Shown here piece after piece: positions 1 through 64,000 of a DNA stretch of 64,000 nt. The DNA comes from Streptomyces platensis (GTDB taxonomy: Bacteria; Actinomycetota; Actinomycetes; Streptomycetales; Streptomycetaceae), in the NCBI RefSeq assembly GCF_008704855.1, contig NZ_CP023691.1, forward strand, positions 5,518,001-5,582,000, given 5' to 3'. The position numbers and the translations under genes are program-made. The notes under the pieces are model-generated. The model ran no database searches and was not told where the DNA came from. It was given only the letters and a program-made list of their open reading frames with translations. The stretch's first letter is position 1; each line of letters starts with the position of its first letter.

Positions 1-141
1 GGTGCCGGCGAACCGGGCGGTCAGCTCGTCGGTGTCCTCGGCTGCGATGAGCTTGGCGAGCTCGTCCCGGGTCTCCGGGTCGGGGTCCTCGGCCAGCCAT
101 GCCTGGGCCCGGTGGGTCAGCTCCGCGGGATCGGTAGCCAC
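1..141 (-). CDS. manB: Phosphomannomutase/phosphoglucomutase, N-terminal fragment
   Basis: Only the first 47 codons are in the window; the gene runs off the left edge. The GTG start at 141 is preceded by AGGAG seven bases upstream. The peptide begins MATDPAELTHRAQAWLAEDP, followed by an acidic segment rich in Asp and Glu. This is the N-terminal helix typical of actinobacterial phospho-sugar mutases, cytoplasmic enzymes that interconvert hexose or pentose 1- and 6-phosphates. No catalytic motif is visible because the serine loop lies outside. The gene is downstream of and co-oriented with the purine nucleoside phosphorylase, which releases ribose-1-phosphate. That order matches my memory of S. 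coelicolor. The family call rests on this short stretch plus context. Confidence 0.7.
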   Translation of the reverse strand, partial: MATDPAELTHRAQAWLAEDPDPETRDELAKLIAAEDTDELTARFAGT

Positions 142-423
142 GTGATGCTCCTGACGGTGGATGCGGGTGGGGGCGCGCTGAGGACGGCTGAGGAGGCAGG
201 GCCCTCTCGGCTCGTCACGCATACCCGGTACGCGGGTACGGGGAGCCGCGAAACCGGCCAATGCCGCTGGATGGCAGCGCGCGGGGGAGGGCCGCGCCGC
301 GCGGTGGGGTGGACCGGCGGGCAGGCGGCGGGCCCGGTGCGGACGGGGCGGCCCGGCGGGTGGGGCACCCGCCGTGGCCGTCAGCCGTCGTCGTCCGGTG
401 CGGCGCCGTGGCGCCGCGGTGGC
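142..423. other. Intergenic, phosphomutase/purine nucleoside phosphorylase
   Basis: About 280 bp between two minus-strand genes. It is very GC-rich with low-complexity G/C runs. I see no convincing small gene and no clean terminator hairpin. The AGGAG at about 149-153 serves the phosphomutase start. Confidence 0.5.
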
Positions 424-1245
424 TCAGAGCTTGCCGAGCACCTGGGCGAGCAGGCTGCCCATCCGGGTCGCGGAGTCGCGGCCGGCCTGCAGCACCTCTT
501 CGTGGTTGAGCGGCTCGCCCGTCATGCCGGCGGCGAGGTTCGTCACCAGCGACAGCCCGAGCACCTCGGCGCCGGCCTCGCGCGCCGCGATGGCCTCCAG
601 GACGGTGGACATCCCGACCAGGTCGGCGCCCAGGGTCCGGATCATCTTGATCTCGGCCGGGGTCTCGTAGTGCGGGCCGGGGAACTGGGCGTAGACGCCC
701 TCCTCCAGGCTCGGGTCGACCTCCTTGCACAGCGCGCGCAGCCGCGGCGAGTACAGGTCCGTCAGGTCGACGAAGTTCGCGCCGACGATCGGGGAGGTGG
801 CGGTCAGGTTGAGGTGGTCGCTGATGAGGACCGGCTGGCCGGGGCGCATGCCCTCGCGCAGACCGCCGCACCCGTTGGTGAGCACGATGGTCTTGCAGCC
901 GGCCGCGGCGGCGGTGCGGACGCCGTGCGCGACCGCGGCGACCCCGCGGCCTTCGTAGTAGTGGGTACGGCCCAGGAAGACCAGCGCCCGCTTCGCGCCG
1001 ACCTGGTACGAGCGGATCTTGCCGCCGTGTCCGGCGACGGCCGGCGCCGGGAAGCCGGGCAGCTCGGTGACGGGGAATTCGTGCTCGGGCGCGCCCAGGG
1101 CCTCGGCGGCCGGGGCCCAGCCGGAGCCCATCACCAGGGCGACGTCATGGGTCTCGGCGCCGGTCAGCTCACGCAGACGGGCGGCGGCGTCGGCGGCGGC
1201 ACCCTGGGGGTCGCGCGCGATGTCCGGAGTAACAGATGCGTTCAC
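424..1245 (-). CDS. punA: Purine nucleoside phosphorylase
   Basis: A 273-residue cytoplasmic enzyme that phosphorolyses purine (deoxy)nucleosides to base plus (deoxy)ribose-1-phosphate. It carries trimeric, PNP-type signatures: the N-terminal phosphate loop VMGSGW, the HGGKIRSY segment, [15 protein letters not shown], the [16 protein letters not shown] block with its substrate Glu and Met, and VTNLAAG with the base-binding Asn. I chose the GTG at 1245 (start [15 protein letters not shown]) because the longer upstream frame is not family-like and because an AGGGTA/TACCCT -10 box (1253-1258) lies 7 nt upstream. That arrangement fits a leaderless message. Length agrees with the family. A 12-bp palindrome sits just upstream. 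The phosphomutase follows on the same strand, consistent with pentose-phosphate salvage. Confidence 0.92.
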
Positions 1246-1270
1246 GCGGACGAGGGTAGCCGGTAATGCC

Positions 1271-1282
1271 CTACGCGCGTAG
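1271..1282. promoter_or_regulatory. 12-bp palindrome upstream of punA
   Basis: CTACGCGCGTAG is a perfect palindrome 13-24 bp upstream of the proposed -10 box (1253-1258), so it overlaps the spacer/-35 zone. It could be an operator. No regulator is identified. Confidence 0.35.
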
Positions 1283-1400
1283 ATGTCGCTGCTCACGGTG
1301 CTGGGATCGGATCGTTGTGGCATCTGCCAAAAGCAGGCTCCCGGGCGCGTCGCGGCACCGTACGGCGGCGTGCCCGCCCCGGCCGGCGCGGCGCCGCCCG

Positions 1401-1838
1401 TCAGCAGGGGCGCTTGCGCAGCTCCATCACATAGTCGTGCGGCGCGCCCGCCGACTCCGCGGCATCCGCGATCTCGCCCAGATAGCGGGCCGACGGCAGA
1501 CCGCCCTCATAGCCGTTGAGGACATAGATCCATGCCGCCTCGTCGCCTTCGAGGGTGTGCGCCCGCACCCGCATCCGGCGGTAGATGTCCATGCCGACGC
1601 CCTCCCAGCGGTCCATGGACTCCTCGTCCATGGGCGCGATGTCGTAGAGCGCGACGAAGAGCTGGGAGCCGGGGGATTCGACGACCGTCGCCAGCGCGCC
1701 CTCCCAGCCCATCTGCTCGCCGCCGAAGGTGAGCCGCCAGCCGCTGAGCCAGCCGGTGCCGCGCAGCGGCGAGTGCGGTGCGCGGCGGGACATCAGCCGC
1801 GCGTCGAGGTTGCCGGCGTACGCGGCGTAGAGCGACAT
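1401..1838 (-). CDS. Gamma-glutamylcyclotransferase-like protein
   Basis: 145 residues with the AIG2/GGCT fold signature. It starts [12 protein letters not shown] (the YGxN/YAGN glycine-rich substrate loop), then shows the WRLTFGGE strand, [18 protein letters not shown] (usual VxGxLY/VWGxVY position), [10 protein letters not shown] and the late Tyr/Gly-rich strand [11 protein letters not shown]. The family opens gamma-glutamyl amides to 5-oxoproline or acts on related small amides. The true substrate cannot be read here. The ATG at 1838 has a TACCCT box (AGGGTA, 1846-1851) 7 nt upstream and no ribosome site, so a leaderless mRNA is likely. It diverges from lpdA across about 139 bp and precedes punA on the same strand. 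Confidence 0.82.
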
Positions 1839-1977
1839 GGTTCCGAGGGTACGGGAGGTTGCCCGTCGGGCTCGTGGTACCCGAGGTCCGGACGGGAGAC
1901 CCGGTGCGGCGCGCTCCGGTGCTCGTCAGAGGCGGAGGACGCCCCCGGGCGAGAGTGACGTACGGGCGTGCGGGACA

Positions 1978-3423
1978 ATGGAGTACGTGACTCGGATCGT
2001 GATCATCGGTGGCGGACCCGGCGGATACGAAGCAGCCCTGGTGGCGGCTTCTCTCGGCGCGGAGGTGACCGTCGTCGACTGCGACGGTCTGGGCGGGGCG
2101 TCGGTGCTGACCGACTGCGTGCCGTCGAAGACTCTGATCGCCACGGCCGAGGTGATGACCACCTTCGACTCCTCCTACGAGGAGCTCGGCATCATCGTCG
2201 AGGACGACACTCCGCACGTGGACCGGCCCGCCCGGGTCGTCGGCGTCGACCTCGGCAAGGTCAACCGGCGGGTCAAGCGCCTCGCACTCGCCCAGTCGCA
2301 TGACATCACCGCGTCCGTGACCCGCGCCGGCGGCCGGGTCATGCGCGGCCGCGGCCGGCTGGAGCCGGGCCAGGCGCCGGACGGTTCCCGCAAGGTGACG
2401 GTCACCGCCGCCGACGGCACCTCGGAGGGCCTGATCGCGGACGCGGTGCTGATCGCCACCGGCGCGCACCCCCGCGAGATCCCGGACGCGCTCCCCGACG
2501 GCGAGCGGATCCTGAACTGGACGCAGGTCTACGACCTCGACGAGCTGCCCGAAGAGCTGATCGTGGTCGGCTCCGGTGTCACCGGCGCCGAGTTCGCCGG
2601 TGCCTACCAGGCGCTCGGCTCCCGCGTCACCCTCGTCTCCTCCCGGGACCGCGTGCTGCCGGGCGAGGACCCGGACGCCGCCGCCGTCCTGGAGGACGTC
2701 TTCCGCCGCCGCGGCATGAACGTCATGTCGCGCTCCCGTGCCCAGTCCGCCAAACGGGTCGGCGACCGCGTCGAGGTCACCCTGGCCGACGGCCGCATGA
2801 TCTCCGGTACGCACTGCCTGATGGCCGTCGGCTCCATCCCCAACACCGACGGCATCGGCCTGGAAGCGGCCGGCGTCAAGCTCACCGACTCCGGCCACAT
2901 CTGGACCGACAAGGTCTCCCGCACCAGCGCCCAGGGCGTGTACGCGGCCGGTGACTGCACCGGTGTCTTCGCGCTGGCGTCCGTCGCCGCGATGCAGGGC
3001 CGGATCGCGATGTACCACTTCCTCGGCGACGCGGTCACCCCGCTGAACCTCAAGACGGTCTCCGCCAACGTCTTCACCGACCCGGAGATCGCCACTGTCG
3101 GTTACTCCCAGGCCGACGTCGACAGCGGCCGGATCGACGCCCGGGTCGTCAAGCTCCCGCTGCTGCGCAACCCGCGCGCCAAGATGCAGGGCATCCGCGA
3201 CGGCTTCGTGAAGCTGTTCTGCCGCCCCGGCACCGGCATCGTCGTCGGCGGTGTGGTCGTCTCCCCGCGCGCCAGTGAGCTGATCCATCCCATCTCGATC
3301 GCGGTCGACAACAATCTGACCGTCGAGCAGATCGCCAACGCCTTCACGGTCTACCCGTCGCTGTCCGGATCGATCGCCGAGGTCGCCCGCCAGCTGCACT
3401 CGCGCAAGGCCGCCAGCGAGTAA
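1978..3423 (+). CDS. lpdA: LpdA-type flavoprotein NAD(P)H quinone reductase
   Basis: 481 residues of the pyridine-nucleotide disulfide oxidoreductase fold: FAD loop GGGPGGYEA (residues 11-19), NAD loop VGSGVTGAEF, second FAD motif VYAAGDCTG and a C-terminal dimerisation domain. The redox motif is GGASVLTDCVPSK, so only the second Cys (Cys47) remains and the first is Ser42. The C-terminal HPTxSE dyad is replaced by YPSLSGS. It therefore cannot be an ordinary dihydrolipoamide dehydrogenase. This matches the known M. tuberculosis LpdA (Rv3303c) type, which reduces quinones instead. ATG at 1978 was chosen because MEYVTRIVIIGGGPGG puts the FAD loop at the normal distance; a GTG at 1987 is possible. 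Divergent from the cyclotransferase gene; DeoR follows. Confidence 0.88.
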   Translation: MEYVTRIVIIGGGPGGYEAALVAASLGAEVTVVDCDGLGGASVLTDCVPSKTLIATAEVMTTFDSSYEELGIIVEDDTPHVDRPARVVGVDLGKVNRRVKRLALAQSHDITASVTRAGGRVMRGRGRLEPGQAPDGSRKVTVTAADGTSEGLIADAVLIATGAHPREIPDALPDGERILNWTQVYDLDELPEELIVVGSGVTGAEFAGAYQALGSRVTLVSSRDRVLPGEDPDAAAVLEDVFRRRGMNVMSRSRAQSAKRVGDRVEVTLADGRMISGTHCLMAVGSIPNTDGIGLEAAGVKLTDSGHIWTDKVSRTSAQGVYAAGDCTGVFALASVAAMQGRIAMYHFLGDAVTPLNLKTVSANVFTDPEIATVGYSQADVDSGRIDARVVKLPLLRNPRAKMQGIRDGFVKLFCRPGTGIVVGGVVVSPRASELIHPISIAVDNNLTVEQIANAFTVYPSLSGSIAEVARQLHSRKAASE

Positions 3424-3711
3424 CCGGGGGTGCCGGGCGGGCGGCGGCCGATTCAAAAGTTTGTGCCCACCGTGCGTACTGGGGATGAAACGTCCCTGCA
3501 TCGGACCGGGACCGGACCGCTCCGGTCCCGGCCGCCGCGGGCCGCGGCAAGGCGACTGACCAGGGGCCAAGCGGCCCGTCCCGCCCGGTAGTTCGACATC
3601 CGCACGACATATGCATACCGCATACCACGTCACGCTCCGCAGTGCGTACAACTTCCGTTAATTGGTGCAACCTGCTGAAAACAGACGGTCGTTGGCGTTA
3701 CTGTCAGTTTC
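3424..3711. other. Intergenic region upstream of deoR-type gene
   Basis: 288 bp with no supported gene. Its right half is more AT-rich (around 3600-3711), as expected for a promoter. TACTGT at 3699-3704 lies 7 nt before the GTG start. The half-site TTGGTGCAACC occurs near 3662-3672. No strong terminator for lpdA is visible. Confidence 0.45.
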
Positions 3712-4698
3712 GTGTTCGCTGCAGAACGTCGCCAATTGATCCTTGAAATGGTGCGCGCCAATGGAGCCGTATCGCTCCGGGAGCTCGCCCGCGTCGTCCA
3801 GACCTCCGAAGTAACCGTACGGCGGGACGTGCGGGCGCTGGAGGCAGAAGGACTGCTCGACCGCCGGCACGGCGGTGCGGTCCTGCCGGGAGGCTTTACC
3901 CGCGAATCAGGATTCCCACAGAAATCCCATCTAGCGACCGCGGAGAAGACGGCCATCGCCGATCTCGCGGCCGGCTTCGTCGAAGAGGGCGAGGCCATCG
4001 TCGTCGGCGCGGGAACGACCACGCAGGAGCTGGCCCGCCGGCTCGCGCGGGTCCCCGGCCTGACCGTCGTCACCAACTCCCTGCTGGTCGCCCAGGCGTT
4101 GGCCCATGCCAACCGCGTCGAGGTCGTGATGACCGGCGGCACCCTGCGCGGCTCCAACTACGCGCTGGTCGGCAGCGGTGCCGAGCAGTCCCTCCAGGGC
4201 CTGCGGGTCTCCCGCGCCTTCCTGTCGGGCAGCGGACTGACCGCCGAGCGCGGTCTGTCCACGTCCAACATGCTCTCCGCCAGCGTCGACCGGGCGCTGG
4301 TGCAGGCGGCGGGGGAGGTGGTGGTGCTCGCCGACCACACCAAGCTCGGCTCCGACACCATGTTCCAGACCGTGCCCACGGATGTGATCACGCGGCTGGT
4401 CACGGACGAGCCGCCGGGCCATGACGACCGCGCCGCCACGGAACTCCAGGCGCTGGCCGATCAGGGCGTCCAGATCGCCGTCGCCAACGGTTCGGGCGTG
4501 GGCCACGGTCCGGGGCAGCCGGGGCGGGACGGTGCGCCGGGGGACCGCAGAGGGCCCCGGCGGGACGTCCCGCTCCCGGGCCAGCGGCGCAGCCATGCGC
4601 CGGGCGGCGGGGCCGGGGGGCCACAGCTCCGCTCGGCCCCGTCGCTGGGTGAGACCTCCGGCGGCCGGGTCGCCGATCTGGCACCACGGCGGCGCTGA
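3712..4698 (+). CDS. DeoR-family transcriptional regulator
   Basis: 328 residues. Residues 1-55 are a DeoR helix-turn-helix (AAERRQLILEMVRANG, then TSEVTVRRDVRALEAEGLLDRRHGGAVL). Residues about 75-235 form the DeoR sugar-phosphate sensor fold (VVGAGTTTQELARRL, VVTNSLLVAQAL, MTGGTLRGSNYALVG, VVVLADHTKLG). The last 65 or so residues are a Gly/Pro/Arg-rich tail beyond the usual 250-260 residue family length. The tail may be disordered, or the frame may run past an ancestral stop. GTG at 3712 has a TACTGT box 7 nt upstream (leaderless type). The family generally represses sugar or nucleoside catabolic genes in response to a phosphorylated sugar. The target is unknown, though the salvage genes nearby are candidates. 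Confidence 0.85.
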   Translation: MFAAERRQLILEMVRANGAVSLRELARVVQTSEVTVRRDVRALEAEGLLDRRHGGAVLPGGFTRESGFPQKSHLATAEKTAIADLAAGFVEEGEAIVVGAGTTTQELARRLARVPGLTVVTNSLLVAQALAHANRVEVVMTGGTLRGSNYALVGSGAEQSLQGLRVSRAFLSGSGLTAERGLSTSNMLSASVDRALVQAAGEVVVLADHTKLGSDTMFQTVPTDVITRLVTDEPPGHDDRAATELQALADQGVQIAVANGSGVGHGPGQPGRDGAPGDRRGPRRDVPLPGQRRSHAPGGGAGGPQLRSAPSLGETSGGRVADLAPRRR

Positions 4699-4755
4699 GC
4701 GCAGTGTCGGGGGCGCGTCACCGTGGCGCGCCGGCCCGGCGCCGGGGATCGCTGC

Positions 4756-5391
4756 TCAGTGGTGGTCCCCCTTCAGCCCGCGCAGTGTGAGCGTCAGCAG
4801 CCGGTCGGCGAGCTTGGGGTCGTCCGGGGATTCCTCGACGGCCAGCGCGATGCCGTTGGTCAGCTGCATCAGATCGCTGATGCTCACATCCGGGCGTACG
4901 GCCCCGGCCTGCTGGGCCCGGGTCAGCAGCGCACCGCCGGCCTCCCGCATCGGCACGCTGCACCGGGCCATGCCCGAGCTGTCGTCGGCCGATGCCGTCA
5001 TCAGCGCGCGGGACAGCCCGCGGTAGGTGGTGGCGTGGGTGATGATCGCACGCAGCCATTCGACCAGCGCGGCGCACGGCTGCGGCGCGTCGGCCAGTTC
5101 TCTGGCGTGCGTCAGCAGGGCGTCCACCTCGCCCTGGAAGACCGCACCCATCAGGGCGGTCCGGTTGGGGAAGTGGCGGTAGAGGGTGCCGATGCCGACG
5201 CCGGCGCGGCGGGCGATGTCCTCCAGTGAGGTGTCCGTGCCGTGCTCGGTGAAGGCCGTACGGGCCTCGGTCAGCAGCCGCTCGTAATTGCGGCGGGCAT
5301 CGGCCCGCATGGGGCGTACCTCAGGCGTCCGCGCCGGTGCGGTCGCCGCCGGGCCCGTCGTCTGCGGCTGCCCTGCCGTCTCGGTCGCCAT
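4756..5391 (-). CDS. TetR/AcrR-family transcriptional regulator
   Basis: 211 residues. After a Pro/Thr-rich N-terminal arm of about 27 residues, the DNA-binding domain runs from ADARRNYERLLTEARTAF through TSLEDIARRAGVGIGTLYRHFPNRTAL. The remainder is the all-helical ligand and dimer domain (DALLTHARELAD, LVEWLRAIITHATTYRGLSRAL). ATG at 5391 is preceded by GGGAGGAC; a shorter ATG start at 5310 (MRADARRNYE) is also possible. It is convergent with the DeoR gene and divergent from the esterase gene. A short-distance role over that promoter is an inference. Confidence 0.85.
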   Translation of the reverse strand: MATETAGQPQTTGPAATAPARTPEVRPMRADARRNYERLLTEARTAFTEHGTDTSLEDIARRAGVGIGTLYRHFPNRTALMGAVFQGEVDALLTHARELADAPQPCAALVEWLRAIITHATTYRGLSRALMTASADDSSGMARCSVPMREAGGALLTRAQQAGAVRPDVSISDLMQLTNGIALAVEESPDDPKLADRLLTLTLRGLKGDHH

Positions 5392-5741
5392 CGCCGTCCT
5401 CCCTCGACCCGGCCATGTGCGGCCCGGTGGGTCCAGGATGCCATTGCGTCGTCGGCCGCTGTCCCGGTGCGGTGGGCAAGGGTTACCGGACCGCCCCTCC
5501 GTATGGGCGGAACGTCTCCGCGGCCCCCGTCCGGTGGCCGTACGGCAGACCGGGGATGAAGTCCCGGCATCTCCCGGTGGGCGCGCGGCCGAACTCCTCT
5601 GCGGCCCCGCAACGCCGGGTCGGCAAGCGCCATCAAACCAGGCGCAATGAGGTCTTCCGGGGTCTTCCGGAGGACCGGGGAGGACGCCGTGCGGGGCCGC
5701 CGGGGAAGCGGGCGCGGCGCGGGACATCTGGGGAAGACGTC

Positions 5742-6926
5742 ATGGGACTGACCAGCCGATCGCTGTTGTACGCCGTGGCCGCGGTCGCCGTGGTCTGTGT
5801 GGGCCTCACGCTCTGGCTGTGGCCGCGGTTCGCCGGGCGCGGGCCGCGGGCGCTGCTGGGGCGGCTCGGCTCGATCTTCGCGACCCAGCTGGCCATCGTG
5901 GCGGCGCTCGGCCTCGTGGTGAACGCCAACTTCCAGTTCTACGGCTCGTGGCACGAGCTGCTCGGCCTCTACGACGACGCCCCGGCCGCCGTCGGCAAAT
6001 GGGGCGACCAGGGGGCGGCCGGGCCCGTCGGTGACCCGTCGAAGGGCTTGGTGCAGCCCTCGGGGCCGGAGGGGCTGGAGAAGGTGCACGGTCTGCCGAA
6101 GGGGGCGCCGGAGCAGGCGGGGAAGGTCGAGACCGTACGGATCGTCGGGAAGCGGACCCGGGTGGTGAACCCGGCGTATGTCTATCTGCCGCCGCAGTAT
6201 TTCCAGCCGCAGTACGACCGTCAGCGGTTCCCCGTCGTCGTCGCGCTCAGCGGCTACCCCGGCGGCACCTTCCTGCTCGGCCAGCATCTGCGGCTGCCGC
6301 AGACCGCCGGGCGGCTGATCCGGGCCGGTCAGATGAAGCCGACGGTCATCGTGATGCTGCGGCCCACCATCGCCCCGCCCCGCGACACCCAGTGCGTCGA
6401 TGTGCCGGGCGGACCGCAGGCCGAGACGTTCTTCGCGCGCGATGTGCCGGACGCGCTCCGCTCGCACTACCGCGTCGGCCACGACCCCGGCGCCTGGGGC
6501 CTGCTGGGCTACTCCTCGGGCGGCAGCTGCGCCCTCCAGCTCGCCATGCGGCACGACCGTACGTACTCCGCGGCGGCCGCCCTGTCGCCCGACTACAAGG
6601 TCAGCAACGACCCCACGACCGGCAACCTCTTCGGCGAGGGGCGGGACCGGGTGCGGCGCCGCCAGGAGCACGATCTGATGTGGCGGCTGCGGCATCTGCC
6701 CGTGCCCCGGGTGGACGTTCTGGTGGGCACCAGCCGCAGCGGCGAGAAGAACTACCCGGCGGCCCAGGCGTTCCTCGCCGCGGTCAAGCCGCCGATGACG
6801 GCGACATCCGTCGTCCTCCCGCACGGCAGCCACAACTTCGCCACCTGGCGGCGCGAACTGCCCGAGGCGCTGAGCTGGATGGACCGGTCGCTGACGTTCC
6901 CGGAGGACGTGGTGGGGAACTCGTAG
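5742..6926 (+). CDS. Membrane-anchored alpha/beta-hydrolase (esterase D / antigen 85-like)
   Basis: 394 residues. Two N-terminal hydrophobic helices (about 9-28 and 43-62) anchor the protein. The rest is an alpha/beta-hydrolase domain related to esterase D/mycolyltransferase-like enzymes. The nucleophile elbow is GYSSGGSCAL (GxSxG type), with upstream FPVVVALSGYPGG and a late LPHGSHNFATWR segment supplying the probable catalytic His. It is predicted to face the outside. Substrate unknown; mycolyl transfer is not expected in Streptomyces. ATG at 5742 follows GGGGAAG. It ends at a very strong hairpin shared with accA2 on the other strand. Confidence 0.78.
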   Translation: MGLTSRSLLYAVAAVAVVCVGLTLWLWPRFAGRGPRALLGRLGSIFATQLAIVAALGLVVNANFQFYGSWHELLGLYDDAPAAVGKWGDQGAAGPVGDPSKGLVQPSGPEGLEKVHGLPKGAPEQAGKVETVRIVGKRTRVVNPAYVYLPPQYFQPQYDRQRFPVVVALSGYPGGTFLLGQHLRLPQTAGRLIRAGQMKPTVIVMLRPTIAPPRDTQCVDVPGGPQAETFFARDVPDALRSHYRVGHDPGAWGLLGYSSGGSCALQLAMRHDRTYSAAAALSPDYKVSNDPTTGNLFGEGRDRVRRRQEHDLMWRLRHLPVPRVDVLVGTSRSGEKNYPAAQAFLAAVKPPMTATSVVLPHGSHNFATWRRELPEALSWMDRSLTFPEDVVGNS

Positions 6927-6942
6927 CGCTCCGGAACGGACC

Positions 6943-6979
6943 CGAGGGGCTCCCGGCGGCAGTTGCCGGGAGCCCCTCG
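6943..6979. terminator. Bidirectional terminator, esterase/accA2
   Basis: A perfect 15-bp stem (arms 6943-6957 and 6965-6979) with a 7-nt loop, placed between two convergent genes ending at 6926 and 7004. It probably stops transcription from both sides. Confidence 0.85.
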
Positions 6980-7003
6980 TCCGTCTGGCGGAACGCCGTC
7001 GGG

Positions 7004-8773
7004 TCAGTCCTTGATCTCGCAGATCACCGCGCCGGATGTGAGCGCGGCGCCGACCTCGGCGGTCAGGCCCTTGATGGTGCCGGAGCGGTGCGCGTTGAGC
7101 GGCTGCTCCATCTTCATGGCCTCCAGCACGACGACCAGCTCACCCTCGGTGACCTGCTGGCCCTCCTCGACGGCGACCTTGACGATGGTGCCCTGCATCG
7201 GGGAGGCGAGCGCATCGCCGGAGGCGGCGCTGCCGGACTTCTTGGCGGCCTTCCGCTTCGGCTTGGCACCGCCGGCGACCGCGGCCCGGGCCAGCGGCAT
7301 GCCCAGCGAGGACGGCAGCGAGACCTCCAGGCGCTTGCCGCCGACCTCGACGACGACCGTCTCGCGGCTGTCGGCCTCACCCTCGTCCGCGCCGGGTGCG
7401 GCGAACGGGGGGATCTCGTTGACGAACTCGGTCTCGATCCAGCGGGTGTGGACCGTGAACGGGTCGCTGGAGCCGGTGAGTTCGGGGGCGAACGCCGGGT
7501 CCTGGACGACCGTGCGGTGGAAGGGGATGGCGGTGGCCATGCCCTCGACGGTGAACTCCGCCAGCGCCCGCGCGGCGCGCTGGAGGGCCTGCTGACGCGT
7601 GGCGCCGGTGACGATCAGCTTGGCCAGCAGCGAGTCCCAGGCCGGGCCGATGACGCTGCCGGACTCCACGCCCGCGTCCAGACGGACACCGGGGCCGGAC
7701 GGCGCGTCGAACCTCGTGACCGAGCCGGGGGCCGGGAGGAAGTTGCGGCCCGGGTCCTCGCCGTTGATCCGGAACTCGAAGGAGTGGCCGCGGACCGCCG
7801 GGTCGTCGTAGCCGAGCTTCTCGCCGTCGGCGATCCGGAACATCTCCCGGACCAGGTCCAGGCCGGTGACCTCCTCGGTGACCGGGTGCTCGACCTGGAG
7901 CCGGGTGTTGACCTCCAGGAAGGAGATCGTGCCGTCCTGGCCGACGAGGAATTCGCAGGTACCGGCGCCCTCGTAGGCGGCCTCCTTGAGGATGGCCTTG
8001 GACGCGCGGTACAGCTCGGCGTTCTGCTCCTCCGTCAGGAACGGGGCCGGGGCCTCCTCCACCAGCTTCTGGTGGCGGCGCTGGAGCGAGCAGTCACGGG
8101 TCGAGACCACGACCACATTGCCGTGCTTGTCGGCCAGGCACTGGGTCTCGACATGCCGCGGACGGTCCAGGTAACGCTCGACGAAGCACTCGCCGCGGCC
8201 GAACGCGGCCACCGCCTCGCGCACCGCGGAGTCATACAGCTCCGGAACCTCTTCGAGCGTCCGGGCCACCTTCAGACCGCGGCCGCCGCCACCGAAGGCC
8301 GCCTTGATGGCGATGGGCAGGCCGTGCTCCTTGGCGAAGGCCACGACCTCCTCCGAGCCGGAGACCGGGTCGGGCGTGCCGGCGACCAGCGGCGCACCGG
8401 CGCGCTGGGCGATGTGCCGGGCGGCGACCTTGTCGCCGAGGTCACGGATGGCCTGCGGGGGCGGGCCGATCCACGTCAGCCCGGCGTCCAGGACGGCCTG
8501 GGCGAACTCGGCGTTCTCCGACAGGAAGCCGTACCCGGGGTGGATGGCGTCCGCGCCCGAATCGGCGGCGGCAGCCAGGACCTTGGCGATGTCCAGGTAA
8601 CTGGTGGCAGGAGTGTCACCGCCCAAGGCGTACGCCTCGTCTGCCGCGCGTACGTGCAGTGCGTCCCGGTCGGGGTCGGCGTAGACGGCTACGCTGCCGA
8701 TCCCCGCGTCCCGGCAAGCACGGGCAACGCGAACAGCGATTTCGCCACGGTTGGCGATGAGCACCTTGCGCAC
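7004..8773 (-). CDS. accA2: Acyl-CoA carboxylase alpha subunit (biotin carboxylase + BCCP)
   Basis: 589 residues, the expected AccA length. The biotin carboxylase half starts [18 protein letters not shown], then shows the ATP-grasp glycine loop [26 protein letters not shown] and the carboxylase C-terminal domain. The last about 75 residues are a biotinyl domain with EAMKMEQ, the biotin-accepting Lys being about residue 554. A Pro/Ala/Lys linker ([15 protein letters not shown]) joins the halves. It charges biotin with CO2 for transfer by AccB/PccB beta subunits, giving malonyl- or methylmalonyl-CoA. GTG at 8773 follows AGGAAGGA at good spacing. The longer frame to 8803 lacks a better site. Beta and epsilon subunits are 5 kb away on the same strand, so assembly must combine separate operons. 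Confidence 0.95.
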
Positions 8774-8913
8774 GATGGGTCCTTCCTTGGCGCTTCGCCG
8801 CATCTATTGGATGCCGCGATTTTAGGGACTGGCGACACCGCGTGCCGACCCGTTCCCTGGGGTGAGCTTGCCCACACGGAGTGTGCTCGGGGCGCCAGTG
8901 AGGAACCTAAGTC

Positions 8914-8929
8914 CCCTGGTATCCCAGGG
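8914..8929. promoter_or_regulatory. Inverted repeat upstream of accA2
   Basis: CCCTGG-TATC-CCAGGG is a perfect 6+4+6 dyad, about 140 bp upstream of the accA2 start. It is a candidate operator for acyl-CoA or fatty-acid control of the carboxylase. No cognate protein can be named from the sequence. Confidence 0.35.
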
Positions 8930-9136
8930 TAGGCCCGGATTCCTGGGCTCCGGCTCGGGTCCTGGTGTGGCTTAGGTCTCGAACTTCGGGCGTCCAGCGG
9001 ATCGTCAATTCTTTGTGGAGTCCCTACGAATGGGCGAAGGAAACTTTGCGGTCGACTCCGCCCGTCGGCGCGCCGTCGCCCTCTTGCCCGCAGTCGTCCA
9101 CACCGACCCGTGCACAACCCTTGCCCCAGCTATTAC

Positions 9137-9173
9137 CCTCCCCCAAGCTCTTCACGAGCAGGGGGGACCCCCA
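9137..9173. repeat. Dispersed Streptomyces-type hairpin element
   Basis: A compound hairpin: CCCCC (9140-9144) pairs with GGGGG (9161-9165) and GCTC (9147-9150) with GAGC (9156-9159), followed by ACCCCCA. From memory, near-identical elements (CCCCCAAGCTC...GAGCAGGGGGGACCCCCA) recur many times in Streptomyces genomes, usually in promoters or between genes. Function is unknown. Only this one copy is seen in the window. Confidence 0.55.
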
Positions 9174-9272
9174 GTAGCGTGCCCGATGTCTTCCGGTACC
9201 CATGGGTAACCGGAGTAACGGCGGCAACAGGCGCCCACATGGCGCATCGGGCGGGGCGAACGGTGGAAGTGG

Positions 9273-9752
9273 GTGGACGGGGTGCGGGTGGCACGACGGC
9301 CGGTGGCCTTGGCCGCGGCGGTGGTACTGATCCTGGAGGCGTTCGGGATCGTGCTGCTGAACTGGATTCTGAGCATCGTCGTGGACCGCCAGCAGATGTC
9401 GCTGGCCGGGCTCCAGCCCCGCGCGATGTCCACCGGCTCCTGGGTAGGGGGCATTCTCTTCGGTCTCTACCTGCTGTTCTGTGCCGTGGTTCTGCTCCGC
9501 TGCGCCCTGCGCGACCGCGCCCCCGGCGGCTTCACCCGGATCGCCCTCATCAGCTGTGCGGTGGTGCACGGCATGCTGGGCGCCTTCGCCGTCGGTCTGG
9601 TCGGCTGGGTCGCCTTCCTCGCGATGATGGCCGTGCTGGCGCTGCTGGTGCTGACGCTGATGGCGTATGGCGAGGGCTTTTCGGGGGACGCGCGCGGAAA
9701 CGCGGAAAACACCCCGAACGGCGGACCGCCGGTGGCCCCCACCTCCGCCTGA
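9273..9752 (+). CDS. Small integral membrane protein
   Basis: 159 residues with four predicted membrane helices: ALAAAVVLILEAFGIVLLNWIL, VGGILFGLYLLFCAVVLL, FTRIALISCAVVHGMLGAFAVGL, and WVAFLAMMAVLALLVLTLMAY. A short Gly/Asn/Pro-rich cytoplasmic tail follows. No catalytic motif is visible and no function is recognised. GTG at 9273 is the most upstream plausible start, and another GTG follows at 9282. It sits opposite accA2 beyond a long intergenic region and is convergent with the DJ-1 gene. Confidence 0.75.
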   Translation: MDGVRVARRPVALAAAVVLILEAFGIVLLNWILSIVVDRQQMSLAGLQPRAMSTGSWVGGILFGLYLLFCAVVLLRCALRDRAPGGFTRIALISCAVVHGMLGAFAVGLVGWVAFLAMMAVLALLVLTLMAYGEGFSGDARGNAENTPNGGPPVAPTSA

Positions 9753-9837
9753 TCCCCTGGCTTCCCGTCCGGCGGCGCGGCCGAGCGCCCCGGCCAGGCG
9801 CGAACTCCCCCTGTCCCGGGGCGGATCGGCCCGGCCG

Positions 9838-10401
9838 CTACTTCACCGGCGCATGCTCCCGCAGCACCTCCAGGAACGCCCGCATCCACTCGGGGTGGTC
9901 GGGCCAGGCGCGGGCCGAGACGACCTTGCCGTCGACCACCGCGGCGCCGTCGACGAAGGTGCCGCCGCCCATCTCCACGTCCGGTGCGCAGGCCGGGTAG
10001 GCGGAGGTGCGGCGGCCCTTGAGGACGCCGAGCGGGGCCAGCGAGAGGGCCGCGTGGCAGATGTGGGCGACGGGCTTGTCGGCGTCGAAGAAGTGGGTGA
10101 CGACGCGGCGGTAGTCGGGGTCGTTGCGGAGGTATTCGGGTGCCCGGCCGCCGGGGAGCACCAGTGCCGCGTAGTCGGCCGGATCGACTTCGGACAGCGC
10201 GAGGTCGGCCGGCCAGGAGTGGCCCTCGCGTTCGACGTAGGTGTCGAAGTTGTCGACGAAGTCATGGACGACGAACTGGAGCTTCTTGCGGGTGAGGGCC
10301 GCGATCCGGGGCTCGTAGCCCTCCTCCAGCAGCCGCTGGTAGGGGTAGAAGAACTCCAGGTCCTCGGTGGCGTCACCGGCGATGAGCAGGATCTTCGGCA
10401 T
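9838..10401 (-). CDS. DJ-1/PfpI-family protein
   Basis: 187 residues of the class I glutamine-amidotransferase-like DJ-1/PfpI fold. The start is MPKILLIAGDATEDLEF (acidic residue at the Glu position of the triad). The nucleophile elbow is VAHICHAALSLAPLGVLKGRR with the reactive Cys in ICHA, and VLPGGRAPEYLR is the usual LPGG turn. Members act as proteases, glyoxalase/deglycase enzymes or chaperones; the sequence does not decide. ATG at 10401 follows GAGGAG. The MOSC gene is 51 bp upstream on the same strand, so the two may be co-transcribed. Confidence 0.85.
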   Translation of the reverse strand: MPKILLIAGDATEDLEFFYPYQRLLEEGYEPRIAALTRKKLQFVVHDFVDNFDTYVEREGHSWPADLALSEVDPADYAALVLPGGRAPEYLRNDPDYRRVVTHFFDADKPVAHICHAALSLAPLGVLKGRRTSAYPACAPDVEMGGGTFVDGAAVVDGKVVSARAWPDHPEWMRAFLEVLREHAPVK

Positions 10402-10452
10402 GGTGCGGACTCCTCATGACGGACCCGACCGGGGCGATCGAGTCGTTTCGGG

Positions 10453-11283
10453 TCAATCGGTTCCCCACTCGGTGACCTCGAATGCGTCGCCCACCGTCAC
10501 CTTTCCGGTCCCCACCACCGCGAACTTCGATCCGAACGCCACCCCGCCCTCGGGCACCCGCCGGTACGCGGCGAGCGTGCGCAGCGGTTCGGGCCCGGCC
10601 TTGCCGCCCGTCTGCTGGTTGACGAGGGTGACCGCGCAGCGGATGGCCAGTTTGGTGAAGCCCAGCATCCCGCCGCCGACGGTGACCTGGCGCGCCCGGT
10701 CCTCGGTCTGCGGCGCTTCCCAGCCGTCCACCACGAGGTTGGGCCGGAAACGGTCCATCGGGACCGGGGTGCGGCCGGCGGCGGCGATCCGGCGGTTGAG
10801 GTCGTCGAGGGTGGCCCGGGAGAGGACATGCACGGCGCTGCTGTCGGCGAAGCCGGAGGTGCCGGGGGTGAGTCCGTCGGTCACCCGGTCGTGCTCCGGC
10901 GGTACGCGCACCAGCCGGCTCTCCGCGCCCAGGACTTCGGACAGCCAGCCCGCCACCCGGTCCCCCTGGTCGACCGCGCGGTACGGCGTTCCGAACATCT
11001 CGACCTCGGACCGCGCCGCCGAGCCGGTGCCGGTGTCGACGTCCAGGTGGAGGGGGTCGCAGTCCGGCGCGTGCAGGGTGAGGTGCGCCCCGCCGGCCTC
11101 GACCGCCGGCCGGATCACCGCCAGCCGGGGGTCGGTGCGCTGGCTGCGGAAGACGCCTTCGGGCCCGACGACCAGGAAGCTGCGGTCGTGGGCGAGGCCG
11201 GCCGGGGTGAGCTCCGCCTCGGTCGCCGGGACACCGGCGCAGCCCTTGACGGGGTAGCTGATCAGTTCGACAACGGTTGCCAT
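10453..11283 (-). CDS. MOSC-domain protein (YcbX/MARC-like)
   Basis: 276 residues. The N-terminal MOSC beta-barrel starts ATVVELISYPVKGCAG, with GLAHDRSFLVVGPEG and FRSQRTDPRLAVIRP. The C-terminal MOSC domain includes MDRFRPNLVVDG, LGFTKLAIRCAVTLVNQQTGGK and a late RVPEGGVAFGSKFAVVG. MOSC proteins carry molybdenum cofactor and reduce N-hydroxylated bases (YcbX, MARC). The usual conserved Cys is plausibly the one in AIRCAVT. ATG at 11283. The Maf gene lies 97 bp upstream on the same strand. Confidence 0.85.
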   Translation of the reverse strand: MATVVELISYPVKGCAGVPATEAELTPAGLAHDRSFLVVGPEGVFRSQRTDPRLAVIRPAVEAGGAHLTLHAPDCDPLHLDVDTGTGSAARSEVEMFGTPYRAVDQGDRVAGWLSEVLGAESRLVRVPPEHDRVTDGLTPGTSGFADSSAVHVLSRATLDDLNRRIAAAGRTPVPMDRFRPNLVVDGWEAPQTEDRARQVTVGGGMLGFTKLAIRCAVTLVNQQTGGKAGPEPLRTLAAYRRVPEGGVAFGSKFAVVGTGKVTVGDAFEVTEWGTD

Positions 11284-11380
11284 ACGGGCAGCGTAGGTAC
11301 CGGGAGCCTGCCCGTGCTCGCCTTTGCCGTCTCTGGCCGTTTCTCGACCCTCGGCCGGACGGCCGGCGGAAGCGGGAGGC

Positions 11381-11992
11381 TCAGGTCCACAGATCCGTGA
11401 TCGCGACGTCCAGGTCGGCGAGCAGCCGGCGCAGCAGCGGCAGGGAGAGGCCGATGACATTGCCGGGGTCGCCGTCGATGCCGTCGATGAAGGGGGCGGA
11501 GCGGCCGTCGAGGGTGAAGGCGCCGGCGACGAACAGCGGTTCGCCGCTTTCCACGTACGCGGCGATCTCCTCGTCGGTCGGCTCGCCGAAACGGACCGTG
11601 GTCGAGGCGGTGGCGGCCACCCGGCGGCCGGTCGCGGTGTCGATCACGCAGTGGCCGGTCTGGAGGATGCCGGAGCGGCCGCGCATGGACTTCCAGCGGG
11701 CGGTGGCGTCCTCGGCGTCGACGGGCTTGCCGAGCGCCCGCCCGTCCAGCTCCAGCACCGAGTCGCAGCCGACGACCAGCGCGCCGGCGGCCTCCGGGCG
11801 GCCGGCCACCGCCTCGGCCTTGGCCTCGGCCAGGACGCGGGCCAGCTCACCGGGCGTGGGCGCGGTGAGCGCGTCCTCATCGACGCCGCTGACGATGACC
11901 TCGGGGGCCAGCCCGGCCTGGCGCAGCAGGGCCAGCCGGGCGGGGGACTGGGAGGCGAGGACAAGACGGCGGGGGCGGGACTCTTCGGTCAT
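11381..11992 (-). CDS. maf: Maf-family nucleotide pyrophosphatase
   Basis: 203 residues. The start [20 protein letters not shown] is the canonical Maf SxSPRR-type motif, here SQSPAR. It is followed by [20 protein letters not shown] (catalytic Asp region), the GKP loop ([11 protein letters not shown]) and the late [18 protein letters not shown] and [18 protein letters not shown]. Maf enzymes hydrolyse non-canonical nucleoside triphosphates to monophosphates. Two start codons are possible, ATG 11992 and ATG 12001 (MAGMTEES). The gene lies 44 bp downstream of the penicillin-binding protein gene, consistent with one cell-envelope/division transcript. Confidence 0.9.
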
Positions 11993-12036
11993 GCCCGCCA
12001 TCGTACGGAGCCCCCGCCGCCCCGCGGGCCCCCGGA

Positions 12037-13521
12037 CTACTTGTTGAGCACCGCCTGCATGACCGACTTCGCGATCGGCCCGCCCAGCTTGCCGCCGGCG
12101 ATCTCCGACCGGGGGATGTCCATCTCCGAGGGGTCGACGAAGACGGCGACCGCGACCGGGGAGCTGCCGTCGCTCTGCTTGGCGTAGGAGACGAACCAGG
12201 CGTAGGGGCGCTCGTCGTTGACGTTCGCGCCGTGCTGGGCGGTGCCGGTCTTGCCGCCGACGGTCACCCCGTCGATCGCGGCCTTCTCGGCGGTGCCCTT
12301 GTCGACGGTGTACTCCATCATCTCCTGCACCTTCTTCGCGGTGTCGGCGGAGACGGCCTGGGACATCAGCTTCGGCTCGGCCTTCTCCAGCGTCGACAGG
12401 TCGGAGCCGCGCACCTCGTCGACCAGGTGCGGCATCATCACCTTGCCGTCGTTGGCGAGACCGGCGGCCACCATCGCCATCTGCATCGGGGTGCTGGTGA
12501 GGCTGCCCTGGCCCATACCGGTCAGCGCGGTCTGCGGCTTGTCGAGCTTCTCCGGGTAGAGGCTCTTGGTGGCCAGCAGGTCGCCGAGGTCCTCGTCGTA
12601 GACGTTCTCGTTGAAGCCGAACTTCTGGGCGGTCTCGCGCATCTTGTCCTTGCCGACCTTGAGCGCGGCGTCGAGGAAGACGTTGTTGCAGGACCACTGC
12701 ATACCGGTCTTGAGCGAGGCCTTGTCGCAGGGTGCGCCCGCGACATCGTTCCCGACCTTCGTGGTGCTCTGCGGCAGCTGGTACGGGGCGGGTGCTCCCG
12801 ACGACGCGTTGATGTCGGAGACCACACCGTGCTCCAGGGCCGCCGCCGCGGTGAGGATCTTGAAGGTGGAGCCGGGCGGGTAGGTCTCGCGCAGCGCCCG
12901 GTTGTTCAGCGGCTTGGACTTCTTGGCGTCCAGCGCCTTGAACTTCGCGCCCTCGGCGTTGGAGATGCCGGTGAAGACCGACGGGTCGTAGGAGGGGGTG
13001 GAGGCGAGCGCGAGGACCCTGCCGTTGCGCGGGTCGAGCGCGACCACCGCGCCCTTGGCGTTGAGGTCGGTCAGGCCCTTGTACGCGGCCTTCTGCGCCT
13101 TGGGGTCGATGGTGGTGATCACATCGCCGCCGCGCGGCTTCTCGCCGGTGAGGATGTCCTTGGCGTTCTTGAGGGCGAGCCGGTCGTCCTTGCCACTGAG
13201 CACCTTGTTGTAGATGCCTTCCAGGAAGGTCGTTCCCTGGGCCTGGGAGGCGAAGCCGGTGACCGGCGCGTACATCGGGCCGTCCTTGTACGTCCGCTTG
13301 TACTTGAAGTCACCGGAGGTCGCCACCGACCCGGTGATCGGCTTGCCGCCGACGATGATGTTGCCGCGCGGGTAGGAGAACGCCTCGATCTTGACGCGGC
13401 GGTTGTGCGGGTCGTTGGCGAGCTCGTCGGCCTGGACGAACTGGACCCATGTCGCACGCGCCAGCAGGGCCAGCACCAGCACCCCGCAGAAGACGGCTAT
13501 ATGCCTCAGCGGCCTGTTCAT
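12037..13521 (-). CDS. Class B penicillin-binding protein (PBP2 type)
   Basis: 494 residues. One N-terminal anchor ([20 protein letters not shown]) is followed by a short dimerisation domain and a transpeptidase domain. The active-site motifs are SxxK in GSTFKIL, SxN as SCN in QWSCNNVF, and KTGTAQHG. It cross-links peptidoglycan outside the membrane. The class is PbpA/PBP2-like, but no RodA/FtsW partner gene is adjacent, unlike the main pbpA locus of Streptomyces. ATG at 13521. The Maf gene follows and a 42-residue membrane protein gene precedes, all on the minus strand. Confidence 0.92.
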
Positions 13522-13683
13522 CGCTCTCCCACTTCCGTCCGGCTGCCGCCCGGGCGGCCGGACGCCCGAATTGCGCTGTCAAGAGAGAAAGAAGGGAAAT
13601 CGGGGGAAGCGGTTGCAGAAGGGAGCTGTGAGCGTCGCCTCTCCGGTAGCGGGAACAGCGAGGTGCCCCGCGTACGGGGGCGG

Positions 13684-13812
13684 CTACCACCCCGTGAGCA
13701 GGACCATCAGCACCACCGCGACCACAGCCAGCACGATGCCCATCCGTCGGAGCTTGGCCTGCACATCGCGCAGCTCCTCAGGAGGCTCATCGGGCGGATC
13801 TGACCACAGCAT
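13684..13812 (-). CDS. 42-residue single-pass membrane protein
   Basis: MLWSDPPDEPPEELRDVQAK opens this 42-residue peptide: an acidic, proline-rich cytoplasmic head (about 1-23) and one C-terminal helix (about 25-40, rich in Val/Leu/Met). ATG at 13812. Its length and composition resemble very short Streptomyces membrane proteins recently called MmpB. That name is from memory and uncertain, so I give no symbol. It lies between accE (with an intervening palindrome) and the penicillin-binding protein on the same strand, which suggests an envelope role. Confidence 0.7.
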   Translation of the reverse strand: MLWSDPPDEPPEELRDVQAKLRRMGIVLAVVAVVLMVLLTGW

Positions 13813-13837
13813 GTATCGATCCTGTGCCCATGACGCA

Positions 13838-13871
13838 CGTGGCGCCTGAGTACGCGTACTCAGGCGCCACG
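13838..13871. terminator. Perfect 34-bp palindrome (accE terminator or operator)
   Basis: Every base pairs with its mirror across the centre at 13854/13855. Folded as RNA it gives a 15-bp stem with a CGCG loop. It is downstream of accE and about 25 bp upstream of the small membrane gene start, both minus strand. It could terminate the pccB-accE transcript or bind a dimeric regulator of the next gene. Confidence 0.7.
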
Positions 13872-13939
13872 GGGTAAAGGGACTAGTCAATGCACTATGC
13901 ACCGACCTGGCGGCCCGATGGCCACCCGGTGTCAGCCGG

Positions 13940-14152
13940 TCAATGCGGCCAGTAACTCGTCCGCCAGGCCCGCGGCCCCGGATGCGGCATACGGGCCCGC
14001 GCCGGAACCGTGGACGCGGGGTCCGACCACTCGGTGCCGCGGTCCGTCGTTCCGGGCGCGACGGCAGCGGCGGCCGCCGCGCGGGCCTGAACCACCGCCA
14101 GTGCGGCGGCCAGCTCCTCAGGGGTCGGATTGCCCCGTACGACCTTGATCAT
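13940..14152 (-). CDS. accE: Acyl-CoA carboxylase epsilon subunit
   Basis: 70 residues, starting MIKVVRGNPTPEELAAALAV. This N-terminal motif plus an Ala-rich helix is the signature of actinobacterial AccE/PccE. The small protein bridges alpha and beta subunits and stimulates carboxylase activity. The C-terminal half ends in WRTSYWPH. It lies 67 bp after pccB on the same strand, the standard order. ATG at 14152. Confidence 0.85.
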   Translation of the reverse strand: MIKVVRGNPTPEELAAALAVVQARAAAAAAVAPGTTDRGTEWSDPASTVPARARMPHPGPRAWRTSYWPH

Positions 14153-14219
14153 CGAGAACGGCTCCCTTCGCCGGTTCCGCTGGTTCGGCTGGTTCCGCTG
14201 GTTCCGCTGGTTCTGCCGG

Positions 14220-15809
14220 TCAGAGCGGGATGTTGCCGTGCTTCTTCGGCGGCAGCGCCTCGCGCTTGTTCCGCAGGGTGCGCAGCCCGCGGACGATGTG
14301 CCGGCGCGTCTCGGACGGCATGATCACCGCGTCGACGTACCCGCGCTCGGCCGCGACATACGGGTTGAGCAGGGTGTCCTCGTACTCCTGGATCAGCTCC
14401 TGGCGCCGCTCGTCCTGCGCGGCCGGGTCCTCGATCGCGGCCAGCGTGCGGCGGTGCAGGATGTTGACCGCGCCCTGTGCGCCCATGACGGCGATCTGCG
14501 CGGTCGGCCAGGCCAGGTTGAGGTCCGCACCCAGGTGCTTGGAGCCCATGACGTCGTACGCGCCACCGAACGCCTTGCGGGTGATGACCGTGATCAGCGG
14601 GACCGTGGCCTCCGCGTACGCGTAGATCAGCTTGGCGCCGCGCCGGATGATCCCGTCGTACTCCTGGTCGGTGCCGGGCAGGAAGCCGGGCACGTCCACG
14701 AAGGTGATCACCGGGACGTTGAACGCGTCGCAGGTCCGCACGAACCGCGCGGCCTTCTCCGAGGCCTTGATGTCCAGGATGCCCGCGAACTGCATCGGCT
14801 GGTTGGCGACCACACCGACCGCATGCCCCTCGACCCGCCCGAAGCCGGTCAGGATGTTCGGCGCGAACAGTGCCTGGGTCTCCAGGAATTCGTGGTCGTC
14901 CAGGACATGCTCGATCGCGACATGCATGTCGTACGGCTGATTGGCCGAATCCGGGATCAGCGCGTCCAGCTCGCGGTCGGTGTCCGAGGTCTCCAGGTCC
15001 GCCTCCTCCGGGAAGGCGGGCGCCTCGGAGAGGTTGTTGGACGGCAGGTAGGACAGCAGCCCCTTGACGTACTCGATGGCGTCCTTCTCGTCACCCGCCA
15101 TGTGGTGCGCCACGCCCGAGGTGGTGTTGTGCGTACGGGCGCCGCCCAGCTCCTCGAAGCCGACGTCCTCGCCGGTCACCGTCTTGATGACATCGGGACC
15201 GGTGATGAACATGTGCGAGGTCTGGTCCACCATGACCGTGAAGTCGGTGATGGCGGGGGAGTAGACCGCACCGCCCGCACACGGGCCGACGATCAGGCTG
15301 ATCTGCGGGATCACGCCCGAGGCATGGGTGTTGCGGCGGAAGATCTCGCCGTACATGCCCAGCGAGGCCACGCCCTCCTGGATGCGCGCGCCACCGGAGT
15401 CGTTGATGCCGATGACCGGGCAACCGGTCTTGAGCGCGAAGTCCATCACCTTGACGATCTTCTCGCCGAAGACCTCGCCCAGCGCCCCGCCGAAGACCGT
15501 GAAGTCCTGGGAGAAGACGGCCACCGGACGGCCGTCGACCGTGCCGTAGCCGGACACCACACCGTCGCCGTACGGGCGGGTCCGGTCCAGCCCGAAATTC
15601 GTCGACCGGTGCCGCGCGAACTCGTCCAGCTCGACGAACGAGCCCTCGTCCAGCAGCAGATCGATGCGCTCACGCGCCGTCAACTTGCCCTTCGCGTGCT
15701 GCTTCTCCACGGCACGGGCGGAACCGGCATGGGTGGCTTCTTCGATCCGCCGTTGCAGATCCGCCAACTTGCCCGCGGTGGTGTGGATGTTTGCTTCCGG
15801 CTCGGACAT
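14220..15809 (-). CDS. pccB: Propionyl-CoA carboxylase beta subunit
   Basis: 529 residues, a complete carboxyltransferase beta chain: [18 protein letters not shown] near the N-terminus, the first crotonase fold with [11 protein letters not shown] and [12 protein letters not shown], and the second with [33 protein letters not shown] and [14 protein letters not shown]. Asp419 in AYDVMGSK aligns by eye with Asp422 of S. coelicolor PccB, the residue linked to propionyl-CoA over acetyl-CoA preference. The main product would therefore be methylmalonyl-CoA. It works with AccA2 and AccE, both in this window. ATG at 15809; divergent from the biotin ligase gene across 131 bp. Confidence 0.95.
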
Positions 15810-15940
15810 CGGGATGCGGCTCCTGCTCGTCCTGGACTGGTGCTCGTACTGAGGGTGGTACGGGTTTGGCTACCGATCCGTAGCGTATCGGCGGGACTGC
15901 TCAGCGGCACTGCGTCGTTGACCACACCTAGGCTGTCCCC

Positions 15941-16885
15941 ATGACGCCTCAACCACCGGAAAACCAGGACAAAGATGCCGGCCGCTGGAGCGATCTGGGC
16001 CGCCCGCCGCTGAACGCCACGGCGTTGCGCCGCGCCCTGGTACGCCCCGGTGCGCTCTGGACCGCCCTGGACGTCGTCCCCGCGACCGGCTCCACCAACA
16101 CCGACCTGGCGGCCCGCGCGGCCAAGGGAGAGGTGGAGGAGGGCGCCGTCCTGGTGGCCGAGGAACAGTCCGCCGGCCGCGGCCGGCTCAACCGCAGCTG
16201 GTCGGCGCCCCCGCGCTCCGGCCTCTTCTTCTCCGTCTACCTCACGCCCCGGGTCCCCGTGCAGCGCTGGGGCTGGCTCCCGCTGCTCACCGGAGTCGCC
16301 ACCGCGACCGCCCTGTCCCGGACGGCCGGTATCGACACGGCCCTCAAGTGGCCCAACGACATCCTGGTCAGCTGCCCCGGGGACGCCGACGCCGCGGGCC
16401 CGGACGGGACCCCCGGCACCGGCGAGCGCAAGGTGGGCGGCATCCTCGCCGAGCGGGCCGGCTCCGGCGTCGTCATCGGCATCGGCCTGAACGTCTCCCT
16501 CACCGCCGGCGAACTCCCGGTGCCCACCGCCGGCTCCCTGGCCCTGGCGGGCGCCCGCACCACCGACCGCGACCCGCTGCTGCGCGCCGTGCTCCGCTCG
16601 CTGGAGGAGTGGTACGCCACCTGGCAGTCCGCCGTAGGTGACCCCGGCGCCAGCCGCCTCCAGGAGACCTACGCGGCGGGCTGCGCCACCCTGGGCCGCT
16701 CCGTACGCGCCGAACTCCCCGGTGACACCGCCCTCACCGGCGAGGCCGTGGCCATCGACGCCGACGGCCGCCTGGTCCTGGCCACCGCGAACGGCGTACG
16801 GCACCCGGTGGGCGCCGGCGACATCATCCATCTGCGCGCCACGGCGTCCGGGCCGCCCGGAGGCGACGACTCCCCGGAACCGTGA
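15941..16885 (+). CDS. birA: Biotin--[acetyl-CoA-carboxylase] ligase
   Basis: 314 residues, a class I ligase with no N-terminal helix-turn-helix. Motifs: PATGSTNTDLAARA, SAGRGRLNRSWSAP (biotinyl-AMP loop), GLFFSVYL, LKWPNDILV, and RKVGGILAE, then a C-terminal SH3-like cap. It attaches biotin to the BCCP Lys of AccA2. An insertion of about 18 residues (SCPGDADAAGPDG...) lies just after KWPNDILV. ATG at 15941 has a TAGGCT box at 15929-15934, 6 nt upstream, and no ribosome site, so a leaderless message is likely. Divergent placement from pccB couples ligase and substrate supply. Confidence 0.93.
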   Translation: MTPQPPENQDKDAGRWSDLGRPPLNATALRRALVRPGALWTALDVVPATGSTNTDLAARAAKGEVEEGAVLVAEEQSAGRGRLNRSWSAPPRSGLFFSVYLTPRVPVQRWGWLPLLTGVATATALSRTAGIDTALKWPNDILVSCPGDADAAGPDGTPGTGERKVGGILAERAGSGVVIGIGLNVSLTAGELPVPTAGSLALAGARTTDRDPLLRAVLRSLEEWYATWQSAVGDPGASRLQETYAAGCATLGRSVRAELPGDTALTGEAVAIDADGRLVLATANGVRHPVGAGDIIHLRATASGPPGGDDSPEP

Positions 16886-17095
16886 GCCCGGACGAGGCCC
16901 GCGCCCCCGGCTCGGGCCCCTGTATCACGCCACCCGCCGCGCCGACGCGGGCCCGCCTCTTCCTTGGTCAGAGCCGACATGTGAGAGTGAGCCAGAGCAC
17001 ACCTGCCGTATCGTTGAGGCGGTCCGCCAGGGAGCGGGCCACCGGCGAGCAGTGATCGGAAGGGCAGTGCGCAGGGATCGGACAGGGAGCGGCCG

Positions 17096-18250
17096 GTGAC
17101 CGCCGACGACTCGGGCGCCGCCTCGCGCGACACGGACACCGAGGACGAGGCAGTGAGCAACATCCCCGTCGACGACCCCCCAGGGGCCGGGGACGAGGGC
17201 GACGAGAACAACATCGCCGTCCGCCTCGAACAACTCATCCTCGGCGCCGACCGCCGCTACACGCCGTTCCAGGCGGCCCGCGGCGCCGGCGTCTCGATGG
17301 ACCTCGCGGCCCGCTTCTGGCGCGCCATGGGCTTCGCCGACATCGGCCAGGTCAAGGCCCTGACCGAGGCCGATGTGCTGGCCCTGCGCCGCCTCGCTGG
17401 TCTGGTCGAGGCCGGACTGCTCAGTGAGGCCATGGCCATCCAGGTCGCCCGGTCCACGGGCCAGACCACCGCCCGACTGGCCGACTGGCAGATCGACTCC
17501 TTCCTGGAGGGCCTCACCGAGCCCCAGGACTCCGGCCTGACCCGTACGGAGATCACCTATCCGCTGGTCGAGCTGCTGCTCCCCGAGCTGGAGGAGTTCC
17601 TCGTCTACGTCTGGCGGCGCCAGCTCGCCGCCGCCACCGGCCGGGTCGTACGGGCCCAGGACGACGCCGAGATGGTCGACCGCCGTCTGGCCGTCGGGTT
17701 CGCCGACCTGGTGGGCTTCACCCGGCTGACCCGCCGCCTGGAGGACGAGGAACTGGGCGAGCTGGTGGAGGCGTTCGAGACCACCTGCTCCGACCTGGTG
17801 GCCGCGCACGGCGGCCGGCTCATCAAGACCCTCGGCGACGAGGTCCTCTTCGCCGCCGATGACGCCGGTATCGCCGCCGAGATCGGGCTGCGGCTGATCG
17901 AGACGATGGCCCACGACGAGACGATGCCGGAGCTGCGGGTCGGTATCGCGTTCGGCACGGTCACGACCCGGATGGGCGATGTGTTCGGGACGACCGTCAA
18001 TCTCGCCAGCCGCCTCACGTCGATAGCGCCGAAGGACACCGTCCTGGTGGACCAGGCGTTCGCCGAGGAGCTGGGCCGGATCGGTGACGCCCCGGTCTCC
18101 GAGGCCGATGCCGCGGCGGCGGAGAAGGCGGCGGAGGAGGGCACCGGCGCCCCGCCCCCGACCTACCGCTTCGCCCTCCAGCCGATGTGGCAGCGCCCGG
18201 TGCGCGGCCTGGGCGTCGTCGAGCCCTGGCTGCTGAACCGCCGCGACTGA
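17096..18250 (+). CDS. cya: Class III adenylate cyclase
   Basis: 384 residues. Residues about 40-180 are the N-terminal regulatory domain conserved in Streptomyces Cya (RRYTPFQAARGAGVSMDLAARFWRAMGF, LAGLVEAGLLSE). The catalytic domain follows: VGFADLVGFTRLTRR with the first metal Asp, IKTLGDEVLFAADD with the base Lys and second Asp, and DVFGTTVNLASRLTSIAP with transition-state Asn and Arg. No membrane segment, so it is cytosolic. It makes cAMP, which in Streptomyces affects germination and development. GTG at 17096 follows GGGAGC; a later GTG at 17153 is possible. Confidence 0.92.
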   Translation: MTADDSGAASRDTDTEDEAVSNIPVDDPPGAGDEGDENNIAVRLEQLILGADRRYTPFQAARGAGVSMDLAARFWRAMGFADIGQVKALTEADVLALRRLAGLVEAGLLSEAMAIQVARSTGQTTARLADWQIDSFLEGLTEPQDSGLTRTEITYPLVELLLPELEEFLVYVWRRQLAAATGRVVRAQDDAEMVDRRLAVGFADLVGFTRLTRRLEDEELGELVEAFETTCSDLVAAHGGRLIKTLGDEVLFAADDAGIAAEIGLRLIETMAHDETMPELRVGIAFGTVTTRMGDVFGTTVNLASRLTSIAPKDTVLVDQAFAEELGRIGDAPVSEADAAAAEKAAEEGTGAPPPTYRFALQPMWQRPVRGLGVVEPWLLNRRD

Positions 18251-18438
18251 CCTGGCGCCCGGTCACCGGGCCCCGGGCCGGGACCGCGTCATGCGGCCGG
18301 TCGCCGGTCCGGTGACGGTGCCGCGCCGCGGTTGTCCACAGCCCGGTTATCCACAGACGAAAGCCTGTCCTGTTCCTCCGGGCCGTCGGCTGACATGATC
18401 CCCCTGTCAGGTCAACGACCGTTAACAGGGAGGGCTGT

Positions 18439-19245
18439 ATGCAACGGGAACGGCAGCTGTTCGGTGCGGAGGGCTGGGTCGCCGTCGAGCGGCACGGCTT
18501 CGTGGCGGAGCTGGTCATGGACCGCCCCAAGGCCATGAACGCCGTCTCGACGGCCATGGCCGACAGCCTGGCGCAGGCCTGCGCCGAGCTGGCCGCGGAC
18601 CGCTCCGTACGGGCGGTGGTCCTCACCTCCACCCATGAGCGGGCGTTCTGCGTGGGCGCCGACCTCAAGGAGCGCAACTCCTTCACGGACGCCGACCTGA
18701 TGCGCCAGCGCCCGCACACCCGGGCCGCCTACACGGGCGTACTGGAACTGCCGGTGCCGACCATCGCCGCAGTGCACGGCTTCGCGCTCGGTGGCGGCTT
18801 CGAGCTGGCGCTGGCCTGCGATCTGATCGTCGCCGACGGAACGGCCGTGGTCGGGCTGCCGGAGGTGTCGGTGGGCGTCATCCCGGGCGGCGGGGGGACC
18901 CAGCTGCTGCCGCGCCGGGTGGGCGCGGCGCGGGCGGCCGAGCTGGTGTTCACCGCGCGGCGGGTGCCGGCGCCCGAGGCCGTGGAGCTGGGCCTGGTCG
19001 ACCAGCTGGCGGCGGACGGGCAGGACCGGGCCGAGGCGCTGGAGCTGGCGGCCCGGATCGCCCGCAATTCGCCGGTCGGGCTGCGGGCCGCCAAGCGCGC
19101 CATGCGGCTGGGGCACGGGCTGGATCTGCGGGCCGGCCTGGACCTGGAGGACGGCGCCTGGCGCAGTGTGGCCTTCTCCGGGGACCGGGCGGAGGGCGTG
19201 GCGGCCTTCAATGAGAAGCGGGATCCGGAGTGGCCCGGGGAGTGA
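18439..19245 (+). CDS. Enoyl-CoA hydratase/isomerase family protein
   Basis: 268 residues with the crotonase fold. Features include LVMDRPKAMNAVSTAMADSL, the first oxyanion loop ERAFCVGADLKER (AFCVGADL), and the second GFALGGGFELALACDLIVA. The catalytic Glu is expected in LPEVSVGVIPGGGGTQLLPR (the PEV/GxxPGxGGTQ block). It most likely hydrates 2-enoyl-CoA in fatty-acid or branched-chain degradation, though related isomerases cannot be excluded. ATG at 18439 follows GGGAGGG. It stands alone rather than in a beta-oxidation operon. Confidence 0.9.
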   Translation: MQRERQLFGAEGWVAVERHGFVAELVMDRPKAMNAVSTAMADSLAQACAELAADRSVRAVVLTSTHERAFCVGADLKERNSFTDADLMRQRPHTRAAYTGVLELPVPTIAAVHGFALGGGFELALACDLIVADGTAVVGLPEVSVGVIPGGGGTQLLPRRVGAARAAELVFTARRVPAPEAVELGLVDQLAADGQDRAEALELAARIARNSPVGLRAAKRAMRLGHGLDLRAGLDLEDGAWRSVAFSGDRAEGVAAFNEKRDPEWPGE

Positions 19246-19303
19246 GGCGGGCGAGGGGTGGCCGTCGTGCGAGTGCCGGGCCTTCCGGAAGGTTTGCGCG
19301 TAG

Positions 19304-19316
19304 TTACTCACCGTAA
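19304..19316. promoter_or_regulatory. BldD-box-like dyad upstream of GGDEF gene
   Basis: TTACTCACCGTAA matches the BldD consensus TNACNCWGNGTNA, as I remember it, at every fixed position except one (C for G at position 8). It lies about 130 bp upstream of the GGDEF gene start. Known BldD targets include several c-di-GMP genes, so the location is sensible. Confidence 0.45.
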
Positions 19317-19447
19317 TGGAGTCGCTTGCGCCCCTCCCGCGCGCCTCCCTGACCTCCGACCAGGAACGACGCGCATAACGCCCGGGTGTCGATCGCGCAC
19401 GGAAAGGGGCGAAAGGGGTTAAACATTCCTACGCTGTAGTACAGAGC

Positions 19448-20656
19448 GTGCTCACGGTGACGGAATGCGAGGATCCGGTGGCGGGCGAGGGCGATGCGAG
19501 GCTGCGGGCAGTGGTGGAGCTGGCGCAGGCGATGGCGGCCGCGCACACGCCGCGCGAATCGGCGCACGCCGCGGCGCTGGGGGTGCGCCAGGCCCTGGGC
19601 GGCTCCTTCGCGGCGATCTCGAAATGGGAGCGCGAGCTGGGGAAGCTGCGGGTGCTGGTCAATACCGGCGAACTCGCCGAGGGTGAGGAGGAGTTCCCGG
19701 ACGACGAGAGCTACCCCGTCCATGAATTCCCGGAGATCGTCGGCTTTCTGCACGAGCAGTGGGCGGGCGGCGGCGAGCCCAGCGCCTGGGTGGAGACCGC
19801 CGAGGGGGTGCACGCCCCGGCGCCGCGGGTGCCGGAGGAGGGGCCGGCCGGGGGCGGTGGCGGCAACCGCCAGCGGATGGCCGCGCTGCGCCGCCGCGGC
19901 CGGGGCTGCTGTGTGGTGGCGCCGATCGTGCTGCACGGGCGGGCCTGGGGCGAGCTGTATGTCGCGCGGCGAACGGGGGAGCCGGTCTTCGGCCGGGCGG
20001 ACGCCGACTTCGCGAGTGTGCTGGCCGCGGTGACGGCCGCCGGGATCGCGCAGACCGAGCGGCTGGCGGAGGCCCGCCGGCTGGCCTTCACCGACGCGCT
20101 GACCGGCCTGGCCAACCGCCGTGCCGTCGATATGCGGCTGGACGAGGCGCTGGAGCTGCACCGCCGGGACGAGGTGGTGGTCAGCCTGGTGGTGTGCGAT
20201 CTCAACGGGCTGAAGCGGGTGAACGACTCCCGCGGCCATGCGGTCGGCGACCGTCTGCTGGAGCGCTTCGGCTCGGTGCTGTCGTTGTGCGGCGCGATGC
20301 TGCCGGGCACTCTCGTCGCCCGGCTCGGCGGCGACGAGTTCTGTCTGCTCGCGGTGGGGCCGCCGGCCGACGAGGTGGTCAAGGTGGCCGGTGAACTGTG
20401 CGACCGCGCGGGGGAGTTGGACCTCGGGGAGGGGGTCGCGGTCGGGGTCGCCTCGACCGGGGACCCGATCGGCCCGGTGCGCAGCGCCCGCCGGCTCTTC
20501 CGGCTCGCGGACGCCGCGCAGTACAAGGCCAAGGCGGCGCGGTCCGGCGAGCCGGTGATCGCCGGGCGGCACGGGGGCAAGGACGACCCGGTCGTCCGGC
20601 TCGCGGACGCCCCGGACCGGCGGACGGGGCCGGAGCGCCGGCGCTTCCGGAGGTGA
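19448..20656 (+). CDS. GAF-GGDEF diguanylate cyclase
   Basis: 402 residues. Residues about 20-205 are a GAF-like sensor, and 210-385 a GGDEF domain starting LAFTDALTGLANRRAVD. The signature is intact: ARLGGDEFCLL with GGDEF at 294-298. The positions where the inhibitory RxxD I-site would sit read LPGT, so feedback inhibition by c-di-GMP is probably absent. No membrane helices. It should make c-di-GMP, the ligand that lets BldD dimerise and hold off sporulation. It resembles the Streptomyces GAF-GGDEF protein called CdgE, from memory and so not named. GTG at 19448, or GTG 19457. Confidence 0.88.
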   Translation: MLTVTECEDPVAGEGDARLRAVVELAQAMAAAHTPRESAHAAALGVRQALGGSFAAISKWERELGKLRVLVNTGELAEGEEEFPDDESYPVHEFPEIVGFLHEQWAGGGEPSAWVETAEGVHAPAPRVPEEGPAGGGGGNRQRMAALRRRGRGCCVVAPIVLHGRAWGELYVARRTGEPVFGRADADFASVLAAVTAAGIAQTERLAEARRLAFTDALTGLANRRAVDMRLDEALELHRRDEVVVSLVVCDLNGLKRVNDSRGHAVGDRLLERFGSVLSLCGAMLPGTLVARLGGDEFCLLAVGPPADEVVKVAGELCDRAGELDLGEGVAVGVASTGDPIGPVRSARRLFRLADAAQYKAKAARSGEPVIAGRHGGKDDPVVRLADAPDRRTGPERRRFRR

Positions 20657-20762
20657 GGAGGTCTGCCCGCGCGGGGCCACCGGTCCGTCGCGGAGATCGG
20701 TAAGGGGTGATCCCGAAATCCGGTGGTGACATCCGGCGATTCAGTCTCTAGGGTGCCTGAAT

Positions 20763-22307
20763 ATGGATATGCACACTGTGGTGCTGGGGACGTCCGGCAC
20801 GACCGCACAGGACGTCATCGCGGTGGCCCGCGGCGCGGCCCGGATCGAGCTGTCCGAGGAAGCCCTCACGGCCGTCGCCACCTCCCGCGCCTTCATCGAC
20901 GAACTCGCCGCCAAGCCCGACCCCGTCTACGGCGTCTCCACCGGCTTCGGTGCCCTCGCCGTCCGCCACATCAGCCCCGAGCTGCGGGTCCAGCTCCAGC
21001 GCAACATCGTGCGTTCCCACGCGGCCGGGATGGGCCCGCGGGTCGAGCGGGAGGTCGTCCGCGCGCTGATGTTCCTGCGGCTCAAGACGCTCGCCTCCGG
21101 GCACACCGGCGTCCGCCCGCTGGTCGTCGAGACGATGGCCGCGCTCCTGAACGCCGGCATCACGCCCGTCGTCCACGAATACGGCTCGCTCGGCTGCTCC
21201 GGCGACCTGGCGCCGCTCTCGCACTGTGCGCTGGCGCTGATGGGCGAGGGTGACGCGGAAGGCCCCGACGGCGTCGTACGGCCGGCCGCCGAGCTGCTCG
21301 CCGTGCACGGCATCGAGCCCGTCGAACTGCGCGAGAAGGAGGGCCTGGCCCTCCTCAACGGCACCGACGGCATGCTCGGCATGCTCGTGATGGCCTGCGC
21401 CGATCTCGCCCGGCTGTTCACCTCGGCGGACATCACCGCGGCGCTCTCCCTGGAGGCGCTGCTCGGCACGGACAAGGTCCTCGCGCCCGAGCTGCACGCC
21501 ATCCGTCCGCACCCCGGGCAGGCCGCCGCGGCCGCCAACATGGCCAAGGTGCTGGCCGGTTCGGAGTTCACCGGTCACCATCAGGACGACGCCCCGCGCG
21601 TCCAGGACGCCTACTCCATCCGCTGCGCCCCGCAGGTCGCCGGCGCCGGCCGGGACACCCTCGACCACGCCCGTCTGGTCGCCGACCGGGAGCTGGCCGC
21701 CGCCGTCGACAACCCCGTGGTCCTCCCGGACGGCCGGGTCGAGTCCAACGGCAACTTCCACGGCGCCCCGGTCGCCTACGTTCTCGACTTCCTGGCCATC
21801 GCCGCCGCCGACCTCGGCTCGATCGCCGAGCGCCGCACCGACCGCCTCCTGGACAAGAACCGTTCGCACGGGCTGCCCGCCTTCCTGGCCGGTGACCCGG
21901 GTGTCGACTCCGGGCTGATGATCGCCCAGTACACCCAGGCCGCGCTGGTCAGCGAGCTCAAGCGGCTGGCCGCGCCCGCTTCGGTGGACTCCATCCCGTC
22001 CTCCGCGATGCAGGAGGACCATGTCTCGATGGGCTGGTCGGCGGCGCGCAAGCTGCGCACCGCGGTCGACAACCTGACCCGGATCATCGCCGTCGAGCTC
22101 TATGCGGCGACCCGTGCCATCGAGATGCGGGAGGGCCTGACGCCGGCCCCCGCCACCCGCGCCGTACTGGACGCGGTGCGCGGAGCGGGCGTCCAGGGGC
22201 CGGGCGGGGACCGCTTCCTGGCGCCGGACCTGGAGAGCGCGTATGCGTTCGTCCGGGGCGGGAAGCTGGTGGCGGCCGTGGAGTCGGTCACCGGCGAGCT
22301 GGCCTGA
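20763..22307 (+). CDS. hutH: Histidine ammonia-lyase
   Basis: 514 residues, the usual length. It deaminates L-histidine to urocanate using a self-made MIO prosthetic group. The tripeptide is Cys145-Ser146-Gly147 in GSLGCSGDLAPLSH, instead of the common Ala-Ser-Gly. Other motifs: YGVSTGFGAL, NGTDGMLGM (active-site Asn), QDAYSIRC, ESNGNFHGAPVAY and SSAMQEDHVSMGW. ATG at 20763 has TAGGGT at 20749-20754, 8 nt upstream, a leaderless arrangement; ATG 20769 is an alternative. No other hut genes are adjacent. Confidence 0.95.
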   Translation: MDMHTVVLGTSGTTAQDVIAVARGAARIELSEEALTAVATSRAFIDELAAKPDPVYGVSTGFGALAVRHISPELRVQLQRNIVRSHAAGMGPRVEREVVRALMFLRLKTLASGHTGVRPLVVETMAALLNAGITPVVHEYGSLGCSGDLAPLSHCALALMGEGDAEGPDGVVRPAAELLAVHGIEPVELREKEGLALLNGTDGMLGMLVMACADLARLFTSADITAALSLEALLGTDKVLAPELHAIRPHPGQAAAAANMAKVLAGSEFTGHHQDDAPRVQDAYSIRCAPQVAGAGRDTLDHARLVADRELAAAVDNPVVLPDGRVESNGNFHGAPVAYVLDFLAIAAADLGSIAERRTDRLLDKNRSHGLPAFLAGDPGVDSGLMIAQYTQAALVSELKRLAAPASVDSIPSSAMQEDHVSMGWSAARKLRTAVDNLTRIIAVELYAATRAIEMREGLTPAPATRAVLDAVRGAGVQGPGGDRFLAPDLESAYAFVRGGKLVAAVESVTGELA

Positions 22308-22316
22308 CGGCGGCCG

Positions 22317-22342
22317 GGGGCCGGCGGGCCGTCGCCGGCCCC
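22317..22342. terminator. Terminator between hutH and LAXTG gene
   Basis: GGGGCCGGCG and CGCCGGCCCC form a 10-bp stem with a 6-nt loop between convergent genes ending at 22307 and 22348. Confidence 0.65.
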
Positions 22343-22347
22343 GTCTC

Positions 22348-22740
22348 TCAGCCGGTCTCGCCGTGGGTGCGGCGGACGGAGTAGCTGACCAGGCCGGCGC
22401 CGAGCGCGAGACAGGCGGCGCCGCCGATCACATACGGCGTGGTGTCCGGGCTGCCGGTGTCGGCGAGGAAGTGCGGGCGGCCGGCGGTCCGGCCACCGCC
22501 GGTTCCGCTGCCCGCACTGCTGTCGTCCGAGGTGGCCGTCGTGGACCCGCTGACGGTCTCCTGCGCTTCGCTGACCGCGCGGTCGGCCAGGCCGGGACCG
22601 TCCGGTGCGGAGGCCACCCGCAGTGCGGAACCCGACGCACCGTCATCGTCCGCCGTGGCATTGGCGGAGGGTACGAACCACAGGGCGAACAGCACCGATC
22701 CCGCGGCCGTGGCGGTCAACAGCGGTCGTCGTGCGGTCAC
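22348..22740 (-). CDS. LAXTG cell-wall-anchored (sortase E substrate) protein
   Basis: 130 residues. Signal peptide of about 28 residues (MTARRPLLTATAAG, then hydrophobic to PSANA). A Ser/Thr/Gly/Asp-rich extracellular spacer of about 60 residues follows. The sorting signal is LADTG at 92-96, a hydrophobic segment (103-122) and the basic tail RRTHGETG. Streptomyces class E sortases recognise LAXTG, as in long chaplins, so this should be covalently linked to peptidoglycan. GTG at 22740 follows GGGGGA; the longer frame to 22857 is less signal-peptide-like. The mature spacer has no recognised domain. Confidence 0.8.
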   Translation of the reverse strand: MTARRPLLTATAAGSVLFALWFVPSANATADDDGASGSALRVASAPDGPGLADRAVSEAQETVSGSTTATSDDSSAGSGTGGGRTAGRPHFLADTGSPDTTPYVIGGAACLALGAGLVSYSVRRTHGETG

Positions 22741-22849
22741 GGAAGCGATCCCCCTTGTGGGTTCGGCAAATTGGCCGTTGACCTCAGATGTTAATGACCG
22801 CCGCGGGTCGCGCGGAAGTCGGGAGTCGTCCATGCCTAACCTCCGTGCT

Positions 22850-23188
22850 ATGAGCAATGGTGAGACATCACGGTTTGTGCGCCTTCATGTCGAATTGATC
22901 ATGGAGGTCACCGACGCGGGCCGGCTGACCGGCGCCGCCGTCGACCACATCGACGCGGACCCCTCGCTGCCCGGCGAGGAGCGCAGACAGTCGCTGGAGA
23001 CGGTCCGGGAGGACCCGGCGGAGGCGCTGGCCCATCTGATCGACCCGTTCGACCTCGTCACCAAGGTGCCGGGCGCCGAACTCGCACAGGCCTCCTGGAG
23101 CAGCGAGGAACTGACCGACTACGACCCGGACGCCGAGTGGGACGCGGCGGAGTGGGATCTGGCGGATGACGCGGACGGGGAGGGCTGA
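22850..23188 (+). CDS. Acidic hypothetical protein
   Basis: 112 residues, very acidic, ending in a repetitive tail rich in Asp, Glu, Ala and Trp (DAEWDAAEWDLADDADGEG). The N-terminal part starts MSNGETSRFVRLHVELIMEV, with predicted helix and strand elements. It appears soluble with no signal peptide. No family is recognised, though such genes are common in Streptomyces in my memory. ATG at 22850, or ATG 22832 in frame. It diverges from the LAXTG gene and is followed by a strong hairpin. Confidence 0.7.
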   Translation: MSNGETSRFVRLHVELIMEVTDAGRLTGAAVDHIDADPSLPGEERRQSLETVREDPAEALAHLIDPFDLVTKVPGAELAQASWSSEELTDYDPDAEWDAAEWDLADDADGEG

Positions 23189-23208
23189 CCGGCGCCCCCG
23201 ATGGCCAC

Positions 23209-23241
23209 GGCCCCCGTACGGCTCCCCGCCGTACGGGGGCC
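23209..23241 (+). terminator. Terminator after acidic hypothetical gene
   Basis: A perfect 14-bp stem (arms 23209-23222 and 23228-23241) with a 5-nt loop TCCCC, 20 bp after the stop codon and upstream of the L,D-transpeptidase promoter. Confidence 0.8.
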
Positions 23242-23292
23242 GACTACGTGGCTGGTGCGCCCGTGCCGGATGAGCCCCGTTTGACCGGTCCA

Positions 23293-23323
23293 GGCCATAA
23301 GTGGCCTTCCCCACACTTTGTGG
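23293..23323. promoter_or_regulatory. Two adjacent dyads upstream of L,D-transpeptidase gene
   Basis: GGCCA-TAAG-TGGCC (23293-23306) is followed by CCACA-CTT-TGTGG (23311-23323). They lie about 135-165 bp before the start codon and may be operators. No cognate regulator is known. Confidence 0.35.
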
Positions 23324-23457
23324 AGGCATGGAACGGGCGAAACGGAAAAGGCGTTCAAATGGCGTCGGCCGGAATGCCGCCGTCCATATGAGCCGGCGTT
23401 CAGTTGGCTGCTCGCTCGGGGAAACGTGCGAAATCAGTAGCAATGGAGATGCGTGTG

Positions 23458-24723
23458 ATGACGGACAGCAAGCGCCGGAAGGGCCTCATAGCCAGCGCCA
23501 CGCTGCTCGGGGGCGTACTCACGCTTGCGGCGTGTGGTGGCAGCAGTGCGGCTGACCGAGGTCATGACGGTGGCGCTGAGGCCACCCGGCACGAGAACAG
23601 CCGCCAGGTGGACGAGGCGGCGGCCAAGGACGCCGCCGACGCCAAGATCACGATCCTCCCGGGGGACGGCGCCACCGACACGGGTCTCAACGACGCGAGT
23701 GTCGCGGTCAGTGACGGAAAGCTCACCGATGTCACCATGACCTCGGTCGAGACCAAGCAGCCGGTCGAGGGCGCACTGTCCGCCGACGGCAGCTCCTGGA
23801 AGCCGGACCAGCCGCTCAGCCGCTCCACGAAGTACAAGGTCACCGCGCATGCGGTCGACACCCAGGGGCGCAAGGCGGTGGAGAACTCCAGCTTCACCAC
23901 GGTCGCCCCGACGGACAGCTTCATCGGAAACTTCACGCCGGAGGACGGCTCGACCGTCGGTGTCGGCATGCCGGTGTCGCTCAACTTCGACAAGCCGGTC
24001 AAGAACAAGGCGGACGTGGAGTCCGCGATCAAGATCGCGTCGAGCAGCAACCAGAAGGTCGTCGGCCACTGGTTCAACGACAAGCGGCTGGACTTCCGCC
24101 CCCAGAAGTACTGGCAGGCGAACTCCGAGGTCACCATGGAGCTCGGCCTGGACGGCGTCGAGGCGTCACCGGGCGTCAAGGGCATCCAGAACAAGACCGT
24201 CAGCTTCCACGTCGGCCACTCGCAGATCAGCACCGTCGACACCAAGGCGCACGAGATGACCGTGGTGCGGGACGGCCGGACCCTCAAGACCATTCCGATC
24301 TCGGCCGGCAGCGACGAGCACGCCACCTACAACGGCAAGATGGTCATCTCCGAACGGTTCAAGCAGACCCGGATGAACGGTTCGACGGTCGGCTTCAAGA
24401 AGCACAACGGCAAGGGCGAGTACGACATCCCCGATGTGCCGCACGCCATGCGCCTGACCAGCTCCGGCACCTTCATCCACGGCAACTACTGGGGCAAGGG
24501 CATCTTCGGCAAGGCCAACACCAGCCACGGCTGCATCGGCCTGGAGGACGCCAAGGGCGCCAAGGACTCCAAGACGGACGGCGCCTGGTTCTTCGACCAC
24601 TCGCAGACCGGTGACGTGGTCGATGTCGTCAACTCCCCCGACAAGAGCGTCAAGCCGGACAACGGCCTGAACGGCTGGAACATGGACTGGTCGCAGTGGG
24701 TGGCCGGCAGCGCGGTGCAGTGA
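23458..24723 (+). CDS. L,D-transpeptidase lipoprotein
   Basis: 421 residues. Lipoprotein signal: MTDSKRRKGLIASATLLGG, then lipobox LAAC with Cys26. Two Ig-like modules (about 70-270) precede the YkuD catalytic domain: FIHGNYWGKGIFGKANTSHGCIGLED, with the His and the nucleophile Cys in SHGC. The residue usually Arg or Asn after SHGCI/L is Gly. It makes 3-3 cross-links in peptidoglycan outside the membrane, like mycobacterial LdtMt2-type enzymes. ATG at 23458 was chosen; the GTG at 23455 has GGAG at a slightly tighter spacing. Codons are typical of the host. Confidence 0.92.
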   Translation: MTDSKRRKGLIASATLLGGVLTLAACGGSSAADRGHDGGAEATRHENSRQVDEAAAKDAADAKITILPGDGATDTGLNDASVAVSDGKLTDVTMTSVETKQPVEGALSADGSSWKPDQPLSRSTKYKVTAHAVDTQGRKAVENSSFTTVAPTDSFIGNFTPEDGSTVGVGMPVSLNFDKPVKNKADVESAIKIASSSNQKVVGHWFNDKRLDFRPQKYWQANSEVTMELGLDGVEASPGVKGIQNKTVSFHVGHSQISTVDTKAHEMTVVRDGRTLKTIPISAGSDEHATYNGKMVISERFKQTRMNGSTVGFKKHNGKGEYDIPDVPHAMRLTSSGTFIHGNYWGKGIFGKANTSHGCIGLEDAKGAKDSKTDGAWFFDHSQTGDVVDVVNSPDKSVKPDNGLNGWNMDWSQWVAGSAVQ

Positions 24724-24856
24724 CGCCCCGATGAGACGGCGGTGCCCGGCGCCCTCGGCGCGCGGGTGACCCGACCCGTCTCCGCCCGATGTGACCGATG
24801 CCCGGCGGCGCCGAAAATACGGCGCGCCGGGCATCGTCGCTGCGTACGGTCCGCGT

Positions 24857-25813
24857 ATGAACATCGACACCGACGCCTGGTTCGCCGTGCTCGCCGCCGC
24901 CCGTGCCCACGACCGGCCGGACGGCCCCGCCCTCGAACGGGCCGCCGAGACCGGCCGGCTGCGGATCCCCGCCCTGCGCAGCCGGGCCGTCCCCGTCACG
25001 CTGCCCGCGCCCGAAGGCGCCACCGGCTACGCGGGCGTCGCCCTGCTCCGCCTCCACGACACCGAGGAGAACGCCGGCAACGCCTTCCTCGACACCCTGA
25101 CGGTCCACCCCGCCCGCCGCGGCCGCGGGGCGGGCCGGGCCCTGTGGGAGAAGGTGCGCACCCGGCTCGCCGCCGAGGGGCGTACCTCGGTGAGCACCCT
25201 GGTGGAGCGGGGCGGTGCGGGCGAGCGGTTCGCCGTCGCCCGGGGCGCGGAGTGCGCGCTGCCGATGGTGGCCTACGTACAGGACGTCCGGACCGCCTCC
25301 ACCCCGGCCACCGGCGTCCCGCTGCCCGCCGGCTACCGCTTCGCCGCCTGGAGCGGCGTCGTCCCGGACGCCCACGCCGCCGCCCACGCCCGCGCCCATG
25401 ACGCCATGGAGGACGCCCCGTCCGGCGACCTGGACGAACAGCACGACCCCTGGGACGCCGAGCGGATACGGGCCGCGGCCCGGGTCGTCCTGGACCGTGG
25501 CGGGGTGCTGCTGACCGTGGCGGTCCTCGCGGAGGCCGACGGTGCGGTGGCCGGCTACACCGAACTCGTGCTGCCCACCCCGGACTCCGTCCAGGCCCTG
25601 CAGTACGACACCGTCGTCGTCCCCGCACACCGCGGCCGTGGCCTCGGCCGGGCCGTGAAGCTGCGGATGCTGGAGTACCTGCGCGCGCAGCGGCCGGGCG
25701 TACGAGAGATCGAGACGACGGTCGCGGACGAGAACACCCCGATGCGGGCGGTCAACGCCGCCCTCGGCTACCGCGCGGAGCGGAATCTCGGCTACTACCA
25801 AGTGCGGCTCTGA
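24857..25813 (+). CDS. Double-domain GNAT acetyltransferase
   Basis: 318 residues with two GNAT folds. The first shows LDTLTVHPARRGRGAGRALWEKV (acetyl-CoA loop RRGRGAG), the second DTVVVPAHRGRGLGRAVKLRMLEYL plus the ENTPMRAVNAALGYR end motif. Both acetyl-CoA loops look intact. Such tandem GNATs include mycothiol synthase-like and aminoglycoside or peptide acetyltransferases; the substrate cannot be deduced. ATG at 24857 has TACGGT at 24845-24850, 6 nt upstream and no ribosome site, so a leaderless message is likely. Confidence 0.85.
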   Translation: MNIDTDAWFAVLAAARAHDRPDGPALERAAETGRLRIPALRSRAVPVTLPAPEGATGYAGVALLRLHDTEENAGNAFLDTLTVHPARRGRGAGRALWEKVRTRLAAEGRTSVSTLVERGGAGERFAVARGAECALPMVAYVQDVRTASTPATGVPLPAGYRFAAWSGVVPDAHAAAHARAHDAMEDAPSGDLDEQHDPWDAERIRAAARVVLDRGGVLLTVAVLAEADGAVAGYTELVLPTPDSVQALQYDTVVVPAHRGRGLGRAVKLRMLEYLRAQRPGVREIETTVADENTPMRAVNAALGYRAERNLGYYQVRL

Positions 25814-25876
25814 CGCCGGGGCCCGGCGCGCCCGCCTCCCGGCAGGGCGCCGACGGGCCCTCCGTACAGTGAACGG

Positions 25877-27148
25877 GTGAGTGAGCGCGGAGGAAATGGG
25901 CGCGGCGGGCCGTCGCCGTCGGCCGGTGAACTGGTCGGGCAGGTGCTCGGCAGCGTCCGTTACGCGCCGGACGGCGAGCGGGCCGAGGACGCCATCGAGG
26001 CGGGCGCCTCGATGCTGGCGGCGGCCGAGGCCGGCTGGGCGGCGGTGAGCGCGGCGGTGGTCGAGGCCGCCGTGGCGGGCGTACGGCAGTGCTGGGCGGG
26101 CGGCTGGCACCCCGCCGACCTGGCACGGATCGTACGGCGGGAGGCCTTTGACACCGCACTCGTGGCGCTGGTCGTGGACGCCATCGCGGCCGAGGCGGCC
26201 CGGGCGGCCGCCCGCCCGGCTCCGGACCCGCGCTGGGCCGAGCAGCTGCGGCACCTCGGCGCCGAGGTCTGGTGGCCCGCCGACACCGGCTACCTCGACG
26301 CGCTGGCCACCCGCCGCCGCGCCTCCCGCTTCGAGACCGCCTACGACGTGCTGGCCGCGCTGCGCCTCCTCGCCCGGCTGCCCCGGATCACCCCGCTGCC
26401 GGCCCCGCCGCAGCCCGGCACCAGGAGCGGGCCCGCCGGTGACGCCGCGGCACGGGCCCTCGGGCGGATCCGCGGTCTGCTCGCCAAGGCGGAGGCGACC
26501 GACTACGCCGAGGAGGCCGAGGCGCTGTCCGCCAAGGCACAGGAGCTGATGGCCCGGCACAGCATCGACGAGGCGCTCCTCGACCGCGCGGACGGCTCCC
26601 CGGGCGGCCGGACCGACGGCCCGTCAGCGGTCCGTATCGGCATCGAGGGCCCCTACGAACAGGCCAAGGCGCTGCTGCTCGACGCGGTCGCGGCCGCCAA
26701 CCGCTGCCAGGCCGTCTGGGCCGCCGACGTCGGCTTCTCCACCCTCATCGGCTTCGCACCCGACCTGGAGGCGGCCGAGATGCTCTACACCTCGCTGCTG
26801 CTCCAGGCCACCGCCGCGATGAACCGCGCGGGCGACGCCGTCCACGCCCGCGGCCGCTCCCGCCGCACCCGGGACTTCCGCCAGACCTTCCTCGTCGCCT
26901 ACGCCGACCGCATCCGCGACCGGCTCGCGGTGGCCACCGCCGACGCCACGGCCGCCGCCACCGCCGAGTCCGCCCCCACGGCCCCCGACCTCCTCCCGGT
27001 CCTCGCCGCCCGCGCCCTCGCCGTCGAGGAGACCACCGGCGCCCTCTTCCCCGACACCGCCCCGGTCCGCCTCCGCGGCGTCCGCGACGCCGACGGCTGG
27101 CACCAGGGCAGAGCGGCGGCCGACCGGGCCAGGCTGGGGGAGGGGTGA
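25877..27148 (+). CDS. DUF2786-domain protein
   Basis: 423 residues. The DUF2786 core is near the middle: RIRGLLAKAEATDYAEEAEALSAKAQELMARHSID. It is flanked by an Ala-rich helical N-terminal region and a C-terminal domain containing FLVAYADRIRDRLAVA. No membrane segment. The function of DUF2786 is unknown; it also occurs in phage and in metal-peptidase-like proteins (SprT-like context). GTG at 25877 has TACAGT at 25865-25870, 6 nt upstream (leaderless type). It is convergent with the AraC gene. Confidence 0.82.
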   Translation: MSERGGNGRGGPSPSAGELVGQVLGSVRYAPDGERAEDAIEAGASMLAAAEAGWAAVSAAVVEAAVAGVRQCWAGGWHPADLARIVRREAFDTALVALVVDAIAAEAARAAARPAPDPRWAEQLRHLGAEVWWPADTGYLDALATRRRASRFETAYDVLAALRLLARLPRITPLPAPPQPGTRSGPAGDAAARALGRIRGLLAKAEATDYAEEAEALSAKAQELMARHSIDEALLDRADGSPGGRTDGPSAVRIGIEGPYEQAKALLLDAVAAANRCQAVWAADVGFSTLIGFAPDLEAAEMLYTSLLLQATAAMNRAGDAVHARGRSRRTRDFRQTFLVAYADRIRDRLAVATADATAAATAESAPTAPDLLPVLAARALAVEETTGALFPDTAPVRLRGVRDADGWHQGRAAADRARLGEG

Positions 27149-27200
27149 CCTCACGGGCGACGGCGGGCACGGCAGCGGGCACGCTCCGCGCCGTCCGCCG

Positions 27201-28070
27201 TCACGGGGCGAAGTACGCGCCCGGCGGCACCCCGACCGCCCGCCGGAAGGCCGCGACGAAGGCACTCGGGGAGGCATAGCCCACCCGCGCCGCCACCGCC
27301 GCCACCGTCGCGCCCCCGGCCAGCAGCGGCATCGCCGCCTGGAGCCGGATCCGGGTGCGCCACTGCCCGTACGGCATACCGGTGTCCGCCACGAACGCCC
27401 GCGCCAGCGTCCGGCCGCTCGCGCCCACCCGGGGGCCCCACTCCGCCAGCGTCCGCCCGTCCGACGGGTCGGCGCGCAGCGCCTCCGCGACCCGGCGCGC
27501 CCGGGGATCGCGCGGCATCGGCGCCTGCACCGTGGCCACCGACACCGGCCGCAGCTGATCGAGGACCACGGCCTCGGCCCGTTCGCGCGGCGCCGGGTCC
27601 AGCGTCCCGTCCGACAGATACGAGATCAGCTCGCGCAGCAGCGGTGAGACGCCGACGACGGTGGGCGCGGACCAGCCGACCGGGCAGCGGTCCGGCAGGA
27701 AGTACAGGCTCCGGAAGAGCGCCTGGCCCGCGGCGCCGGTGGCGTGCGGGGTTCCGGCGGGAATCCACAGCGCTACGGACGGCGGCAGCACCCAGGTGTT
27801 GCCGGTGGCCCGTACGGCCAGAACTCCCCGCCGCGCCCAGGCCAGTTGGTGGTGCTCATGGCGATGGCGGGCGAACCACTGCCCCCGGTCCATCGTGAAG
27901 CTCCCGACGACGACCGCCGCCCCCGCGGGCGGCCCCGGCGGCGCCACCTGACCGTCCGCCGCCTCGCGCCCGGCCGGCTGCGCCACCCTGCCCAACCCCG
28001 CGCTCCCGTCCGGCTGTTCACCGCTGTCCGTCCTGCGATACAACATGTCCCCCTGTCGCGTGGTGGTCAC
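27201..28070 (-). CDS. AraC-family transcriptional regulator
   Basis: 289 residues. The N-terminal cupin-like sensor (WFARHRHEHHQLAWARRGVLAV, LPPSVALWIPAGTPH) is followed by a C-terminal AraC double helix-turn-helix (WGPRVGASGRTLARAFVADTG and VAARVGYASPSAFVAAFRRAVGVPPGAYF). The His-rich RHRHEHHQ segment may bind metal. GTG at 28070 is preceded by GGGAG; ATG at 28046 is an alternative. It is tightly divergent from a methyltransferase gene, 25 bp away, so it probably controls that gene. Confidence 0.88.
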   Translation of the reverse strand: MTTTRQGDMLYRRTDSGEQPDGSAGLGRVAQPAGREAADGQVAPPGPPAGAAVVVGSFTMDRGQWFARHRHEHHQLAWARRGVLAVRATGNTWVLPPSVALWIPAGTPHATGAAGQALFRSLYFLPDRCPVGWSAPTVVGVSPLLRELISYLSDGTLDPAPRERAEAVVLDQLRPVSVATVQAPMPRDPRARRVAEALRADPSDGRTLAEWGPRVGASGRTLARAFVADTGMPYGQWRTRIRLQAAMPLLAGGATVAAVAARVGYASPSAFVAAFRRAVGVPPGAYFAP

Positions 28071-28095
28071 CGCGGCCGCTCCCTACGCTCGCCGC

Positions 28096-28668
28096 ATGAC
28101 CTCCATGAATCGCTATCACCAGTGGTTGTGCAACTCCCGGATGTGGGCTCGCGCGGTGGAGAAGGATCTGCTGCCCTGGGCGCTCGAAGACGTCCAACTC
28201 GGCGCTGACACCCTGGAGATCGGGCCCGGTTACGGTGCCACGACCCGGGTGCTGGCCCGTCGGACCGGCGGCCGACTGAGCGTCCTCGAAGTCGACGGGG
28301 GAGCGGCGGAGCGACTGCGTGCGGAGTACGGCGACCGGGTCGAGGTCGTGCACGGCGACGGCTGCGCGATGCCGTTGCCGGACGGCCGCTTCGACGCGGT
28401 CCTCTGCTTCACGATGCTGCATCATGTGCCGTCGCCGCGGCAGCAGGACCAGCTCTTCGCGGAGGCGTTCCGGGTGCTGCGGCCGGGCGGCGTCTTCGCG
28501 GGCTGCGACGGCCGGGCCGGCCGGGGCTTCCGCCTCATCCACCTCTGGGACACCTATGTCCCGGTGTCGCCCCGGACCCTCCCGGACCGGCTGTGCGCCG
28601 CCGGTTTCGCCACCCCCGACATCAGCCTCAGTAACGACAACTTCCGCTTCCGCGCCGTCCGTCCGTGA
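28096..28668 (+). CDS. SAM-dependent methyltransferase
   Basis: 190 residues, class I Rossmann methyltransferase. The SAM loop is LEIGPGYGATTRVLARR, the acidic strand end LSVLEVDGG, and HGDGCAMPLPDGRFDAVLCFTMLHH is the motif II/III block. Acceptor unknown. ATG at 28096 has TACGCT at 28084-28089, 6 nt upstream and no ribosome site. That promoter lies inside the 25-bp gap and the AraC gene start region, so one regulator could control both. Confidence 0.85.
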   Translation: MTSMNRYHQWLCNSRMWARAVEKDLLPWALEDVQLGADTLEIGPGYGATTRVLARRTGGRLSVLEVDGGAAERLRAEYGDRVEVVHGDGCAMPLPDGRFDAVLCFTMLHHVPSPRQQDQLFAEAFRVLRPGGVFAGCDGRAGRGFRLIHLWDTYVPVSPRTLPDRLCAAGFATPDISLSNDNFRFRAVRP

Positions 28669-28680
28669 GCGGGCGGCAGG

Positions 28681-28708
28681 CGGCGGGCGGCGGGCGGCGG
28701 GCGGCGGG
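28681..28708. repeat. 7-bp tandem repeat, CGGCGGG x4
   Basis: Four exact copies of CGGCGGG, with a degenerate fifth, just after the methyltransferase stop. It is a simple repeat liable to slippage. The regular GGG spacing could form unusual DNA structure. Confidence 0.8.
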
Positions 28709-28721
28709 ACGGGCCGGAGCC

Positions 28722-28757
28722 AGGGCCGGTCCGACCGACCAGGGCCGGACCGGCCCT
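28722..28757. terminator. Terminator between methyltransferase and response regulator
   Basis: AGGGCCGGTCCG (28722-28733) pairs with CGGACCGGCCCT (28746-28757), a 12-bp stem. It lies between convergent genes and overlaps the response-regulator stop codon by two bases. Confidence 0.65.
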
Positions 28758-29397
28758 ACCCCAGCAACCCGCGCTCCAGGGCCGTGATCACGGCCGCGGT
28801 CCGGTCCGACACCTCCAACTTCTTGAACGCCCGCAGCAGATGGGTCTTGACCGTCGCCTCCCCGATGAACAGCTGCCGGCCGATCTCGCCATTGGTCAGC
28901 CCCTGACTCACCAGCCGCAGCACCTCGCACTCCCGGCCGGACAGCAGCGGCGCCTCCACCGCCCGCGCCCGGAACAGCTTCGGGGCAAGCGAAGGCGTCA
29001 GCACGGTCGCCCCGCGCGCCGCACCGTGCACCGCGTCGATCAGCTCCGCCCGGGAACTGCCCTTGAGGAGATAGCCGGCCGCGCCCGCCTCCACGGCGCG
29101 CAGGATGTCGGCGTCGTCCTCGTAGGTGGTGACGATGACCACCTTGGTGCGCGGCGACCGCCGCCGGATGTGGCCGGTGGCGGCGACCCCGTCCATCGCG
29201 CCCATCCGCAGATCCAGCAACACGAGGTCTGGGACCAGCCGCTCCGCCAGCGTCACGGCCTCCTCGCCGGAGCCCGCCTGTCCCACGACCTCGATGGCCG
29301 GGTCGGATTCGAGCATGGCGCACAGGCCCTCGCGGACGACGGGATGATCGTCCGCGAGCAGCACCCGCACCACGGCCGGGTCCTCAACGCCCTTCAT
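28756..29397 (-). CDS. NarL/LuxR-type response regulator
   Basis: 213 residues. The receiver domain has acidic pocket LLADDHP and phospho-acceptor Asp62 in VLLDLRMGAMDG, then VTTYEDDADILRAVEAGAAGYLLKG with the conserved Lys. The C-terminal LuxR helix-turn-helix is LSGRECEVLRLVSQGLTNGEIGRQLFIGEATVKTHLLRAFKKL. The start ATG at 29397 overlaps the kinase gene end by 14 bp, so translation is probably coupled. Targets unknown; an adjacent divergent membrane protein gene is a candidate. Confidence 0.92.
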   Translation of the reverse strand: MKGVEDPAVVRVLLADDHPVVREGLCAMLESDPAIEVVGQAGSGEEAVTLAERLVPDLVLLDLRMGAMDGVAATGHIRRRSPRTKVVIVTTYEDDADILRAVEAGAAGYLLKGSSRAELIDAVHGAARGATVLTPSLAPKLFRARAVEAPLLSGRECEVLRLVSQGLTNGEIGRQLFIGEATVKTHLLRAFKKLEVSDRTAAVITALERGLLG

Positions 29398-30721
29398 GTG
29401 CCGCCTCCGTCCGCCGTTCCACCACTTCGGACGGCGGTGCCGACGGCCCGTCCGGCCGTCCCGCCGCCCCGTCCAAGGGCACCGTCACCTCGACGACGGT
29501 GCCCGCTCCCGGCGCGCTCACCACGCTCATCGCCCCACCGATCTCCGCCAGCCGGGCCGCCATGCCCCGCAGCCCGAACCCGCTGTCCTCGTCCCCGCCG
29601 CCGGGCCCGTCCTGGCCGTCCTCCGCCGCCCCGCCGTCCGCCTTCGCCTCCGCCGCGTCGAACCCACGGCCGTCATCGGTGACGTGGAGCCCGACGCGCC
29701 CGTCGTCGTACCGCAGCACCAGGTCGACCGCACGGGCCTCGGCATGCTTGCGCACATTGGTGCCGGCCTCCTGCGCGGCCCGCAGCAGGACGACATTGAC
29801 CGCCATCGGCAGCGGCCGCTCGTCGCCCTCGACGGCGAACTGCGCCACGAGCCCGGTCTGCGCGGCCAGCCCGTCCGCCTGCCGCCGCAGCGCCTGCGCC
29901 AGCGAACTCTCCCGCAGCGAAGCGGGCGTCCGGTCGGCGACGAAGGAACGGGCCTCCGCCAGGCTCTCCTTGGCCATCCGTCCGACCAGCGCGAGGTGTT
30001 TCCGGGCGACGGCGGGGGCGTCCTCCACCTCCGCATCGGCGGCCTCCACCAGGCTGATGATGCTGGTCAGGCTCTGCGCCAGGGTGTCGTGGATCTCCCG
30101 CGCGAGCCGCTCGCGCTCGGCGGAGATCCCGGCCTGGTGCGACAGCCGGGCCACCTGCTCGCGGTTCCGCCGCAGCTCCTCGATGAGTTCGGCGTGCTCC
30201 TTGTTCTGCCGTACCACCCGCTTGATCCACAGCCCGAGGAGCACGGACAGGGCGATCCCGAGCAGCGACGCCAGGAGCACGAACAGCATCAGCGGGGCGG
30301 TGGCGCCGCCCCGGAGCCACAGCATCGTGACGGGGACGAGATTGCCGACCACACCGGCCACCACGGCCGGCCGGGTGTCCAGGCTCATCATCAGCATCGG
30401 GACCAGCGCGAACAGCGCGAACGCACTCGTCAGATCCACCGCGGTGGCGAGCCCGAACAGCCCGAAGAGCCCGCCGGCGAAGACCGTGTTCCGACGGTCC
30501 CGCTCATGACGCAGCATCAACGGCCGCCCGATCCCCGCGTACCAGGGCACGACCAGCGTCAGCGCACCGATGGCGATCAACCGCCCGGTCTGCGGTACGG
30601 CGGAGGTGAACACCAGCCCCGTGGTGACCAGATAGCAGATCACGAAGTAGCTGTCCCACAGCCCGAACCAACGCACCCGTGCGTCGGGCGCGCGCCGCGC
30701 CTCACGCGTCACCGTGTCCAT
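29384..30721 (-). CDS. Sensor histidine kinase (NarL/LiaS type)
   Basis: 445 residues. Five or six membrane helices fill residues about 20-170, with no large extracellular loop, so it likely senses an intramembrane or envelope cue. A coiled coil (HAELIEELRRNREQVARLSHQ) leads to the HisKA_3 box ERERLAREIHDTLAQSL with its phospho-His. The ATPase domain has N-box RAAQEAGTNVRKHAEA, VTDDGRGFD and GFGLRGMAARL. An acidic Gly-rich insert (about 15 residues) lies between the G boxes. ATG at 30721. It pairs with the overlapping response regulator. Confidence 0.92.
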   Translation of the reverse strand: MDTVTREARRAPDARVRWFGLWDSYFVICYLVTTGLVFTSAVPQTGRLIAIGALTLVVPWYAGIGRPLMLRHERDRRNTVFAGGLFGLFGLATAVDLTSAFALFALVPMLMMSLDTRPAVVAGVVGNLVPVTMLWLRGGATAPLMLFVLLASLLGIALSVLLGLWIKRVVRQNKEHAELIEELRRNREQVARLSHQAGISAERERLAREIHDTLAQSLTSIISLVEAADAEVEDAPAVARKHLALVGRMAKESLAEARSFVADRTPASLRESSLAQALRRQADGLAAQTGLVAQFAVEGDERPLPMAVNVVLLRAAQEAGTNVRKHAEARAVDLVLRYDDGRVGLHVTDDGRGFDAAEAKADGGAAEDGQDGPGGGDEDSGFGLRGMAARLAEIGGAMSVVSAPGAGTVVEVTVPLDGAAGRPDGPSAPPSEVVERRTEAAHEGR

Positions 30722-30966
30722 CCCCCTGCATCCGAACGGCCCCGCACCGGGGCGCGGGCGCCATCGTGCCACCGCGGCCCCCAGTCCTATCACCCGGCTT
30801 CCGCCTCGGCCGCACTGTCCACCGACCGGTGGACAGCTGAATCCACCGGCCGGTCGTACCCCCATAACAAGGCGTCGCCATAACGTCGTTGACGGCGGCC
30901 GGCGGACAGCGCAGAAACCGCCGGAGCAACAGACCTCGCAGCATTGCGGAAAGGCCCCGGATTTCC

Positions 30967-31521
30967 ATGAACCACCTGAGTCAGTTCGTTATCGCGCTGA
31001 TTGCCAGCGTCTCCATTCTCACCATCATCCTGGCGACCGACCTGGGCCGCCGCCGGGTCACCAATATGCGGATGCTGCGCTCCGTGCTCGCGGTCGCGGT
31101 CATCATCGCGATCTTCGTGCACTCCTTCCCGACCTCCGGGAACGCCCCGTCCTTCCAGCTCATCGGCGTCGGCGTGGGCGTGATCTGCGGCCTGGTCGCC
31201 GGTGCCCTGCTCCCGGCCCACCGCGGCGCCGACGGGCAGATCTACACCATCGGCGGATTCGGCTACGCCCTGGTCTGGATTGTCCTTTCCAGCGCCCGCG
31301 TCCTTTTCGCCTATGGCGCCGAGCACTGGTTCGCCGAGGGCCTGATCCGCTTCAGCATCGAAAATGAGCTCAGCGGTCCGGACGTCTACTCCAATGCCTT
31401 TGTCTTCATGTCCCTTGCCATGGTGCTCACCCGCACCGCGGTGCTGGTGGCCAAGCGCCGCCGTATTCACCTTTCGCCCGCGGAACCGGCCGGGAAGGAC
31501 GAGCAGACGGCCGCGGTCTGA
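30967..31521 (+). CDS. Multi-pass membrane protein
   Basis: 184 residues with about five helices: FVIALIASVSILTIILAT, SVLAVAVIIAIFVHSF, FQLIGVGVGVICGLVAGALL, FGYALVWIVLSSARVLFAYG, and the NAFVFMSLAMVLTRTAVLVA region. No catalytic motif; unrecognised. ATG at 30967 follows GGAAAGG at a long distance. It is divergent from the kinase gene with about 245 bp between, which may hold both promoters. It could be a target or an accessory sensor of the two-component system. That is inference. Confidence 0.75.
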   Translation: MNHLSQFVIALIASVSILTIILATDLGRRRVTNMRMLRSVLAVAVIIAIFVHSFPTSGNAPSFQLIGVGVGVICGLVAGALLPAHRGADGQIYTIGGFGYALVWIVLSSARVLFAYGAEHWFAEGLIRFSIENELSGPDVYSNAFVFMSLAMVLTRTAVLVAKRRRIHLSPAEPAGKDEQTAAV

Positions 31522-31551
31522 GGGGCGCCCCGCGATATTCCTGCGCCGAAT

Positions 31552-31596
31552 GCGAAGCGGATGTGCTCGGGGACAACCCGGGCACATCCGCTTCGC
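31552..31596 (+). terminator. Terminator after membrane protein gene
   Basis: A perfect 15-bp outer stem (arms 31552-31566 and 31582-31596) with a further partial G/C inner helix, 30 bp after the stop at 31521. Confidence 0.8.
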
Positions 31597-31682
31597 GGAC
31601 CCCGATGAGGGATCAGGATTGAACCGAAGCCGCCGGCCGTCCGTACAGATAACGGCGGCCGAATCCCCGGTTCCGGTCCGCC

Positions 31683-33596
31683 GTGCCACCACCGGCCTCG
31701 CACGGAAGGACCTTCGGGTTGCCGCACTCCACGCGCCTCAGCCAGCCGCCGAACACGAAGAAGGCAACCACGACGGCGGCCCCGCCGCCGGACGGCCCTC
31801 CGGAGCAGGTGCCGGACGGGGCCCCTGTCGACGAGTGCGCTGTCGACGAGGCCGCTGCCGACACCGCGTCCGAGACCAGCGGCTCGACCGGCGGCGACGC
31901 GGTCGGCGGCTGGCGGGACCGGAATCCGGCCGTGGCGCGGGCCGTGGGACGGACCGTCACCGCGCTGGCCGCCGTACTGGTGCTCTCCGCGCTCCTGCTG
32001 CCGAATCAGCTCACCCGCCTCACCCCCGGCGAGTTCCTGCGCATCCCGGTGGAGGGCATCTTCGGTGCGGCCCTGCTACTGCTCCTGCCGCCGAAGGCGC
32101 GGCGGGTGGCGGCCGTGGTGGCCGGCGTCGGCCTCGGCCTGCGGACCCTCCTGAACTGCCTGGACATGGGCTTCTATTCGGTGCTCGCCCGGCCCTTCGA
32201 CCCGGTGCTCGACTGGATCCTGTTCGACGACGCCGAGTCCTTCCTCAAGGACTCGATAGGTCAGGCGGGCGCGATCGGTGCCGTGCTCGGCGTCGTGCTC
32301 CTCGTGCTCGCCCTGCTCGTCCTCATGACGCTGGCGGTCGTCCGGCTCACCCGCCTCCTGGTGCGGCACAGCGCCGTGGCGACCCGTACCACCCTCGTCC
32401 TCGGAACCGCCTGGATCACCTGCGCGGCGCTCGGCGTACAGCTCGCCGGTGTCCCGGTCGCCGCCGCCAACACCGCCGACCTCGTCCAGGACAGCGCGGA
32501 GCGGCTGCGCGCGAGCCTGGCCGACCAGCAGGTGTTCGCCAAGGAGGCGCACGTCGACGCCTTCCGCGACACCCCGCCCGACCAACTGCTGACCGGACTG
32601 CGCGGCAAGGACGTCATCTTCACCTTCATCGAGAGCTACGGCCGCAGCGCGATCGCGGACCCGGCGATGGCGTCGCAGGTCGACGCGGTGCTCAAGGACG
32701 GGACCAAGCGCCTGCGCAAGGCCGGATTCGCCTCCCGGAGCGCCTGGCTCACCTCACCGACGGCGGGCGGCGGCAGCTGGCTGGCCCACTCCACCTTCAT
32801 GTCCGGCCTGTGGATCAAGAATCAGCAGCGCTACCGCACCGTCACCTCCAGCGACCGCATGCCTCTCACCGACGCCTTCAAGCGCTCCGGCGCCTGGCGC
32901 ACCGCCGGCATCATGCCGGGCGTCACCCGCTCCTGGCCGGAGGGCAAGTTCTACGGCCTCGACCACGTCTACGACACCCACCATCTCGGCTACAAGGGCC
33001 CGCAGTTCAGCTGGTCGCGGGTGCCCGACCAATACAGCCTGTCGGCCTTTGAACGCCTGGAACACGGCAAGCGCCACGACAAGCCGCTGATGTCGGAGAT
33101 CATCCTCGTCTCCAGCCACAACCCCTGGGCGCCCATCCCCAAGATGATCGGCTGGGACGAACTCGGCGACGGTTCCGTCTACGACGCCATCAAGAAGGCG
33201 GGCAAGGACCCCAAGGAGGTGTGGAAGGACCCCGCACAGGTACGGAACGAGTACCGCCGCGCGATCCAGTACTCGCTGCACAGCCTCATCTCGTACATGG
33301 AGAAGTACGGCAACAAGAACACCGTGCTCGTCTTCCTCGGCGATCACCAGCCCGTCCCGACCGTCACCGGCGAGAACGCCAGCCGGGACGTGCCGGTCGC
33401 CCTCGTCGCCCACGACCCCGCCGTGCTGGACCGGATCTCCGGCTGGAACTGGCAGAACGGCCTGAAGCCCGGCCCGAAGACCCCGGTTTGGCGGATGGAC
33501 ACCTTCCGCGACCGCTTCCTGACCGCCTTCGGCCCCCGTCCGGGAGAGACGAAGGAAGAGGCGAAGGGAGGGACGCCGGGGCGGTCGGGGCACTGA
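31683..33596 (+). CDS. Alkaline-phosphatase-superfamily (LtaS/sulfatase-like) membrane enzyme
   Basis: Up to 637 residues. A Pro/Thr-rich cytoplasmic N-terminus and about four or five membrane helices (roughly 85-260) precede an extracellular sulfatase-fold domain. Visible metal and active-site motifs are FIESYGRS, SPTAGGGSWLAHSTFMSG (likely nucleophile Thr/Ser), SSHNPWAP and LGDHQPVP (Asp-His). It resembles phosphoglycerol or phosphoethanolamine transferases and LtaS, so polymer decoration of the envelope is likely. Start uncertain: GTG at 31683 has no ribosome site, whereas an in-frame TTG at 31719 follows GGAAGGA with 8-nt spacing and may be the real start. Confidence 0.82.
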   Translation: MPPPASHGRTFGLPHSTRLSQPPNTKKATTTAAPPPDGPPEQVPDGAPVDECAVDEAAADTASETSGSTGGDAVGGWRDRNPAVARAVGRTVTALAAVLVLSALLLPNQLTRLTPGEFLRIPVEGIFGAALLLLLPPKARRVAAVVAGVGLGLRTLLNCLDMGFYSVLARPFDPVLDWILFDDAESFLKDSIGQAGAIGAVLGVVLLVLALLVLMTLAVVRLTRLLVRHSAVATRTTLVLGTAWITCAALGVQLAGVPVAAANTADLVQDSAERLRASLADQQVFAKEAHVDAFRDTPPDQLLTGLRGKDVIFTFIESYGRSAIADPAMASQVDAVLKDGTKRLRKAGFASRSAWLTSPTAGGGSWLAHSTFMSGLWIKNQQRYRTVTSSDRMPLTDAFKRSGAWRTAGIMPGVTRSWPEGKFYGLDHVYDTHHLGYKGPQFSWSRVPDQYSLSAFERLEHGKRHDKPLMSEIILVSSHNPWAPIPKMIGWDELGDGSVYDAIKKAGKDPKEVWKDPAQVRNEYRRAIQYSLHSLISYMEKYGNKNTVLVFLGDHQPVPTVTGENASRDVPVALVAHDPAVLDRISGWNWQNGLKPGPKTPVWRMDTFRDRFLTAFGPRPGETKEEAKGGTPGRSGH

Positions 33597-33647
33597 CCGC
33601 AGGGTCGGCGGACCACCGCCGCGAGGGCCCGCTCCGCGCCTGATGCC

Positions 33648-33678
33648 CAGGGCCGCTCCCTCCTCGGGAGCGGCCCTG
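33648..33678 (+). terminator. Terminator after LtaS-like gene
   Basis: A 13-bp stem (33648-33660 with 33666-33678) and a 5-nt loop, about 50 bp downstream of the stop and upstream of the EEP gene ribosome site. Confidence 0.75.
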
Positions 33679-33733
33679 CTCCGTTCGACAGCCATGGCAC
33701 ACCGCCGGAGAATTGGAGGTGTGAGGAGGGGCC

Positions 33734-34822
33734 ATGAGTATCCGCATAGCCACTTTCAACTGCGAAAATCTCTTCCGGAGGCCCATCGTGTTCAGCGCCG
33801 GGAACGACCCGGTGCACAACGCCGTGCTGGAGGACTTCAGAAAACTCGTCGAAATCCTCGATCACCACACGTATACGGCCGACGACAAGACAAAGATCAT
33901 CGAGCTTCTCAAGAAGCACAGCGTCGATGTCTCCCAGGAAATCTCCACCCAGACGATCCTGGTGAACGAGCCACGCGGACAAGCCCGGCTGCTCAAGGGC
34001 GAGGGCCGGAACATCGAGGTCAGGGCCGAGGTCACGGGACGGTCCGCCTGGGTCGGCTGGGCCGAACTGGCCAAGGGCGACCTCAGCTGGGACGCCGTCA
34101 AGAACACCGCCAGGGTGATCGCCGAAGTGAACGCCGACATACTGCTGACGGTCGAAGTCGAGGACCGGCTCACCCTGCACCGCTTCAACCGACAGGTGCT
34201 GGCGGGCCAATTCGACGCGGAACCATATCCGTTCAACATGCTGATCGACGGCAATGACATTCGCGGCATCGACGTGGGGCTGTTCAGCCGCCACCCGATC
34301 ACCTCCATACGCTCGCACATCTTCGACAAGAAGGATTCCCGGGAAATCTTCAGCCGCGACTGCCCGGAATTCGAGATCGACATCGATGGCGAACCGCTCT
34401 GGCTCCTCGGGAACCACTTCAAGAGCAAGCTCGGCGGCGGCGCCGACAAGCGCAAGCTCCAGGGCGAGCGCGTCGCCCAGCTCTACCGGGCCGCACTCGA
34501 GCGCTCGGCCCATGTCGTGGTCGCCGGGGACCTCAACGACACCCCGGGCAGCCCGCCGCTCACGTTCCTGGAGGCCACCAGCCTGAAGGACGCGATGACC
34601 CACGCCAGTTACGAGGGACCGCCCGGCACCCACGGGAAGTGCACGAGCCACAACGACAAGATCGACTACCTGATGTTCTCGCCGCAGCTGTTCGCCAAGG
34701 TGGACACGGTCGAGGTGGAGCGGCGCGGGATCTTCGAGTTCGGCACCCCGTTCGACACCGTGACCGGACCCGGCAACCAGGCTTCCGACCACGCTGCCGT
34801 CGTCGCCGAACTCGACCTGTAA
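33734..34822 (+). CDS. Endonuclease/exonuclease/phosphatase-family protein
   Basis: 362 residues. EEP fold motifs: RIATFNCENLFRR (first metal Asn), ADILLTVEVEDR (Glu), LGNHFKSKLGG (His), VVVAGDLNDTPGSPP (Asp-x-Asn) and SHNDKIDYLMFS with the late SDHAAVVAEL (terminal Asp-His). It hydrolyses phosphodiester or phosphate ester bonds; nucleic acid, phosphoinositide or sphingolipid substrates are all known in the family. No signal peptide, so cytosolic. An insert of about 100 residues (30-130) separates the first two motifs. ATG at 33734 follows GAGGAGG. Confidence 0.87.
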   Translation: MSIRIATFNCENLFRRPIVFSAGNDPVHNAVLEDFRKLVEILDHHTYTADDKTKIIELLKKHSVDVSQEISTQTILVNEPRGQARLLKGEGRNIEVRAEVTGRSAWVGWAELAKGDLSWDAVKNTARVIAEVNADILLTVEVEDRLTLHRFNRQVLAGQFDAEPYPFNMLIDGNDIRGIDVGLFSRHPITSIRSHIFDKKDSREIFSRDCPEFEIDIDGEPLWLLGNHFKSKLGGGADKRKLQGERVAQLYRAALERSAHVVVAGDLNDTPGSPPLTFLEATSLKDAMTHASYEGPPGTHGKCTSHNDKIDYLMFSPQLFAKVDTVEVERRGIFEFGTPFDTVTGPGNQASDHAAVVAELDL

Positions 34823-34883
34823 AACGGCCCGCGGCCCGTCGGGGCCAGGGCGAGTGCGGTGGACGGCCGCACCTCCCCACCCC

Positions 34884-35621
34884 TCACACCCCAGCCGTCA
34901 GCCCATCGATCATGCGGTCGAGAAGGCGTTCGAACACGGCCTGCGGTGCCGAGTCCTGACCCGGCACCGCCAACGCCTGCGCGAGGTGGGGATAGCGGCC
35001 CTCAGCGGCAACGGACCGGAGGTAGCGGTCCTGCGCGTCCAGGAGTTCGCCGGAGGCGGGCCCACCGGCTTCGACCGCCCGCTCCTGGGCGAGTTCATAG
35101 GAAACGTGACTGGCCACGAAGCCGGTGAGCAGGCTGAACGTCTCCAGCCGGGCCGGCGCCTCCAGCCCAACGGGGGCGAGGACGGCGAGGGCGTACTCCA
35201 GGGCGGCGAGCGCGTTCGGGCCGAGCGTCTGCCGGGCCGAGAGCGCCCCGGGGAGCCATGGATGGCGCCGCATGATCGTGCGCTGCTCCTGTGCGAACTG
35301 CCGCAGGTCGGCCCGCCAGTTGCCGGACGGCGCAGCCGGCAGCGCATGCTCGCCGCTCACCTGGTCGATCATCAGCTCCAGCAGCGTCTCCTTGGTGGGG
35401 ACGTAGCTGTAGAGCGACATCGTGCCGGCCCCGATCCGGGCCGCGACCGCCCGCATGGTGACCGCGGCGAGCCCCTCGGTATCGGCGAGGGCAATGGCCG
35501 CGGTGGTGATCGCGGCGCGGCTGTGGGCGGGCGGCCGCCCCCGCCGCGGGCGTTCGGCCTGCGACCAGAGCCGCTCGGGATCCACACCGGCACCACGGCC
35601 GGCTGAGCCTGTACGGGGCAC
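34884..35621 (-). CDS. TetR-family regulator with TetR_C domain
   Basis: 245 residues. A basic arm (RPRRGRPPAHSR) precedes the helix-turn-helix AAIALADTEGLAAVTMRAVAARIGAGTMSLYSYVPTKETLLELM. The C-terminal domain is of the tetracycline-repressor type (DLRQFAQEQRTIMRRHPWLPGAL, LLTGFVASHVSYELA). This class often senses drugs or aromatic ligands. It lies 81 bp downstream of the SDR gene on the same strand, so the two may be co-transcribed. GTG or ATG near 35621 is the start; an internal ATG is possible after the arm. Confidence 0.87.
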   Translation of the reverse strand: MPRTGSAGRGAGVDPERLWSQAERPRRGRPPAHSRAAITTAAIALADTEGLAAVTMRAVAARIGAGTMSLYSYVPTKETLLELMIDQVSGEHALPAAPSGNWRADLRQFAQEQRTIMRRHPWLPGALSARQTLGPNALAALEYALAVLAPVGLEAPARLETFSLLTGFVASHVSYELAQERAVEAGGPASGELLDAQDRYLRSVAAEGRYPHLAQALAVPGQDSAPQAVFERLLDRMIDGLTAGV

Positions 35622-35702
35622 GGCAACCTCTCCTCACTCCTGGCGCCATCCAATCACCCCTCCTCCCACACACCGCACGCCGTACGGGAATTCGGCCGAC
35701 CG

Positions 35703-36458
35703 TCAGCCCTGCGCGACCGGCCGGACGACGACCTCGTTCACATCGACCGTGGCGGGCTGCTCGATGGCGAACGCGATGGCGCGGGCGATCGCGTCGGGCG
35801 GTATGGCGATGTCGTCCCGCATCTTCGTGATCTCCGCCCGGACCCGGCCGTTGCTGGACGCTTCGGCGAAGTCGGTAGCGGTCACCCCCGGCGAGACGGT
35901 GGTCACCCGCAGCGCGTCGCCGGCCTCCTGACGCAGCCCTTCGCAGATCGCCCGGACCGCGAACTTGGTACCGGCGTAGACCGCCATGGCGGGCACGACA
36001 CGAAAGGCCGCCGTGGAGGCGATGGTGACGAAGTGCCCGCTGCCCTGCGCGCGGAAGACCGGCAGCGCGGCGGCGATGCCGTGCAGCACGCCCTTCACAT
36101 TGACGTCGACCATCCGGTCCCACTCCTCGACGCGCAGATCGTCGAGCGGCGAGATCGTGCCCACCCCGGCATTGCTGACCAGGACATCGAGCCGTCCGAA
36201 ACGCTCACCGGCCAGCGCGACCAGGGCATGAAGATCCTCCCGCCGGGTCACATCGGTACGGAGCTGCACGGCCGCGCCACCCGCCCGCTCGATCCGCTCC
36301 ACCACCTCCGCCAGCCGCTCGGACCGCCGCGCACCGAGAACCAGCCGCGCACCCCGCTCGGCGAGCAACAACGCGGTCGCCGCCCCGATACCGCTGCCGG
36401 CTCCCGTAACAGCCACCACTTTTCCTTCAATTCCAGCAATTCCTGCGATTCCAGACAT
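35703..36458 (-). CDS. Short-chain dehydrogenase/reductase
   Basis: 251 residues, classical SDR. NAD(P) loop VTGAGSGIGAATALLLAERGARLVLGARRSERL (GxxxGIG; the Arg after the second strand suggests NADP). NAG motif SNAGVGTISPL, catalytic Ser in TIASTAAF, YxxxK as YAGTKFAVR. The N-terminus SGIAGIAGIEGK contains a GIA repeat. Substrate unknown. ATG at 36458 follows GGAAGGAA. Divergent from the XRE regulator with a shared promoter region containing a clear dyad. Confidence 0.92.
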   Translation of the reverse strand: MSGIAGIAGIEGKVVAVTGAGSGIGAATALLLAERGARLVLGARRSERLAEVVERIERAGGAAVQLRTDVTRREDLHALVALAGERFGRLDVLVSNAGVGTISPLDDLRVEEWDRMVDVNVKGVLHGIAAALPVFRAQGSGHFVTIASTAAFRVVPAMAVYAGTKFAVRAICEGLRQEAGDALRVTTVSPGVTATDFAEASSNGRVRAEITKMRDDIAIPPDAIARAIAFAIEQPATVDVNEVVVRPVAQG

Positions 36459-36646
36459 GAGGAATTTCCTTCCTTCTCGGCGGGGGAGTCCCTGGAGGGG
36501 GCGTCGTAGCCGTCGCACACCGGCCGACCGCCGGGCCCTCGCACGCCCCGGCCAGCCGCCGGAGCCGTGCCGCGCCGCCTTTCGGCGTCCGGCCCTTTCG
36601 GCGTCCCGCCCTCGCCCACCACTCTCCACCACCCTTAGCCTGGTAT

Positions 36647-36666
36647 CCAGAACGTACTTATTCTGG
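36647..36666. promoter_or_regulatory. Operator candidate, SDR/XRE divergent promoter
   Basis: CCAGAA-N8-TTCTGG, a perfect inverted repeat with 14-bp centre spacing, ends 14 bp before the XRE start. It is the likely binding site of that regulator, allowing autoregulation and control of the SDR gene. Confidence 0.6.
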
Positions 36667-36679
36667 AACTGAGGCTGCT

Positions 36680-37501
36680 ATGCCACCGCCATCGGACCGA
36701 CGCCACCAGCTGAGTGCGTTCCTGCGCAGCCGCCGGGAACGCCTCACTCCGGCCGAGGTCGGCCTGCCGCAGACCGCCCGTCGCCGCACGCCGGGCCTGC
36801 GCCGGGAGGAGTTGGCGCTGCTCGCCGGCATCAGCGCCACCTGGTACACGTACCTGGAGCAAGGACGCGAGATCCGCGCCTCCGAACAGGTGCTGACCGC
36901 CCTGGCCACCGCACTACGGCTCGACCGCCACGAGCACGCCCACCTTCTCCAGCTGGCCGGCCACGCTCCCGCGGACGCACCCGACGACCGCGAACCACTC
37001 ACCCCCGAGGCCGCGGCCGTACCGCTCCTGCTCCAGCCGCACCCCGCGTACCTCATCGACGGCACCTACGACGTCCTCAGCCACAACCAGGCGGCCGAAG
37101 CGCTCTTCCCCCGCCTCATCGACCACACGGCACAGCGCCCGCCCAACTTCCTCCGCTGGACGTTCCTCGAACCGGTGGCCCGCGACATCGTGCTCGACTG
37201 GGAAGCGGAAGCCCGCGCCCTGCTCGCCCGCCTCCGCACCCAGTCCGAACGCCACCCCGCCGACCCGCGCTACCCCCGCCTCATCGACGAGCTGACCACC
37301 CACAGCCCCGAAGCACGCGCCTGGTGGCCCCACTACGAGGTCCAGCCCCGCCACAGCGGCCACAAACGCCTGCACCACCCCCAACACGGCCCGGTCGCAT
37401 ACGCCTACACCGCCTTCCACCTGGCCGAACAACCGGACCAGACACTGGTGGTCTACGTGGATGCGGCGACGGCACCCGGGCAGTCGCTACCGGGGACTTG
37501 A
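36680..37501 (+). CDS. XRE-family regulator with MmyB-like ligand domain
   Basis: 273 residues. The N-terminal helix-turn-helix reads LSAFLRSRRERLTPAEVGLP, then RRRTPGLRREELALLAGISATWYTYLEQGREIRASEQVL. The rest is the MmyB-like PAS-type domain that binds lipid-like ligands in relatives (YDVLSHNQAAEALFP, NFLRWTFLEP, VQPRHSGHKRLHHPQHGPVAYAYTAFHL). Streptomyces has many of these, each commonly divergent from an SDR or other oxidoreductase that it controls, as here. ATG at 36680. Convergent with the deaminase, only 12 bp apart. Confidence 0.92.
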   Translation: MPPPSDRRHQLSAFLRSRRERLTPAEVGLPQTARRRTPGLRREELALLAGISATWYTYLEQGREIRASEQVLTALATALRLDRHEHAHLLQLAGHAPADAPDDREPLTPEAAAVPLLLQPHPAYLIDGTYDVLSHNQAAEALFPRLIDHTAQRPPNFLRWTFLEPVARDIVLDWEAEARALLARLRTQSERHPADPRYPRLIDELTTHSPEARAWWPHYEVQPRHSGHKRLHHPQHGPVAYAYTAFHLAEQPDQTLVVYVDAATAPGQSLPGT

Positions 37502-37513
37502 GACCGTGACGTG

Positions 37514-38005
37514 TCAGGACGCGCGGTGAAAGCGGCGATGCAGTTCCCGCACCTGCTCCGCCAGGCCGGGAACCGGGCCCTCCACCACGAGGCCGGGAAC
37601 GACGTCACGGATCGGGAGGGCGCGCACGGGAGGAGCCGGAACCTCCAACTCAATGCGCCAGGCCGTCAGTTGCTCGGAGGAGCTCACGTACACGATGCGC
37701 CCCAGCCCGGCCCAGCCGTGCGCGGCGGCGCACATCGGGCAGTGCTCACCGGAGGTGTAGACGGTCGCCGCCGCCCGTTCCTCGGGTGACATGTTCGCCG
37801 CGGCCCAGCGCGCCAGCTCGAATTCCGGGTGGCGGGTCCGGTCGCCCGAGGCCACCCGGTTGCGCTCCTCGGCGAGCACGCTCCCGTCCCCGCCGACGAG
37901 CACGGAGCCGAACGGTTCGTCGCCCGCCTCCAGCGCCTCGGTTGCCAGCTCCACACAGCGGCGCAGGTGCCGCAGTTCAGTCTCGTTCACGACGATGCTC
38001 CCCAC
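37514..38005 (-). CDS. Cytidine/deoxycytidylate-fold nucleoside deaminase
   Basis: 163 residues. Zinc-dependent deaminase motifs: HPEFELARWA (the [HC]xE motif; Pro replaces the more usual Ala) and TSGEHCPMCAAAHGW (CxxC zinc ligands, with His in place of the usual Pro before the first Cys). Related to guanine deaminase and tRNA adenosine deaminase families, but too divergent to assign a substrate. GTG at 38005 or 37990, both with reasonable ribosome sites. It lies 137 bp downstream of the macrolide glycosyltransferase on the same strand. Confidence 0.82.
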   Translation of the reverse strand: MGSIVVNETELRHLRRCVELATEALEAGDEPFGSVLVGGDGSVLAEERNRVASGDRTRHPEFELARWAAANMSPEERAAATVYTSGEHCPMCAAAHGWAGLGRIVYVSSSEQLTAWRIELEVPAPPVRALPIRDVVPGLVVEGPVPGLAEQVRELHRRFHRAS

Positions 38006-38142
38006 ACGCGGTCTCCGGGGATGCTAAGCCTTCGCGCGCCCTCGACATGCCCGGAACGTCACCGTGCGGGCCCCGTCAACTGACGCGGTTGGCCGATGCC
38101 GCTTCGCCGCCGACCGTTCGGCCTGCCCCGCCAGCCGGTGAC

Positions 38143-39375
38143 TCACTCCACGGGCGGGTTTCCGCACTCCACGGGCAGCTCGGCCTCGATGAGGTCGGCC
38201 GCCCGCTGGGTGCCGCCCTCACCGGCCATCTCCCGCTGGATGGCTGCAAGGCGCCGCGCCACCTCCGGGTCGTCGACGAGCGAGAGCACCGCCTCGCGCA
38301 GGGTGTCGGCATCCGCCTCATCCATCGGCACATGGCGTGCCACCCCGAGCCCCTGAAGCATGTCCGCGTTACCGAACTGGTCGACGGCCTGCGGAACGGC
38401 CACCATGGGCGTGCCGGTGGCCAGACCCTCCTGGCTGCCCCCCGCCCCGGCATGCGTAATGAACGCATCGGCCTTCCTCAGGATCGCCAACTGCGGCACC
38501 CACTCCCGCACTTCCACGTTCCCAGGAACCTCCCCCAGCTCCTCGGCCGCGACATGCTTGCCCACCTGAAGCACGACATGCCAGCCCGGCAGATCACCGA
38601 ACGCCTTGACGCACTCGCGGTAAAAACCGGGCTGCTTGGTGAAGGACGAGCCAAGCGAAACCAGCAGCACACGCTCGGCACCCACGGGCCGCTCCCAGTC
38701 CCCCTGCGCCGCCCGCTCCCCCTGGCAGGCGCCAACAAACGAGTGGACCTTCCCATCCACCCGCTCGGCATGCGGCTGTAGCGCCTTCGGGATGAGCACG
38801 ATCGAACGCCCGGGCCGCCCGACGAACGGGTCGGGATGCTGCGAAATCCCGTTCTCCGAAAGCCAGTTGCTGAACTTCTCGTAGTACGCACGCCCCCGCT
38901 CGGTCTCCCTCGGCTCCGCCCACATCGGCTCGGCGACCTCCTCCTCATACCCCTCCCACGCCACGAGGTTCGGCGAGAGCGAGACCGCCGGCACCCCCCA
39001 GCGATGGGCAAGCACACGCGCCGGGTACGAGGTGATGTCATGCAGCACAAGATCCGGCTCATCCCCGCGATAAGCCTCGATGAGCTGCGGCAGCACCTGA
39101 ATCGCGTCATCCAGAAACGGCTCGACATTGTCGAGGAGCGTGCTCCCCCACGCCGACGGATCGTCATCCGGCGACGGCAACGTCGTCCGATACAGCACGG
39201 GCTCCGCCCCGGTCTCGGCAACCTTCTCCGCAAAAACCTCCGGAATCGCATACGTAACCCGGTGCCCCCGGGCAACAAGCTCCCGAATCACTTCAAGACT
39301 CGGGTTCACGTGCCCGTGGGCGGCGATGGAGAACATGGCGATATGAGCATGCTTGGGGTGTTCCGGGCTCGTCAT
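38143..39375 (-). CDS. mgt: Macrolide glycosyltransferase (OleD/MGT type)
   Basis: 410 residues, GT1 family. By recollection it is closely collinear with S. antibioticus Ole[21 protein letters not shown] (catalytic His20), [20 protein letters not shown] (activating Asp), [36 protein letters not shown], and the UDP-sugar motif [28 protein letters not shown] with [13 protein letters not shown]. OleD-type enzymes add glucose from UDP-glucose to macrolides and inactivate them, a self-protection or resistance role. ATG at 39375 sits 6 nt from TAGTGT, a leaderless promoter with a TetR-type operator between -35 and -10. No rRNA methyltransferase or polyketide genes are nearby. Confidence 0.93.
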
Positions 39376-39381
39376 GCCGCC

Positions 39382-39411
39382 ACACTAAACGAGACGATAC
39401 GTCTCGTGCAA
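39382..39411 (-). promoter_or_regulatory. mgt promoter with TetR-type operator in the spacer
   Basis: Reading the minus strand: -35 TTGCAC (39411-39406), 18-bp spacer, -10 TAGTGT (39387-39382), then 6 nt to the ATG. The perfect dyad ACGAGAC-GATAC-GTCTCGT (39389-39407) fills the spacer. A bound repressor would block RNA polymerase. No regulator gene is directly adjacent. Confidence 0.75.
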
Positions 39412-39724
39412 TCAATTTCCGGTCGCCGCTCCCTGCCGCGAGGGCTGCGCGACGGACAGCTCATGACGGATCTGGTGGAACGCTGATGCCGAACGGGACG
39501 CGGGGGCACCCCGGCGGAGCGAAGGCAGGTCCACAGACTGCCCGACGCGCCGGAAGCTTACGGGGCCATGATCACTCGCCCCAAAGCAGCTCCAGCCCAA
39601 AGCCGCTCCGCCGACCGTTCGTGAGGCTTGCCCCGAAACCAGGTCATGGTCGCGAGTGGGAGGGGCGTCACTCTGAAGGCGCAACCTGACGTGCGTGAAG
39701 CCTCCTTCGCGCCATCGTGGAAAC
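39412..39724. other. Non-coding region upstream of foreign-type membrane gene
   Basis: About 310 bp without a supported gene, between the mgt promoter and the membrane protein start. A divergent regulator would be expected here but none is intact. A short open stretch ending near 39486 is unrecognisable. Confidence 0.45.
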
Positions 39725-41065
39725 ATGACGACCCTGCCTGTGATTGGGCAAGCACAACCCGATGACAAATTGTCGAGAAGATGGCTACTGCTGATCTGGG
39801 GAGTGTTGATTCTCGCCGCCGCAGAATTTGCGTGGCTAGGATCAGCAGACTTCAATGGCGCCCTAAGCTACGCCGGACGCCTAGATGGCGCTCTCTTGCT
39901 CCTGTCGGCGGCCGTTGTAATCGTCGCCGCCCTAGCACTGCTGGACCACAAGAACCCACTAAACGCCAGAAAACACAAGTACTCTGGCTACTGGGTGGCG
40001 ATTGGAGTATTTCTTTCTTTTATCGTCAACCTGGGGCTACTCATCCTACAAATTGAGAGCATTAGCCTCACTGAATTCATCCCGAGCCTCACCGGCTTCA
40101 TCCTGCTTTGGATGGGCCTCACAGCGGCAGCATCTGCATGCCTTTTCAGGCTTTACCGCCAACATAAGAGCGAGGCGCTCAAAACGCCAAAATATAAAAC
40201 ATTCACCCTCGGTGCGGTTATCACCACTTTGATCGGAGTTGGCACCTTCGCATACACGCAGGTGTATCAACCGTACACGACCCCCGCCCTAGTGGTCACG
40301 ACGATTGATCTGGGGCGAGCAAAAGTTAAAGACGGAACGGTAACCGTGCCAATCCACCTGAAGACCAAGAATATCGGTCAGGTTGGCGTATTCGTGCTCG
40401 GCTCGCTATATCAGGTTTCCGCCAGAGGGCCTATCTATAGCCAAGTCGCCCGCTCAGACAAAGAATGGCTCCAGGATCTTAACGATGGCCAATCTTCTCT
40501 ACTTCGATACGGGAATGAAAAAGGTCATAAGTATAACCTCCTGGCAGAAGGCCTGTTCGTACGCCAAGGGCGCAAGCTCGAGCCAGGATCAGAGGCTACG
40601 TCAGATACCATTGTGCAATTCCCGGTCAGCAATTCCTATGATGTACTTGATGCCACGAGTGATGTGGTGTTCCTGCGGGCAGACAGGGCGGTACTCACCA
40701 GTGACGAATACCGCCAGTCCGGGCGAAGCTCATGGCATAAAGACAAGAGTCACGCCGAGAATCTTACGGCACCAGCCTGGGTGGCAAAGGGAAAAACCGA
40801 AGCATTCCGGTACAAGTCAAGGATCATCCACAGCAGTGCCGTTCTCGAATATACGCGAAGCAATAGAGAGGTGTCCGTTTGGTGGGTTCTCGAAGAGCCA
40901 AGCAAGTCCTGGAATGGCCCCTACCTAGTGGCCAGTATCGCCCCAGAAGGCGAGGGGTCCCAAACACCTGATCCCGGCTCGGCGCAACGGCTCACCGATG
41001 AATACGGTTTGGATCACTCGTCAAGCGGCAGGATGCAAAAGACTATGCAGCAGCTCATAAATTAG
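39725..41065 (+). CDS. Hypothetical five-helix membrane protein, atypical composition
   Basis: 446 residues. Five predicted helices at about 20-38, 54-73, 89-109, 119-141 and 161-180, then about 265 extracytoplasmic residues of mixed strand/helix with no motif I recognise (ALVVTTIDLGRAKVKDG, FVLGSLYQVSARG, VSVWWVLEEPSKSWNGPYL). Base and codon use differ strongly from neighbours: CTA, AGA, GTA, AAA and AAT are common, and the whole gene is visibly AT-richer. ATG at 39725; the frame extends to 39695. Lack of host codon bias suggests recent acquisition. Function unknown; topology suits an envelope sensor or surface protein. Confidence 0.72.
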   Translation: MTTLPVIGQAQPDDKLSRRWLLLIWGVLILAAAEFAWLGSADFNGALSYAGRLDGALLLLSAAVVIVAALALLDHKNPLNARKHKYSGYWVAIGVFLSFIVNLGLLILQIESISLTEFIPSLTGFILLWMGLTAAASACLFRLYRQHKSEALKTPKYKTFTLGAVITTLIGVGTFAYTQVYQPYTTPALVVTTIDLGRAKVKDGTVTVPIHLKTKNIGQVGVFVLGSLYQVSARGPIYSQVARSDKEWLQDLNDGQSSLLRYGNEKGHKYNLLAEGLFVRQGRKLEPGSEATSDTIVQFPVSNSYDVLDATSDVVFLRADRAVLTSDEYRQSGRSSWHKDKSHAENLTAPAWVAKGKTEAFRYKSRIIHSSAVLEYTRSNREVSVWWVLEEPSKSWNGPYLVASIAPEGEGSQTPDPGSAQRLTDEYGLDHSSSGRMQKTMQQLIN

Positions 41066-41576
41066 ACTCCGGAGCGGCGCGTCCCCAGGAACGATCCTGT
41101 TTTAGGTCGCCAGACGCCGCCAATTGAAACTGTCAATTGTGGGGCGCTTGCCGTTACGGAGCTGGGGTGCATGTTCCGGTCTTTCCTGACAGCCGCTGTG
41201 GCCGGTCCCTTCGGTGCTGCGGTGTTCACGTGGCTCTGTCGCCCACGGCAGTGACGGCAGCGCTGACGGCAACGACCGCGGACGGCGGCGGCACTCGGGA
41301 ACCCAGAATGGCTCAGATGCAGTGTCATCGGACTGCCCCACCGCGGCTTGCCCGCATCTTCTAAGCGCCCGGCCTGGGCCGTCCCTGGGCCGTCCGAGGC
41401 CGACCAACGTCGACAGACGCCGCCCACGGGTGGCCACCCCCCACCCCGCTCTGGCCTGGGCAGCCGGAGTTGATCTGCGACACTGGAAGGGTTATGCCTG
41501 CACCCGTCCAACTTACTTTTGGACAATGAGGGCCTCGCCAGAAGGCATCAGACCCGAGTCGCAAGCGATTGCCAAA
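41066..41576. other. Intergenic, about 510 bp, between convergent membrane genes
   Basis: Short frames on both strands look like shadows with no family features. A tandem 11-bp duplication CTGGGCCGTCC lies at 41374-41384 and 41385-41395. No tRNA, att-like repeat or transposase remnant is seen. Confidence 0.5.
41374..41395. repeat. 11-bp tandem duplication
   Basis: Two exact adjacent copies of CTGGGCCGTCC in a gene-free stretch. Confidence 0.75.
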
Positions 41577-42521
41577 CTACGGGCCGGGCTTGAAAAACTC
41601 GGCCAGCGGCAAGTACCGATGCCAGTGACGCCCGAACAACACCAGCAGCGCCAGGATGCCGACAGCGGCAACCATCACAACCGCAGGCATGTCCGGGAGG
41701 CCCAACAGGGACACAACGACAGCCGAGCCAGCAATAAGAGTGACCGCGGTCCCGATCCGCAGCAACTCGCGGTCGCGGACTGGTTCGAACGTCGTCAGTG
41801 TGGCTGGCGAAAGCAACGCACCAACATGGCCGGAAACGTAGTTCTCTGTGATTGTGACAATCAGTCCTGCCAGCTCTTCCAGCGCCTGGGCCTGATCACT
41901 TCCGTCCAGGCGGGATTCAGCGGCGCGCAGTCTGGCCACTACCTGACCAGCATGCCGACGTAGCTCCGCGCGCCGCGGAGACAGGTGCGGAACTGTTCTG
42001 CGTGTGCGGTACGCCCGCAGGACAATCCTTTCCAGGCTTCTCAGGGAACCAGACAGAGCACGCAAACGACCCGTGCGACGTTCACCCCCCGCGCCGTATG
42101 CCTCCGCGCACGCTTTGATGGTCTCGATGCACTGCATCACTAGTCGGCATCGGTTGGCAGCTAGGTGTGTGTCTCTGGTCACGGCAGCCGTTGAAGCGAT
42201 TAGTAACGTCCACGCAATGAACTCGATGGCCGCCCGCAAGGGAACGTATTGCGCTTCCGTGGTGAAGCCCCAGTACAGGTAAATGGCAGCCGTGCCAGCT
42301 CCGAGCGCCAATGCCTCTGCATAGAGGAGCGCGCCAAGACTCGTTCCACTGATCTGACGTATGGCGGCGCGTAGGGAAAGCGGCACGGGCCACCAGTCGT
42401 AGCCGAGCCGGTCCAATGCCGTTCGCAGTTCCGATATGCGTTTGTCAGACGCGCGCCGTACACGTACCCGCCGCCGGCGCCGGATGAAGCCCGCAATGGT
42501 CATGAATGGTGAGGATGCCAC
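41577..42521 (-). CDS. Hypothetical four-helix membrane protein
   Basis: 314 residues. Basic N-terminus (GFIRRRRRVRVRRASDKR), helices at about 62-83 and 96-115, a long charged helical cytoplasmic segment (116-255), then helices at 257-275 and 280-297. The 2 + cytosolic + 2 layout with a large helical middle resembles no family I can name. Codons 106 and 107 are TTA and CTA; TTA implies dependence on the bldA tRNA and so expression late in growth. GTG at 42521 or ATG at 42503. It faces the foreign-type membrane gene. Confidence 0.65.
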   Translation of the reverse strand: MASSPFMTIAGFIRRRRRVRVRRASDKRISELRTALDRLGYDWWPVPLSLRAAIRQISGTSLGALLYAEALALGAGTAAIYLYWGFTTEAQYVPLRAAIEFIAWTLLIASTAAVTRDTHLAANRCRLVMQCIETIKACAEAYGAGGERRTGRLRALSGSLRSLERIVLRAYRTRRTVPHLSPRRAELRRHAGQVVARLRAAESRLDGSDQAQALEELAGLIVTITENYVSGHVGALLSPATLTTFEPVRDRELLRIGTAVTLIAGSAVVVSLLGLPDMPAVVMVAAVGILALLVLFGRHWHRYLPLAEFFKPGP

Positions 42522-43111
42522 AGATAGGGCCGGAGACAGCGGCCGTAACGGCGCTATCGGCCAGAGCTACAAGCTGGCAGGCCCTGCACCACAACCGCAC
42601 TAGATCGAGCGGGGAGCAGCGGAGAATCACGGTGAGCAGCAGAGCCCGAAGGGGTTGTAGAGCTGCCACACACCCATGTCAGCACCCAACTCGCTCCAGA
42701 CGTCCGCAGCTTCGCAAGCTGAGGGCTTCAGCAGCACACGGAGGCTCTGTGCTCTTGTAACGGTTCGGCTGGCAGGCTGCTCTGGCCGACGCCAAAGGTC
42801 AGTAGCGTGGCTGAGGCTGGTGGGGGTGCAGCGAGGCATACGCGTGCCTGATCGGTCGGCACATCCTCCGTCGTGGCTGACTGTCGTCGGCTGAGGTTCA
42901 GGCGGGCAGCTAACCAAGCCGTGCCAGATGCGCGCCAGAACAGAGGGGCAATCGTGGTCAACGAGGGTGCTGAACAGCCCCTGCACCCATAGTGAGGCCG
43001 GTGTTAGCCGCCCGCCTACTGACCAGCACATGCACCGCGCAGATCACCACCAGGCTTACAAAGCAGCGATTGTGAAGGCGGTGCACAGCCGCATCAGCAG
43101 CTTCGCGAACC
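42522..43111. other. Gene-poor region, about 590 bp
   Basis: No frame shows family motifs or host-type codon bias across its length. Composition is somewhat less GC-rich than core genes. It may be decayed coding sequence, but no specific ancestor is recognisable. Confidence 0.45.
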
Positions 43112-43408
43112 CTAAGCGCCAGCCTTGCGCCACCTGAGCGCGTCTTCTCGCGCTGCGTTGGCCAGAGCTAGCGCAGCCTGCACGGGAAGCGACAGCCGGA
43201 GTACCCCCGAACCATCCGTTGTTGTCGATGCCGTCGACATGACCTCGGTTGTGTCGATGCCCGCCTCATCCATGGCTCCCTTCAGCTCAGTCGCAGCGTC
43301 CACTGCGCTCCGCCAGCCGGCCACGTAGTCCACGCCGCGTACCCACATCCAGCCGTCCGGTTCCAGAGCCTCGTCGTTGAAGTTCGGGTCCATCGGATCG
43401 TGCTGCAC
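43112..43408 (-). CDS. Small hypothetical protein
   Basis: 98 residues, start MQHDPMDPNFNDEALEPDGW. Acidic, with an Ala-rich C-terminal half (LPVQAALALANAAREDALRW). No signal peptide or membrane helix. GTG at 43408 has GGGAG about 9 nt upstream; ATG 43393 is an alternative. Not recognised. It lies in the accessory stretch, co-oriented with the two small genes to its right, but a terminator hairpin intervenes. Confidence 0.55.
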   Translation of the reverse strand: MQHDPMDPNFNDEALEPDGWMWVRGVDYVAGWRSAVDAATELKGAMDEAGIDTTEVMSTASTTTDGSGVLRLSLPVQAALALANAAREDALRWRKAGA

Positions 43409-43521
43409 AGAACGTCACTCCCAGGAGCAGTAGTTGATTGCCTGGGGATGTCCACCCGCCGGTCAACGGGCATGACACCGGCCCCAGTACCCTCGGCACC
43501 GGGGTCCGCGAGGGCTCCTGG

Positions 43522-43562
43522 CCGGACCACCCCGGATGCTGTCCAGGCGAGGGGTGGTCCGG
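43522..43562 (-). terminator. Terminator after DUF7848 gene
   Basis: CCGGACCACCCC (43522-43533) pairs with GGGGTGGTCCGG (43551-43562), a perfect 12-bp stem with a 17-nt loop. Downstream of the minus-strand gene ending at 43668. Confidence 0.65.
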
Positions 43563-43667
43563 TCTCACATGTCTTGGGTCAGCCGTTGTCAGGGGTGCTG
43601 ATGACGACAAGCGGCATGACTGTCGCCGCCCAGAAGACCACGATCAGAACGCTGAATAATCTCTGTC

Positions 43668-43913
43668 TCACAGGCACTCACCGTCCGTCGGTGTCATGCG
43701 CCAGAACCGTGTGACGGTCTCGCGGTACCCGCGGTGCGACGGGTGCTGGCCGGTGTGAGAGAAGGCCCAGTTGCGTGTCGTCTCGAATTCTTCCGAGGGG
43801 TCTGCCGCGGAGTCGCAGGACATGCACTCCAACTCGTGCACCATCTCGGGAGCCTCCGGAGCGGACTCCGGTCCCATCGTCCATCTGAGGTAGCGAAAGA
43901 CGGACCTGGTCAC
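43668..43913 (-). CDS. DUF7848-type small protein
   Basis: 81 residues. The pattern RYLRWTMGPES...PEMVHELECMSCDSAAD...FETTRNWAFSHTGQHPSHRGYRETVTRFWRM is the repeated Streptomyces family I know as DUF7848. The CxxC in ECMSC and conserved His residues hint at a zinc site. Function unknown; usually found beside XRE regulators and small genes. GTG at 43913 overlaps the upstream stop by 4 bp (GTGA), so the two are translationally coupled. Confidence 0.78.
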   Translation of the reverse strand: MTRSVFRYLRWTMGPESAPEAPEMVHELECMSCDSAADPSEEFETTRNWAFSHTGQHPSHRGYRETVTRFWRMTPTDGECL

Positions 43914-44134
43914 AGCCCACTCCTGCTGTGAGCGTTGAGTTGTGCCACTCGTGAGCTCAGATCGTCACAGGAGCCGAGTGCGCGTAGATCCTCCGGACGT
44001 GCGCCCCATTCGATCCCGCCTTGTGGTGGACGCAGTTGTACGTGCGACCACATGACGTCCATGACCCGGCCGACCCGGCCGCTCCTGGTGTCCAGCGTCA
44101 AAGTGCCCACCGCAGGGGCGTTCTTGTCGCTCAT
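43910..44134 (-). CDS. Small hypothetical protein, partner of DUF7848 gene
   Basis: 74 residues, starting MSDKNAPAVGTLTLDTRSGR, with VGRVMDVMWSHVQLRPPQGGIEWGARPEDLRAL. This reads as an SH3-like beta-barrel, a type common in Streptomyces accessory regions. ATG at 44134 has no clear ribosome site. Its stop overlaps the next gene start (GTGA). It diverges from the XRE regulator across the 119-bp repeat-rich promoter, so that regulator probably controls it too. Confidence 0.7.
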   Translation of the reverse strand: MSDKNAPAVGTLTLDTRSGRVGRVMDVMWSHVQLRPPQGGIEWGARPEDLRALGSCDDLSSRVAQLNAHSRSGL

Positions 44135-44175
44135 GCAAGGAGGATCACGGTGATTCCCAGGACGTAGGAACCTCG

Positions 44176-44231
44176 CCCAAAACCCATTTTGGGACGTCCC
44201 AGAGGAGGTAGAACGTCCCTAGCAACGTCCC
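44176..44231. promoter_or_regulatory. Operator cluster in divergent XRE promoter
   Basis: The perfect dyad CCCAAAACCCATTTTGGG (44176-44193) is followed directly by three ACGTCCC direct repeats at 44194-44200, 44213-44219 and 44225-44231. The first lies in the palindrome GGGACGTCCC (44191-44200). It sits between the small-gene operon and the XRE gene and is the likely autoregulatory site. Confidence 0.6.
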
Positions 44232-44253
44232 AACTTCCAGGGAGAGACTGCGG

Positions 44254-44997
44254 ATGCCGAACGAGAGGCTTCGAGCCGCCATGGCAGCCGGAGGGTGGAC
44301 CCATGCCACCCTCGCAGCCAGGGCTCAGGTGGACCCCAAGTCCGTTGAGCGGTGGGTCAACTTGGGCCGGACCCCTCGCCGGGCGACGGCCCTGCTGGCG
44401 GCTGAGACGTTAGGAGAAGACGTGCATGCACTTTGGCCGGCGCTCAGGCAAGCACGCTCTGCCCGCGCTGTGAGCTCTGAGCTGGTCGCGTTGTACGACC
44501 AGCGGGCGGACGTTCCCGTGTCCACGTACACGGACATGCTGGCGGAGGCCCGCGAGACCATTGACGTACTCGTCTACGCGGCGGTCTTCCTGCATGAGGG
44601 GTTTCCCCGTCTGAATGAACTGTTTCGTGAGCGCGCTGCCGAAGGGTGCTCGGTACGCATCGCGCTGGGCGATGCGGAGAGCGAGAACGTGCGGCAGCGC
44701 GGGGAGGAAGAACGGTTCGGGCACGGCATCGAGTCGCGTTGTCGTCTCGCCGTCATGCACTATCGGCCGCTCCTCGGCGTACCGGGAATCGAGATCCGAA
44801 CTCACGGAACCACGCTGTACAACTCCATCTATAGGGCGGACGATCAGCTCCTGGCCAATGCCCATGTCTGGGGCGTGAACGCCTACGCAGCACCCGTATG
44901 GCACCTTCGCCGCTGCGAGGCCGGTGGAGTCTTCGACACCTACGTCCAGAGCTTCGACGCGGTCTGGACGACGGCGAAGCCCGTACCCGAGGAGTGA
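44254..44997 (+). CDS. XRE-family regulator with DUF5919-like domain
   Basis: 247 residues. N-terminal helix-turn-helix: LRAAMAAGGWTHATLAARAQVDPKSVERWVNLGRTPRRATA. The C-terminal half (about 85-240: DMLAEARETIDVLVYAAVFLHEGFPRLNELFRERAAEGCSVRIALGD, later THGTTLYNSIYRADDQLLANAHVWG) has the layout of phospholipase-D-like DUF5919 domains. Codon 53 is TTA (44410-44412), making expression bldA-dependent. ATG at 44254 follows GGGAGAG. It is immediately followed by a NUDIX gene with no spacing beyond the ribosome site, a frequent Streptomyces cassette. Confidence 0.85.
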   Translation: MPNERLRAAMAAGGWTHATLAARAQVDPKSVERWVNLGRTPRRATALLAAETLGEDVHALWPALRQARSARAVSSELVALYDQRADVPVSTYTDMLAEARETIDVLVYAAVFLHEGFPRLNELFRERAAEGCSVRIALGDAESENVRQRGEEERFGHGIESRCRLAVMHYRPLLGVPGIEIRTHGTTLYNSIYRADDQLLANAHVWGVNAYAAPVWHLRRCEAGGVFDTYVQSFDAVWTTAKPVPEE

Positions 44998-45000
44998 ACC

Positions 45001-45471
45001 CTGTCGCGTACCGAGTATTACGACGATCCCGATGCCCCCGAGCCCAACAGTCTCGTTGTTGCTGCTTCAGCTGTGGTGACCGACGACGAGGGCCGCATCC
45101 TGCTCCAGCGGCGCCGGGACAACGACCTCTGGGCCCTGCCCGGCGGCGGCATGGAGATGACCGACTCCCTTCCCGGTGCCGCGGTCCGGGAGGTCAAGGA
45201 GGAGACGGGGCTTGATGTGGAGATCACGGGACTGGTCGGGACGTACACCGATCCCCGTCACGTGATCGCCTACACGGACGGGGAGGTGCGGCGGCAGTTC
45301 AACGTGTGCTTCACGGCGCGGGTGGTCGGGGGGCAGCTTGCCATCTCGGATGAGTCCACGGATCTGCGGTTCATCCACCCCGACGAGATGAGCGATCTCC
45401 CGATGCACCACACGCAGCAGCTCCGTCTCCAGCACTTTCTGGAGTGTCGGAAGCGCCCGTACCTGGGCTGA
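45001..45471 (+). CDS. NUDIX hydrolase, probable CTG start
   Basis: 156 residues if started at CTG 45001. The conserved N-terminus SRTEYYDDPDAPEPNSLVVA is encoded upstream of the first standard start (GTG 45073), and the codon before it in frame is the XRE stop region (TGA 44995-44997). The only credible start is therefore CTG, with a perfect GAGGAG (44989-44994) six bases upstream. NUDIX box: GGGMEMTDSLPGAAVREVKEETGLDV matches GX5EX7REUXEEXGU, with Thr/Asp-rich filling. It hydrolyses a nucleoside diphosphate derivative. The ribosome site lies inside the XRE end, so the two genes are coupled. Confidence 0.8.
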   Translation: MSRTEYYDDPDAPEPNSLVVAASAVVTDDEGRILLQRRRDNDLWALPGGGMEMTDSLPGAAVREVKEETGLDVEITGLVGTYTDPRHVIAYTDGEVRRQFNVCFTARVVGGQLAISDESTDLRFIHPDEMSDLPMHHTQQLRLQHFLECRKRPYLG

Positions 45472-45481
45472 TGCTCCCGAG

Positions 45482-46147
45482 TTAGTCCCCGGCCGGAGCC
45501 ACCCCCACCGGGCAGCTCACGCCCGTCCCCCCGATCCCGCAGTACCCCGTCGGGTTCTTGTCCAGGTACTGCTGGTGATAGCCCTCCGCCGGGTAGAACG
45601 GGCGGCCGGTGGCGGGGAGGATTTCTGTGGTGATGTCGCTGTGGCCGGCGTTGTGGAGGACGGTGCGGTAGGCGTCGCGGGAGGATTCGGCGGCTTGTTG
45701 CTGGGTGGGGGAGTGGGTGTAGATGGCGGAGCGGTACTGGGTGCCTGTGTCGTTGCCCTGGCGGAAGCCCTGGGTGGGGTCGTGGGACTCCCAGAAGAGC
45801 TTCAGGAGGGTCGTGTACGGGACGACCTTGGGGTCGTAGACGACGCGGACGGCCTCGGTGTGGCCGGTGTGGCCGCTACAGACCTCTTCGTAGGTGGGGT
45901 TCGGGGTGTGGCCGCCCTGGTAGCCGACGAGGGTGGTCCAGACGCCCTCGGTCTGCCAGAACTTCCGCTCGGCGCCCCAGAAGCAGCCCAGCCCGAAGTC
46001 GGCGATCTCCAAGCCGTCCGGGTACGGGCCGAGCAGCGGGTTGCCGAGGACGGTGTGCCGGTCGGGGACGGTGAAGGCCCGCTCGGGGCGGCCTTCCAGC
46101 GCCTCCTCCGGGGTGGGGAGCTGGTTCTTGAAGCGGGAGAACAGCAC
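45482..46147 (-). CDS. msrA: Peptide methionine-S-sulfoxide reductase
   Basis: 221 residues. Active-site loop [15 protein letters not shown] with the nucleophile Cys at about 55, then [31 protein letters not shown], and a C-terminal recycling Cys in [14 protein letters not shown]. The N-terminal extension [14 protein letters not shown] is typical of long actinobacterial MsrA. It repairs Met-(S)-sulfoxide in the cytoplasm. GTG at 46147 with AGGAG nine bases upstream. A run of G-tracts lies just upstream. Convergent with NUDIX, 10 bp apart. Confidence 0.95.
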
Positions 46148-46163
46148 GGGGATCAGCTCCTGA

Positions 46164-46199
46164 GGGTGAGGGAGGGAAGGGAGGCGAGGGAGGGGAGGG
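46164..46199 (+). promoter_or_regulatory. G-quadruplex motif upstream of msrA
   Basis: Seven tracts of at least three G (46164-66, 170-172, 174-176, 179-181, 188-190, 192-195, 197-199) with loops of 1-6 nt on the plus strand, the template for msrA, starting 17 bp from its start codon. This meets the G3+N1-7 rule even for a GC-rich genome. Confidence 0.6.
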
Positions 46200-46357
46200 A
46201 CGACCTGGCGGGCGGTGGGGTGGGGCTGGGGCTCGGGCGGGGACGCTGTGCGGTCGGTGTTCCGTGGCGTACGGCGTGCGGTGAGGCCGCACTCCGAGGA
46301 ACGCCCGCAGGGCAGTAGGCATTCCGGCCTCCGGACTCGGTTCCCGGGTGTCCGGAC

Positions 46358-47518
46358 TCAGCTCCCGGGTGGCGGAAAGCCCGCGGAGGTGCCGCCGAGC
46401 TGTTCCCAGCCGGCGATGGCCAGGGCGCGGTAGGCGGCGTATTCGGCGGCGGGGCTGTGGCCGTAGGACCAGGGGACGGCGCCTACGTGGCCGTCGACGA
46501 GGCGGAGCTGTTCCATGGCCTCGGCGTAGCGCTCGGCGCGTACCAGGAACCAGACGAGCAGGTGGCGGACGTGCGGGGCCATGGGGTGGTCGGCGGGGGC
46601 CTCGCGGAGGGCGAAGTGGGCGCCCTCGATGGCGCGCTCGACGACCGCGCTCTGGTAGAGGCTGCGGACCATGTTGGCCTCGGGGAGGTGCTCGTAGACC
46701 GCGAAGAGCGGGAGGGCCGGGAGGAGGGTCCCCTTGGGGGCGGCGGCCGCGGCGCGCTCGGCGAAGGACTCGGCCTGTTCGCGGGAGCCGTGCCACTTCT
46801 GCGACCAGTAGGGGAGCGCGGCGAGGTGGGCGCCCATGTGCTGCGGGGCGCGCTGGGCGACCTTGGACCAGAGCTCCTCGTAGTCGGCGGGGCGGTCGTG
46901 CAGGCCGCGGGCGATCGCGAGCTCGGTGATGTACGGGATCGGGCTGCCGGGGGCCAGCAGCGCCGCTTCCCGGCAGACCGTACGGGCCTCCTCCAGAATC
47001 ATCCGGAAGTCCTGGGAGCCCGGGTCGCGCAGCGCCTGGACGACGAGGAACTGGGCGTGGGTCTGGGCGCCGCCGGCGTCCTTGGGGGCCTCCGAGCGCC
47101 AGGTGCGCAGCCAGATCCCGCCGGTCCGGCCGCCGTCGCCGTACCCCGGGCCCGTACCGCGCAGCTGCTGCTCCGACGCCTGCTCCGCGGCCAGCTCGAA
47201 GGCCGCGGCACCGGCCAGCGTCTGGACCCGCTGCCAGCGGCGCTCCCAGTCGTCGCCGGTGGACTTCAGCAGCTCGGCGGCCGGGCGCCAGTCGTGCGTG
47301 CGGCGCATCTCGGCGAGCGCGTCGGCCAGTTCCTGGTCCGGGCCGGGCAGGCGGACGTCGAGCTCCTCCAGCGGTACGAAGCCGTAGCCCGCCATCGGGT
47401 CGGAGGCCACCACCAGGCCCTGCCGGGTGTGCTGCACGGCCCGTCGGCGCCGCATCCAGGGCAGGAAGACGAGGCCGCCGAGCGCGAGCGCGGCGAAGAG
47501 AACCAGCAGAGCGTCCAT
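46358..47518 (-). CDS. Membrane-anchored helical-repeat protein
   Basis: 386 residues. One N-terminal helix (LLVLFAALALGGLVFLPWM) with a basic stop-transfer RRRRAVQH. The rest is all-helical in TPR-like pairs (ELADALAEMRRTHDWRPAAELL, LAAEQASEQQLRG, FRMILEEARTVCREAALLAPG, AYRALAIAGWEQLGG). No catalytic motif. Such proteins scaffold complexes; this role is inferred. ATG at 47518. Divergent from metB with about 200 bp between. Confidence 0.75.
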   Translation of the reverse strand: MDALLVLFAALALGGLVFLPWMRRRRAVQHTRQGLVVASDPMAGYGFVPLEELDVRLPGPDQELADALAEMRRTHDWRPAAELLKSTGDDWERRWQRVQTLAGAAAFELAAEQASEQQLRGTGPGYGDGGRTGGIWLRTWRSEAPKDAGGAQTHAQFLVVQALRDPGSQDFRMILEEARTVCREAALLAPGSPIPYITELAIARGLHDRPADYEELWSKVAQRAPQHMGAHLAALPYWSQKWHGSREQAESFAERAAAAAPKGTLLPALPLFAVYEHLPEANMVRSLYQSAVVERAIEGAHFALREAPADHPMAPHVRHLLVWFLVRAERYAEAMEQLRLVDGHVGAVPWSYGHSPAAEYAAYRALAIAGWEQLGGTSAGFPPPGS

Positions 47519-47671
47519 GTGGGGTGTCCTGTACCTGAAATTCTTGTCACGGCTGCCTGGGAGCTGCGGTGCGGCGGAGACGTGGGCGGCGGGTGCGAAG
47601 GGCGGTGTGCGGCGGGCGACGACGGGAACCGCTGTGCGGATCCTCGTATGTATCCACTATCCAGCCAACCA

Positions 47672-47710
47672 GAAAGTTCCGGAAAGTTCGGTTGCGCGGA
47701 CGACTACCCT
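47672..47710 (+). promoter_or_regulatory. metB promoter with tandem repeat
   Basis: The tandem 10-bp repeat GAAAGTTCCG/GAAAGTTCGG (47672-47681, 47682-47691) lies upstream of TACCCT (47705-47710), which is 8 nt before the ATG. The repeat covers the -35 zone and may bind a regulator. The start is of leaderless type. Confidence 0.5.
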
Positions 47711-47718
47711 CGGCAGGC

Positions 47719-48879
47719 ATGAGCGATCAGCGCGAAGAGCGCCACCAGCATTTCGAAACCCGTGCCATCCACGCAGGTCAGGAGCCTGACGAGGCGACCG
47801 GTGCGGTAGTACCTCCCATCTACCAGGTATCCACGTACAAGCAGGACGGCGTGGGCGGGCTCCGCGGCGGCTACGAGTACAGCCGCAGCGCCAACCCGAC
47901 CCGTACCGCCCTTGAAGAGAACCTCGCAGCCCTGGACGGCGGCCGCCGCGGCCTGGCCTTCGCCTCCGGCCTCGCCGCCGAGGACTGCCTGCTGCGGACC
48001 CTGCTGGTCCCCGGCGACCATGTCGTCATCCCCAATGACGCCTACGGCGGCACGTTCCGTCTCATCTCCAAGGTCGTCGAGCGCTGGGGCGTGGAGTGGT
48101 CGGTGGCCGACACCTCCGACCCGCAGGCCGTGCGCGCCGCCCTGCGGCCCCGTACGAAGGCGATCTGGGTGGAGACGCCCAGCAACCCGCTGCTGGGCAT
48201 CACCGACATCGCGGCGCTCGCCGCCGTCGCCCGGGACGCCGGGGTCAAGCTCGTCGTCGACAACACCTTCGCGAGCCCCTACCTCCAGCAGCCGCTCGCC
48301 CTCGGCGCCGATGTGGTGGTCTACTCCACGACCAAGTACATGGGCGGGCACTCGGACGTCGTCGGCGGCGCCCTGGTCGTCGGCGACGACACCTTCGGTG
48401 AGGAACTCGCCTACCACCAGAACGCGATGGGCGCGGTCTCCGGCCCGTTCGACGCCTGGCTGGTGATGCGCGGCATCAAGACGCTCGCCGTCCGTATGGA
48501 CCGGCACAGCGCCAACGCGGAGCGCATCGCGGAGCTGCTGAGCAGCCACAACAAGGTGACCCAGGTCTACTACCCCGGGCTGGCCGAGCACCCGGGCCAC
48601 GATGTGGCCACCAAGCAGATGCGGTCCTACGGCGGCATGGTGTCGTTCCGGGTCGCCGGCGGCGAGCAGGAAGCCGTGGAGGTCTGCAACCGGGCCAAGC
48701 TGTTCACCCTCGGTGAGTCGCTGGGCGGCGTCGAGTCGCTGATCGAGCACCCGGGGCGGATGACGCACGCCTCGACGGCCGGGTCGCTCCTGGAGGTCCC
48801 CGCCGACCTCGTGCGCCTCTCGGTCGGCATCGAGTCCGTCGACGACCTGCTGGCCGACCTCACGCAGGCGCTGGGCTGA
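47719..48879 (+). CDS. metB: Cystathionine gamma-synthase
   Basis: 386 residues, PLP enzyme of the Cys/Met metabolism family. Motifs: THAIHAGQ-type start (ETRAIHAGQEPDEATGAVVPPIYQ), EYSRSANPTR, AFASGLAAEDCLL, ETPSNPLL, and the PLP Lys in VYSTTKYMGGHSD (STTKY). C-terminal FTLGESLGGVESLIEHPGRMTHAS. The actinobacterial type joins O-succinyl- or O-acetylhomoserine with cysteine in methionine synthesis; cystathionine gamma-lyase activity cannot be excluded from sequence. ATG 47719 with TACCCT 8 nt before it. Confidence 0.93.
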   Translation: MSDQREERHQHFETRAIHAGQEPDEATGAVVPPIYQVSTYKQDGVGGLRGGYEYSRSANPTRTALEENLAALDGGRRGLAFASGLAAEDCLLRTLLVPGDHVVIPNDAYGGTFRLISKVVERWGVEWSVADTSDPQAVRAALRPRTKAIWVETPSNPLLGITDIAALAAVARDAGVKLVVDNTFASPYLQQPLALGADVVVYSTTKYMGGHSDVVGGALVVGDDTFGEELAYHQNAMGAVSGPFDAWLVMRGIKTLAVRMDRHSANAERIAELLSSHNKVTQVYYPGLAEHPGHDVATKQMRSYGGMVSFRVAGGEQEAVEVCNRAKLFTLGESLGGVESLIEHPGRMTHASTAGSLLEVPADLVRLSVGIESVDDLLADLTQALG

Positions 48880-48903
48880 CGGGACACCCGCCGGCTCTGC
48901 CGT

Positions 48904-49152
48904 TCACCACCCCTCCGTGCGAGGGGTGGTGTGGGCCGGCGAGGGCAGCCACGGCTGGGCCGCGGCCGCCCAGACCAGTGCCGCCAGCACCAGGAGCGCG
49001 AGCAGCCGGCCGAGGCGCCGCGCCCGCCTGCGGTGGATCATCAGGCGGCGGCCGCGGGCGGTGGCGCGCGCGGCCAGATCGGTGGGGACGCGCGGATGCG
49101 GCCCGGCCAGCATCCGCCGTACCTCGGTCTCCTTGCGGTCGGCGGGACTCAT
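48904..49152 (-). CDS. Small membrane protein, probable anti-sigma partner
   Basis: 82 residues. Cytoplasmic head of about 46 residues (DRKETEVRRMLAGPHPRVPTDLAARATARG) and one helix (LLALLVLAALVWAAAAQPWL), then a short outer tail. It overlaps the sigma gene by 4 bp (ATGA, 49149-49152), so they are coupled. The layout and head resemble the short zinc-less anti-sigma-like proteins that accompany ECF sigmas; regulation by sequestration is inferred. Its 3' end is inside a hairpin. Confidence 0.75.
   Translation of the reverse strand: MSPADRKETEVRRMLAGPHPRVPTDLAARATARGRRLMIHRRRARRLGRLLALLVLAALVWAAAAQPWLPSPAHTTPRTEGW
48905..48931. terminator. Terminator between metB and anti-sigma-like gene
   Basis: CACCACCCCTC pairs with GAGGGGTGGTG (11-bp stem, 5-nt loop). 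It serves the convergent metB (ends 48879) and overlaps the minus-strand gene's last codons. Confidence 0.65.
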
Positions 49153-49667
49153 GGGGCCGTGGGGTCCGGTGTGGTTCCCGTTGCCGGTGCGGGGGCTGAG
49201 TCCGCTGCCGGGGACGGGGCCGGTCCGGGGCGGCGGCTGCGCAGCTCCCCGAGGGCGTGCAGGCACAGCGCGTGCACCCGCTCGGCGGGCAGGCCCAGTT
49301 GGGCCGCGGTCTGTTCCTCGGCCACGTCCTCGTAGAACCGCAGCACGAGGACCAGCCGCTCCTGCGGGGACAGCCGGTCCAGCAGCCCGCCGCGCGGCCG
49401 GCGGTGGCGCCGGGCGGTGTGCGCGAAGCGGGCGGCCAGCTCCTGGCGGGTGTGCGCGTACGGATCGTCGCCGCGCAGCCGGTCCCAGTCGGCGTACGTC
49501 CGCGACAGCGCCCGGAGCAGCAACTCCTCGGCGGCCGGGGCGGGCCGGGCGGCGGGCTCGCCGGTCAGCAGGGTGGCGGTGTGCAGCAGCCGGCCCGCCG
49601 CGCCCGCCACGAACCGCTCGAACTCCCGGGCGTGGCGGCGCTCCTGCTCCGACCGCCGCTCTCGCAC
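49149..49667 (-). CDS. ECF-like sigma factor (SigE-type family)
   Basis: 172 residues. Region 2-like helices (FERFVAGAAGRLLHTATLLTG, then AAEELLLRALSRTYADWDRL) are followed by a sigma-70 region 4 (LLDRLSPQERLVLVLRFYEDVAEEQTAAQLGLPAERVHALCLHALGELRSRR). Region 4 has the typical helix-turn-helix, but region 2 is shortened. A Pro/Ala tail of about 30 residues ends the protein. Start at 49667 (GTG type). It partners the overlapping small membrane protein. Confidence 0.85.
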   Translation of the reverse strand: MRERRSEQERRHAREFERFVAGAAGRLLHTATLLTGEPAARPAPAAEELLLRALSRTYADWDRLRGDDPYAHTRQELAARFAHTARRHRRPRGGLLDRLSPQERLVLVLRFYEDVAEEQTAAQLGLPAERVHALCLHALGELRSRRPGPAPSPAADSAPAPATGTTPDPTAP

Positions 49668-49801
49668 CGCGCCTCCCGGATGACGGACGCACGACCTCCT
49701 GGGCTCCTATGGCACGCCAGTACGGTCGGCCGGTCAAGAGGCGGGACGGGCCCGCGGCGCGAGATCCGGGGCCGCGTCAGGTCAGCCGGTGCGCGCGGGC
49801 G

Positions 49802-50302
49802 TCAGGACGTCGGGCCCGCCGGCGGCAAGGACGCGGTGATGTCGCAGAGGGAGGCGTTGAAGCGCGTCAGGAGTGTGGTGAAGGCGGTGCGCTCCTCCTC
49901 GGACCACTGCTCCGTCACCAGGGCCATCAGCGCACGGCGCGAGGTGCGCACCTCTTCCAGCCGGGCGTGCCCGCGCTCGGACAGCTGGAGCACCACGGCG
50001 CGGCCGTCCTCGGGGTGGGTGGCGCGGCTGACCAGACCGGAGTCGACCAGCGGGGCGACCTGGCGGGTGACCGTCGAGGAGTCGATGCCCATACCGGCGG
50101 CGAGGGCCTTGACGCCCATCGGGCCTTCCTGGTCCAGGCGGTTGAGCAGCAGATACGCGGCGCGGTCCATGGAGTTGCGCGCCTGTCCGACGCCGCCGAG
50201 CCGGCTCTGTTCTGCACGGCGGGCGAAGACGGCCACTTGGTGCTGTAGCGCGTCGAGGAGAGCGGGGTCGGTGTGGGTCGTCATGTCCGAAGAGGTGGGC
50301 AT
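49802..50302 (-). CDS. MarR-family transcriptional regulator
   Basis: 166 residues, winged helix-turn-helix: DRAAYLLLNRLDQEGPMGVKALAAGMGIDSSTVTRQVAPLVDSGLVSRATHPEDGRAVVLQLSERGHARLEEV. The wing DGRAVVLQLSERG is typical. C-terminal helices pair the dimer. Start: ATG 50302 or the more family-like ATG 50284 (MTTHTDPALL). Ligand unknown. It is divergent from ilvA across about 210 bp and could act there. Confidence 0.9.
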   Translation of the reverse strand: MPTSSDMTTHTDPALLDALQHQVAVFARRAEQSRLGGVGQARNSMDRAAYLLLNRLDQEGPMGVKALAAGMGIDSSTVTRQVAPLVDSGLVSRATHPEDGRAVVLQLSERGHARLEEVRTSRRALMALVTEQWSEEERTAFTTLLTRFNASLCDITASLPPAGPTS

Positions 50303-50410
50303 GGCCGGAAGCTCGCTTCGGTGGAAGTGCGTATGGATGGGAGGACAGCGTACGCGGACCCCGCGCGGAGCGTACCTGTGCTGCCCCTTCCGATAACGCC
50401 CCGTAACCCC

Positions 50411-50420
50411 GGGGGGGGGG
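50411..50420. repeat. Ten-G homopolymer
   Basis: A run of ten G in the MarR/ilvA divergent region, preceded by four C. Such runs slip easily, so the length here could differ between isolates or be a sequencing artefact. Confidence 0.6.
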
Positions 50421-50514
50421 CGTACGGGACGCCATCCCGCCCCCGCCCGCCGCGTGCCTGATCACCATTCGGGCAGAAAAGGCCCTCCGGTGGGCGAACT
50501 GCGAGACTGGCGAC

Positions 50515-51786
50515 ATGGCCGACCACACGCCGCGTACGCCGCCTGAGACCGCCGCCGCCGCGCTCCCCGAGGAGGGTCGGGCGGCCGCGATCACGGTCGA
50601 TGACATCCGGGCGGCGCACAAGATGCTCTCCGGTGTCTCCCGCGCCACCGCGATGGAGGGCAGCCGCTATCTGACCGGGCTGGTCGGCGCGCCCGTGCAC
50701 CTGAAGTGCGAGAACCTCCAGCGCACCGGCTCCTTCAAGATCCGTGGCGCGTACGTACGGATCGCCGGGCTCTCGGCGCAGGAGCGGGCGGCCGGTGTGG
50801 TGGCCGCGAGCGCCGGCAACCATGCCCAGGGGGTGGCGCTGGCGGCGTCCCTGCTGGGGGTGCGCTCGACGGTGTTCATGCCGGTCGGCGCCCCGTTGCC
50901 GAAGGTCGCCGCGACCCGTGAATACGGGGCGGAGGTACGGCTCCAGGGCCATGTGGTGGACGAGACGCTGGCCGCCGCCCAGGAGCACGCGCGCGCGACC
51001 GGTGCGGTCTTCATCCACCCCTTCGACCACCACGACATCATCGCCGGGCAGGGCACGGTCGGGCTGGAGATCCTCGAACAGTGCCCGGAGGTACGGACCA
51101 TCGTCGTCGGGGTCGGCGGCGGCGGGCTGGTGGCCGGGATCGCGCTCGCGGTGAAGGCGCTGCGGCCGGATGTCCGGGTCGTCGGGGTGCAGGCGGCGGG
51201 CGCGGCCTGCTATCCGCCGTCGCTGGCGGCCGGGCGTCCGGTGGCGATCGAGGGGCTGTCGACGATGGCCGACGGCATCAAGGTCGGGCGGCCCGGCGAG
51301 GTGACCTTCGGGATGGTCGAGGAGCTGGTGGACGAGGTCCGTACGGTCACCGAGGACCAGCTCTCCAGTGCGCTGCTGCTGTGTCTGGAGCGGGCCAAGC
51401 TGGTGGTGGAGCCGGCCGGGGCGAGCCCGGTGGCGGCGCTGCTCGCCGACCCGGAGTCCTTCGAGGGGCCGGTGGTCGCGGTGCTGTCCGGCGGCAATGT
51501 CGACCCGCTGCTGATGCAGCGCATCCTGCGGCACGGGATGGCCGCCGGCGGCCGCTATCTCTCGCTGCGGCTGCGGCTGACGGACCGGCCGGGGGCGCTG
51601 GCGACGCTGCTGGGCGTGCTGTCGGTGGCCGATGCGAACGTCCTCGATGTGGGCCATGTGCGGACGGATCCGCGGCTCGGTCTGACCGAGGTCGAGGTGG
51701 AGCTGCATCTGGAGACCAAGGGGCCGGCGCACTGCGGCGAACTGCGGGCGGCGCTGCGCGAGGCGGGGTACTTCGTCACGGAGTGA
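50515..51786 (+). CDS. ilvA: Threonine/serine dehydratase with ACT domain
   Basis: 423 residues. PLP fold type II: ENLQRTGSFKIRGAYVRIAGL (PLP Lys in SFKIRGA), SAGNHAQGVALAA, PLPKVAATREYGA, HPFDHHDIIAGQGTVGLEI, VGGGGLVAGIALA, and the substrate Ser/Gly loop near LSGGNVDP. The C-terminal ACT domain (about 345-423: YLSLRLRLTDRPGALATLLGVL) binds a regulatory amino acid. Threonine to 2-oxobutyrate feeds isoleucine and propionyl-CoA. Single ACT makes this the shorter, catabolic-like layout. ATG at 50515. Confidence 0.92.
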   Translation: MADHTPRTPPETAAAALPEEGRAAAITVDDIRAAHKMLSGVSRATAMEGSRYLTGLVGAPVHLKCENLQRTGSFKIRGAYVRIAGLSAQERAAGVVAASAGNHAQGVALAASLLGVRSTVFMPVGAPLPKVAATREYGAEVRLQGHVVDETLAAAQEHARATGAVFIHPFDHHDIIAGQGTVGLEILEQCPEVRTIVVGVGGGGLVAGIALAVKALRPDVRVVGVQAAGAACYPPSLAAGRPVAIEGLSTMADGIKVGRPGEVTFGMVEELVDEVRTVTEDQLSSALLLCLERAKLVVEPAGASPVAALLADPESFEGPVVAVLSGGNVDPLLMQRILRHGMAAGGRYLSLRLRLTDRPGALATLLGVLSVADANVLDVGHVRTDPRLGLTEVEVELHLETKGPAHCGELRAALREAGYFVTE

Positions 51787-52073
51787 GGCCGCTGCGACGG
51801 ATGCGCCAAAAGGGATGGGGCCAGGGGGCGTCACGGGTATACGGTGGCGCCCCGCACGCGTCGGCGAACGTCTGTTTCCCTCCGCTTGCCTCCGCCGCCG
51901 CGCGCGAAAATCTGGAAACTGTATCGCGATGTATCGCGTCTGACCGTAGTATCGCGGCTGCGGGGTGCCGGTGCGTCATGGCGTTCCGCTGCGGACAAAT
52001 GCCCACGGAGCAGGCATAGACCGCCAACCGTAATATTCGACCTGGAACTGACCCAAGTCATGGGAGTACCCCT
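51787..52073. other. Intergenic region upstream of ABC exporter
   Basis: 287 bp with no supported gene. It holds the GTATCGCG repeat cluster (51921-51956) and an AT-richer promoter zone around 52005-52060 before GGGAG and the ATG at 52074. Confidence 0.5.
51921..51956. promoter_or_regulatory. GTATCGCG direct-repeat operator candidate
   Basis: GTATCGCG occurs at 51921, 51931 and 51949; the first copy is part of palindrome ATCGCGAT (51923-51930). Sites lie 118-153 bp upstream of the ABC transporter start, a typical place for a drug-responsive repressor. Confidence 0.5.
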
Positions 52074-53165
52074 ATGCCAGGCGCCATTTACGCCGAAGGT
52101 CTGGTCAAGACCTTCGGCGACGTGAGGGCACTGGACGGCGTCGACCTCGACGTCCCCGAAGGAACCGTCCTCGGAATGCTCGGCCCCAACGGTGCCGGCA
52201 AGACCACCGCCGTACGGGTCCTGACGACCCTGCTCCAGCCCGACCGGGGCAAGGCGGTCGTCGCCGGGATCGATGTGCTGGCCCACCCCGATAAAGTGCG
52301 GCGCTCCATAGGTCTGTCCGGCCAATTCGCCGCCGTCGACGAGTACTTGACCGGCCGCGAGAACCTGATCATGGTCGGCCAGCTCTACCAGATGAGCGGG
52401 CGCGACGCGAAGCGGCGAGCCGCTGAACTGCTGGAACGCTTCCATCTCGGCGATGCCGCGGACCGCACCGCCAAGACCTACTCCGGCGGTATGCGCCGCC
52501 GGCTCGACCTCGCGGCCGCATTGGTCGTCAGCCCGCCCGTGATGTTCATGGACGAGCCGACCACCGGCCTGGACCCCCGTAACCGCCAGGGTCTGTGGGA
52601 CGTCATCCAGGAACTGGTCGCCGGCGGCACGACCCTGCTGCTCACCACGCAGTATCTGGAGGAGGCCGACCGCCTCGCCCACGACATCTGCGTCGTCGAC
52701 CACGGCAAGGTCATCGCCCGCGGCACCTCCGACCAGCTCAAGGCCCGCACCGGCGGCGAGCGCGTCGAGGTCGTCGTGCACGCCCCCGAGCACCTCACCG
52801 TCGCCGACGAGGTCCTGCGCGGCTTCGGCAAGGGCGAGGGCACCGTCGAACCGCACACCCGCAAGCTCACGATCCCGGTGACGGGCGGCGCCAAGCTGCT
52901 CGCCGAGGTCATCCGCGAACTGGACCTCCGCGGCGTGGAGATAGATGACATCGGGCTGCGCCGCCCGACCCTCGACGATGTGTTCATCTCGCTGACCGGC
53001 CACGCCGCCGAGACCGCGGACGGCGACGGCAACGGCGCGGGCGCCGCGGATGCCGGTCCGGGCGACGGGGGCTCCGTCGGGAAGCAGAAGAAGCGCGGGA
53101 AGGCCGGAGCGGCGGCCGACACCCCGGACGCGGACGTGACGACCGACAAGGAGGGCGTGAAGTGA
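52074..53165 (+). CDS. DrrA-type ABC transporter ATP-binding protein
   Basis: 363 residues. Walker A GPNGAGKTTAVR, Q-loop region GLSGQFAAVDEYLTGREN, ABC signature YSGGMRRRLDLA, Walker B PPVMFMDEPTTGLD, and the H-loop His replaced by Gln in LLLTTQYLEEAD. A DrrA C-terminal extension (DUF4162 type) follows (VEVVVHAPEHL...LDDVFISLTGH), then an unusually long acidic and Lys-rich tail of about 45 residues. It powers export of a drug or lipid with the permease next door. ATG 52074 follows GGGAG. Confidence 0.92.
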   Translation: MPGAIYAEGLVKTFGDVRALDGVDLDVPEGTVLGMLGPNGAGKTTAVRVLTTLLQPDRGKAVVAGIDVLAHPDKVRRSIGLSGQFAAVDEYLTGRENLIMVGQLYQMSGRDAKRRAAELLERFHLGDAADRTAKTYSGGMRRRLDLAAALVVSPPVMFMDEPTTGLDPRNRQGLWDVIQELVAGGTTLLLTTQYLEEADRLAHDICVVDHGKVIARGTSDQLKARTGGERVEVVVHAPEHLTVADEVLRGFGKGEGTVEPHTRKLTIPVTGGAKLLAEVIRELDLRGVEIDDIGLRRPTLDDVFISLTGHAAETADGDGNGAGAADAGPGDGGSVGKQKKRGKAGAAADTPDADVTTDKEGVK

Positions 53166-54040
53166 CCACGGTGACCGAAGCGGCCGACACCGCCCCCATC
53201 CGGCCCCCACGGCCCCGCGGCGGCTTCAGCCGGTCCGTACGCGACTCCCTGGTGGTCGCCAGGCGCAATCTGATACGGATGCTGCGCATTCCCGAAGTGG
53301 TGATCTTCGGGCTGATCCAGCCGATCATGTTCGTGGTGCTGTTCACGTACGTCTTCGGCGGTTCCATCAACATCCCCGGCGCCCCCGTGGGCAACGCCCA
53401 GGCGTATCGCGAGTTCCTGATGGCCGGGATCTTCGCGCAGACGGTCACCTTCGCCACGGCGGGCGCCGGCGCGGGTATCGCCGATGACATGCACAAGGGC
53501 CTCATCGACCGGTTCCGGTCGCTGCCGATGTCCCGGGGCGCGGTGCTCACCGGCCGCACCCTCGCCGACCTCGTGCAGACCGCGCTGACGCTGGTGGTGC
53601 TGGCCGTCGTCGCGCTGCTGATCGGCTGGCGCACCCACGAGAGCCTCGCCGAGGTGCTGGCCGGCTTCGCGCTGCTGCTCCTGCTCGGCTACGCCTTCTC
53701 GTGGATCGGCGCGCTCATCGGCCTCTCGGTGCGCACGCCCGAGGCGGCCACCTCCGGCGGGCTGATCTGGCTCTTCCCGCTGACCTTCATCTCGAATGCG
53801 TTCGTGCCGGTCAACGGCATGCCGGCGTTTCTCCAGCATGTCGCGGAGTGGAATCCGTTCAGTGCGACGGTGGCCGCCGCCCGGGAGCTGTTCGGCAACA
53901 CCATCGACCGGGTGCCGAAGTCGGTGACCGGAGCCTGGCCGATGGAACATCCGGTGATCGCCTCGGTGATCTGGTCCCTGGTGATCATCGCGGTCTTCCG
54001 GACGCTGGCCGTCCGCAAATACCGATCGGCCGCGGCCTGA
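53162..54040 (+). CDS. ABC-2-type transporter permease
   Basis: 292 residues, six membrane helices after a cytoplasmic N-terminus (SVRDSLVVARRNLIRMLRIPEVVIFG). The ABC-2 signature region appears in FLMAGIFAQTVTFATAGAGAGIADDMHKGLIDRFRSLPMSRGAVLTGRTLADL. It overlaps the ATPase gene by 4 bp (GTGA), so the two are coupled. Likely exports a hydrophobic compound; substrate unknown. It ends in a terminator shared with greA. Confidence 0.93.
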   Translation: MTTVTEAADTAPIRPPRPRGGFSRSVRDSLVVARRNLIRMLRIPEVVIFGLIQPIMFVVLFTYVFGGSINIPGAPVGNAQAYREFLMAGIFAQTVTFATAGAGAGIADDMHKGLIDRFRSLPMSRGAVLTGRTLADLVQTALTLVVLAVVALLIGWRTHESLAEVLAGFALLLLLGYAFSWIGALIGLSVRTPEAATSGGLIWLFPLTFISNAFVPVNGMPAFLQHVAEWNPFSATVAAARELFGNTIDRVPKSVTGAWPMEHPVIASVIWSLVIIAVFRTLAVRKYRSAAA

Positions 54041-54143
54041 GCGGGCGGGACGGCCCCCGGCGGGCCCTGCGGCTCAGGGCGCAGGGGAGCCCGGCGGCGT
54101 ACGGCATCGGACCGAGCGGCGTACGGAACGGCGTACGGAACGG

Positions 54144-54180
54144 CGAAGCGGCCCGGAGCATCACGCTCCGGGCCGCTTCG
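54144..54180. terminator. Bidirectional terminator, ABC permease/greA
   Basis: A perfect 16-bp stem (54144-54159 with 54165-54180) and a 5-nt loop ATCAC between convergent genes ending at 54040 and 54201. Confidence 0.85.
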
Positions 54181-54200
54181 ATGTCTGCGGTGTCTCGGCC

Positions 54201-54698
54201 TCAGCCCGTGTACGGCTTGGCGTCGAGGATCTTCACGGTCGCCTTCTTGCCGTTGGGGAGCTCGTACTCCGCCTCGGCGCCGACCTTCTTGCCGTTCACG
54301 CCGGTGCCCAGCGGTGACTGGGGGGAGTAGGTCTCGATGTCCGAGCTCGCGTACTCCCGGGAGGCCAGAAGGAACGACAGCGTGTCGTCCGGGTCCCCGT
54401 CGAACGCGATGGTGACGACCATGCCGGGCGCGACGACGCCGGTCTCGGCAGGCGCCTCGCCGACCTTCGCGGTCTGGAGCAGCTGGGTGAGCTGGCGGAC
54501 GCGCAGCTCCTGCTTGCCCTGCTCTTCCTTGGCCGCGTGGTACCCGGCGTTCTCCTTCAGGTCACCTTCCTCGCGGGCGGCCGCGATCTTTTCGGTGATC
54601 TCGGCGCGTGCGGGACCAGACAGGTGCTCCAGCTCGGCCTTGAGCTGGTCATACGCCTCCTGGGTAAGCCAGGTGACGTTCTCGCTGGTCTGGGTCAC
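54201..54698 (-). CDS. greA: Transcription elongation factor GreA
   Basis: 165 residues. N-terminal coiled coil starting TWLTQEAYDQLKAELEHL, with the acidic tip AAAREEGDLKENAGYHAAKEEQ (DxxE type, GDLKEN). The C-terminal FKBP-like domain ends YSPQSPLGTGVNGKKVGAEAEYEL. It enters the RNA polymerase secondary channel to cleave backtracked RNA. GTG at 54698 follows GAGGAG at ideal spacing. The longer upstream frame is not family-like. Confidence 0.95.
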   Translation of the reverse strand: MTQTSENVTWLTQEAYDQLKAELEHLSGPARAEITEKIAAAREEGDLKENAGYHAAKEEQGKQELRVRQLTQLLQTAKVGEAPAETGVVAPGMVVTIAFDGDPDDTLSFLLASREYASSDIETYSPQSPLGTGVNGKKVGAEAEYELPNGKKATVKILDAKPYTG

Positions 54699-54993
54699 AG
54701 GTGCTCCTCGTCGGTACTGGGGATAAATCAAACGCCCTACCAGGAAGGTTTGCGCCTTCACAGGTGGGCGAAACCACGAGCCTAACAATTCCGGCACAAA
54801 ACGGGGAAGAGGAAATTCACAGCGACCGCACAGCAGCGCATCATCCCTGCTCAGAGGCGGTAACGACACGCCCCGTGCCGGCCGTGGCCCAGGTGGTACG
54901 GGTGGGGCGGGCGGTGCGGTTGACCCGGCCGGTGGGCGTGTGGCGGGTGGGCCGGGCGGTCGGCGATGGGGGTGCGTGGGTCGGGCGGTGGGG

Positions 54994-55404
54994 TCAGCCC
55001 GTACCGGACGCCGTGCAGCCGACGAGTACGGCGTTGGTGGCCCGCTTGGTCGTCCGCAGGGTGACCTCGGTGTCCACCTGGCCCGTGCGCTGGTCGACGG
55101 TGACGTCCTTACGGCCGACCTCGGAGCCGTCCTCGGCCTGCGAGCGGAGCGTGCACACACCCTTGGCGCCGGTGTCCTTGACGACTTCGAGATGGACCTT
55201 GACGGCGTGGTCGGAGACCGCGTCCCAGGCGATCACGCGGCCGCTGAGGTCCTGCCCCGTGATGTAGGAGATACCGGACCAGCCGATCACGCCCAGCAGC
55301 GCGGCGCCGAGCACCGCGCCGATGATCTTGAGCTTGCGGTCCGCGCGCTGATCCGCGGAAGGGCCGTAGCGTCCGCCGGGGAGCCCGTCGCGCACCGCGG
55401 TCAT
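54994..55404 (-). CDS. DUF4307 membrane protein
   Basis: 136 residues. Basic cytoplasmic start (GGRYGPSADQRADRKLK), one helix (IIGAVLGAALLGVIGWSGISYI), and an extracytoplasmic beta domain with two Cys (GVCTLRSQAED and VLVGCTASG), likely a disulfide. Function unknown; conserved in Streptomyces between greA and mca, as here. ATG at 55404 follows AGGAGGAG. Divergent from mca. Confidence 0.88.
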   Translation of the reverse strand: MTAVRDGLPGGRYGPSADQRADRKLKIIGAVLGAALLGVIGWSGISYITGQDLSGRVIAWDAVSDHAVKVHLEVVKDTGAKGVCTLRSQAEDGSEVGRKDVTVDQRTGQVDTEVTLRTTKRATNAVLVGCTASGTG

Positions 55405-55535
55405 GATCAACTCCTCCTGGATGCAGGGACCTCACTCGTGAACCCCCGGGGGGTCCCCGCCCCTGGGAATACAGCGCCCCTCGCTTCGGTCACTATAGGA
55501 GGCATCTTCTCCGGCCCTTCATTGAGGATCGAGTC

Positions 55536-56408
55536 TTGACTGAGCAGCTGCGATTGATGGCGGTTCACGCCCACCCCGACGACGAGTCGAGCAAGGGTGC
55601 GGCCACCATGGCCAAGTACGTGTCCGAGGGGGTGGACGTGCTGGTCGCCACCTGCACAGGCGGTGAGCGAGGATCCATCCTCAACCCCAAACTCCAGGGC
55701 GATCCGTATATCGAGGAGAACATCCACGAGGTACGGAAGAAGGAAATGGACGAGGCCCGGGAGATCCTGGGCGTCAAGCAGGAGTGGCTGGGCTTTGTCG
55801 ACTCCGGGCTGCCCGAGGGCGACCCGCTGCCGCCGCTGCCCGACGGCTGCTTCGCCTTGCAGGACGTCGAGGAGGCGGCCGAGCCCCTCGTCCGGCTGAT
55901 CCGGAAGTTCAAGCCGCAGGTCATCACGACCTACGACGAGAACGGCGGCTATCCGCACCCGGACCACATCATGACCCACAAGATCACGATGGTGGCCTTC
56001 GAGGCGGCCGGCGACCCGGAGAAGTACCCGGAGGCCGGTGAGCCCTGGCAGCCCCAGAAGCTCTACTACAACCAGGGCTTCAACAAGCCGCGCACGATCG
56101 CGCTGCACGAGGCGCTGCTGGCGCGCGGGATGGACTCGCCCTACGGCGAGTGGCTGGAGCGCTGGAAGCAGTTCGAGCAGCGTGAGCGCACGCTGACCAC
56201 TTATGTTCCGTGCGATGAGTTCTTCGAGATCCGTGACAAGGCGCTGATCGCCCACGCCACCCAGATCGACCCCGACGGCGGGTGGTTCCGGGTGCCGATG
56301 GACATCCAGCGCGAGGTCTGGCCGACGGAGGAGTACGAGCTCGCGAAGTCGCTCGTGGACACTTCCCTCCCCGAGGGCGACCTCTTCGCGGGCATCCGCA
56401 ACAATTGA
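55536..56408 (+). CDS. mca: Mycothiol S-conjugate amidase
   Basis: 290 residues, LmbE/PIG-L deacetylase fold. Zinc site AVHAHPDDESSKGA (HxDD) and GGYPHPDHIMTHKI (third His). KKEMDEAREILGVKQEWLGF follows. The length and C-terminal block (YVPCDEFFEIRDKALIAHATQIDPDGGWFRVP) fit Mca rather than MshB. It splits mycothiol-toxin conjugates to mercapturates for export, a cytosolic detoxification step of actinomycetes. TTG at 55536 is the start, with GAGGATC upstream. Confidence 0.93.
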   Translation: MTEQLRLMAVHAHPDDESSKGAATMAKYVSEGVDVLVATCTGGERGSILNPKLQGDPYIEENIHEVRKKEMDEAREILGVKQEWLGFVDSGLPEGDPLPPLPDGCFALQDVEEAAEPLVRLIRKFKPQVITTYDENGGYPHPDHIMTHKITMVAFEAAGDPEKYPEAGEPWQPQKLYYNQGFNKPRTIALHEALLARGMDSPYGEWLERWKQFEQRERTLTTYVPCDEFFEIRDKALIAHATQIDPDGGWFRVPMDIQREVWPTEEYELAKSLVDTSLPEGDLFAGIRNN

Positions 56409-56412
56409 CCCC

Positions 56413-56661
56413 ATGATGAGCGCGACCAGCACCCTCGCCCTGACGCACTTCGTCACCCTTGCCGACAGCTTCGACAAGAACAAGGTGACGCCCGGCGTCC
56501 TCGGCTTCATCGTCTTCGCGGTCATCGGCGGCGCCGTGTGGCTGCTGATGAAGTCCATGAACAAGCACATGAAGAAGGTGGACTTCGAGGAGCAGCCGGA
56601 GGGCGGCGAGGCAGGCACCACCACCACCGCCGCGCCGGCGGCCGAGCCGAAGACCAGCTGA
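56413..56661 (+). CDS. Small membrane protein after mca
   Basis: 82 residues. Short outer head, one strong helix (VLGFIVFAVIGGAVWLLM), then a basic (NKHMKKVDF) and Glu/Thr/Ala-rich cytoplasmic tail (GEAGTTTTAAPAAEPKTS). ATG 56413 is only 4 bp after the mca stop, so co-transcribed. Unknown function; conserved neighbour of mca in Streptomyces, by recollection. Confidence 0.8.
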   Translation: MMSATSTLALTHFVTLADSFDKNKVTPGVLGFIVFAVIGGAVWLLMKSMNKHMKKVDFEEQPEGGEAGTTTTAAPAAEPKTS

Positions 56662-56974
56662 GCGCGGGGCCCGCCGGCCCGCCCACAGCGAGGACCACTC
56701 GGCCCACGGGCCGGCCGCTCCGTGCGGACCGGCCGCTCCGTGGAGCCCGGTGGTCCGCAGAGACCGGGTGGCGGTCGACGGCCGGCCGATGGACACGGTC
56801 GGCTGACCGGCCCGGCGGCTCGTCGGTCCGAGCGGCCGGCGAGCCGGGCCCGCACGCCGTCGCAGCATCACCGCGCACGGCCGCGGCGGCGCGCCCCGGC
56901 GTACCCCGCAGCGCACCCGGCCAGCCCGGCATCGTTCCGCCCGCACCCGGCATCGCTCCCGGCCCGCCCGGCCG
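56662..56974. other. Intergenic region between small membrane and TPR genes
   Basis: 313 bp, convergent genes, low complexity with repeats. The 14-bp direct repeat CCGGCCGCTCCGTG occurs at 56711-56724 and 56729-56742. CCCGGCATCG occurs twice near 56926-56955. No gene and no clean terminator hairpin. Confidence 0.5.
56711..56742. repeat. 14-bp direct repeat
   Basis: CCGGCCGCTCCGTG, two exact copies with 4 bp between. Confidence 0.75.
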
Positions 56975-59900
56975 TCACTCCGCGCCGGCCGGGGCGATCA
57001 GCACGCCCATGACCTCGCGCGCATGGCGGTGCGGCACCATGCCCAGCCGCCAGGCCTGCCAGCCCGACTCCGGCTCCACCCCGCGCTCCAGCAGCAGCGC
57101 GAACGCCTCCACGCAGTCCTCCAGCTTGGCGTCGCGGGTCGCATGCTTCTCCCGGACCAGCTGCGCCAGCTCCTCCTGGGCGACGGCCGTGCCCACCACG
57201 GAGCCGCCCGGTGAGGCGAGCGGCAGCAGCGTGCAGCGCAGGAACCGCGCCCAGTCCTCACCGCGCCGGTCGCCGTAGCCGGCGAAGAGCCGCGCCGCCT
57301 CGTCGGCCAGCTCCAGGGCCTGCGCCGCCCGGCCGTTGCCGGCGTCGATGATCAGCAACTCCAGGCAGGACCATGCCTCCCCGTGGGGCACCCCGATCCG
57401 CTGGAAGTCCTTACGGGCGTCCTGGAGCAGCTGCCGGGCGAAGCCGCTGTTGCGCAGCGAACCGGTCTGCTCGGCCCGCAGATCGCGGGTGACCCGGCCC
57501 GAATGATGCCGGGCGCAGGCGAGTCCGTAGCCGTCCTGCATCCGGCTGAACATCGTCCGGGACCGCTCCAGCTGCCGCAGCGCCGCATCGCGTTCACCGC
57601 GCTCCTCCAGCGCCTGGCCCAGGTAGTACATCGTCCAGGCCTCACCGCGGGCGTCCTCGTGCTGGTGGTGCAGCGGCAGCGCCTGCCGCAGCTGGTCCAC
57701 CGCGGGCCCCGGATCGCCGTCCACCAGCCGGGCGCGCGCCAGCTGCGTCATCGCCCAGGCCTCACCACGCTCGTCGTGCGTCCGGCCGTAGAGCTCCATC
57801 GCCGCCTGGAGGGCATGCTCCGCGGCCGGTACATCGCCCCTGCGCAGATGCACCTGGCCGAGCTGGAAGTGCGCCCAGGCCTGGCCGTGCACGCTCTCGC
57901 TCTCCTCGTGGAGCTCCAGCGCCTCGCGCAGCATGGCGACGGCGTCGGCGAGCTGTGCGCGGTCCCGCTCCACCGCGGCCAGGGCGTGCAGCGTCCACGC
58001 CCGGTCGCCGTGCATGTCCGCGCCGGACTGGAGCTCCAGCGCCTCACGGAGCTTGGCCGAGGCCTCGGTGAGATGGCCCTGCTGCTGGAGCGTGATGCCC
58101 AGATCGCGCAGCGCTCGGGCGGCACCCGCCGGATGCTGCGCCTCGAAATACAGATCCACCACCGACGACAGGGTCGTCCGCGCCGTGTCCAGCTCGCCGA
58201 GCTGCCGGGCCGCCACACCTGTACGCCACTGCACCGAGCGGACCAGCAGCCCCTGCCCGACGGCCCGGGTCAGCTCGCTCAGCTCGCCCAGCCGGTAGAG
58301 ATCGCCGCGCAGCAGGCAGTAGTCGGCCAGCGCGCCCAGCAGATGCGAGACCGCCGCCTGGTCCACCCCGTGATCGGCATGGCGCAGCGCGGAGGTGATG
58401 AAGCTGCTCTCGTCGTCCAGCCACTGGAGGGCTGCGTCCAGGGAGGTGAAGCCGTGCGATCCGAAGCGGTCGGCGCGGGTGGACGTACGGCCGTCGACCA
58501 GCCGGATGACCGAGTCGGCCAGCTCCGCATAGCCGCGGATCAGCCGCTCCTGGGCCGCGCTGCGCTCGCCCGGTTCCTCCTCGTCCACCAGCCGGTCGTG
58601 CGCGAAGCTGTGCACCAGGGCATGCAGGCGGTAGCGCTCGCCGCGGACGTGCTCGATCAGCCCCGCGCGGGCCAGCGTCGTCAGCTGCCGGGCCGCCTCG
58701 GCCTGTTCGACGCCCAGCAGCGCCGCCGAGGCCGCCGCCCCCAGGCTCGCCCGGCCCACCAGCGCCAGCCGGCGCAGCAGCCGCCGGGCCGTCTCCGACT
58801 GGTCGGAGTAGCGCAGCCACAGGGCCCGCTCCACCGGCGACCGCTCCTCATGGGCCGCGAGATCCGTGGCCAGCGCGGCGGGGGTGCGCGTACCGAGCGA
58901 GGAGCCCGCCACCCGCAGCGCCAGCGGCAGTCCGGCGCACAGGCCGGAGATCTCCTCGATCGCCCGCGAGTCGTACGGGCCGGCCGGGTCCGGGGCCTCG
59001 CCGCCACCCGCGGCGGTGGCCCGCAGCAGCTCCTCCGTGCCCGCGGTGTCCAGCGGTCCCACCGGCAGCTGATGCACCCACGCCTGGAGGTCCTCGGGCA
59101 GCTCCAGCGGCGTACGGGAGGTGACCAGCACCAGGCTGTCGGACCGCTCCGGCACCAGCGTGCGCACCTGCTCCGGATCCGCGGCGTCATCCAGCAGCAC
59201 CGTCACCGGCAGGCCGGTCAGATGGTGGTGATACAGCTCGGCGAGCCGCTTGACCTGCTGTTCCTGGGACGGCCGCTCGCGGAACAGCAGCTGCTCGCGC
59301 GGCGCGCCCAGCCGGTTGAGCAGATGCAGCAGCGCGTCCCGGGTGGGCAGCGGCACCTCACCGGGGGTGTCACTGCGCAGATCCACCACACACGCACCAC
59401 GGAACTGATCGCGCAGCTGGTGGGTGGCCCGCACCGCCAGCGCCGTCCGGCCCGACCCCGGCTCGCCGTGCAGCACCACCACGGTCGGCTTGGTTTCCGT
59501 GCTCGCCCGGGCCGCGTGCACCCACTGGGCGATCTGCGTCAGCTCCGCCCGCCGCCCGGCGAACGGGCCGTCCGGACGCGGTAGTTGGGCGAACGAATGC
59601 TCCAGTACGGACCGCTGGCGGGCCGCCGCGCTGCGGTCCGCGCCGCGCAACTGCGGCCCACGGGTGGACGCCGAGGCGGCCGGCTGGGACGCCGTGCCGC
59701 CGCCGCGGGCCGCAGCCGTCAGCATCCGCTGCTGGTCCAGGAACGGACGGATGCCCCGCACCTCCAGCGCCGTCAGCCACTGGAGCCGCAGCTGCTGGGC
59801 GCCGCCCGGCTGGCCACGCTTCCCGGCCTCCTGGTGGGCCGCCGGCCAGTGCCCCGCGGTCAGCTTCAGGACCGTGGCCGCCGCCCCCGCCACCACCACG

Positions 59901-60256
59901 ACCGCCCCTACGCCCAGCGCCGCGCCCGCGCCCGTGCCGTACGCGAGGTCCGCGCCGCAGGCCGCCACCGCCGCCGCGGCCGTCGCCACCGCGGGGGTCC
60001 CCAGCTCCTTGCGGGAGAGCCGCCGGCCCAGCGAGGGCTGACCGGCGGCCGCCTCGTCCAGCGCCCGCACATATGCGGAGTACTCCTCGGTGGCGCTGCC
60101 CGCGAGCTCCTCCAGCGCCGAGCGTGCCCTGCTGAGCAGCGTGTCCCCGTCGAGCCGTCCGCCCGAGCGCCGCACCTCTTCCTCGACCGCCCTGGTCAAC
60201 AGCGCTTCCGCTTCCGCCCGGTGGCCGTCGCGCAGCACAGCCAGTGAGCCCGGCAT
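56975..60256 (-). CDS. STAND NTPase with TPR repeats and a membrane hairpin
   Basis: 1093 residues. A helical N-terminal region (1-85), a hydrophobic hairpin (about 89-130, two helices), a Ser/Gly linker, then an NB-ARC/STAND ATPase: Walker A VVVLHGEPGSGRTALAV (264-271), Walker B VTVLLDDAADPEQVRTL, GLPLALRVAGSSLG. Residues about 480-600 are a winged-helix-like region, and 650-1060 at least eight TPR units (such as GDVPAAEHALQAAMELYGRTHDERGEAWAMTQLARARL). No BTAD or catalytic output domain is visible. STAND proteins oligomerise on ligand sensing; in Streptomyces many are regulators, others defence proteins. ATG 60256 follows GGAGG. Divergent from the YyaL gene. Confidence 0.85.
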   Translation of the reverse strand: MPGSLAVLRDGHRAEAEALLTRAVEEEVRRSGGRLDGDTLLSRARSALEELAGSATEEYSAYVRALDEAAAGQPSLGRRLSRKELGTPAVATAAAAVAACGADLAYGTGAGAALGVGAVVVVAGAAATVLKLTAGHWPAAHQEAGKRGQPGGAQQLRLQWLTALEVRGIRPFLDQQRMLTAAARGGGTASQPAASASTRGPQLRGADRSAAARQRSVLEHSFAQLPRPDGPFAGRRAELTQIAQWVHAARASTETKPTVVVLHGEPGSGRTALAVRATHQLRDQFRGACVVDLRSDTPGEVPLPTRDALLHLLNRLGAPREQLLFRERPSQEQQVKRLAELYHHHLTGLPVTVLLDDAADPEQVRTLVPERSDSLVLVTSRTPLELPEDLQAWVHQLPVGPLDTAGTEELLRATAAGGGEAPDPAGPYDSRAIEEISGLCAGLPLALRVAGSSLGTRTPAALATDLAAHEERSPVERALWLRYSDQSETARRLLRRLALVGRASLGAAASAALLGVEQAEAARQLTTLARAGLIEHVRGERYRLHALVHSFAHDRLVDEEEPGERSAAQERLIRGYAELADSVIRLVDGRTSTRADRFGSHGFTSLDAALQWLDDESSFITSALRHADHGVDQAAVSHLLGALADYCLLRGDLYRLGELSELTRAVGQGLLVRSVQWRTGVAARQLGELDTARTTLSSVVDLYFEAQHPAGAARALRDLGITLQQQGHLTEASAKLREALELQSGADMHGDRAWTLHALAAVERDRAQLADAVAMLREALELHEESESVHGQAWAHFQLGQVHLRRGDVPAAEHALQAAMELYGRTHDERGEAWAMTQLARARLVDGDPGPAVDQLRQALPLHHQHEDARGEAWTMYYLGQALEERGERDAALRQLERSRTMFSRMQDGYGLACARHHSGRVTRDLRAEQTGSLRNSGFARQLLQDARKDFQRIGVPHGEAWSCLELLIIDAGNGRAAQALELADEAARLFAGYGDRRGEDWARFLRCTLLPLASPGGSVVGTAVAQEELAQLVREKHATRDAKLEDCVEAFALLLERGVEPESGWQAWRLGMVPHRHAREVMGVLIAPAGAE

Positions 60257-60402
60257 GCCATCCCCCTCCAGCAGTTCCAGCAGTCTCCAGCGGTGATCGT
60301 CGCCGCACGCACAGTGTTCCGCGTCCGCGCTGATTCCGGCAGGGCTGTGGACAACTCCCTCCGCTCCCGGCTCACCGGCCCCCGTTGGGAGAGGATGGAC
60401 CC

Positions 60403-62439
60403 ATGCCGAACCGCCTGGCCCATGAGACTTCCCCGTATCTGCTCCAGCACGCCGACAACCCGGTCGACTGGTGGCCCTGGTCCGCCGCCGCGTTCGAGGA
60501 GGCCCGGCGGCGCGGTGTGCCGGTGCTGCTCAGCGTGGGGTACAGCTCGTGCCACTGGTGTCATGTGATGGCGCACGAGAGCTTCGAGGACGCGGCCACC
60601 GCTGAGCTGCTCAACGAGCACTTCGTGGCCGTCAAGGTGGACCGCGAGGAGCGTCCGGATGTCGACGCCGTCTATATGGAGGCCGTGCAGGCCGCCACGG
60701 GCCAGGGTGGCTGGCCCATGACCGTCTTTCTCACGCCCGACGCCGAGCCGTTCTACTTCGGTACGTACTTCCCGCCCGAGCCCCGTCACGGCATGCCGTC
60801 CTTCGGGCAGATTCTCGACGGGGTGCGCAATGCCTGGGCGGACCGCCGTGACGAGGTCGGTGAGGTCGCCGGCCGGATCGTCGCCGATCTCGCCGGACGT
60901 TCGCTGACCGGGGCGCTGCCCGCGGACCGGCGGCCGCCGGGGCCCGAGGAGCTGCACGGCGCCCTGATGGGGCTGACCCGCGAATTCGACGCGGTGAACG
61001 GCGGATTCGGCGGTGCGCCCAAGTTCCCGCCGTCCATGGTGCTGGAATTCCTGCTCCGCCACTACGCGCGCACCGGGTCCGCCGGGGCCCTGGAAATGGC
61101 GCAGGCGACCGGCGCGGCGATGGCCCGTGGTGGCATCTACGACCAGCTCGGCGGCGGTTTCGCGCGCTATGCGGTGGACGCCACCTGGACCGTGCCGCAC
61201 TTCGAGAAGATGCTCTACGACAACGCCCTGCTGTGCCGGACCTACGCCCATCTGTGGCGGGCCACCGGCTCGGACCTGGCCCGCCGGATCGCCGTCGAGA
61301 CGGCCGACTTCATGGTCCGCGAGCTCCGTACCGACCAGGGCGGGTTCGCCTCCGCACTGGACGCGGACAGCGACGACGGCACCGGAAAGCACGTCGAGGG
61401 CGCCTACTACGTCTGGACGCCCGGGCAGCTGCGCGCCGTACTGGGCGACGAGGACGCGGAGTTCGCCGCCACGTGCTTCGGGGTCACCGAGGAGGGCACC
61501 TTCGAGGAGGGCGCCTCGGTCCTCCAACTCCCGGACACCGAGGGCCTGGTGGACGCCGAACGGGTGGCCTCCGTCAAACGGCGGCTGCTCGCGGCGCGGG
61601 AGGAGCGGCCGCGCCCGGGGCGTGACGACAAGGTCGTCGCCTCCTGGAACGGGCTGGCCATCGCCGCGCTCGCCGAAACCGGTGCCTACTTCGACCGGCC
61701 GGACCTCATCCAGGCCGCCACCGACGCCGCCGACCTGCTGGTTCGCGTCCACATGGACTGGCACGCCCGGCTGCACCGCACCTCCCGCGACGGCACCCCG
61801 GGCGCCAACTCCGGGGTCCTGGAGGACTACGCCGATGTCGCGGAGGGCTTCCTCACCCTGGCCTCGGTCACCGGGGAGGGCGTCTGGGTGGAGTTCGCCG
61901 GGTTCTTCCTGGACACCGTGCTGCTCCAGTTCACCGCCGAGGACGGTTCGCTCTACGACACCGCGGCCGACGCCGAGGCGCTGATCCGCCGCCCCCAGGA
62001 CCCGACCGACAACGCGACGCCCTCCGGGTGGACCGCGGCGGCCGGGGCGCTGCTCTCGTATGCGGCGCTCACCGGCAGCGGCCTCCACCGGGACGCCGCG
62101 GAGCGGGCCCTGGGCATCGTCACCGCGCTCGCCGGGCGGGCCCCGCGCTTCATCGGATGGGGCCTGGCCGTCGCCGAGGCCGCACTGGACGGCCCGCGCG
62201 AGGTCGCGGTCGTCGGCCCGCAGGGCGACCCGGCCACCGTCGCGCTGCACCGCGCCGCGCTGCTCGGCACCGCCCCGGGAGCGGTCGTCGCGCTGGGCGC
62301 CCCCGGGGCCGACGAGGTACCGCTCCTCCAGGACCGCCCCCTGGTGGACGGCCAACCGGCCGCCTACGTCTGCCGCCACTTCACCTGCGAGCGGCCGACC
62401 ACCGACCCGGAGGAGCTGACGGAGCGCCTCCGGGGGTGA
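60403..62439 (+). CDS. YyaL/SSP411-like thioredoxin-fold protein
   Basis: 678 residues. The thioredoxin-like domain (1-170) is [26 protein letters not shown], with [16 protein letters not shown] (CHWC) and [24 protein letters not shown]. Then an alpha/alpha-toroid glycosidase-like domain (180-600: [57 protein letters not shown]). The family is widespread but its activity is unproven; a role in carbohydrate or epimerase-type chemistry is suggested for relatives. ATG 60403. It ends in a very strong terminator. Confidence 0.88.
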
Positions 62440-62488
62440 GCATCCGCCGGTGAACGGCTCGGCCCGGCGCACGGTTCACCGGCGCTTC

Positions 62489-62542
62489 GGCGGCGGCCCC
62501 CTGGGACGTACGGCACAGCGGCCGTCCCAGGGGGCCGCCGCC
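62489..62542 (+). terminator. Terminator after YyaL-like gene
   Basis: A perfect 20-bp stem (62489-62508 with 62523-62542) and a 14-nt loop, about 50 bp downstream of the stop. One of the strongest hairpins in the window. Confidence 0.85.
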
Positions 62543-62565
62543 GGGTCCTAGGACCAGCGACGGAA

Positions 62566-62597
62566 TTGCCCCTGACGTGCGCGTCAAGTTCTAGCCT
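62566..62597 (+). promoter_or_regulatory. Promoter with dyad, MDR oxidoreductase gene
   Basis: TTGCCC (62566-62571), then the dyad TGACG-TGCG-CGTCA (62573-62586), then TAGCCT (62592-62597), 6 nt before the ATG. The -35 to -10 spacing of 20 bp is long, as in activator- or repressor-controlled promoters. Confidence 0.5.
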
Positions 62598-62603
62598 CAC
62601 CGC

Positions 62604-63611
62604 ATGACACACCGCACACACCGCGAAGTCCGCCTGACCGCCCGCCCCCAGGGGCCGGTCACCGATGACCTCTTCGAGCTCGTGGAGGTGCCGGTCCCGG
62701 AACCCGGACCCGGCCAGGTGCTGGTACGCAACACCGTCATGGGCGTCGCCGCCGTGATGCGCACGCTGATGGATGAGACCAGCGTCGTGCCGATGCCGCC
62801 CTTCGGGATCGGCGAGCCGCTGAACGGACCCGCCGTCGGCGAGGTGGTGGCCGCCCCGGGGACCGGCTTCGCGCCCGGTGACCTGGTGGAACACCACCTC
62901 GGCTGGCGCGAATACGCCCTGCTGGACGCCGACCGGGTACAACGGCGCGACCCCGGCCTGATGCCCGACCCGGCCGCCTACCTCTCCCAGGGGCCCACCG
63001 CCTGGATGGGCGTGGTGCACGGCGCCGAAGTGCGCCCCGGGGACACCGTCTTCGTCACCGGGGCAGCGGGCGGCGTGGGTTCCCTGGCCGGCCAGATCGC
63101 CCGGCTGCGCGGCGCCACCCGGGTCATCGGCAGCACCGGATCGCAGGAGAAGGCGGACCGGCTGATCAAGGAATTCGGCTATGACGCGGTGGTGCTCCGC
63201 GGCGCCGGCCCCATCGAGGAGCAACTGCGGGCGGCGGCCCCGGAGGGCATCGACGCGCTCTTCGACAATGTGGGCGGGGAGCAGTTGCGGGCCGCCATCG
63301 CCGTCGCCAACCGGGGTGCCCGGCTCGCCCTCGTAGGGGCGCTGTCCAGCCAGCTGTCCCAAGACAGTGCGGCCCACACGGTCGAGATCGACACCCTCGC
63401 GCTGCTCGGCCGCAGCATCACCCTGCGCGGTGTCGCCCTGTACGACCACCTGGACCTGATCCCGGAGTGGAACCAGCGGTTCGGCGAGGGGCTGCGCGAC
63501 GGCACCCTCACCTTCCCGCACACCCGGCTGCACGGTATCGAACAGGCGCCGCGGGCCCTGCGCGAGCTCACCGAAGGGCGCCATCTGGGCGCCGTCCTCG
63601 TGGAGTTGTGA
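62604..63611 (+). CDS. NADP-dependent MDR oxidoreductase (CurA type)
   Basis: 335 residues, medium-chain reductase without zinc ligands. Begins RTHREVRLTARPQGPVTDDLF. VEVPVPEPGPGQVLVRN is followed by GPTAWMGVVHGAEVRPGDTVFVTGAAGGVGSLAGQIARLRG (NADP loop GAAGGVGSLAG), STGSQEKADRLIKEFGYDAV and FDNVGGEQLRAAI. Family members reduce alkenal, prostaglandin or curcumin double bonds. ATG at 62604; leaderless-type TAGCCT box 6 nt upstream. The dyad in its promoter suggests regulated expression. Confidence 0.9.
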   Translation: MTHRTHREVRLTARPQGPVTDDLFELVEVPVPEPGPGQVLVRNTVMGVAAVMRTLMDETSVVPMPPFGIGEPLNGPAVGEVVAAPGTGFAPGDLVEHHLGWREYALLDADRVQRRDPGLMPDPAAYLSQGPTAWMGVVHGAEVRPGDTVFVTGAAGGVGSLAGQIARLRGATRVIGSTGSQEKADRLIKEFGYDAVVLRGAGPIEEQLRAAAPEGIDALFDNVGGEQLRAAIAVANRGARLALVGALSSQLSQDSAAHTVEIDTLALLGRSITLRGVALYDHLDLIPEWNQRFGEGLRDGTLTFPHTRLHGIEQAPRALRELTEGRHLGAVLVEL

Positions 63612-63684
63612 GACACGGCCCCGGGACGCCGTGGCGGAGCCGCGCCAACCCGCCACTGTCAGAGGCCGGTTGTAGCCTCGCAGC

Positions 63685-64000
63685 GTGACGAACTTGCTCG
63701 GGAAGCGATCCCTCGTCCAGGAAGCCGCGGCGCTGCGGGCCGGCACGGACGACCCCGTCGACGCGGTCCACCGCACCTGCGACCGCATCGACGCGGTCGA
63801 TCCGGAGGTGCGGGCCTTCGTGCCGGAGGAGGGGCGGCGTACGCGGCTCCTGGAGGCGGCGCGGCGGGCCGCAGCCGGTGGGGACCCCGCCGGCCGGCCC
63901 GTCCTCCATGGCGTCCCCGTGGGCATCAAGGACATCGTGCGGGTCGACGGGCTGCCCACCCGCGCGGGCTCGGCGCTGCCGCCCGAGGTGCTCGGCGGCC
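63685..64000 (+). CDS. Amidase (amidase-signature family), N-terminal part
   Basis: 105 complete codons to the window edge. The peptide runs through DPVDAVHRTCDRIDAVDPEVRAFVPEE, then RPVLHGVPVGIKDIVRVDGLPTRAGS. GVPVGIKDI holds the catalytic Lys of the Ser-Ser-Lys amidase triad; the two Ser lie beyond the edge. Similar to GatA, AtzF and other small-amide amidases. GTG at 63685 has TAGCCT at 63673-63678, 6 nt upstream, a leaderless type. Co-oriented with the MDR gene, 74 bp apart. Confidence 0.85.
   Translation, partial: MTNLLGKRSLVQEAAALRAGTDDPVDAVHRTCDRIDAVDPEVRAFVPEEGRRTRLLEAARRAAAGGDPAGRPVLHGVPVGIKDIVRVDGLPTRAGSALPPEVLGG

Follow-up and report, generated by a model that had tools for sequence, protein, structure and literature searches.

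A regulator-NUDIX gene pair on the Streptomyces platensis chromosome, its conserved candidate operator and its relatives on integrative conjugative elements

The locus described here lies in a stretch of 64,000 nucleotides (the window) of the Streptomyces platensis chromosome, a single contig of 8.50 Mb. On the plus strand, a gene for an XRE-type regulator of 247 amino acids (REG, 44254-44997) is followed, 3 bp past its stop codon, by a gene for a NUDIX hydrolase (45001-45471) with a probable CTG start; GAGGAG at 44989-44994, on the same strand within the 3' end of REG, reads as the likely ribosome-binding site of the second gene. On the minus strand, a gene for a protein of 74 amino acids (S74, 43910-44134; match to phrog_15135, E 1.4e-6) overlaps by 4 bp a gene for a DUF7848 protein (43668-43913; PF25232, 99.1 bits). 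The two sides are separated by a divergent operator and promoter region of 119 bp (44135-44253). This gene layout agrees with the original prediction, which had described a regulator, a coupled NUDIX gene and overlapping divergent small genes around a shared promoter. A tblastn search and a gene order that recurs in the same genome indicate that the divergent side probably holds a third gene as well (S98, 43112-43408, minus strand).

The downstream gene encodes a Nudix hydrolase, scoring 74.8 bits with the Pfam NUDIX model against a cut-off of 21.1. The core REUXEEXGU is present as REVKEETGL, and the Nudix box is found in 80 of the 81 loci scanned, the Gx5E position being Asp in 74 of these 80. 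Judged from the aligned sequences, translation most likely starts at CTG 45001: this codon is ATG or GTG in 71 or more of the 79 rows and CTG in three, namely the window (45001-45003), the S. lydicus locus L033 and L036. The alternative start GTG 45073 is disfavoured because it would remove a conserved N-terminus. Nudix enzymes act on very diverse substrates, and the relatives of this one in the PDB favour no single substrate. PADLOC returns one candidate model, PDC-S07 (3.4e-11), a match that may reflect merely the Nudix domain.

REG joins a CI/Cro-type helix-turn-helix (HTH, residues 1-65) to a pseudo-phospholipase-D domain (residues about 75-244). It had been labelled XRE(DUF5919), of which the XRE part stands. 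The Pfam scores, 20.8 bits for HTH_3 and 18.7 bits (E 0.0016) for DUF5919 (PF19319), are both under cut-off, the curated value for the latter being 23.5 bits. Among 30 aligned members of the REG family, 17 match DUF5919 at E<=0.01 (best 8.6e-8) and 11 match PLDc_2; by these sequence scores DUF5919 is a distant relation of REG and, under the Pfam rule, not a family to which it belongs. The literature searched yielded no paper on DUF5919. An AlphaFold2 model of REG built from 38 sequences (pLDDT 89.5) superseded an earlier one (pLDDT 73.5) that had given no structural match at E<=0.001. In the newer model the C-terminal domain has the alpha/beta fold of phospholipase D (Z 14-14.7), as expected from the description of REG as a PLD-like regulator. 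VIA-align places residues 75-244 with NucT (Z 14.7), TrmBL2 (14.5), FAM83B (14.1) and TrmB (14.0), whose ranks are tied by its rule, and then Nuc (13.1); the NucT and Nuc alignments span 138-140 residues. Foldseek matches the model to TrmBL2 with E 8.4e-8. The catalytic HxKxxxxD (HKD) motif is absent from 81 orthologs and from sets of 30 and 38 aligned homologues, and S191, D196, H204, G139, D140 and R149 are near-invariant in the family. Given that the HKD motif is missing while other residues are conserved, the modelled domain is probably a sensor or binding site, a pseudo-enzyme rather than an enzyme. The archaeal regulators TrmB and TrmBL2 likewise combine a DNA-binding domain with a PLD-like domain, yet identity is 9-15% and the HTH of REG resembles instead the P22 c2 repressor (VIA-align Z 10.8 for residues 1-65). 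TrmB is a sugar-binding regulator, and we know of no Nudix partner of TrmB or TrmBL2. PADLOC gives REG a marginal RmrA match (0.0098).

Two elements of the 119-bp region had been put forward as operator parts, three ACGTCCC repeats and an AAAA/TTTT palindrome, CCCAAAACCCATTTTGGG (44176-44193). The repeats are present as direct plus-strand copies at 44194, 44213-44219 and 44225-44231, the last 12 bp beyond the previous one, and a fourth copy on the minus strand (44191-44197) forms with the first a perfect central palindrome, GGGACGTCCC (44191-44200). Since the window holds no excess of ACGTCCC (16 seen, 18 expected), counting is no proof of an operator, and conservation was used instead. Aligned without gaps, 77 of the 81 upstream regions give the footprint GGACG..GGAACCtCc..CaAaccCCAcTtcGGGACGTCCcgc..cggGTAgAACGTCCCTaGtgcCGTCC, capitals marking positions at least 90% conserved; two of the four regions outside it lack the palindrome and two are below full length. 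The footprint contains an almost invariant CGTCC half-site facing S74 (minus strand, 44160-44164, GGACG on the plus strand), the conserved plus-strand element GGAACC (44167-44172), the direct repeats at 44213 and 44225, and GTAgAAC, which includes TAGAAC at 44209-44214 (plus strand), a tentative -10 element of REG. The -10 assignment is tentative because a consensus scan recognised no sigma-70 consensus promoter.

Within 90 nt upstream of REG, the palindrome core GGACGTCC occurs in 78 and a paired CGTCC in 68 of the 80 orthologs (best 80 of 539), the latter against 0.74 expected from first-order Markov shuffles, which also gave the other expected values for CGTCC in this paragraph. Of 29 diverged homologues, 26 were aligned and are 31-48% identical to REG; 14 of the 29 have a paired CGTCC upstream, with 0.09 expected, and 25 have at least one, with 6.4 expected. 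By eye, CGTCC repeats also precede the start in several viral homologues with identity of about 30%. Conservation across orthologs and diverged homologues thus supports the repeats as an operator motif, and by this measure they are an old, conserved one of the REG family. The AAAA/TTTT palindrome was discarded as an operator part, as just 2 of the 81 upstream regions preserve it. The composite operator pattern has a single occurrence in the 8.5-Mb genome, and the reversed control has none. Read for geometry, the minus-strand copies (44160/44192) and the outer plus-strand copies (44195/44226) form pairs, each about three helical turns apart.

The second line of evidence is gene linkage. Among the best 80 of 539 orthologous loci (75-95% identity), REG is immediately followed by NUDIX in 79, and in the remaining one the contig ends 143 bp past the match. 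By tblastn over the same best 80 of 539, S74 is divergent from REG in at least 56 loci and a DUF7848 gene is found in at least 30, at least 29 of these within 1.2 kb of REG; both counts are lower bounds because tblastn misses small diverged proteins and three loci have less than 900 bp upstream. Co-occurrence of the four genes, the check proposed with the original prediction, is seen in 27 of these 80 loci, and on these searches the small divergent genes are less constant partners than NUDIX. In 8 of the 80 loci S98 has a match upstream of REG, seven of these loci having msrA as a neighbour. What survives of the reading as one cassette is the REG-NUDIX linkage, a regulator-specific operator motif, a PLD-like sensor fold and the recurrence of TTA codons in the regulator, without the AAAA/TTTT palindrome.

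With the paralogous REG of the same genome as query, matches were found in 69 of 296 genomes of the class. Among the matches listed, 51 of 75 long REG matches have a NUDIX match directly downstream and 24 have none there at E<=1e-20, ten of the 24 lying within 5 kb of a NUDIX match at eight double-REG loci. The 75 include one (G256:C65) with no NUDIX on its contig; the weakest NUDIX rows were omitted from the pairing, and none of them adjoins an unmatched REG. At viral loci, 15 of 16 show no NUDIX match in the stretch covered. Together, these loci suggest that REG can probably work without the enzyme. The REG homologue of phage Alderaan (HQ601_00037, at 26622-27353 of the phage; locus L112) belongs to the same two-domain family at 30% identity but has no annotated NUDIX nearby; the next gene annotated downstream of it, at a distance of about 700 bp, is Cro-like, suggesting that the homologue occupies the position of a lysogeny repressor.

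Other arrangements were seen by reading individual loci. At two loci outside the genus (L178 and L179), two REG homologues flank NUDIX and HD-like genes; L179 has a GntR-like gene too, and its second REG has a stop and is followed by an adenine-methylase-like gene. The S. platensis genome itself, near 2.727 Mb (L176), holds a second set of small protein, DUF7848 and S98-like genes, with an ATPase-like gene on one side and a GntR-like reading frame on the other; it seems that these three small genes move together, independently of REG. A row of NUDIX, GntR and HD genes on the Thermoactinomyces plasmid pTvu19 (L114, Bacillota), with a NUDIX 49% identical to that of the window, indicates that this set reaches beyond actinomycetes.

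Where do such cassettes reside? Around the 80 loci stand genes for tyrosine integrase, replication initiator, TraB/FtsK, DUF2637 and GntR proteins, in the order of actinomycete integrative conjugative elements (AICEs); the names were assigned by sequence reading, supported by the annotated locus L113, and S74-REG-NUDIX occupies the int-distal end of the AICEs. Flanks of 8 kb or more on the left and 3 kb or more on the right are available for 66 loci, of which 11 have all three of Int, Rep and TraB, 8 have two, 3 have one and 44 have none; at least two are thus present in 19, and none of six element markers is seen in 40. Att-like repeats lie on both sides of the cassette in 24 of 80 loci. In 12 of them the repeat is a 44-bp tRNA-Arg end, whose nearest right copy falls 1.6-8.9 kb past the start of REG; the other 12 have a 23-bp repeat, which there follows NUDIX at about 0.1 kb. 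The 20-base core of the 23-bp repeat is found, with up to one mismatch, in at least 135 of 246 genomes of the genus. An 18-kb circular plasmid (NZ_CP107792.1) carries int, FtsK and primase genes together with GntR-HD facing NUDIX-XRE, an arrangement that recurs in the S. platensis genome at 2.578 Mb; a further REG-NUDIX pair lies near 5.488 Mb. On this evidence of gene order and repeats, relatives of the cassette belong to AICEs. The 23-bp direct repeat, at about +1338 from REG in L042, L059, L071, L074 and others, marks another integration site of AICEs; for the four loci named, ARAGORN reported no tRNA.

The window copy differs from these relatives. No int, rep or tra genes lie around it, and a search for att repeats found neither the 44-bp nor the 23-bp type, so that AICE cargo describes the relatives and not this copy. 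Seven orthologous loci among the 80 have msrA as a neighbour, and together with the window these seven make up one clade of eight (SH-aLRT 90, unstarred), from which we conclude that the window copy was probably inherited with the chromosome. It is a chromosomal offshoot beside msrA, outside any element. In the S. lydicus relative (L033), TraB-like, c9 and GntR genes lie 6-9 kb upstream. Selective retention of the cassette during element decay was considered and dropped: the loci were found via REG, which builds retention into the sample. Early stops in two of the 80 REG orthologs (L090 at 126 and L110 at 57 amino acids, both retained in the counts), REG fragments in several genomes (for example G016, G174 and G178) and paired att sites within 20 kb of each other in genomes lacking any REG match (G211, G114, G134, G112, G050 and G056, by eye among the matches listed) indicate that the cassette is not kept preferentially.

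A pair of this kind is already in print. Ghinet et al. 2011 (PMC3218068) described an AICE gene cluster, mdp-nud-xre, in which an XRE regulator and a Nudix hydrolase form a unit, and adjacent xre and nud genes are what we find here. Compared with that paper's description rather than its sequences, the diverged relatives look like the published cluster, since the HD-bearing copies on NZ_CP107792.1 and in the S. platensis genome have REG and NUDIX of the window's families. Neither the AICE membership of the relatives nor this likeness was part of the original prediction. The window differs from mdp-nud-xre in standing outside any element and, like the 80 orthologous loci, in having no HD (mdp) gene, the divergent S74-DUF7848 genes being often present instead. 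Tblastn with two HD proteins of diverged cassettes gave a best E of 0.038 in the window and nothing at or below 1e-8 in the 80 loci, so the window and these loci form an HD-less branch. An HTH-Nudix gene of Streptomyces ICE01 (PMC9513070) similarly brings both functions to a conjugative element and is likened to cI repressors; as far as that description goes, it is one gene rather than two, with data not shown. The cassette is, on present evidence, a variant of a known AICE gene pair and not a new kind of system. As available to us, the account in PMC3218068 presents the xre-nud genes of actinomycete elements without a mechanism, and the operator, the PLD fold and the TTA pattern discussed below are features of the present cassette that do not appear in it. 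What the present analysis adds is a candidate regulator-operator pair conserved over a bacterial class and a structural reason to expect a small ligand, with natural variants on hand as complete elements, remnants and a chromosomal lineage.

We propose an autoregulated sensor-hydrolase cassette, derived from AICEs and now a chromosomal resident beside msrA, and give this account an even chance of being right. REG would be a CI-like repressor whose HTH binds CGTCC(C) half-sites; the conservation of the motif is computed, and binding and repression are the proposal built on it. The half-sites cover the start region of the REG-NUDIX operon and would reach toward the divergent S74-DUF7848-S98 genes. 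A motif placed over the likely start region of REG suggests autorepression, and REG would repress itself and probably the divergent genes too; repression rather than activation is an assumption, given that no consensus promoter was found. A phospholipase-D fold devoid of catalytic HKD residues should bind a small ligand, presumably phosphorylated or of nucleotide type, as TrmB binds sugar, and binding would release or re-set the operator. The co-translated NUDIX would then end the response by hydrolysing this ligand or a compound in equilibrium with it. In AICEs the cassette would act as a local switch at the int-distal end, probably for element maintenance or exclusion. Elsewhere across the 80 loci (1.48 Mb), 38 paired CGTCCC/CGTCC sites were found, and they mark no second fixed element promoter. 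This favours maintenance or exclusion over control of transfer genes, and it is also why REG as master repressor of the element was discarded; the only recurrent paired site in the loci with element markers (L042, L059, L074, L080) lies inside an apparent Rep coding sequence.

A bolder extension, which we consider doubtful, would make REG the type member of a broad repressor family spread over mobile elements (AICEs, plasmids, actinophages) and their chromosomal descendants. In this family a pseudo-PLD domain would replace the protease-type switch of CI and read a nucleotide-like signal, which Nudix enzymes (in relatives also HD enzymes) would erase, giving conjugative elements a ligand-based, SOS-independent decision switch with its own conserved CGTCCC operator code.

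Is the enzyme rather than the regulator the purpose of the pair? NUDIX could be a Pif-like factor of conjugal immunity that excludes related elements or another copy of the same one, with REG only setting its level. Pif of the AICE pSAM2, credited to Possoz et al. 2003, is an AICE-borne protein with a Nudix domain that confers conjugal immunity by blocking redundant transfer, and Nudix genes are frequent on AICEs; Pif is known to us by description (PMC3218068, PMC9513070), and PMC3218068, as available, gives it without an explained mechanism. The position of the cassette within AICEs, distal to int and in one kind directly before the att-like repeat, would suit such a role. The many chromosomal cassettes free of elements, 40 of the 66 loci counted above, do not, and we regard immunity as a rather unlikely primary function. 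Should the ligand of the sensor-hydrolase cassette be found, it would reveal which signal the elements monitor and what the Nudix enzyme contributes, perhaps including the unexplained conjugal immunity of pSAM2.

Another reading of the enzyme is nucleotide housecleaning, in which NUDIX would clear away damaged or unwanted nucleotides as plasmid-like replication proceeds, with REG as its repressor, responsive to the substrate. The box left intact in all but one of the loci scanned is consistent with it, and so are the HD phosphohydrolase and GntR regulator genes that accompany NUDIX in diverged relatives. HD homologues are lacking in the window and the 80 loci at the values given above, MutT-type models score far under their cut-offs on NUDIX, and the chromosomal copy persists with no replicating element to serve, which together make this role unlikely.

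The original prediction had read the locus as a developmentally timed, nucleotide-sensing module, the regulator being delayed by bldA through a TTA codon; on such a reading the module would have a host role in differentiation. REG does have this hallmark of bldA-dependent genes, a single TTA at codon 53 (44410-44412, plus strand), kept in 6 of 7 msrA-context relatives. Across the best 80 of 539 orthologs, 40 have a TTA in REG, at codons 6, 53, 47, 43 or 37. Among Leu codons, REG has 42 TTA in 1792 and the flanking ORFs have 119 in 37817. NUDIX has 0 in 1140, a count in which two of the 79 rows were placed at an odd distance; a stricter count gives 0 in 1024. Parsimony on a quick protein tree assigns 15, 5, 2, 1 and 1 changes to the five positions, counts that are rough because 40 of 78 inner branches are weakly supported. 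A single inheritance does not account for the TTA excess in REG. Against a developmental delay stand the other 40 orthologs, which have no TTA, and the use of the codon CTA as well (125 in REG, 53 in NUDIX), and we judge such timing improbable. Least probable is that REG and the small divergent genes make up a toxin-antitoxin or addiction set lending stability to the element. The small genes overlap, the context is mobile and the operator looks autoregulatory, but tblastn finds no S74 in 24 and no DUF7848 gene in 50 of the 80 loci (small diverged proteins may escape it), and REG survives as fragments in several genomes.

The cassette has one further neighbourhood feature. In 2-kb windows over 38000-46000 the G+C content is 58-66%, against 68-79% elsewhere in the window, and genes with no clear family lie in this stretch at 39695-41065 and 41577-42521; the stretch is perhaps further imported DNA beside the cassette.
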